The position numbers and the translations under genes were made by a program. A stretch of DNA of 21,371 bases from a virus: the IMG/VR virus record IMGVR_UViG_3300038701_001456, positions 1-21,371 of that record; one strand, 5' to 3'. Within the stretch, counting starts at the first letter, position 1. Every line of letters starts with the position of its first letter. Shown in pieces: positions 1-21,371 of this stretch. The notes beneath the pieces are model-generated. The model was given only the letters and a program-made list of their open reading frames with translations. It was not told where the DNA came from and did no database searches.

Positions 1-503
1 AAGTACCCTAAGGCATTTGTTATCGTAGCTACAACGACACCACCGCTTAAATAATTAATAGTAACATCTGAATCTACATTAGAGCTACTAAGTAAGGGTA
101 TAGTAAGTGTTCCATCTGCATAGGCCTGTATGTAATCATTAGATCCAGCGTAAAAAGACTTTCCGTTAAGTAAACCAGTAAAGTTTGGGTTAAATCCGTC
201 TTCATAATAACCAGCTCCTTCCACACATATGTATTCAGCATTAACCTCTGACTGAACTACATCGTTTATAGAGCCATTTAAAGCGGTTCTTAGCACCAAC
301 ACCTCTATATCTTTAGTATAGAAATCATTTACAAGAGGACTTACATCTATGTATTTTTGTACATCAAATGATAGGCTATAACTCTTTATTAATTCAAAAG
401 AACCACTGAACCCGTAATACCCTATCTCTAAAGATAATATAGCACCATCATCATAGTTATTGTTGCTTATAAAATATGGTGTTCTTGTTACTATTAATGA
501 CAT
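1..503 (-). CDS. Phage structural (probable tail) protein, C-terminus cut by window edge
   Basis: A leftward frame starts at ATG 503-501 and stays open for 167 codons to the left edge, so the C-terminus is missing. The start overlaps the stop of the preceding gene as TAATG, so the two are translationally coupled. The protein begins MSLIVTRTPYFIS and is rich in Ser, Asn, Val, Tyr and Gly in alternating patterns that suggest beta structure. There is no signal peptide or membrane segment. A stretch near residues 50-60 (YIDVSPLVNDFY) resembles a motif in tail-associated proteins of other Bacteroidetes phages, but I cannot name the family. Its place after tail-completion-like genes supports a virion role; the exact function is unknown. 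Confidence 0.6.
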   Translation of the reverse strand, partial: MSLIVTRTPYFISNNNYDDGAILSLEIGYYGFSGSFELIKSYSLSFDVQKYIDVSPLVNDFYTKDIEVLVLRTALNGSINDVVQSEVNAEYICVEGAGYYEDGFNPNFTGLLNGKSFYAGSNDYIQAYADGTLTIPLLSSSNVDSDVTINYLSGGVVVATITNALGY

Positions 504-1024
504 TATTTAGTGTTTTTTAAGCTATTTAATAAATCCTTCTCAAATGCTCTTGTTAATTTATCTTTTATCAAAGGTCTCTGCTCTTTAGCGATTCTATCCA
601 TAAACCCACTACCCTTGTAGTTATATTTTTTTAATAAACCTTTCTGACTTATAGATTTAGCTATCCTAAAAACCATTCTATCATACTCAGTTGTTTTTCC
701 TTTGCCTTTATACTTAGCGAATGTAGAATTACCATAACTATTCTTTACTAATGGTCTAATTCCTTTTGCTTCAGCCCATTCTCTAATTCTTTTTATTTTA
801 CCAAAGCTATTCCTACTTGACTTAGCTCTACTAGCACCGCTGTTTAAGGCTTTTGCGTATTCGTTAGCGTATATGTTTAACTCATTCACTAGTCTTTTAT
901 ATCCAAAAGACTTATCCAACTCTCCAGTAGCTTTAAATCCTTCTACGCTAGCCTCTCTTTTAAGCCTTGTAACAATATCTTCACCGATTTCTTCTAATGC
1001 GTTGTTTAGGTTTGGTGTTTCCAT
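503..1024 (-). CDS. HK97 gp10-like tail-completion / head-tail joining protein
   Basis: A 173-aa basic protein with no membrane segment. I chose ATG 1024 (METPNLNNAL), which overlaps the upstream stop as TAATG; a TTG two codons earlier is also possible. The N-terminal half has the pattern of HK97 gp10-like proteins: an amphipathic helix (residues 5-25), a TGELDKSF segment matching the family's 'TG.L..S' motif, then a beta segment and YAKALNSGAS, which corresponds to the family's 'YA..lE.G' motif. The C-terminal half is Lys/Arg-rich helix. Such proteins cap or complete the tail at the neck. The assignment rests on motif resemblance and on neighbouring tail genes; another minor tail protein remains possible. 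Confidence 0.55.
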   Translation of the reverse strand: METPNLNNALEEIGEDIVTRLKREASVEGFKATGELDKSFGYKRLVNELNIYANEYAKALNSGASRAKSSRNSFGKIKRIREWAEAKGIRPLVKNSYGNSTFAKYKGKGKTTEYDRMVFRIAKSISQKGLLKKYNYKGSGFMDRIAKEQRPLIKDKLTRAFEKDLLNSLKNTK

Positions 1025-1482
1025 TAACAAATGCTTATGCCGTTTTTAACCTGTATTGTAACATTTAACTCATATCCAGCTAATACATTGCTAAATCTGT
1101 CTATAAATGGCGTTAGTGTTGGTGTTGTTGTGACTTGGTAATAATCCTTAAATAAATCACCTCTCATCATTAATGAAACTAGCCTATTACCAACCTCGAA
1201 TTGAGTATTTAGTGCATCTTGTAAGTTATTGTTACCATAAAAATCATCACCTTCTGTTTGCTTGTTGTTTACATCAACTAAGTCAGCCATTATAACTTTA
1301 ATATCAAACTCTATAATATTCTTTAAATGCCTTGCATCACCTAGAACAATATGTGATAAGGGGAATATTGTTGTTTTATCTAAATCAACATCAGACACAT
1401 CTCCAAAAGTAACTGTGTTTACACCCACAGTGTTTCTAAGCGTCTCTTTAAGTGTATCTAATATTCTATAAATGTGATTCAT
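1024..1482 (-). CDS. Probable tail terminator / neck protein
   Basis: A 152-aa soluble protein. Its ATG (1482-1480) overlaps as TAATG the stop of the -1 frame of the upstream gene, not the stop of that gene's zero frame. Its own stop overlaps the gp10-like gene the same way. An N-terminal helix (IYRILDTLKETLRN) is followed by alternating beta strands and a central helix near 'NTQFEVGNRLVSLM'. This size and layout fits tail terminator proteins, which stop tail-tube growth, and the position next to a gp10-like gene agrees. No diagnostic motif is visible, so the name is an inference from fold pattern and synteny. Confidence 0.45.
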   Translation of the reverse strand: MNHIYRILDTLKETLRNTVGVNTVTFGDVSDVDLDKTTIFPLSHIVLGDARHLKNIIEFDIKVIMADLVDVNNKQTEGDDFYGNNNLQDALNTQFEVGNRLVSLMMRGDLFKDYYQVTTTPTLTPFIDRFSNVLAGYELNVTIQVKNGISIC

Positions 1483-1742
1483 TATTTTAGGCTTAATTTC
1501 ATTAACTTATTCTCTAACTCATTCTTTTCTTTCTCGTACTCAAGATACATCATACATTGGTGTAATGGAAGTCCTGTAACTTCATCAATCTTTCTAACAT
1601 CTCCCTTTGCGAGAGTATAGATTGCTTGATATCCTCCCCATTTCTTTCCGAAGGATTGTCTGATTGATTCTCCTCTTTCTCCTGTAACTGTTGTAGTGTA
1701 TAATCCAGAGTATAAATCCCTAATTTTTTCGCTAAATTGTAA
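1482..1742 (-). CDS. -1 frame extension of the tail chaperone gene (gpGT analogue)
   Basis: From the T-run the -1 frame stays open from codon 1742-1740 to TAA 1484-1482, giving 86 residues. A -1 shift after codon 171 would yield a 257-aa fusion. The extension looks like real protein: a Gly/Trp/Tyr-rich segment FGKKWGGYQAIYTLAKGDVR, then a KIDEVTGLPLHQC segment and a charged coiled coil (YEKEKNELENKL). It has no ATG, GTG or TTG codon until an ATG ATG pair at 1553-1548, only 23 codons from the end. Its stop forms TAATG with the next gene. Both facts favour frameshifting over an independent start. An internal non-standard start or an indel artefact are the alternatives. Confidence 0.7.
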   Translation of the reverse strand, partial: LQFSEKIRDLYSGLYTTTVTGERGESIRQSFGKKWGGYQAIYTLAKGDVRKIDEVTGLPLHQCMMYLEYEKEKNELENKLMKLSLK

Positions 1743-2254
1743 AAAAAAACCCTTGCTCCAAAAACAACATCTAAAGGTGTATCCCTCATAACCTCAGCCA
1801 TAAAGTCAGTGCCATTATAGTCGTGTATCAAGTATCCTTGCTTATTCTCAAATGATATAGGTCTATACAGAACAGCCATAGCTCTATGAAGGTTCTCCTC
1901 ATCGTAAATATATCTCTCTAAATCTTCATATTCACCATAGGTCATTTTATCTAGGTTTGGTATTAATCCAAAATGAACAACCTTACCATCAGTTCCTTTT
2001 AAGGAAAATTTATCAACCCTATTACACTTTGTGTTAAGAACACTTGTTATATGCTGTAATAACACATCTATAGTGCTTACTGGCAATTTATGTATGTCTT
2101 TAATAGGTGTATTGCAAAATATCTCTATTGTTTTTAGGTTTAAGAATGTATCGTCATTATTATCTTTATTCTTCTCTAATATCTTATGATACTTCTGCCA
2201 TTGAGATAGTTTTACAGCTCTTAAAGTTTGCGGTACTTCTAAATTTACTTTCAT
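1550..2254 (-). CDS. Tail-assembly-chaperone-like protein, zero-frame product (gpG analogue)
   Basis: The unshifted product is 234 aa and starts at ATG 2254, the first gene of the leftward structural operon. Conserved-looking parts are YGEYEDLERYIYDEENLHRAM (around residues 107-127) and the adjacent AVLYRPISF, a pattern I associate with a protein coded just before tail genes in Bacteroidetes phages. At codon 171 the frame crosses a run of nine T (1749-1741 read leftward) after GGG. The zero frame continues 63 more codons to TGA at 1552-1550, with a Gln/Glu-rich tail. The -1 frame is open for 86 codons. This G/GT arrangement is typical of tail assembly chaperones, which bind the tape measure protein during tail assembly. 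The family name is inferred, not proven. Confidence 0.6.
   Translation of the reverse strand: MKVNLEVPQTLRAVKLSQWQKYHKILEKNKDNNDDTFLNLKTIEIFCNTPIKDIHKLPVSTIDVLLQHITSVLNTKCNRVDKFSLKGTDGKVVHFGLIPNLDKMTYGEYEDLERYIYDEENLHRAMAVLYRPISFENKQGYLIHDYNGTDFMAEVMRDTPLDVVFGARVFFYNLAKKLGIYTLDYTLQQLQEKEENQSDNPSERNGEDIKQSILSQREMLERLMKLQDFHYTNV
1741..1752 (-). other. Candidate -1 ribosomal frameshift (slippery) site
   Basis: Read leftward, GGG is followed by nine T. In the zero frame (AGG GTT TTT TTT TAC) this contains T TTT TTT, which fits the X XXY YYZ slippery rule. A -1 shift here leads straight into the 86-codon extension. The homopolymer could also allow polymerase slippage. I did not find an obvious downstream pseudoknot by eye. 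Confidence 0.6.
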
Positions 2255-2270
2255 ATTACTATAACAATAA

Positions 2271-2312
2271 GTGTTAAAATTGTGTTAAAGGCTTTTTATT
2301 ATCAAAATAATA
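2271..2312. repeat. Operator-like repeats between divergent operons
   Basis: In the 91-bp gap between divergent genes, GTGTTAAA occurs at 2271-2278 and 2282-2289, 11 bp apart, so on the same face of the helix. A perfect 7-bp inverted repeat, TTATTAT/ATAATAA with a CAAA loop, follows at about 2297-2314. The position suits a regulator of both operons. In such AT-rich DNA either pattern could be chance. Confidence 0.3.
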
Positions 2313-2314
2313 AC

Positions 2315-2322
2315 TATATTTG
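2315..2322 (+). promoter_or_regulatory. Bacteroidetes -7 box for the rightward cluster
   Basis: TATATTTG matches the Bacteroidetes -7 consensus TAnnTTTG exactly and lies 23 bp before the ATG at 2346, leaving a short leader. No good TTG lies 19 bp upstream (the region is T-rich), so the -33 element is weak. Confidence 0.45.
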
Positions 2323-2345
2323 CTTAAACAATAAATAAATACACT

Positions 2346-2528
2346 ATGAATATATTAGATAATTTAATAAGTCAAGTACCAGATGACGTTAATTTACAAG
2401 AAATAGAGAATCCTTATAAGATTATTGTTGGTAAGACAGAGTTTAATAAAATTAAACATTTACTAGATAAAGAACAAAAATATAAAGGATACAAGGTTTG
2501 TATTTTTGATGAAGTACAAAAAAAATAA
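2346..2528 (+). CDS. Small hypothetical phage protein
   Basis: A 60-aa soluble protein, first gene of the rightward cluster, 23 bp after a TAnnTTTG box. The sequence (MNILDNLISQVPDDVN at the start) alternates helix and strand with a Lys-rich end. There is no membrane segment, Cys pair or recognisable motif. As the promoter-proximal small gene next to a DnaA-C-like gene it may be an early accessory protein. I do not recognise the family. Confidence 0.55.
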   Translation: MNILDNLISQVPDDVNLQEIENPYKIIVGKTEFNKIKHLLDKEQKYKGYKVCIFDEVQKK

Positions 2529-2589
2529 CATATATTTAATACAAATAAACAATAAATAAAACTGATAAATTATATTAAAAATAAGTGAA

Positions 2590-3126
2590 ATGAAATACAA
2601 CAAAGAAAAGGCAGATGATTTAGCTAAAGAGTTTATGGAGAAAACAAATATAAACGTATTCTCAAAATCTAGGAAGGCAGAACAGGTGTTTTTAAGAACT
2701 TTATTCTATAAAGTGTTAGTCCACTATAATAGAATGATTGACAAAGATATAGAGGAATGGTACAAAGAACATGGAGTGTCTAAAAACAGAAGTTCTATAT
2801 ACATTGCGCTTACTAAGATAAATATGTATTATAAGATAAATGATAATTTTAGAGATGCTTATGATATGTACTTTAAAGATAAGCTAAAGAAGAGAATTGC
2901 TTTAGAGAAGGCAAAGATAAAAGCACTAGATGCTATCAAAACAGATAGAGTTAAATCGCCTAAGAAATATAAAGATGCTTTAGATTTACTTATAGATAGC
3001 ATTGAGTTTGATAAAAGAAAAGAGATATATGACCTAGTCAGTTTAAGAGTGAAATCTTGGGAATGGAAAGCAAAAGACAAGTGTCAAGTAATTGAAGGTT
3101 ATAGCCCATTGGAAGGAGCATTTTAA
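2590..3126 (+). CDS. DnaA C-terminal-like helix-turn-helix protein
   Basis: A 178-aa basic, mostly helical protein. Residues about 26-88 follow the layout of the DnaA domain IV (Bac_DnaA_C) HTH: SRKAEQVFLRTLFYKVL matches the family's 'R+...Y+AR' helix, a middle helix ends in EEWYKEHGVS, and KNRSSIYIALTKINMYYKIN matches the 'RDHSTVlhA..ki' recognition helix. The classic Asp-His-Ser is replaced by Arg-Ser-Ser. Such small phage proteins are presumed DNA-binding, in replication initiation or regulation. The C-terminal 90 residues are Lys-rich helix of unknown role. Family membership is my reading of the pattern and should be confirmed by profile search. Confidence 0.5.
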   Translation: MKYNKEKADDLAKEFMEKTNINVFSKSRKAEQVFLRTLFYKVLVHYNRMIDKDIEEWYKEHGVSKNRSSIYIALTKINMYYKINDNFRDAYDMYFKDKLKKRIALEKAKIKALDAIKTDRVKSPKKYKDALDLLIDSIEFDKRKEIYDLVSLRVKSWEWKAKDKCQVIEGYSPLEGAF

Positions 3127-3157
3127 GTATTATAAATAAAATTTTAAAACAAGTATT

Positions 3158-3322
3158 ATGAAAACAACATGGAAAATTAGAAACGTTAAGAAAACGACTA
3201 TTGATGATGAATACACTGAAGTAACTTTTAAAGATTACAGAGGTGAGTGGACTGTTAAATTAGATAATCCTAGACACTTTATAGAGGATTTAGATAAGTT
3301 TGCTAACTATAAAGGATTGTGA
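3158..3322 (+). CDS. Small hypothetical protein
   Basis: A 54-aa frame from ATG 3158 to TGA 3322, 31 bp after the DnaA-C-like gene. It is charged and looks coding: MKTTWKIRNVKK, a strand-rich middle (TEVTFKDYRGEWTVKL) and a C-terminal helix (FIEDLDKFANY). No membrane segment or known motif. Its regular amphipathic pattern and placement in line with its neighbours support a real gene; the function is unknown. Confidence 0.5.
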   Translation: MKTTWKIRNVKKTTIDDEYTEVTFKDYRGEWTVKLDNPRHFIEDLDKFANYKGL

Positions 3323-3387
3323 TAAATTTAAAGCTAAATAAAATAACAGAAAAGAAATGAAACACAAAAAAGAGATTTACGAAAAAA

Positions 3388-3594
3388 ATGAAACGTAGAG
3401 ACTTTGGAGAAAGTATGTGTGATGAAACTAAATTAAAGGTGTTAAACTTTGTTGAACTACAATTGCGTTTACACAATGCTAGCCAACAACGTGAATTGTT
3501 AATTGCGTATAATTTGGATTTTTACAAAGGAATACACGATGTAACTTTAGAACATATAGAACAAAAAGTAGATAAATACCTTAGCAATTTATAG
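3388..3594 (+). CDS. Small hypothetical protein
   Basis: A 68-aa mostly helical protein. The first ATG (3388) is used; a second in-frame ATG at residue 10 (3415) would give 59 aa. It contains a long helix (KLKVLNFVELQLRLHNASQQ) and a C-terminal helix (LEHIEQKVDKYLSNL). No domain recognised. It ends just before a TAACGGAnnnGTATA motif that also flanks a cassette-like gene at 11.8 kb, so it may lie at the edge of an inserted segment. Confidence 0.45.
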   Translation: MKRRDFGESMCDETKLKVLNFVELQLRLHNASQQRELLIAYNLDFYKGIHDVTLEHIEQKVDKYLSNL

Positions 3595-3612
3595 TGGCTA
3601 ACGGAAAAGTAT

Positions 3613-3822
3613 ATGAAATTTAAACGGATAGATATGATAGATTTTGGAAAATACAAAGGTAAAAGTTTTGAATACGTTTTAAACGAGTTGGAGGATTACT
3701 CTTACTTGGTTTGGATGAATGAAATAGGTAAGAAAGTTCCTAATAATATATTTAATGAAGCGTTTAAAATGTATCAAAACGAATTAATAACACCAAGTAC
3801 TAATGAATTACTTAATGGGTAG
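3613..3822 (+). CDS. ExoX-like C-terminal domain (DUF3820-type) small protein
   Basis: A 69-aa protein. Residues about 9-36 carry the pattern of the small domain found at the end of ExoX-type exonucleases and in DUF3820 proteins: IDFGKYKGKSFEYVL, then YSYLVWM, corresponding to 'fGKykGk...d....YL.W'. Here the domain stands alone without a nuclease domain, so it probably binds nucleic acid or a partner rather than cutting. The ATG lies inside the motif TAACGGAAAAGTATATG (3599-3615), suggesting the gene may have arrived as a cassette. The domain match is fairly clear; the role is unknown. Confidence 0.5.
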   Translation: MKFKRIDMIDFGKYKGKSFEYVLNELEDYSYLVWMNEIGKKVPNNIFNEAFKMYQNELITPSTNELLNG

Positions 3823-3876
3823 TTTATTTTTTATATACATTGTTGCGTTGTCGTTTTAATTTACTAAAATAACAAT

Positions 3877-3933
3877 ATGTGGTACTACAAAGGAAAGATA
3901 ATTAGTAATAGAGAAGATTTATATTTATTATAA
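3877..3933 (+). CDS. Possible 18-aa peptide
   Basis: ATG 3877 opens an 18-codon frame ending at TAA 3933 that begins MWYYKGKIISN. The start resembles the first residues of longer small phage proteins with a 'WYYKGK' opening, so it may be a truncated relative. Very short and uncertain. Confidence 0.2.
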   Translation: MWYYKGKIISNREDLYLL

Positions 3934-3954
3934 CAACTACTATAAATAAATCTT

Positions 3955-4044
3955 ATGGTAAAACTAACTTCTATATTATTTTCTTATAATAGTAAAACAG
4001 TTGATAACTTTTCTGTTATATTATTGAATGGGACGAAACTGTAA
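3955..4044 (+). CDS. Possible 29-aa leader peptide coupled to the next gene
   Basis: The frame from ATG 3955 (MVKLTSILFSYNSK) ends at TAA 4042-4044, whose last A is the first base of the ATG of the following gene (TAATG). This overlap, used repeatedly in this genome for coupled genes, is the main support. No motif is visible. Confidence 0.3.
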   Translation: MVKLTSILFSYNSKTVDNFSVILLNGTKL

Positions 4045-4310
4045 TGGAACGGCTGAATTTAATAAGTAACCATTTAGATAATCTGATAAAGTATTATGAT
4101 ATATCTTCTAACAAAGTTAAGAAGGATATCAATAAGATACTTTTGAAGATTCATAAAGAGAAACCTCTTACCCAAAAAGAGGTTGAACGTATTAAACAAT
4201 ACTCATTCAGATATAGAATGATTATAGAATCTAATCATACAAATACTACTGCTAGATTAGATAGAATATATCGTAAACCTTTAACATCTCCTAATAACGA
4301 TATTGTTTGA
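4044..4310 (+). CDS. Hypothetical helical basic protein
   Basis: An 88-aa basic protein, pI probably high, predicted almost all helix: MERLNLISNHLDNLIKYY, a Lys-rich middle helix, then a third helix and a polar tail. Its start overlaps the stop of a 29-codon frame as TAATG. Its stop is at the first bases of a 49-bp tandem repeat. It could be a small DNA-binding protein, but no HTH or other motif is clear. Confidence 0.45.
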   Translation: MERLNLISNHLDNLIKYYDISSNKVKKDINKILLKIHKEKPLTQKEVERIKQYSFRYRMIIESNHTNTTARLDRIYRKPLTSPNNDIV

Positions 4311-4406
4311 ATTCATTGAAATAGCTAACTAACACTTTCAAAGATTCATTTTACGTTGAATTCATTTAATTGACTAACTAACATATTAAGTAATTCATTT
4401 TACGTC
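4309..4406. repeat. Two tandem 49-bp imperfect repeats
   Basis: Unit 1 (4309-4357) and unit 2 (4358-4406) match at 38 of 49 positions. Conserved blocks are GAATTCATT at the start, CTAACTAACA in the middle and ATTCATTTTACGT at the end. ATTCATT thus occurs four times at spacings of 33, 16 and 33 bp. The units lie in the 176-bp gap after the 88-aa gene, where I find no other gene. An iteron-like or operator role is possible. Confidence 0.65.
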
Positions 4407-4486
4407 AAATCAATTCTAAGCCATTATAACTATCTTTTAGTATCTTAGTATCAAAAATAAATTTAAGTTGATTAGGAGTGTTTAAA

Positions 4487-4555
4487 ATGATGAAATTTGG
4501 GAGGTTTATACTTCCAAAAATAACTCAATCTAATTCTCAATACATTAAAAAATAA
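4487..4555 (+). CDS. Possible 22-aa peptide before the terminator
   Basis: A frame from ATG ATG (4487-4492) to TAA 4555 encodes a basic 22-aa peptide starting MMKFGRFILPK. It is the last possible gene of the rightward cluster, 36 bp before a hairpin terminator. Coding status is uncertain. Confidence 0.2.
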   Translation: MMKFGRFILPKITQSNSQYIKK

Positions 4556-4591
4556 TTGCTCTACAAATGTAGAATGAGAACAGATAAAAAA

Positions 4592-4611
4592 AAGGTGGTT
4601 TTTACCACCTT
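4592..4611. terminator. Bidirectional rho-independent terminator
   Basis: AAGGTGGT (4592-4599), loop TTTT, ACCACCTT (4604-4611) forms a perfect 8-bp stem. The left flank is A-rich, giving a strong U-tract for leftward transcripts; the right flank is T-rich for rightward ones. It sits between converging gene clusters and can end both. Confidence 0.75.
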
Positions 4612-4618
4612 AATTTAA

Positions 4619-4687
4619 TTATTTTAAGTTATTGATTAACTTAATTAACTCCTTTTTATCTTTGTTTGTCTCCACTAGTGTATTCAT
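4619..4687 (-). CDS. Possible 22-aa peptide, last in leftward early operon
   Basis: ATG 4687 to TAA 4619 encodes a charged helical 22-aa peptide (MNTLVETNKDKKELIKLINN). It is the final frame before the terminator and is spaced from the gene upstream like its neighbours. No function recognised; short but plausible. Confidence 0.35.
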   Translation of the reverse strand: MNTLVETNKDKKELIKLINNLK

Positions 4688-4698
4688 GTTATTTTATT

Positions 4699-4863
4699 TT
4701 ATAGGTTATTTATCCAGTCTTTTAATACTTTAATACTTTCGTCATTGACTGCGAAATAGTTTGTACCTTTACCGTTGCAAAGTATTTTGATACTATCCTG
4801 TTTATTTACTTTGCCTAATTTGTTTAAATTGTCTTTGTAGTATTTTATATCTTTTTTATTCAT
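4699..4863 (-). CDS. Small hypothetical protein
   Basis: A 54-aa protein from ATG 4863 to TAA 4699, with a Lys-rich helix (MNKKDIKYYKDNLNKLGK), a strand pair around KILCNGKGTNYFAV and a C-terminal helix (ESIKVLKDWI). The pattern and in-line position, 7 bp after the next upstream gene, support coding. No family recognised. Confidence 0.5.
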   Translation of the reverse strand: MNKKDIKYYKDNLNKLGKVNKQDSIKILCNGKGTNYFAVNDESIKVLKDWINNL

Positions 4864-4870
4864 CTTATTT

Positions 4871-5065
4871 TTATTTGATTGTTATATATTCAATACTTTT
4901 TAAAGTACTTACTACCCTAAAATATTGGTAGAGTTTTTTATACTTTTTATAATCGTTTGTCAAGACGTAATTTGTCACGATATTATCTTTGTTTACGTCA
5001 AAAAATAAAAAGTCTTTTTTGCTTTTTAGTATCTTTGCTGCTGTAGCTGTTTTAATTTGTATCAT
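4871..5065 (-). CDS. Small hypothetical protein
   Basis: A 64-aa basic protein starting at ATG 5065, 4 bp after the stop of the 275-aa gene. It has an N-terminal TATAAKIL helix, a DFLFFDVNKDNIVTNYVL strand pair and a Tyr/Lys-rich helix. It belongs to the same leftward operon. Function not recognised. Confidence 0.5.
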   Translation of the reverse strand: MIQIKTATAAKILKSKKDFLFFDVNKDNIVTNYVLTNDYKKYKKLYQYFRVVSTLKSIEYITIK

Positions 5066-5069
5066 TGTT

Positions 5070-5897
5070 TTATATGTTTAAAGATTTTCTTATTAAGTTT
5101 ATTTCTTGCATTTCTATATTATGACATCCAGCTTTTAAAATACCGTTGCACGCTGTTATCAAATATTTGTTATCTACCTTTTGCCCTATTGCTTTTTTAT
5201 GGTCGATTAAATTAAGTAACCTTTGAGCCTCTTTTTTATCTATTTTAACGCCTTGGCTGGTTTCTATTGTATTGCTATCTAATAACCTTAAAAAATCTTT
5301 TCCAGTCTTATTTCTAAAATAACTTATTTCTAAATTACGCCACTTTTTAAGATTTTCTTTTATAGCTTTTTTGGCTCTTTGTTGCTCTTTAATTTGAGCT
5401 TTTTTTATTTGTTGTTCTAAATTATCGTAATTTTCTGTAAAGTCTTTGTAAAGTCTTAAAATTTCCCTATGCTCTTTTACTTTTTTAAGTTTGGTTTTTT
5501 GCTTTTTATACTCTACAAAATCAAAATACATTTTAAAAGTACTGTTAATTTGATTAAGATAATATTCTTTTGTTTTTCTCGCTTTGGTTAATTTTTTTAG
5601 ATAGTTTTTTATATCGCTTAAAACTATTTTTGTATCTGTTTTGGTTATGAAAAACTGTTTTTTGTTACTTGTTGCACTATCTACCAAATTAATGTGTTTA
5701 GCTGTACTATTGCTGTAGCCTTTATCATTTATCAAGATAGTTTCATTATCTAAAAATTGAGCCAATAAATAATGATAGCCGTAAGAGTAAAGTTTATTTT
5801 TTTCAAAAAACATATTACTGTTTGATGTTCGCCCGTGTGACTGTTGCTGTAGATTAAATACATGTACTATTTCGCTATTTGTAAAGACTGTTTTCAT
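5070..5897 (-). CDS. Conserved phage/plasmid protein of unknown function (275 aa)
   Basis: A 275-aa protein with two parts. Residues about 1-95 resemble a domain I have seen in many phage and plasmid proteins: TNSEIVHVFNLQQQSHGRTS, then MFFEKNKLYSYGYHYLLAQF, TILINDKGYSNSTAKHINLV and a short link to a strand. The invariant-looking features are the GRTS turn, 'YSYGYHYLLA' and 'YSNSTAKH'. The rest is Lys/Glu-rich helix, partly coiled coil. No catalytic motif is obvious. It is the largest gene of a leftward operon that follows a strong promoter, so it is probably made early and may act in host takeover. The biochemical role is unknown. Confidence 0.6.
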   Translation of the reverse strand: MKTVFTNSEIVHVFNLQQQSHGRTSNSNMFFEKNKLYSYGYHYLLAQFLDNETILINDKGYSNSTAKHINLVDSATSNKKQFFITKTDTKIVLSDIKNYLKKLTKARKTKEYYLNQINSTFKMYFDFVEYKKQKTKLKKVKEHREILRLYKDFTENYDNLEQQIKKAQIKEQQRAKKAIKENLKKWRNLEISYFRNKTGKDFLRLLDSNTIETSQGVKIDKKEAQRLLNLIDHKKAIGQKVDNKYLITACNGILKAGCHNIEMQEINLIRKSLNI

Positions 5898-5909
5898 TTT
5901 ATTTTATTT

Positions 5910-6086
5910 TTATTTGTTTAATTTCTTTTTAAATATTTTTTTGCTTTTTAATTCTTTGTAAAAGTCAATTTTTGATTGTGTAATTTCTATTTTTATTTGA
6001 TTCTCTAAATTAGCTAATTTGCTAGCCAAATACCAATCGTCCCGCAATTCCGCGTAATTGTAAAGCTCTTTGATAATTTCTTGCAT
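5910..6086 (-). CDS. Small hypothetical basic protein
   Basis: A 58-aa helical protein from ATG 6086 to TAA 5910: MQEIIKELYNYAELRDDWYL, then a long amphipathic helix and a Lys-rich end. GC is locally higher near the start (GCGGAATTGCGGGACG), which also fits coding. It is second in the leftward operon. Function unknown. Confidence 0.5.
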   Translation of the reverse strand: MQEIIKELYNYAELRDDWYLASKLANLENQIKIEITQSKIDFYKELKSKKIFKKKLNK

Positions 6087-6105
6087 GGTTTTTTATTTTT
6101 ATGGT

Positions 6106-6213
6106 TTAATAATTGTTTTTAATGTTCTTAATTACTGCCAAAACATACTTAAAAGAAGCAATAATAAAAGAAGCAATAAAAATTGAAATGATAATAGTTG
6201 TTAAAATTTTCAT
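6106..6213 (-). CDS. Small single-span membrane peptide
   Basis: A 35-aa peptide from ATG 6213 to TAA 6106. Residues 3-28 are almost all hydrophobic (ILTTIIISIFIASFIIASF...), enough for one membrane helix, followed by a basic end (KNIKNNY) expected on the cytoplasmic side. It starts about 24 bp downstream of a strong promoter and is first in the operon. Small early membrane peptides in phages can act on host membrane functions or exclusion, but nothing here defines the role. Confidence 0.45.
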   Translation of the reverse strand: MKILTTIIISIFIASFIIASFKYVLAVIKNIKNNY

Positions 6214-6236
6214 GATATAGTTTTTTAATTACATGA

Positions 6237-6266
6237 CAAAGATAAAACTATTTTTTAATAAAACAA
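6237..6266 (-). promoter_or_regulatory. Bacteroidetes promoter for the leftward early operon
   Basis: Read leftward, TTG (6266-6264), a 19-bp spacer and TATCTTTG (6244-6237) match the Bacteroidetes consensus TTG-N19-TAnnTTTG exactly. The expected start of transcription is near 6230, leaving a leader of about 16 nt before ATG 6213. Confidence 0.75.
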
Positions 6267-6475
6267 TACTTTTTTCAAAAAACTTGCATTTTTTTATTTT
6301 TTAATGCTTTTTCACTAGTTAGAACAGTTATAACTTGCAAGCGCTTAAATTAACAAAATGCACACGCACGCAAATACAAAATTTTATTTGAAATACCAAA
6401 AATTATCGTTATTTATATCAATTCTAAATAAGGTTATGTGCTATGCAATGCAAGGTACTGTTTATGGTAAATTAG
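6267..6475. other. Non-coding interval with clustered palindromes
   Basis: This part of the 313-bp gap between divergent genes has no convincing gene. Between 6314 and 6346 lie ACTAGT, the 10-bp palindrome AGTTATAACT (6326-6335), TTGCAA (6335-6340) and AAGCGCTT (6339-6346), nearly contiguous. They sit 50-80 bp behind the leftward promoter and could be an operator. The rest is AT-rich with no feature I can support. Confidence 0.35.
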
Positions 6476-6513
6476 ACCCCTTTATATTGAACGCACCCCA
6501 TCATATTAAACAT
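6476..6513 (+). repeat. Two tandem 19-bp repeats (R0, R1) before the 86-aa gene
   Basis: R0 (6476-6494, ACCCCTTTATATTGAACGC) abuts R1 (6495-6513, ACCCCATCATATTAAACAT); 14 of 19 positions match. R1 ends 13 bp before the ATG at 6527. Two more copies follow the gene. Confidence 0.65.
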
Positions 6514-6526
6514 AAATTAAATTAAA

Positions 6527-6787
6527 ATGAAACAAACTATTTATTACAAGTCATCAGGCTACGACAGAACTATTTATAATTTTTTTATAATAGAGAGAGA
6601 AACAAAAGCATTCGTGTTTTTAAATAGATTAACCAAGTTAGATAAGGATGCTGGAGTTATTGCTGGAGAGATTGAAGCAAACTCAGATACAATTAAATTA
6701 AGTAAGAAAAATTTTAATATGTGTTATACAGAATGGAATAACCAACCATTAATTGAAAATCACAATTACACCTACACAGGTGCATAA
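6527..6787 (+). CDS. Hypothetical protein bracketed by 19-bp repeats
   Basis: An 86-aa soluble protein: MKQTIYYKSSGYDRTIYNFF, mixed strands, IEANSDTIKLSKKNF and a polar C-terminus (NYTYTGA). No HTH, Cys cluster or membrane segment. It is a lone rightward gene between two leftward operons, with its own terminator and four copies of a 19-bp repeat around it (two before, one overlapping the stop codon, one beyond the terminator). The arrangement suggests an independently acquired unit or an autoregulated gene whose product, or another factor, binds the repeats. I do not recognise the family. Confidence 0.55.
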   Translation: MKQTIYYKSSGYDRTIYNFFIIERETKAFVFLNRLTKLDKDAGVIAGEIEANSDTIKLSKKNFNMCYTEWNNQPLIENHNYTYTGA

Positions 6788-6806
6788 CCCCCATCATGTT
6801 AAACAT
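6787..6806 (+). repeat. Third copy of the 19-bp repeat (R2)
   Basis: ACCCCCATCATGTTAAACAT begins on the last base of the 86-aa gene's stop codon. It matches R1 apart from one extra C and one A-to-G change. Confidence 0.65.
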
Positions 6807-6809
6807 TTT

Positions 6810-6840
6810 AAGGTAGTTTTAAGCTACCTTTTTTTATTTT
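6810..6840 (+). terminator. Rho-independent terminator of the 86-aa gene
   Basis: AAGGTAG (6810-6816) pairs with CTACCTT (6824-6830) around a 7-nt loop, followed by TTTTTATTTT on the rightward strand. Confidence 0.75.
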
Positions 6841-6841
6841 C

Positions 6842-6860
6842 TACCCTATCATATTAAACA
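6842..6860 (+). repeat. Fourth copy of the 19-bp repeat (R3)
   Basis: TACCCTATCATATTAAACA matches the R1 core (CCC.ATCATATTAAACA, one change). It lies between the rightward terminator and the leftward terminator of the packaging operon. Confidence 0.6.
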
Positions 6861-6865
6861 AAAAG

Positions 6866-6897
6866 AAAAGTGCCTTAGAATTAACTAAAACACTTTT
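6866..6897 (-). terminator. Terminator of the packaging operon
   Basis: AAAAGTG (6866-6872) pairs with CACTTTT (6891-6897), with an inner TTAG/CTAA pair after a small internal loop. Read leftward the hairpin is followed by CTTTTTG, a U-rich tail. It is about 160 bp after the terL stop and faces its transcripts. Confidence 0.5.
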
Positions 6898-6923
6898 AAA
6901 TAGTCTTTCCTATTAGTCAGTCT

Positions 6924-7073
6924 TTGGTTGATTTAGTAAAATATGAAGTGAGATTTACTCACCAAGAGGATTTACAACTTATACTATCATTAGCACATCA
7001 ACACATAGCGACCTTACCGACAAGTAAAGATTCCTTTCATCCTCTTTTATTACATCGTTACCTTATGGCATAG
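6924..7073 (+). CDS. Possible small gene with TTG start, converging on terL
   Basis: The rightward frame is open from 6899 to TAG 7073. From TTG 6924 it would encode 49 aa, including YEVRFTHQEDLQLILSLAHQ and ending HRYLMA. It has no ATG and overlaps the end of terL by 16 bp on the opposite strand. The sequence looks protein-like (amphipathic helix, then a polar link), and the leftward strand here is closed. No promoter was found. Coding is uncertain; the interval may simply be untranslated. Confidence 0.25.
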   Translation: MVDLVKYEVRFTHQEDLQLILSLAHQHIATLPTSKDSFHPLLLHRYLMA

Positions 7074-8276
7074 ACACCACTTCTAGCACCTTGAGCTAAA
7101 TACATTAAAGCATATCTTATAGCATCCATAAAGTGGTCAAAACCTACTGCTGGTTTTTCCCCTTTGTCTTTCCAAGTATAATTATTTAACTCCCTTATAA
7201 TACCTAAAGAGTTTTTATCAACTATTATCTCATAATCCTGCATTAAAGCAATACCAGATAATATACTACCTGCTTTCTTTATGGTTGGTTTTATATTTAT
7301 ATCAAGGTTTTTAAGCTCTTTAATAAGTCTCGGTTCTGAATTATCACAAATTATCAAATCCATACCGCACGCTTTCTTATTCTCTCTAGCTATGTCAGAA
7401 GTATTTAAGTTGGTTTTACCATAAATCTCCTTAACCCACATCTTTCTAGCGTTCTTATCTATAGAAACTTTTACTAAAGTTGTTAAGTCATTAGAGAAAC
7501 CAAAATCCTGCCCATAACAGGTTAAATCTGTTTGGATAAAATTACCTGTTCTCCAGTTCTTAATTATAGTACCTTCGGCCTTCTCTTTCCATCCACCTAG
7601 AATCTGAGTAACATATTTTTCTGGATTCCTAGACTTTATGTTCATAATAGTCTTCAAGAAAGACTCTTCTAAGTTATTAAGGTTGTCTTTATAGGTGGTA
7701 TGTATGTATGTAGCATCACCTTTGGTGGTATTTGAACCAGCTTTAACCTGTGAATCCCTAAAAAACCTTTTATATATCCAATGCTCTTTTGTAGTTGGGT
7801 TTAATATCAATATAACTCTGTTCTGAACATTTTTAACACGAACAGATAAGTCTATCTTATCAAACGTAGGCTCGTCAGTCAACTCCTCTGCTTCATCAAC
7901 AACAAATGCAGTAATACCATTAAGAGATTTAAGAGCAGCGGTTTGATTACCAGAAGAAGTACGAATACCTTTAAATATAATAGACGAACCTGTAGTAAGG
8001 TTCATTATCTCATCCTTAGTTATCCTAAAATCAGAGTGTTTATCTAATATATCTATCTTCTCAATAAACTCTGGAATAATAGATGTAGCTGCTGAAATCA
8101 TAGTATATCTGGTGAATAAAACCTTTTCACCTTTTTGATAAGTAAGCAACAACAGTCTTAAAGCTACGCTAAAAGACTTTCCAGAACCACGGTCAGCGAC
8201 CCCCAGTTACAACGAAATACCTTGATTCCGATGTAAAAAGGGGTCTGTATTTTTCATTTATACCTAATCCATTCAT
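7058..8276 (-). CDS. terL: Terminase large subunit, interrupted in Walker A by 7 bases and a TGA
   Basis: TerL cuts concatemeric DNA and pumps it into the prohead. The N-terminal piece starts at ATG 8276 (ATGA overlap with the HNH gene): MNGLGINEKYRP...YFVVTGGR, 27 aa, then TGA at 8195-8193. The rest continues in the +1 frame: RGSGKSFSVALRL, the Walker B/catalytic segment ITAFVVDEAEEL, then the nuclease acidic residues in QDFGFSNDLTT, LIICDNSEP and GFDHFMDAIRYA. Joined without the 7 extra bases it gives about 403 aa and the expected P-loop GGRGSGKS. As written, a +1 shift would give GGRDRGSGKS. All other motifs are intact over about 375 codons, so the gene looks functional and under selection. 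Options are recoding (+1 shift or ribosome hop), a recent loss-of-function indel, or an assembly error. Confidence 0.85.
8189..8204 (-). other. Candidate recoding site inside the terL P-loop
   Basis: Read leftward: GGGGG T CGC TGA C CGT GGT. The 5' part codes up to Arg (CGC), then stop TGA followed by C. The 3' frame resumes at CGT, also Arg. A +1 shift at CGC-TGA-C parallels the prfB site (sense codon, UGA C, purine-rich stretch upstream). A 7-nt hop from CGC to CGT would restore GGRGSGKS exactly. GGTC-GCT-GACC can form a small hairpin. Confidence 0.45.
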
Positions 8277-8857
8277 AATAATTTTCCTAATTTTCTTAAC
8301 TTATATGTACTTATTCCAGTTTCTTTTTCTGCTTGCCTAATAGAATCATAAACAACATTATTATACTCTATCTTGTGTCCATGTAGCTTTCTTTTATAAT
8401 CTAAAAACTCTTTAGAGTGTTTCATTCCGTAGGCAGGATTTAATTTACCTGTTCTTCCATACATTCCATTCTTTTCTCCTTTTGTAGCCTCACTAATCTT
8501 TTTTCTAACATCAGGTCTTTTCGCAGGATTATTATTTCCTTTCCATTTTTTAGATTGATACTCTCTTAATTCAGCGTACTTCTTGCTATCTCTATAACTT
8601 GAATTTATGTTATTATTCATTAAGTGGAATGCAACAGAAGAAGGTTTGTCTTTATAATGTAGAAACAATAAATAATGAGCTAGATAATGTTCTCTAGCAG
8701 TTAATAACACTAAATTATCATCACTATCTGTTCCACCCATCCATCTTGGTACTATGTGATGTGATTCGTAATAATTCCCATCACCCTTAAATCTATCCAT
8801 ATTTTTTCTTGAATAACACAAGTCATTATGTATATCAAGTTTAGTTCTACTTTTCAT
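8273..8857 (-). CDS. Free-standing HNH homing endonuclease
   Basis: A 194-aa protein of the HNH intron/free-standing homing endonuclease type. The HNH core spans residues about 30-62: YYESHHIVPRWMGG with His33/His34, Asn48 in DDNLVLL, and His57/His61. It is followed by NUMOD3-like DNA-binding motifs (NNPAKRPDVRKKISEATKG, GMYGRTGKLNPAYGMKHS) and a C-terminal IENR1/NUMOD1-like segment (VYDSIRQAEKETGISTYKL). It lies between terS and terL, overlapping terL by ATGA and 15 bp from terS, so it is a mobile insertion in the packaging operon. Such enzymes nick or cut a site in alleles that lack them, often in a neighbouring gene; the altered terL P-loop next door is the obvious candidate. Confidence 0.85.
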   Translation of the reverse strand: MKSRTKLDIHNDLCYSRKNMDRFKGDGNYYESHHIVPRWMGGTDSDDNLVLLTAREHYLAHYLLFLHYKDKPSSVAFHLMNNNINSSYRDSKKYAELREYQSKKWKGNNNPAKRPDVRKKISEATKGEKNGMYGRTGKLNPAYGMKHSKEFLDYKRKLHGHKIEYNNVVYDSIRQAEKETGISTYKLRKLGKLL

Positions 8858-8871
8858 TTAACTGAACTTCT

Positions 8872-9261
8872 TTACTCATCCTTATCTTCTTCTGGAGTTA
8901 CATCAATTATCTTATCTTTTACTTTTTGTTCTACATCTGTAGAATTAAAGAAATTTATAACAGGAGCGTTATTTGTTACTCTAGTGTCTTTCTCCTCTTC
9001 GTAAGCAAAGTCAGTTAATAGCTTCATGTGGTTATATGAGCCTTTCTTAGCTGCTTTTGCTAATGATTCAAACATTTCTACCTCTGAACCAAAAACATTC
9101 TTTATAGCCTTCTTAGCGTAAGCCTTTCTTCTGCTTCTTTTGGCTTTATTAAGCGCAGGTTTATTGCTTCTTTCTATTTCTGGTGGTTTTTGAATAGGTA
9201 TTGACTTCTTTCTTTTATTACCTCTTCTACCATCTGTCTTTTTAATTTCATCTGAACCCAT
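8872..9261 (-). CDS. terS: Probable terminase small subunit
   Basis: A 129-aa very basic protein directly before the HNH/terL pair. TerS recognises phage DNA and loads TerL. The N-terminus is Lys/Arg/Pro-rich and disordered-looking. Residues about 50-85 form helices (KAYAKKAIKNVFGSEVEMFE, SLAKAAKKGSYNHMKLLTDF) in the style of small subunits or their partners in Bacteroidetes phages. A short hydrophobic segment, APVINFF, precedes an acidic tail (EEDKDE). There is no clear HTH. The name depends largely on position upstream of terL; the helical core supports it. Confidence 0.55.
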   Translation of the reverse strand: MGSDEIKKTDGRRGNKRKKSIPIQKPPEIERSNKPALNKAKRSRRKAYAKKAIKNVFGSEVEMFESLAKAAKKGSYNHMKLLTDFAYEEEKDTRVTNNAPVINFFNSTDVEQKVKDKIIDVTPEEDKDE

Positions 9262-9277
9262 ACAATTATAACAATAT

Positions 9278-9592
9278 TTATATCCTGTGTTTTATGTCAT
9301 TACTATCTAAAAACCTAGACAACCTGTTTCTATGCAAAACATACTCGTAGCTGTTGTTTATATTACCTGTAATTAATTCAGTAACCTTATTTGTAAACTC
9401 AAGGCTTACACTACTTATCTCCCAAAGGTTCTTAAATAAGTTTATAGCAACCACTAAATCAGAATTGTAATCCAAATAACAATCAACATACAGGTCGTAA
9501 ATATCCCAAGATACATTTATACTTACAGGCATAGTGTAGTCTATATCCTTTACAGATATAAAATCATAAAAATCTTGCTCTAAGCTACTCAT
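9278..9592 (-). CDS. Hypothetical acidic protein
   Basis: A 104-aa protein starting at ATG 9592 (MSSLEQDFYDFISVKD), which overlaps the end of the RecA-like ATPase gene by 8 bp. An upstream in-frame ATG at 9616 would overlap more and is less likely. It is acidic, Tyr/Asp/Asn-rich, without a membrane segment or recognisable motif. It lies between replication/recombination genes and terS. Function unknown. Confidence 0.55.
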   Translation of the reverse strand: MSSLEQDFYDFISVKDIDYTMPVSINVSWDIYDLYVDCYLDYNSDLVVAINLFKNLWEISSVSLEFTNKVTELITGNINNSYEYVLHRNRLSRFLDSNDIKHRI

Positions 9593-10418
9593 AATATACA
9601 GGTAAATTATTCTCATCTAAGTAGAAGTAGAAGTCTTTAAAAGGAACATTCCTACTTCTCTTGCATGAAGCCAATGTCCTGCCTACAGTGGCATCAAATT
9701 TAAGTTCTATCTGTATCTCTGCTTTCTTCTCTAGGAAACTCCCTAAATGACCTGTTGGCTTGTCAGAGTTAAAGTTAGAGTGTATAACCGTTGTTATATG
9801 GCAGTTATACTTAGTTGTCCAAGTCATCAACCTTTGAACTACCTCATTAGATTCTATTTGATTATTTGATTCAGCAACTAAGTCCGCTATACCATCAATA
9901 ATTACTAAACCTATTTTTCTACCTTCTGAGTGATGATGTTCTAAGCAAGCATCTATAAAGTCTATCCTAGTTTTATAACCTATCTCTCTTAAAGCGTATG
10001 TATGGTAAAACTCAGATGTATCTAGTTTTGGATTCATCTTTCTCAGTCTATCCATAACTATCTTGCAATGATACTTTCCTTGCTCTGTATCAAAGTGAAA
10101 TATATGCTCATTTTTTCTATGTGATTTTAGCTTACCAGAATATTCGCAATCATTTGAAGCAAATGAGGAAGCTAATAAACTAACAAAATATGTTTTATAA
10201 GACTTTGGTGGTGCTTGAATGAAAGAGAAATTACCATAAGTTAACATTGGTATATCGTACTTCTTTAAAGCGTTTCTTTTATTATTTACATAATAACCGC
10301 AACTTAGTGCGATAGGTGGCAAGGAGAAGTCGCTATTCAAATCAACAAAGCATTTATCCTTGAAGAACTCGAAAACCATTCTTTTTTCCTCCTCTATTGT
10401 TGAATCTGTTTCTGTCAT
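9585..10418 (-). CDS. RecA/RepA-like AAA ATPase (AAA_25 type), probable replication helicase or recombinase
   Basis: A 277-aa protein with a RecA-like core. The P-loop is at residues 68-76, FIQAPPKSYKTYF: Lys-Thr is kept but the usual glycines are missing (A-P-P-K-S-Y-K-T). A conserved strand follows (HIFHFDTEQG, residues 106-114), then Walker B LVIIDGIADL (171-180) and an IHSNFNSDKPTGHLGS segment typical of the RepA/KaiC-like group. The C-terminal part carries CKRSRNVPFKDF, as in RepA-like proteins. It probably unwinds or remodels DNA near replication forks, together with the SSB-like and Rad52-like proteins next to it. The altered P-loop is seen in related Bacteroidetes phage ATPases in my recollection, so it may still bind ATP. 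Confidence 0.75.
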   Translation of the reverse strand: MTETDSTIEEEKRMVFEFFKDKCFVDLNSDFSLPPIALSCGYYVNNKRNALKKYDIPMLTYGNFSFIQAPPKSYKTYFVSLLASSFASNDCEYSGKLKSHRKNEHIFHFDTEQGKYHCKIVMDRLRKMNPKLDTSEFYHTYALREIGYKTRIDFIDACLEHHHSEGRKIGLVIIDGIADLVAESNNQIESNEVVQRLMTWTTKYNCHITTVIHSNFNSDKPTGHLGSFLEKKAEIQIELKFDATVGRTLASCKRSRNVPFKDFYFYLDENNLPVYYE

Positions 10419-10455
10419 TTTTGTGTATTTTTAGTGGTTAATTAATTCAAATAAA

Positions 10456-10489
10456 ATTAACAGCTACGCTTTTACACATAGCTGTTAAT
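10456..10489 (-). terminator. Stem-loop between SSB-like and ATPase genes (terminator or attenuator)
   Basis: ATTAACAGCTA (10456-10466) and TAGCTGTTAAT (10479-10489) form a perfect 11-bp stem with a 12-nt loop. Read leftward it follows the SSB-like gene and is followed by TTTATTTGAAT, a broken U-rich tail. Partial termination here would give more SSB-like protein than ATPase. Confidence 0.55.
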
Positions 10490-10500
10490 AACACAAAAAA

Positions 10501-10845
10501 CTAGAAATCAAACCCATCGTCCTCAACCACAGAAGACGCATCTACCTCAACATTATCTTCGCCACCTTCCTTAAACACCTTCCAAGCATTTAAAGATGTG
10601 TAATATTTACCATTGTACTCATTTGTACTTACATTAAATGAAACCTTAGCGTTATCACCTTCTTTTAAGTATTTCTCAAAGTTGGTAACCTTTTCTTCAC
10701 CAAATAAAGTGAAACAATATAGATTATTGTATTCTTCTTTAGTTTTTAAGATGAAATCCATTTTCATCCAATCTTTACCACTTTTAGATACCCCAGATTG
10801 TTTCTCTAGGATTTTCTCGATTCTACCTGTTACTTCTAAACTCAT
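10501..10845 (-). CDS. DUF3127 SSB-like protein
   Basis: A 114-aa protein matching the DUF3127 family of OB-fold proteins common in Bacteroidetes. The body is MSLEVTGRIEKILEKQSG, then DWMKMDFILKT, YNNLYCFTLFGEEKV and NEYNGKYYTSLNAWKV, a five-strand pattern expected of an OB fold. It ends in an acidic tail with terminal DDGFDF, reminiscent of the SSB C-terminal peptide (DDDIPF) that recruits partner proteins. It most likely binds single-stranded DNA during replication and annealing. It is followed by a stem-loop and the RecA-like ATPase gene, and preceded by the Rad52-like gene. Confidence 0.75.
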   Translation of the reverse strand: MSLEVTGRIEKILEKQSGVSKSGKDWMKMDFILKTKEEYNNLYCFTLFGEEKVTNFEKYLKEGDNAKVSFNVSTNEYNGKYYTSLNAWKVFKEGGEDNVEVDASSVVEDDGFDF

Positions 10846-10870
10846 AATTTACTTATTTATTGATTAATTT

Positions 10871-11413
10871 TTATTTTTCTGATTTATATGTGAATCTTAG
10901 ATTCCCTTTAGCATCTTTTGCACCTAACTTGTGCAATTTACCGTCCTCAAACTCTAAGAGCCATTTCCACTTCTTTATATCTAAATCGTAGCTAGCTCTA
11001 TACTTAGGTTTTTGTTTTCCTGTAGGAACTACTTCATCATCGTTTAGTTTTATTTGAATGATAGGATAATCATACAACTCCCTACCAATACCCCAATTAA
11101 AACCAGCTCTCTTAAAGCTATCAGAAGCTAAACCTTTTGCTTGCTCTGTATTACTTTCTGTCCCAGTATCTTCTTTGCTAATCCACTGATTCTTTTCATC
11201 ATCCCAAATAGATATAATACAATTCTTGTTATCTCTTGTATGCTCTCTCTTCCAGTTTAATGGACCTACAACCTCATCTAATCTTTGCATATCTACCCTA
11301 GCATCTTTGTAAGCTAATATGGTTGCATACTTACCATTATTTATAGATTGTATTCTAAAATCTATATGTTCTAGGCTTAATGGCTTTTGTAATTCTTTAA
11401 TCTTGTCTTTCAT
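10871..11413 (-). CDS. Rad52/Rad22-type single-strand annealing protein
   Basis: A 180-aa protein with the Rad52_Rad22 family pattern: an N-terminal helix (MKDKIKELQKPLSLEHIDFR), the beta segment YATILAYKDARVDMQRLDEV and VGPLNWKREHTRDN (residues 29-62), then SKEDTGTESNTEQAKGLASD and SFKRAGFNWGIGRELYDYPI (79-118), the signature of the family core. These phage proteins anneal complementary single strands and pair with a 5'-3' exonuclease, here at 14888-15574. It is followed by the DUF3127 SSB-like gene. Length is typical for the compact phage form, lacking a long C-terminal tail. Confidence 0.85.
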   Translation of the reverse strand: MKDKIKELQKPLSLEHIDFRIQSINNGKYATILAYKDARVDMQRLDEVVGPLNWKREHTRDNKNCIISIWDDEKNQWISKEDTGTESNTEQAKGLASDSFKRAGFNWGIGRELYDYPIIQIKLNDDEVVPTGKQKPKYRASYDLDIKKWKWLLEFEDGKLHKLGAKDAKGNLRFTYKSEK

Positions 11414-11485
11414 TTTACTTTATTTTTTATTATTATAACTTATTGATTTATAGTTTTTTGAACAATTTAGGTGTACATAATAGGA

Positions 11486-11841
11486 GTTAGGCACAATGCT
11501 ACGCCCACGCTATCAATTTCTTTTTGTCTTTTCTGCCACTTAAATAATCAAACCATTTTTCAGCTTCTTGTTTATTAAAGAAGTGTCCATCATCAGAATA
11601 AGAAATTGACGGCTGAACCCAACCATACCATTTCTTTACTTCAATTCTATAAGATATACCTGTAAGTACACTATCTATTTGCCACATTCTCACTTTCGCA
11701 CGTGTGCCTAACAATGTATAAAGTTCATTGCTTTTGCCTTTTTGGTTATTGTTTTCTGTACTCATAATTTCTGTATTTTAATTAAGTTAGTTGCTGTTTC
11801 AAGGTCTCAACGAAACCTTATACAAGTCCGTTATGCGCAAT
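11486..11841. mobile_element. Cassette-like insertion flanked by 12-bp direct repeats
   Basis: GTTAGGCACAAT (11486-11497) and GTTATGCGCAAT (11830-11841) match at 10 of 12 positions in the same orientation, 344 bp apart, and bracket exactly one gene. GTTAGGC fits the GTTRRRY core of integron attC sites. Next to the second copy, an imperfect hairpin (AAGGTCTC/GAAACCTT, 11801-11819) lies beside TATACAAGTCCGTTA. The flanks are visibly GC-richer than the surroundings. The sites resemble ends of flavobacterial gene cassettes, but no integrase is present. Confidence 0.4.
11499..11765 (-). CDS. Hypothetical protein on a cassette-like segment
   Basis: An 88-aa basic protein from ATG 11765 to TAG 11499. 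After a polar start (MSTENNNQKGKSNELYTLLG) come strands TRAKVRMWQIDS and GISYRIEVKKWYGWVQP, then a helix HFFNKQEAEKWFDYLSG and a Lys-rich end. Aromatic-rich beta pattern, no membrane segment. The gene fills the space between two near-identical 12-bp direct repeats and has longer gaps on either side (85 bp and 75 bp) than its neighbours. It therefore looks like a single-gene insertion in the recombination operon. Function unknown. Confidence 0.55.
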   Translation of the reverse strand: MSTENNNQKGKSNELYTLLGTRAKVRMWQIDSVLTGISYRIEVKKWYGWVQPSISYSDDGHFFNKQEAEKWFDYLSGRKDKKKLIAWA

Positions 11842-12026
11842 TAAAACAGATGATTTTCCACGCATTTATAAACAAAGTCTCTATCTTCATTTAGTTCATC
11901 TAATTGCTCATCTGTCATTGGCTTACCATTATAGTCGGCACTTGCTATAAATGCATCACAAAAATCAGGATAATCCTTTGTGTCTATGCCATCTACTTCA
12001 ATGTTATCTATTAATTTATAATCCAT
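11841..12026 (-). CDS. Small conserved acidic phage protein
   Basis: A 61-aa acidic protein; I chose ATG 12026 (MDYKLIDNIEVDGIDTKDYP) rather than the ATG at 12047 because the family pattern starts there. The segment DYPDFCDAFIASADYNGKPM, then TDEQLDELNEDRDFVY, is one I recall from small phage and plasmid proteins of unknown function. No catalytic residues are evident. Its stop codon shares bases with one end of the cassette-like segment (11830-11841). Confidence 0.6.
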   Translation of the reverse strand: MDYKLIDNIEVDGIDTKDYPDFCDAFIASADYNGKPMTDEQLDELNEDRDFVYKCVENHLF

Positions 12027-12052
12027 AATTTTTAAAAGTATATACAAATACG

Positions 12053-12361
12053 TTAATAATTTCTGATAGTATATTTATAAAAATCACTCTCTAAATCATA
12101 TTGATTCTGTTGCAAAGATGTAACATCACTATATAGTTCACTTAGTTTATCTTCATAGAAATTATACAATTCATTTAACTCATTATCTTTTAAGTAGTAT
12201 GGTTCATCATTATCTCCTTCCCAAATCTTAACACTTAAAAAATCATTCTTAGCATTAAATTCTACTTCAAACATATAATCTCCTACTTCTATGTTTTTTG
12301 AAAAGCTGTCTTCGTAATAATCTAATTCAATAGCTTTTAATTCCTCTAAAATATTAATCAT
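12053..12361 (-). CDS. Hypothetical acidic protein
   Basis: A 102-aa very acidic protein (many Asp/Glu). It has an N-terminal helix (MINILEELKAIELDYYED), a beta segment (YMFEVEFNAKNDFLSVKIW) and a long helix (LNELYNFYEDKLSELYSD) followed by a Gln/Tyr-rich end. It starts 3 bp before the stop of the next upstream small gene. High negative charge is common in phage inhibitors and DNA mimics, but nothing specific supports that here. Confidence 0.5.
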   Translation of the reverse strand: MINILEELKAIELDYYEDSFSKNIEVGDYMFEVEFNAKNDFLSVKIWEGDNDEPYYLKDNELNELYNFYEDKLSELYSDVTSLQQNQYDLESDFYKYTIRNY

Positions 12362-12364
12362 AAT

Positions 12365-12520
12365 CTAAAATTTATAAGTTATGCCATCAATCTTAGGAAC
12401 TATTAAAACATTCTTATTCTTTAATCTCTCCTCAAAATCAGCTTTAAAATCATCTAATTCTTCTGTAGTTAGTGGACATAAACTATCATCAACCTCTATT
12501 AAAAATAAATCTTTAATCAT
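12365..12520 (-). CDS. Small hypothetical protein
   Basis: A 51-aa protein from ATG 12520 to TAG 12365: strand MIKDLFLIEVDDS, helix TTEELDDFKADFEERLKNK and strand VLIVPKIDGITYKF. The clean strand-helix-strand pattern and one-base gap to the gene upstream support coding. No family recognised. Confidence 0.5.
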   Translation of the reverse strand: MIKDLFLIEVDDSLCPLTTEELDDFKADFEERLKNKNVLIVPKIDGITYKF

Positions 12521-12521
12521 C

Positions 12522-12674
12522 TTACTTGTTTTTTAAAACCTCATCTCTAACTATTCTTCTGTAATCTTCTGGGCAGTCTTTATCTGTAACTTCTAAGATA
12601 AAAGTTTCTAATAATAAAACTCTTTTTTGTAAAGCCTCTAATTGCGCATTCTTAAAATCTACTAATTCATTCAT
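12522..12674 (-). CDS. Small hypothetical coiled-coil protein
   Basis: A 50-aa protein from ATG 12674 to TAA 12522. Residues 3-30 (ELVDFKNAQLEALQKRVLLL onward) have heptad spacing of Leu/Val suggesting a short coiled coil, followed by a charged tail (DKDCPEDYRRIVRDEV). Its start overlaps the upstream gene by 8 bp. Function unknown. Confidence 0.5.
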   Translation of the reverse strand: MNELVDFKNAQLEALQKRVLLLETFILEVTDKDCPEDYRRIVRDEVLKNK

Positions 12675-12825
12675 ATCCTTGCTCTTTTAGTTCTTGGTTA
12701 ATTACTTTTGGTATATCAGATAATAAAGAATCTGATTCAATCTTCTTAGATGAGTTGTACACCTTAATAGCAGTATCATAATCAGATATGTTTATCGCTA
12801 CCTTAAACGGTTTAAATTTCTTCAT
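12667..12825 (-). CDS. Small hypothetical protein, first of a small-gene run
   Basis: A 52-aa protein from ATG 12825 to TGA 12667: MKKFKPFKVAINISDYDTAI, a helix (KVYNSSKKIESDSLLSDI) and a charged C-terminal helix. It overlaps the next gene by 8 bp. Its start codon lies inside the left arm of a 12-bp inverted repeat (12824-12866), so its expression could be controlled there. Function unknown. Confidence 0.5.
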   Translation of the reverse strand: MKKFKPFKVAINISDYDTAIKVYNSSKKIESDSLLSDIPKVINQELKEQGYE

Positions 12826-12866
12826 AATTGTATTATTTAATTACAAGGCTAAAGTAATACAATTAT
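12824..12866. repeat. 12-bp perfect inverted repeat over the start of the small-gene run
   Basis: ATAATTGTATTA (12824-12835) and TAATACAATTAT (12855-12866) are perfect inverted copies separated by 19 nt. One arm overlaps the start codon at 12825. The spacer contains a one-mismatch leftward -7 box (TACTTTAG). It could be an operator or an mRNA hairpin hiding the start. Confidence 0.45.
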
Positions 12867-12893
12867 TTTAATATAAAAAAGTATTTGGTAATT

Positions 12894-13349
12894 TTAACAT
12901 TTCTTTAACAAAATAAACTCCTCTTTTTTGAGATAGTTATCTGTATCAAAGTAAATGCTTTCATCGGAAACAGTTATTCTTTCTATACCATATTGTATTA
13001 ACCCTTTAATAAACCTAAATCTCTTAGAGTTGTTAATACATCTAAACCTAACTGCCTTTCCTAATCTATGTGGGTGCTGTGCTGGTAGTCTTAAAGAATT
13101 TGCGTAAGCACTTGAAGTGTAACCTAACTCTATAAAGCCTTTAATTCTTTCTGTTCTGAATATTTCATCTAATATCTTAACTGGAGCTGATTCCATAAAC
13201 ATCTTTCCACTACCTAATTTATCTGGTGAATCAAACATACTCCATTTAAGAACAGATAAACCTTCGGTATCCATTTCTTCCGTATAAGTATCTGTATATT
13301 TTACATTATAATACTTAAATATGTCCTTACGTTTCTTATACCAACTCAT
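12894..13349 (-). CDS. Peptidase M15-like protein with degenerate zinc site
   Basis: A 151-aa protein that follows the layout of phage M15_3 D-Ala-D-Ala peptidases: MFDSPDKLGSGKM (residues 38-50), a helix, then GYTSSAYANSL (76-86) where active members have 'GYR...HN', QHPHRLGKAVRF (91-102) for 'SxHxxGxAxD', a helix RFRFIKGLIQYGIERI and SIYFDTD (131-137) for 'IHvD'. Of the three zinc ligands, His94 is kept, Asp is replaced by Arg101 and the last His by Tyr133. It is therefore probably an inactive relative used for binding, or a very diverged enzyme. It sits amid replication genes, not the lysis cassette. It overlaps the DUF3310 gene by ATGA. Confidence 0.65.
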   Translation of the reverse strand: MSWYKKRKDIFKYYNVKYTDTYTEEMDTEGLSVLKWSMFDSPDKLGSGKMFMESAPVKILDEIFRTERIKGFIELGYTSSAYANSLRLPAQHPHRLGKAVRFRCINNSKRFRFIKGLIQYGIERITVSDESIYFDTDNYLKKEEFILLKKC

Positions 13350-13765
13350 TGCTTTTTCGAAATAAATTCTATCTCTCTATTAATATAGTCTAATGCTTTC
13401 TTTAAATCTTTTAACTCATCTTCTTTTTTACCTGCTCTAGCTATGTATTTTACAACATTACCTCTATTAAAATTAAGGTTATAATCCTTACAAAAGTCTA
13501 TTACATCATATTTATTACCATTGTCATAATGCTTAGGTATTTCCATTTCATCCCTAAATTCTGGTCTTAACGAAAAGTATTCATCGAAAAAATCATCATT
13601 AATACAACCAACTAAATGATTATCCTTTGAATTATTTTCAAGCCAAAAACCATTCTTATCTCTATCTAACACCTTGTAGCACCTTCCTATGCTAAACTCA
13701 ATACTTCCGTTATCATCCATAATAACATCTTTTTTGCAATAAACATATTTAATATCATCATTCAT
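13346..13765 (-). CDS. DUF3310 protein with N-terminal beta domain
   Basis: A 139-aa two-part protein. Residues about 5-63 form a small beta domain (YVYCKKDVIMDDNGSIEF, SIGRCYKVLDRDKNGFWLEN, CINDDFFDEYF), a type often attached to other phage domains. Residues 79-135 match DUF3310: HYDNGNKYDVIDFCKDYNL, NFNRGNVVKYIARAG, then DLKKALDYINREIEF. DUF3310 is commonly annotated as a phage nucleotide-kinase-associated domain; its biochemical role is not clear. The gene overlaps the M15-like gene by ATGA and the exonuclease gene by 8 bp, in a metabolism/replication stretch. Confidence 0.8.
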   Translation of the reverse strand: MNDDIKYVYCKKDVIMDDNGSIEFSIGRCYKVLDRDKNGFWLENNSKDNHLVGCINDDFFDEYFSLRPEFRDEMEIPKHYDNGNKYDVIDFCKDYNLNFNRGNVVKYIARAGKKEDELKDLKKALDYINREIEFISKKQ

Positions 13766-14717
13766 AACTGCTATTTTTTATTTTATAATCTAAATAATCC
13801 ATATAAACTTTGTTGGATATTCTATACTTAACTCCATCATCATTAGAAATCATTATTCTTTGTATAGTACCAGCAGGTGTTACAGTTGTTTTATACAGGT
13901 TTACGTTGTAAGAACCATTACTAGGAGATGTCCATTTTTCTTGACCGTTTGAAACACCTAAGTGAATCTTGTGTCCATAATACTTTCTTAACCTGTAATA
14001 TAGCGCTTCTGTAGATATAATATCACCAATATTGTAGTCAATCATTTTTTGCAAGTACTCTGCTTGCTCTTCCTTCGTTCCGTCCTCTATCATATCCCAC
14101 ATCTTAATTCCTTCGTGTTCTAACTTCTGAGGAACTCCATAATACTCACAACAAAACTTCATAGAATAACTAGGTAACCTAAACAATCTTTTGTTTTGCT
14201 TCATTATATCGAAAGACCTAACAAAAGTATTAACCTCTAAATCAAACTTAGATGCTCTTGCGTTTATCCATCTATTATCAAACCTATCATTGTTTTGTCC
14301 GATAACCATATCAGCTTTATTGTACTCTTTCAAGAATGTTTTTAACATACCTTCATCAGATTGGTTTTTATCCCAAGCCAAATAGCTAACATTATCTTCT
14401 CCTAACCACTTCCAAGAAATAGATATGATTTTAGGCTCTTTTTTCATTGCTCCAACAGGTACATACTGCTTACCTGTCCAGAACAATTTAAACTCTGCTC
14501 TTGAAGTTTCAATATCATAAACAAGTATCTTTCCAGAAACAGATGCTTTATCAACTTGATTACTAATAAGCATTCTTTTTGCCCACTCTCTAATTGTCCT
14601 TCTACTCACATTAAAATACTTAGATAATGTTTTTTGAGCTGATTTTCTGCTTTCGCTTTTGTTGTAGGTTTTTTTGATTAAGTCAAAATCATCCTGTTTC
14701 AAGTCTTTAAACCTCAT
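13758..14717 (-). CDS. HTH-containing 3'-5' exonuclease (RNase H-like, DnaQ/YprB type)
   Basis: A 319-aa protein. Residues 20-50 (ESRKSAQKTLSKYFNVSRRT) form a helix-turn-helix, an unusual N-terminal addition. The nuclease domain has ExoI VYDIETS (Asp68, Glu70), ExoII IGQNNDRFDNRW (Asp147) and ExoIII YNIGD (Tyr228, Asp232), all acidic ligands for two metals of the DEDDy class. The C-terminal 70 residues (YGHKIHLGVSNGQEKW on) are beta-rich, not recognised. It should degrade single- or double-stranded DNA 3'-5', for proofreading or recycling, perhaps guided by the HTH. No polymerase domain is present. It overlaps small genes on both sides. Confidence 0.8.
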   Translation of the reverse strand: MRFKDLKQDDFDLIKKTYNKSESRKSAQKTLSKYFNVSRRTIREWAKRMLISNQVDKASVSGKILVYDIETSRAEFKLFWTGKQYVPVGAMKKEPKIISISWKWLGEDNVSYLAWDKNQSDEGMLKTFLKEYNKADMVIGQNNDRFDNRWINARASKFDLEVNTFVRSFDIMKQNKRLFRLPSYSMKFCCEYYGVPQKLEHEGIKMWDMIEDGTKEEQAEYLQKMIDYNIGDIISTEALYYRLRKYYGHKIHLGVSNGQEKWTSPSNGSYNVNLYKTTVTPAGTIQRIMISNDDGVKYRISNKVYMDYLDYKIKNSSYE

Positions 14718-14895
14718 TTTTATTATTATTTAGTTTATATTCGTTAATTGCTCTTAAAATACCTTCACAGGCTTCATAATTCTCAATCTCCTCAAAGAAT
14801 GCCAATGATGCATTTATTTCAGATATACATATACCACAATTCAAATCATTCTTAGCACTTCTGTAGTAAGAATCCACAATACTTTTGTTAATCAT
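14707..14895 (-). CDS. Small hypothetical protein
   Basis: A 62-aa helical protein with three Cys (Cys20, Cys23 and Cys43), starting at ATG 14895 inside the end of the flap-like exonuclease gene (8-bp overlap) and ending 11 bp inside the next gene. Overlap at both ends supports a true gene wedged between two nucleases. Residues 16-40 (NDLNCGICISEINASLAF...) and the EACEGILRAINEY helix show no known motif. Confidence 0.55.
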   Translation of the reverse strand: MINKSIVDSYYRSAKNDLNCGICISEINASLAFFEEIENYEACEGILRAINEYKLNNNKNEV

Positions 14896-15574
14896 ATATA
14901 TCAGTTCTTAATTTAAGTAATGAATAACACTCTTTAAACTTATTTTTAGCCTCTGTATCGTATTCTTTTAAGAAAACAATGTAAGTAGCCCTAAATAATC
15001 CAAAATGCGTTCTAATGCCTTTAAAAAGGTTTTTAGCGAACGCTTTGCCTTTACCTTTAATGTAGTTTATATTATCAGCAGAATCCCCAACAATCATTTG
15101 TGTGTAGAAGTTTTTTAATGCTTCTAACTCTTCTATCTTGTCTAATGTTCTTCTGGAGTAGTAAGTGTCAAAATACCAACAAGGTAATTGTTTATAGTCT
15201 TTATCATTTGCAGCTATAATAACACTGTCTTCTCCGTTTAAATCAACTTCTTTTTTCCATAGAGAAGCAACAACATCATCAGTTTCATACCCTTTTTTAG
15301 ATACAGAATCATAAGATAACTTAACCTCTTTATGAACATCAGTAAGAAGTTCTGGTCTATTTTTTCTATTAGCCTTATAAGATTCATTTATAGAGGTCCT
15401 AAGCGAGTTATCTCCGCCAGAGCATACAACAACATCATCTGCATCGCAAAATTCACTTAAATCATCTATTACAGATTCTAGCTTGCTATTAAAATTACTT
15501 ATAGCGTCTTCTAAACTTTCTGCGTTTATGCAAGAAGCGAATATAAGACTATCTGCATCTAAAAGAACTTTCAT
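14888..15574 (-). CDS. 5'-3' exonuclease (PIN/FEN family)
   Basis: A 228-aa protein of the T4 RNase H/T5 D15/FEN group. N-terminal metal ligands are in MKVLLDADSLIFAS (Asp6, Asp8); YKANRKNRP (66-74) is the helical arch segment; GYETDDVVAS carries Glu97 and Asp99/100; ANDKDYKQL carries Asp124/126; and QMIVGDSADNINYIKGKGKA (159-178) is the helix-3-turn-helix DNA-binding motif with Asp164/167. All expected ligands are present, so it should be active. It resects 5' ends or removes RNA primers, providing single strands for the Rad52-like annealing protein. Length matches phage members. It is slightly short of a long C-terminal domain. Confidence 0.88.
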   Translation of the reverse strand: MKVLLDADSLIFASCINAESLEDAISNFNSKLESVIDDLSEFCDADDVVVCSGGDNSLRTSINESYKANRKNRPELLTDVHKEVKLSYDSVSKKGYETDDVVASLWKKEVDLNGEDSVIIAANDKDYKQLPCWYFDTYYSRRTLDKIEELEALKNFYTQMIVGDSADNINYIKGKGKAFAKNLFKGIRTHFGLFRATYIVFLKEYDTEAKNKFKECYSLLKLRTDIYD

Positions 15575-15579
15575 AACCT

Positions 15580-15882
15580 TTATTTTTGATTTTTTAATTC
15601 TATAGAACTAATTGTTAGCCATTCGCTAACTTGAAACTCAACAAAAGAATCATTAAAGAATTGTAGAGCAATCGTGTCGCCTTCTATTTCAAAACTATCT
15701 TCACTTCTGCCACATCTACTTTCAATATCTGTAATTGTATCACAATTTTTCTCAACTGTAAAAATAAGTATATCTCTATCATCTATTTCTGATATATCAG
15801 ACAAACTAATGTAAGCGTTTTTAACTATACCACCAAAAATTTCATTAGCTTTTTTCGTTAATTTTTTGCTTTTATGATACAT
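15580..15882 (-). CDS. Hypothetical protein
   Basis: A 100-aa protein with a basic N-terminus (MYHKSKKLTKKANEIFGG), then mostly acidic beta pattern (DRDILIFTVEKNCDTITDIE, TIALQFFNDSFVEFQVSEW). No membrane segment, HTH or catalytic motif. It starts 4 bp after the stop of a 32-codon CxxC frame. Function unknown. Confidence 0.5.
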   Translation of the reverse strand: MYHKSKKLTKKANEIFGGIVKNAYISLSDISEIDDRDILIFTVEKNCDTITDIESRCGRSEDSFEIEGDTIALQFFNDSFVEFQVSEWLTISSIELKNQK

Positions 15883-15886
15883 TATC

Positions 15887-15985
15887 TTAACTATTATAAA
15901 TTTCTATGTACTTATTTAAGTTCTCTTGGTAGCTTTTTATACAAGAAGAGCAACTACTTGGCTTTATTTTTAGTGCAATATACAA
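15887..15985 (-). CDS. Short in-frame CxxC module after a stop codon (non-ATG start or readthrough)
   Basis: Directly after the TAA of the 164-aa gene, the same frame stays open for 32 codons to TAA 15889-15887: an initial TTG (or ATT two codons later), then ALKIKPSSCSSCIKSYQENL, NKYIEIYNS. It closely resembles the last 25 residues of the 164-aa protein (NSKCYPCIKGYLDNLKQYLS...): Cys-x2-Cys-Ile-Lys-x-Tyr-x2-Asn-Leu-x2-Tyr-x2-Ile-Tyr is shared. The module is thus duplicated, with one stop between the copies and no ATG. It could be a separate small protein with a TTG/ATT start, an extension made by readthrough, or a relic. Confidence 0.45.
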   Translation of the reverse strand: MYIALKIKPSSCSSCIKSYQENLNKYIEIYNS

Positions 15986-16480
15986 TTAATTTTCATAAAT
16001 ACTAAGATATTGTTTTAAATTATCTAAATATCCTTTAATACAAGGGTAACATTTGCTATTTTTTACCTTTGTTCTAAATATGTGATTGTATATTTTAACA
16101 ATTCTTTCTCTTTCTTCAAACGTATATTTAGTTCTTCTTGAGCCTAAATAATCTTTTAGCCATTTATAATCTTCCTCATCAATACATCTAACCTTTCTTC
16201 TTCTCCATAAAGGAATTTTGTTAAATTTCTCCTTTCTTTCATCACACCCGCAATCATCAGTTATAGATTCTACAACTTTCTTAATTCCTGTAGCTTCTGT
16301 AATCTTCTCCACAACATCACCTAAACCAACAGTGTTTTCCTTATCTACATTTTCCTTTAGAGCTTTGTAATCATTAGAACTCTTCCACTCCTTATAATCT
16401 CTATACTCCTTGCTTCTTTTGTCTAGTTTTTCAAAATAACCTTTAGATTCTAAATCTTCGTAATACTTATCTTCTTTCAT
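15986..16480 (-). CDS. Conserved flavophage-type protein with Cys motifs
   Basis: A 164-aa charged protein. The N-terminal half is helical and acidic (KEYRDYKEWKSSNDYKALKE). The centre, VGLGDVVEKITEATGIKKVV followed by ESITDDCGCDERKEKFNKI (residues about 52-90), is a motif I associate with Bacteroidetes phage proteins; its Cys-Gly-Cys and the C-terminal CYPC could bind a metal. The last 25 residues form a module repeated right after the stop. It may be a structural or regulatory protein; the role is unknown. It is coupled by ATGA overlap to the gene upstream. Confidence 0.6.
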   Translation of the reverse strand: MKEDKYYEDLESKGYFEKLDKRSKEYRDYKEWKSSNDYKALKENVDKENTVGLGDVVEKITEATGIKKVVESITDDCGCDERKEKFNKIPLWRRRKVRCIDEEDYKWLKDYLGSRRTKYTFEERERIVKIYNHIFRTKVKNSKCYPCIKGYLDNLKQYLSIYEN

Positions 16481-16749
16481 TTTTTATTGTATTTATCGTA
16501 AATTAATTTATAAACTTCATCTACTTGCTCGTAGATTTTTATTTTATCTTTTTGTGATTTCTGGTTAAACTCTTCTTTTCCAACCTTTATTAATTTTGTA
16601 CCAAACTTTTCCTTACCCCATTTATCAGTAGTCTTTATTCCTTTATGAATCTCTATCCTAACAGTATTTTGATTATTTACCTTTGGTACAGGATAAACAT
16701 ACCAATCATTACTCCAACACCATCTTACATATTTGTTTATTAAATACAT
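16477..16749 (-). CDS. Hypothetical basic protein
   Basis: A 90-aa basic protein starting MYLINKYVRWCWSNDWYVYP, with aromatic residues in the first 25 residues, then a beta pattern (NTVRIEIHKGIKTTDKWG) and a long Lys-rich helix (DKIKIYEQVDEVYKLIYDKY). It overlaps the next gene by ATGA and lies 2 bp after the sigma-factor gene. No family recognised. Confidence 0.5.
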   Translation of the reverse strand: MYLINKYVRWCWSNDWYVYPVPKVNNQNTVRIEIHKGIKTTDKWGKEKFGTKLIKVGKEEFNQKSQKDKIKIYEQVDEVYKLIYDKYNKK

Positions 16750-16751
16750 AC

Positions 16752-17318
16752 TTAACTAACCTTATCAAAATCGCCATTAAAGTAATCCAAAACATCTTCA
16801 CTTAATCTGTCTTTTAATTGTGATTTAAAGTTTTTAACAGAGTAGAATAAAGAACCAACACTAATGTTAACAGATTTACTAATCTCTCTAAAAGACCTGC
16901 TTTTAATAGGCTTTATTTCATTTCCATTTATAATAACACCAAAGTATATCTCAAATAGTTTTTTATCGTAAACAGTCCATGTAGAAACTAAATCTGTTAT
17001 CTCTTTTATTAAAACTTCTTCTGCAATATCCTTGTCTTCATTGTAATAAGATTCATCCTTAGTGTCGTTATCAAAAAACTCAACCATCCTATTCCTAGAA
17101 CTTTTTTTAAGATGATTAAAATACATATTTCTCAATGTTATATAAACAAAGTATTTATTTATCTCATCTCCATACATTATCCTTTCTGGATTTTGTATGT
17201 TATTATATAACTTCAAATACATATCTTGTACTATATCATTTGCTAATGATTCATCACAATCTAAGTTAATTAGCATTTTAATCCACAAGTTATGGTGTTT
17301 TGCGAGTTCTTCGAGCAT
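16752..17318 (-). CDS. Sigma-70-family RNA polymerase sigma factor (ECF-like)
   Basis: A 188-aa protein with sigma region 2 at residues about 7-75: HHNLWIKMLINL, ESLANDIVQDMYLKLYNNIQ, then YFVYITLRNMYFNHLKKSSR, the helix that contacts the -10 region and core polymerase. A variable acidic linker follows. Region 4 is at about 130-175: RSFREISKSVNISVGSLFYS, then VKNFKSQLKDRL, an HTH for the upstream promoter element. It should redirect host RNA polymerase to phage promoters, probably for late genes. It is 2 bp from the resolvase-like gene. The target promoters are unknown; the 19-bp repeats near 6.5 kb are one place to look. Confidence 0.75.
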   Translation of the reverse strand: MLEELAKHHNLWIKMLINLDCDESLANDIVQDMYLKLYNNIQNPERIMYGDEINKYFVYITLRNMYFNHLKKSSRNRMVEFFDNDTKDESYYNEDKDIAEEVLIKEITDLVSTWTVYDKKLFEIYFGVIINGNEIKPIKSRSFREISKSVNISVGSLFYSVKNFKSQLKDRLSEDVLDYFNGDFDKVS

Positions 17319-17319
17319 A

Positions 17320-17664
17320 CTATTTTGTATTTATAATATCTAAGTTAATTAACATCTGCATAATGTCGTAGAAGTCTTCTTTAGACATTACAACAACCTC
17401 ACCTAATCTATTACGCTTGTGGAATATAACATTGTAGTTATTGTCTTTAGGCATACTGTCTAGTATCTTATGGTAAGTACCTAATCTCTCAACCGCTTTT
17501 GCTTGCACGTTAAATATACCTGTGTTAGTTAGGTCTACACCAGCATCGTCTAACATTTTAGATTCAAACCTAGAAGTTTTACAATCTTCAAAACCAAATT
17601 CCCTAAACTCTTTTGCTAGCTTCCTTTCGTAACTTGAACCTTTTGTTTTACTATTTATTGGCAT
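17320..17664 (-). CDS. Holliday-junction-resolvase-like PD-(D/E)XK nuclease
   Basis: A 114-aa protein of the archaeal-Hjc-like PD-(D/E)XK type found in phages. MPINSKTKGSSYERKLAKEF gives the first acidic residue (Glu13); DDAGVDLTNTG carries Asp44; FNVQAKAVE carries the Q-x-K motif (Gln54, Lys56). The rest is a helix and strands (NYNVIFHKRNRLGEVVVMSK). It probably resolves branched DNA before packaging or in recombination. It follows a 99-bp gap with two hairpins and precedes the sigma-factor gene by 1 bp. Confidence 0.75.
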   Translation of the reverse strand: MPINSKTKGSSYERKLAKEFREFGFEDCKTSRFESKMLDDAGVDLTNTGIFNVQAKAVERLGTYHKILDSMPKDNNYNVIFHKRNRLGEVVVMSKEDFYDIMQMLINLDIINTK

Positions 17665-17690
17665 ATTGTATTTTTTTAATTTAATTAAAC

Positions 17691-17747
17691 AACCACATTA
17701 AAACGTGGTTTAACAGTCGATAACAAGCATTAAAACGCTTTGTTATC
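17691..17747. other. Twin hairpins with identical loops in a 99-bp gap
   Basis: Hairpin 1: AACCAC/GTGGTT (17691-17696 and 17705-17710). Hairpin 2: GATAACAAGC/GCTTTGTTATC (17719-17728 and 17737-17747, one bulged base). Both have the same 8-nt loop ATTAAAAC closed by C-G. TTAAC/GTTAA at 17710-17714 and 17753-17757 can extend hairpin 2. This is the leader of the resolvase/sigma operon or a termination region for the genes upstream. Confidence 0.5.
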
Positions 17748-17763
17748 TTGGTGTTAAGTGTAA

Positions 17764-17904
17764 TTATCTCCAAAACTGCCACCGTTTTTTTTGTTTAACT
17801 TTGTGCTTTCTAAATAATTCTTTAACATCTTTTTCCTTAAATTCCATCCACCAAGTTCCATCTTCATCTGTATAACTTCTAATTGGGTTTATATAATCTT
17901 CCAT
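17764..17904 (-). CDS. Small hypothetical Trp-rich protein
   Basis: A 46-aa protein from ATG 17904 to TAA 17764: MEDYINPIRSYTDEDGTWWM, a Glu/Lys helix (EFKEKDVKELFRKHKVK) and the end KKRWQFWR. The pattern (acidic start, helix, basic-aromatic end) and 2-bp spacing to the upstream gene support coding. No family recognised. Confidence 0.5.
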   Translation of the reverse strand: MEDYINPIRSYTDEDGTWWMEFKEKDVKELFRKHKVKQKKRWQFWR

Positions 17905-17906
17905 AA

Positions 17907-18116
17907 TTAACTACACCTAACAATATCTAAATTTAATAATATAATCTGATTATTTAACCATTCAGAAAATGTTTTTTTACTCTCACTAACTTTCAAATAT
18001 TGTATGTATGATTTTCTACATTCAGAAAACCAAACCTTAGAATTAATACCTTTGTTTAATTCTACAGAATACAAGTTAATCTCTTGCAAGTCTTTTAAGT
18101 CAACCTCTTTAATCAT
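17907..18116 (-). CDS. Small hypothetical protein
   Basis: A 69-aa helical protein: MIKEVDLKDLQEINLYSVEL, then KVWFSECRKSYIQYLKVSES, and FSEWLNNQIILLNLDIVRCS. No membrane segment long enough to call. It is the first gene of the leftward replication module, after the 292-bp gene-free interval. I find no matching TAnnTTTG box in front of it. Function unknown. Confidence 0.5.
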   Translation of the reverse strand: MIKEVDLKDLQEINLYSVELNKGINSKVWFSECRKSYIQYLKVSESKKTFSEWLNNQIILLNLDIVRCS

Positions 18117-18227
18117 AGTTTTTAATATTATTGTTTAATAACCTTGTATTTTGCTAATATAATAAATTAATTCAATATTAAAAAATATACTTATTAACAT
18201 TAATTATAAAATTGTTGATAAGTTATG

Positions 18228-18258
18228 TTGCATCTTAATTTTTTTTTAACTAACTTTG
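18228..18258 (+). promoter_or_regulatory. Rightward Bacteroidetes-type promoter in the 292-bp gap
   Basis: TTG (18228-18230), a 20-bp spacer and TAACTTTG (18251-18258) fit the consensus. It faces against all nearby genes, so it should drive an untranslated or antisense RNA. The 110 bp to its left (18117-18227) are AT-rich with nothing I can support. Confidence 0.5.
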
Positions 18259-18264
18259 AATTCT

Positions 18265-18376
18265 TTAATGATTGAAAATAAGTATTTTTTTCAAAATACA
18301 TTTTCAGATTTGAAGGCTCTCAAAAGCCTTCAAATTAGTTAAAACAATAGAGGTTAAGTATGTTCTATTTTTTTTT
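18265..18376 (+). ncRNA. Candidate small RNA with three hairpins
   Basis: Downstream of the promoter three stems follow closely. Hairpin A (18273-18306): TGAAAAT/ATTTTCA plus GTATTTT/AAAATAC, with a 2-nt bulge and a TTTC loop. Hairpin B (18308-18335): ATTTGAAGGCT/AGCCTTCAAAT, perfect 11 bp, 6-nt loop. Hairpin C (18346-18369): AATAGA/TCTATT, followed by a run of nine T ending at 18376, a weak terminator. There is no frame of note. The hairpins may instead be terminators for the leftward lysis genes, or the RNA may act antisense. Confidence 0.4.
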
Positions 18377-18408
18377 GAGATGAATATTTTTTAAGTCTTT
18401 TAAGGTGT

Positions 18409-18960
18409 TTAATTTAGTTTAAAAGCTATTCCAAGATTTACAAATCTATTTTTATCAATAAAGTTAATCCCATAACCTATTTTATAAAGCATTTTATTTG
18501 TTTCAAGATATAGATTAACAGAAGCATCTAAAAATTCTTTGTTATACATTTTAGTTTCTCCTCCTAAAAATATATTATTTCTATAAATAGTATTTGTAAT
18601 TGTTTTTGTGCTTTCTTTGTTAAAAGCACTTAGTTTTATATCTCTTTTATATATCGTATCAGCTAATATAGTTGATTCTAAGCGACCATTATCTAAAGTA
18701 TCTATGTAAGTATATTTATTTACTTTTTTTTCCTTAAATAACACCTTAGTAACTGTATCGTTAACTTTAACAGTATCTTTTAACGTTATAAATACTTTCT
18801 CTATTTTATTGGGTTTAGTATTGTCTATTACTTTTGTAATGGTATCGTATTTTACTTCTGTTTTAGTAACCGTTTTAATATTTTTATCAGCATTAAAAAC
18901 ATAATAAGCTAATATCAAACAAATAATTAATAAAACTATGTTTACTTTACTTATTTTCAT
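18409..18960 (-). CDS. Membrane-anchored lysis-module protein (possible spanin-like, DUF6808-type)
   Basis: A 183-aa protein with a single N-terminal membrane helix (residues 7-22, VNIVLLIICLILAYYV) after a short basic start (MKISK), so most of it probably lies in the periplasm. Residues 28-110 are polar, Thr/Lys/Asp-rich (TVTKTEVKYDTITKVIDNTK); the C-terminal 60 residues are beta-rich (LDASVNLYLETNKMLYKIGY). It overlaps the DUF5675 gene by ATGA. Position and topology suit a protein that disrupts or spans the envelope during lysis, but no spanin motif is certain. I recall similar phage proteins under DUF6808. Confidence 0.5.
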   Translation of the reverse strand: MKISKVNIVLLIICLILAYYVFNADKNIKTVTKTEVKYDTITKVIDNTKPNKIEKVFITLKDTVKVNDTVTKVLFKEKKVNKYTYIDTLDNGRLESTILADTIYKRDIKLSAFNKESTKTITNTIYRNNIFLGGETKMYNKEFLDASVNLYLETNKMLYKIGYGINFIDKNRFVNLGIAFKLN

Positions 18961-19400
18961 TTTACTATTAATTTAACTATTTTTCCGTTCATTGGTCTTA
19001 AAACTTCGTGGAATAAATCCATTGTTCTTTTACTGTTTGTAACATCGTATTCTTTATCAGAATCTAAAAATAGTGTTTGTGTACCTAAAGCAATACATCC
19101 ATTTAATTCGTGCCAGTAATTAGCTGAATGGAATTTAGTTTCTGTTCTTCCTTCAACTCCGTATATTTCCCAAAGTTGTTTATTAAATTTAGGTGAGTGT
19201 TCTAAAACACAATCATATTTCCCTACTGGAATACAAGATATATTTGGCTCGTTATTGTGCCAACCACGTTCTAAAGACACACAAGTAAACAATGGTATAT
19301 AACCCCACGGATCATTTACTTCTTTATAAATAGTACAATTACCTAGTGTGTAATTTACATCGTGATAAAGTCTTTCTATTTGTATAAAAATATTTTCCAT
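18957..19400 (-). CDS. DUF5675 protein, probable phage lysis enzyme
   Basis: A 147-aa protein with the DUF5675 pattern: IERLYHDVNYTLGNCTIY, TCVSLERGWHNNEPNISC, then IPVGKYDCVLEHSPKF, LWEIYGVEGRTETKFHSANY and NGCIALGTQ. The 'SCIP.G.Y', 'V.GR..I.FH..N' and 'GCI..G' blocks are the family's hallmarks, with candidate catalytic Cys (GCI) and His (FHSAN) residues. The family is widespread in Bacteroidetes phages and is often placed in lysis modules; a cell-wall role is suspected but not established. No signal peptide. It lies between holin-like genes and a membrane-anchored protein, consistent with lysis. Confidence 0.75.
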   Translation of the reverse strand: MENIFIQIERLYHDVNYTLGNCTIYKEVNDPWGYIPLFTCVSLERGWHNNEPNISCIPVGKYDCVLEHSPKFNKQLWEIYGVEGRTETKFHSANYWHELNGCIALGTQTLFLDSDKEYDVTNSKRTMDLFHEVLRPMNGKIVKLIVK

Positions 19401-19467
19401 ATTTTTTATTATTAAGTTAATTTACAGCAATTTAACTATTATAAATTAAACCACAAAATATATATCA

Positions 19468-19503
19468 TAAAAAAAGCCTTAAAGATGTTGCTTTAAGACT
19501 TTT
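19468..19503 (-). terminator. Terminator/attenuator before the DUF5675 gene
   Basis: AAAAG-C-CTTAAAG (19472-19484) pairs with CTTTAAG-A-CTTTT (19491-19503), 12 bp with one mismatch and a 6-nt loop. Read leftward it ends in TTTTTTT. It lies about 45 bp after a leftward promoter and 68 bp before the DUF5675 start. Confidence 0.7.
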
Positions 19504-19548
19504 AAAAAATGGTAACACTGTAAGAAGTGTAGGTTTTAAATCGCATTT

Positions 19549-19578
19549 CAAATATATGAATTAAATTGTTAATACAAA
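19549..19578 (-). promoter_or_regulatory. Bacteroidetes promoter in front of the lysis genes
   Basis: Read leftward, TTTG (19578-19575), an 18-bp spacer and TATATTTG (19556-19549) match the consensus. Transcription should start near 19542, so the RNA meets the terminator at 19503-19468 after about 40-75 nt. Confidence 0.6.
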
Positions 19579-19591
19579 AATAAAATACATA

Positions 19592-19909
19592 TTATTTATC
19601 AAAAAAACCTAAAATTTTTAATAATATTGAGCCAATAGTAGCAAATATAGCAATAGAAACCGCTATTTTTCCAGCAGTTACTTTGTTCTTTAACTCTAAA
19701 CTATCCACTCTTGGTTTTAACTCTTCTAAATCTTCTATAATACCTTTACGTTTAGTTAATGGGTTTGTCTGTAATATATCGTCTATCTTTTGGTTAAACA
19801 AATCTTGCTTATTCATAAAATTAGATATATTAACAGATAGCTTTAATTGTTCTTGTGCCATTCTCTTTTGTTCCTCCCTTATCTCGTTTATTATTTCCTT
19901 TTGCGTCAT
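19592..19909 (-). CDS. Coiled-coil protein with C-terminal membrane helix (holin-like)
   Basis: A 105-aa protein. Residues 1-75 are charged helix with coiled-coil spacing (MTQKEIINEIREEQKRMAQE, then LEELKPRVDSLELKNKV). Residues 80-100 form one hydrophobic helix (GKIAVSIAIFATIGSILLKI) followed by a short basic tail (FFDK), so the protein is tail-anchored. Such layouts occur in phage holin-associated or haemolysin XhlA-like proteins. It overlaps the 65-aa two-helix gene by ATGA. Together they probably form or regulate the membrane lesion that times lysis. Confidence 0.55.
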   Translation of the reverse strand: MTQKEIINEIREEQKRMAQEQLKLSVNISNFMNKQDLFNQKIDDILQTNPLTKRKGIIEDLEELKPRVDSLELKNKVTAGKIAVSIAIFATIGSILLKILGFFDK

Positions 19910-20103
19910 TTCTTTAACGTAATTTTAGATATGATTCCTTTTACTATTTCTTTTAAAGTATTATTTTCAAACAGAAACAAAGAAGCACCAACGATAACAT
20001 ATATAACAATTCTGTATATTTCAGCTTTGTGTGTCATTTCATACACTGCAAATATCCAAAATACTAATCCTAATAAATTTGTTACTATGTTTTTAAAGTT
20101 CAT
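19906..20103 (-). CDS. Holin-like two-helix membrane protein
   Basis: A 65-aa protein with two predicted membrane helices (residues about 6-23, IVTNLLGLVFWIFAVYEM, and 28-45, EIYRIVIYVIVGASLFLF) and a basic C-terminus (KGIISKITLKK). Size, two helices and basic tail fit class II holins. It overlaps the next gene by ATGA, which encodes a coiled-coil membrane protein, and lies between tail-fibre and cell-wall genes. Holin identity is inferred from topology and context. Confidence 0.55.
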   Translation of the reverse strand: MNFKNIVTNLLGLVFWIFAVYEMTHKAEIYRIVIYVIVGASLFLFENNTLKEIVKGIISKITLKK

Positions 20104-20129
20104 CTTACAATAGTTCTTTTAATATCCAC

Positions 20130-20462
20130 TTATATTTTATATTTTTCGTAGTCCAAACCTAAAAAAGAATGTACTCCATCTCCATTTACATCAACTGCAT
20201 AAGACTTCCAACCATAAGGATGGTCATCTAAATCATTCCATAAAACATCAACGTGCCATTTGTCAGACAATACAGGTGCAACCAATTCGCTACCCTCTTC
20301 ATCGTATTGACCTTGCTCTAGAACAATGTTACCTAAATGTACAATAGTATGTTTATGTGTTTGGTATTCGTTACCATTTTCATCTTGTGCAGTACCTAAA
20401 GATTTGATTTTAGATTCTGCTTGTTCTTGGTCAAGAAATTCGTATTTGGCTATTCTTATCAT
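20130..20462 (-). CDS. Conserved hypothetical phage protein near tail fibre
   Basis: A 110-aa acidic protein: MIRIAKYEFLDQEQAESKIK, a QTHKHTIVHLGNIVLEQGQY strand pair and VLSDKWHVDVLWNDLDDHPY, GWKSYAVDVNGDGVHSFLG. The 'hVDVLW' and 'W..Y.vdv...gvHsF' blocks recall a small protein that commonly lies beside tail-fibre genes in Bacteroidetes phages. No membrane segment. It may be a fibre-associated or chaperone-like protein; its function is unknown. Confidence 0.55.
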   Translation of the reverse strand: MIRIAKYEFLDQEQAESKIKSLGTAQDENGNEYQTHKHTIVHLGNIVLEQGQYDEEGSELVAPVLSDKWHVDVLWNDLDDHPYGWKSYAVDVNGDGVHSFLGLDYEKYKI

Positions 20463-20568
20463 AATTTTATTATTTTAATCACTTTTGGTTATAACTATTG
20501 GTTATTATATTATTTATATTTTTACTCTTGTTCGTTTAATGAGTGTAATTGTTACTCTTATATTTTTG

Positions 20569-21371
20569 TTAATTTACTAATGCTTCACATTCTGCATCAC
20601 TTAAAGCAGTATTGTCTATTGTAAAATTTTTTATTTTTAATTCAGTATTATCCCCATAAAAATTAATATAACCCAAATCTCTTTGTGTTGTTAATGTTCC
20701 ACTTAAACTTGAACCTTTACCAAATATTTTATACGAATTACCATCTACTCTAATTACAAATTTATTGTTACTACTTACAATAGTAGTGTTAATTGGGTAA
20801 CTTGCATCTAAATTATTAAATACCCTTATACCTCCTGAAAAGTTTCTTAAAGTAAAAGACAAACTATTGCTACTATTATTAATAGAACTAAATATTTTGT
20901 TACTATCAATATTGGTTAAATCAACATCTAAAAATAAAGTATAAGAATTACCTATATTTAAAGGAGTTAAATCTAATTGATTTGGTGCTGCATCAGCCAC
21001 TCTTGTCCCAATACTCCCTTGCGTTGGTATGTACGAAGTAGGATATCCGACCTCTAATTGAGCTCCATAAGTATATATAAATCCTAAACTATTATCATTA
21101 GTTCCATCAGTTCCTTGAAATCTAATTGATGAACCACCACTATAACTACTCGTTATTGAACACCTATACCAATCATCATTAAAACTTTCTATTTTTGAAC
21201 TTTCTAAAGTTGAACCTGTTTCTGATAAAATAGTTCCATTTTCTAAATCAAAATAAGCATAATCTCCACCTAAAAATAATTTTAAATCTGTTAAATCTCC
21301 TTTTTTAGCAAACAAAGAAAAAGTTTCATTTCCTGTTAAAGTGGTATTTATTCTTGCGTAACCACCACTAA
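20569..21371 (-). CDS. Tail fibre / spike protein, N-terminus cut by window edge
   Basis: The leftward frame is open from the right edge to TAA 20569, about 267 codons; the true start lies outside the window. The visible part begins SGGYARINTTLTGNETFSLF and includes WYRCSITSSYSGGSSIRF, then GAQLEVGYPTSYIPTQGS and IGTRVADAAP, a block found in many phage fibre, head-spike and carbohydrate-binding proteins. The C-terminal half (NSYTLFLDVDLTNI..., LGYINFYGDNTELKIKNFTI) is a concanavalin/LamG-like beta sandwich. It should bind a host surface polysaccharide. No peptidase S74 chaperone domain is visible. It lies upstream of the lysis genes on the same strand. Confidence 0.75.
   Translation of the reverse strand, partial: SGGYARINTTLTGNETFSLFAKKGDLTDLKLFLGGDYAYFDLENGTILSETGSTLESSKIESFNDDWYRCSITSSYSGGSSIRFQGTDGTNDNSLGFIYTYGAQLEVGYPTSYIPTQGSIGTRVADAAPNQLDLTPLNIGNSYTLFLDVDLTNIDSNKIFSSINNSSNSLSFTLRNFSGGIRVFNNLDASYPINTTIVSSNNKFVIRVDGNSYKIFGKGSSLSGTLTTQRDLGYINFYGDNTELKIKNFTIDNTALSDAECEALVN

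Follow-up and report, generated by a model that had tools for sequence, protein, structure and literature searches.

The gene for the large terminase subunit (terL) in the window, i.e. the whole stretch of 21,371 bases analysed in this study, is interrupted inside its Walker A motif by a gap of seven nucleotides, which is very probably skipped by programmed bypassing of the ribosome and probably arose and was kept as a destroyer of an endonuclease site. The window corresponds to one metagenomic virus record of IMG/VR and has a G+C content of 29%. Related phages and metagenome-assembled genomes (MAGs) point to Bacteroidota as hosts, and the phage is of a marine type. In total, 14 distinct interrupted lineages (the window and at least 13 others) were found alongside 41 plain ones.

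To our knowledge, T4 gene 60 had until now hardly any counterpart among programmed bypasses in bacteria. The 14 lineages of minimal bypass sites of 6 to 8 nt share a simple design of hairpin, CGN codon, stop codon and second CGN codon, and such sites would open comparative and experimental studies of how ribosomes are released from the mRNA and land on it again. Furthermore, the terL gaps would connect bypassing more generally to the conflict with homing endonucleases, and automatic annotation will label many functional terL genes as broken.

The interrupted terL gene of the window

The gene product has domain matches to Terminase_3/Terminase_3C, as expected of the large subunit, and its P-loop region reads ...TGGR-TGA-C-RGSGKS..., so that one protein, whose gene is plain in relatives, is split by the gap into two ORF pieces (Table 1). 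The 7-base insertion has three equivalent placements (CGCTGAC, GCTGACC and CTGACCG), and the single base C at 8192 separates TGA from the landing codon. The first-pass annotation had described terL as broken in Walker A by seven extra bases. This break is real, as equivalent interruptions occur in five lineages that were found by means of the adjacent HNH gene. The overlap of this HNH gene with the terL start was also described correctly: its stop codon and the start codon of terL share the sequence ATGA at 8273-8276. With respect to the roughly 375 codons noted after the gap, the frame is indeed intact and under selection (dN/dS about 0.05), the exact length being 377 codons. Stop codons of the window's genes comprise TAA (21), TGA (6) and TAG (4); since all three terminate genes, no stop codon is reassigned. 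The product of the probable terS gene had no family match in domain and family searches.

Table 1. Features of the interrupted terL locus in the window
Feature	Position	Strand	Basis
5' piece of terL, 27 codons MNGLGINEKYRPLFTSESRYFVVTGGR, followed by TGA 8195-8193	8193..8276	-	ATG 8276-8274; N-terminus matches plain terL genes in position and sequence
Take-off codon CGC (Arg27), last codon of GGR	8196..8198	-	CGA or CGC in 14/14 lineages
Stop codon TGA immediately 3' of the take-off codon	8193..8195	-	Stop at the same place in 14/14 lineages
7-nt coding gap CGC TGA C, inserted relative to plain terL genes	8192..8198	-	Comparison with plain terL genes
Landing codon CGT (Arg), first CGN triplet past the stop	8189..8191	-	Sequence
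3' part of terL from RGSGKS... to the stop 7060-7058, 377 codons	7058..8191	-	Terminase_3 and Terminase_3C
Predicted 5' stem-loop in terL mRNA, 18 bp, about -23 kcal/mol	8198..8245	-	RNA folding
Free-standing HNH homing endonuclease gene	8273..8857	-	NUMOD3; PHROG 655 'homing endonuclease'
Probable small terminase subunit gene (terS)	8872..9261	-	Position: directly upstream of terL in relatives

Recurrence of the gap and the hairpin preceding it

All 79 relatives with a readable site that were found by terL similarity showed the plain P-loop GGRG[S][GS]KS, and a search by terL only would have suggested an artefact. This picture was overturned by using the adjacent HNH gene as query, which led to five further lineages with the gene order terS-HNH-terL (L082/L091, L090/L099, L100/L101, L103/L104 and L105), each of them interrupted at the same codon. 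The search for relatives with and without the gap and the HNH gene, which the first-pass annotation had proposed as a check, thus separated interrupted loci (5/5 of those found by HNH) from plain ones (0/41 interrupted among the loci found by terL, dereplicated, as all lineages here, at 90% nucleotide identity). Pattern scans added L113/L119, L116, L118, L120, L126, L128, L134 and L150. Such scans are biased toward the pattern, the 6-nt and 7-nt scans requiring CGN codons, whereas the finds based on HNH are free of this bias and had no such requirement. An exact search for the window's 25-mer gave no second copy, no gapped prophage was found in 395 Bacteroidia genomes, and short DNA queries revealed no gapped cultured relative. 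MT836376, Leeuwenhoekiella phage Arctus_1 and MW202573 were rejected as gapped relatives, being unrelated or plain, and chance matches account for L135-L149 and L151, which came from the scan for long gaps, and for several pattern-scan hits.

The gap is CGATAA (6 nt) in nine lineages, CGCTAA (6 nt) in L118, CGCTGAN (7 nt) in the window, L103 and L134, and CGCTGACC (8 nt, CGC TGA CC) in L150. Lengths of 6, 7 and 8 nt represent all three reading frames, and the flanks of L118 (6 nt, TAA) and L150 (8 nt, TGA CC) are closely similar. In every lineage, the first CGN after the stop is the landing codon, and skipping to it restores GGRG[S][GS]KS exactly. Take-off at CGC or CGA is matched by landing at CGT or CGA in 13 lineages, and L128 shows the pair CGA and CGG. 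Repeat assemblies carry the gap in L090/L099, which are 100% identical over 4,423 bp, and likewise in L100/L101 and L103/L104. On the terL tree, the interrupted state is polyphyletic with 10 changes, at least seven of which are forced by supported branches.

Folding of the 60 nt before the take-off codon predicted a hairpin in 14/14 interrupted terL genes, and one as strong in 0/41 plain lineages. In the predicted fold, the GGGGG immediately ahead of the take-off codon pairs with a C-rich arm lying some 40 nt upstream; in the window, the arm GACCCCU (8239-8245) is predicted to pair with GGGGGUC (8198-8204), and the stem extends to the initial base of that codon. Among the 13 lineages scored together, the distance between the 3' end of the hairpin and the take-off codon is -2 to +2 nt. 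Minimum free energies range from -16.8 to -27.4 in interrupted genes compared with a mean of -10 and a best value of -16.6 in plain ones, the two ranges being disjoint (p=1.5e-8). Shuffling of synonymous codons abolishes the hairpin, with z-scores of -3.6 to -8.0 for interrupted and -2.6 to +1.8 for plain genes. Stem sequences vary between lineages, and selection appears to act on the predicted structure rather than on the sequence; this view rests on folding of each sequence, the registers differing by lineage so that column covariation is uninformative. No Rfam match was obtained in the four sources tested. GGGGG precedes the take-off codon in 13/14 interrupted and 3/41 plain lineages (p=5e-9), and one of these 13 had been found via a GGGGG pattern. 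We regard this run primarily as the 3' arm of the hairpin, with an additional Shine-Dalgarno (SD) role being possible.

The downstream frames are intact over 366-379 codons wherever the contig is long enough, and the RG[S][GS]KS codons are preserved in interrupted genes. Between interrupted sisters, dN/dS downstream of the gap is about 0.05 and similar to that of plain pairs (dN 0.058 and dS 1.14 for L100/L113; dN 0.13 and dS 2.2 for L103/L134). The 5' piece is likewise under purifying selection in interrupted pairs, and its N-terminal peptide shows conservation in plain relatives too. A second full-length TerL, named beforehand as an observation that would speak against recoding, was not encountered: each of the 15 records searched, including those of 31 and 36 kb, contains a single Terminase_3 match, and in genes with an in-frame gap this match spans the TAA.

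Homing endonucleases beside terL

The HNH gene of the window has conserved residues H33/H34, N48 and H57 and intact HNH and NUMOD domains. A NUMOD3-HNH gene is located directly upstream of the gapped terL in seven lineages (the window, L082, L090, L100, L103, L105 and L134), a GIY-YIG gene in L116 and a weak T5orf172-like gene in L118, while 5/14 interrupted terL genes have no nuclease directly upstream. All 41 plain lineages lack NUMOD3-HNH at terL, and every window-type HNH gene adjoining terL is accompanied by the gap. This association with HNH and GIY-YIG genes suggests a role of the gap in protecting the P-loop against homing endonucleases.

Judged by identity comparison, the HNH gene is mobile, with a history discordant with that of terL: L090 and L082 share 95% identity over 75 aa in terL and 64% in HNH, and the window and L100 share 69% in HNH and 54% in terL. 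As the comparison of L113 with L100 shows, the gap persists after loss of the nuclease.

Further nuclease-like genes were observed in the neighbourhood of terL. In L134, whose gapped terL has an upstream HNH gene, another ORF that matches HNH weakly lies directly downstream (2424-2939). An ORF of the MUG113 type (GIY-YIG-like) follows directly downstream of the gapped terL of L120, which has no upstream nuclease (958-1914, minus strand), and L119 carries a weak GIY-YIG-like ORF (3248-3634) 1.3 kb upstream of its gapped terL that is missing near terL of the close relative L113. At the terS-terL junction of the plain lineages L016, L025 and L031, an AP2-like HNH gene was recognised by eye. Such genes next to plain terL, together with the five interrupted lineages that have no nuclease directly upstream, speak against a protective role of the gap. 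In two of the plain lineages, L016 and L025, AGG occurs with RGSSKS, which may be an alternative, recoded escape from cleavage.

Stop-hop model, alternatives and known systems

In the proposed mechanism, peptidyl-tRNA-Arg would sit on CGC while a stop codon occupies the A site, with the stable stem-loop re-forming directly behind the ribosome. The tRNA would then release CGC, the mRNA would slide forward, and re-pairing at the nearest CGN codon downstream, the CGT 7 nt away, would yield exactly GGRGSGKS. As the gaps fall in three frames but the product GGRG[S][GS]KS is constant, no single mechanism other than a hop can account for all lineages. CGT, CGC and CGA are decoded by one tRNA-Arg with the anticodon ICG. 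The landing codon CGG of L128, which is not expected to be read by this tRNA, is a point against the hop. Stop-hops without stimulators, as in the synthetic constructs of Weiss et al. from 1987, are reportedly inefficient. The hairpin would provide the force that pulls the mRNA, in analogy to T4 gene 60, for which the 5' stem-loop has been proposed to pull the mRNA and to initiate bypassing (PMC5009743). After a slide of 6-8 nt, the basal G arm may still be located inside the mRNA channel, and for this reason the motor model is quantitatively insecure. Homing endonucleases, i.e. the neighbouring HNH enzyme and GIY-YIG enzymes in relatives, would be directed at the conserved codons for the P-loop in terL; the gap would destroy their recognition site, and hopping would keep TerL functional. 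The sequences themselves show a gap that recurs in all three frames between matched Arg codons, a hairpin in front of it, continued purifying selection and a single terL in each record. From these features we infer the hop itself, its efficiency and the pulling role of the hairpin, and from the association with nuclease genes the endonuclease target.

Frame-specific recoding, i.e. readthrough of the 6-nt type and a prfB-like +1 shift at CGC TGA in the 7-nt type, each adding two P-loop residues (R-X-R), is improbable. The 6-nt type does stay in frame, and CGC TGA C/A with GGGGG upstream superficially resembles prfB, a parallel also drawn in the first-pass annotation. However, two or three mechanisms would have to act at one site, the 8-nt version in L150 requiring a third, and the 6-nt and 8-nt versions contradict the +1 shift as a general solution. 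Re-pairing from CGC to GCT would be very poor, GGGGG is accounted for as the 3' arm of the hairpin, and a stem-loop 5' of the stop is no readthrough signal. The two additional residues between GG and RGSGKS would moreover break the Walker A spacing, which is constant in all plain relatives.

It is equally doubtful that the gap is removed from the RNA or that TerL is supplied by a helper or a separate gene. The hairpin beside the gap and the fragmentary nature of most records would agree with this reading, but 6-8 nt are too small for known introns and the Rfam searches in four sources gave no match. The larger records also hold one terminase each, and the N-terminal piece and the P-loop codons are still under selection.

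Decay of terL, in which defective phages would carry a recent knock-out from imprecise repair of an endonuclease cut, is very unlikely. The adjoining homing endonuclease and the lethality of a P-loop change without recoding would agree with it, but not the common design in 14 lineages, the long intact downstream frames with preserved P-loop codons, the low dN/dS between interrupted sisters and a hairpin selected at synonymous sites. A sequencing or assembly error, conceivable for a single metagenomic virus record, can practically be dismissed, as the feature occurs in independent contigs, samples and lineages and is identical across repeat assemblies.

For the stop-hop, the closest known system is T4 gene 60/mobA. 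The first-pass annotation had suggested a miniature analogue of this gap beside a homing endonuclease, and the pairing of HNH and gap, the three frames with matched Arg codons and the 5' stem-loop strongly support this suggestion. T4 gene 60 features matched codons, a stop after take-off, a 5' stem-loop and a homing endonuclease (PMC5009743, PMC3014915). The terL sites likewise combine matched take-off and landing codons, a stop directly after take-off and a stem-loop adjoining the take-off codon with a location in a conserved phage enzyme gene, an HNH gene nearby and a plain gene in relatives. They differ in gap length (6-8 nt vs 50), in the codons used (Arg CGN vs GGA), in the gene affected (Walker A of terL) and in their recurrence in 14 lineages with at least seven forced state changes. 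Unlike T4 gene 60, the terL gap, being too short, contains no internal stem-loop or SD, which we see as variant features of the long T4 gap, inessential to bypassing in general. The window's HNH shares the HNH and NUMOD3 make-up and the PHROG of free-standing T4-like HNH endonucleases (Mob/PHROG 655), but it is about 32% identical to full-length T4-like hits and sits at terL.

Synthetic stop-hops, in which nine nucleotides of CGN-stop-CGN specify one amino acid (Weiss et al. 1987; PMC5009743), have the same arrangement as the 6-nt terL type; those were artificial constructs, whereas the terL sites are natural and have a 5' hairpin. According to a review of 2016, no natural in-frame stop-hop was known (PMC5009743). 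The terminase of Streptomyces phage phiHau3 is a candidate bypass that has been linked in print to UUA decoding (PMC5009743, ref. 161). We found AAG GGT TGG GGC-TTACYCC-GGT AAG GAC with a 10-nt gap in phiHau3, GreenWeasel and BroPlease (L155, L157 and L158), compared with AAG GGC TGG GGC AAG GAC in the plain relatives phiScoe10 and Alsaber. As at the terL sites described above, the gap falls within Walker A of TerL and is flanked by matched codons, but it involves Gly codons, UUA instead of a stop in the A site and 10 nt, and it occurs in actinobacterial phages with another TerL family and without a homing endonuclease directly upstream. On balance, we lean towards the broader view that homing endonucleases and phages clash repeatedly over the P-loop codons of terL, where gaps of 6-10 nt in many unrelated phages, phiHau3 included, disable endonuclease sites and are skipped by hairpin-driven hops; these would represent the first natural programmed stop-hops.

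Some minor observations concern individual contigs. In L121 (2456-4539), from another terL family, the P-loop reads GGR-TAA-RGSTKS (CGT TAA CGC), and a short stem reaches up to the take-off codon, so that L121 is tentatively a fifteenth case. Further down, its terL is split by a NUMOD4/HNH_3 endonuclease, possibly within a group I intron, although this candidate had no Rfam hit. L086 (PBGL02000003.1), a contig with a phage terL, was assigned to a MAG labelled Euryarchaeota; its relatives, however, are phages of Bacteroidota, and misbinning is probable. Just past terL, L126 contains a second fragment resembling the terL C-terminus (2972-3163), perhaps a duplication or recombination scar.
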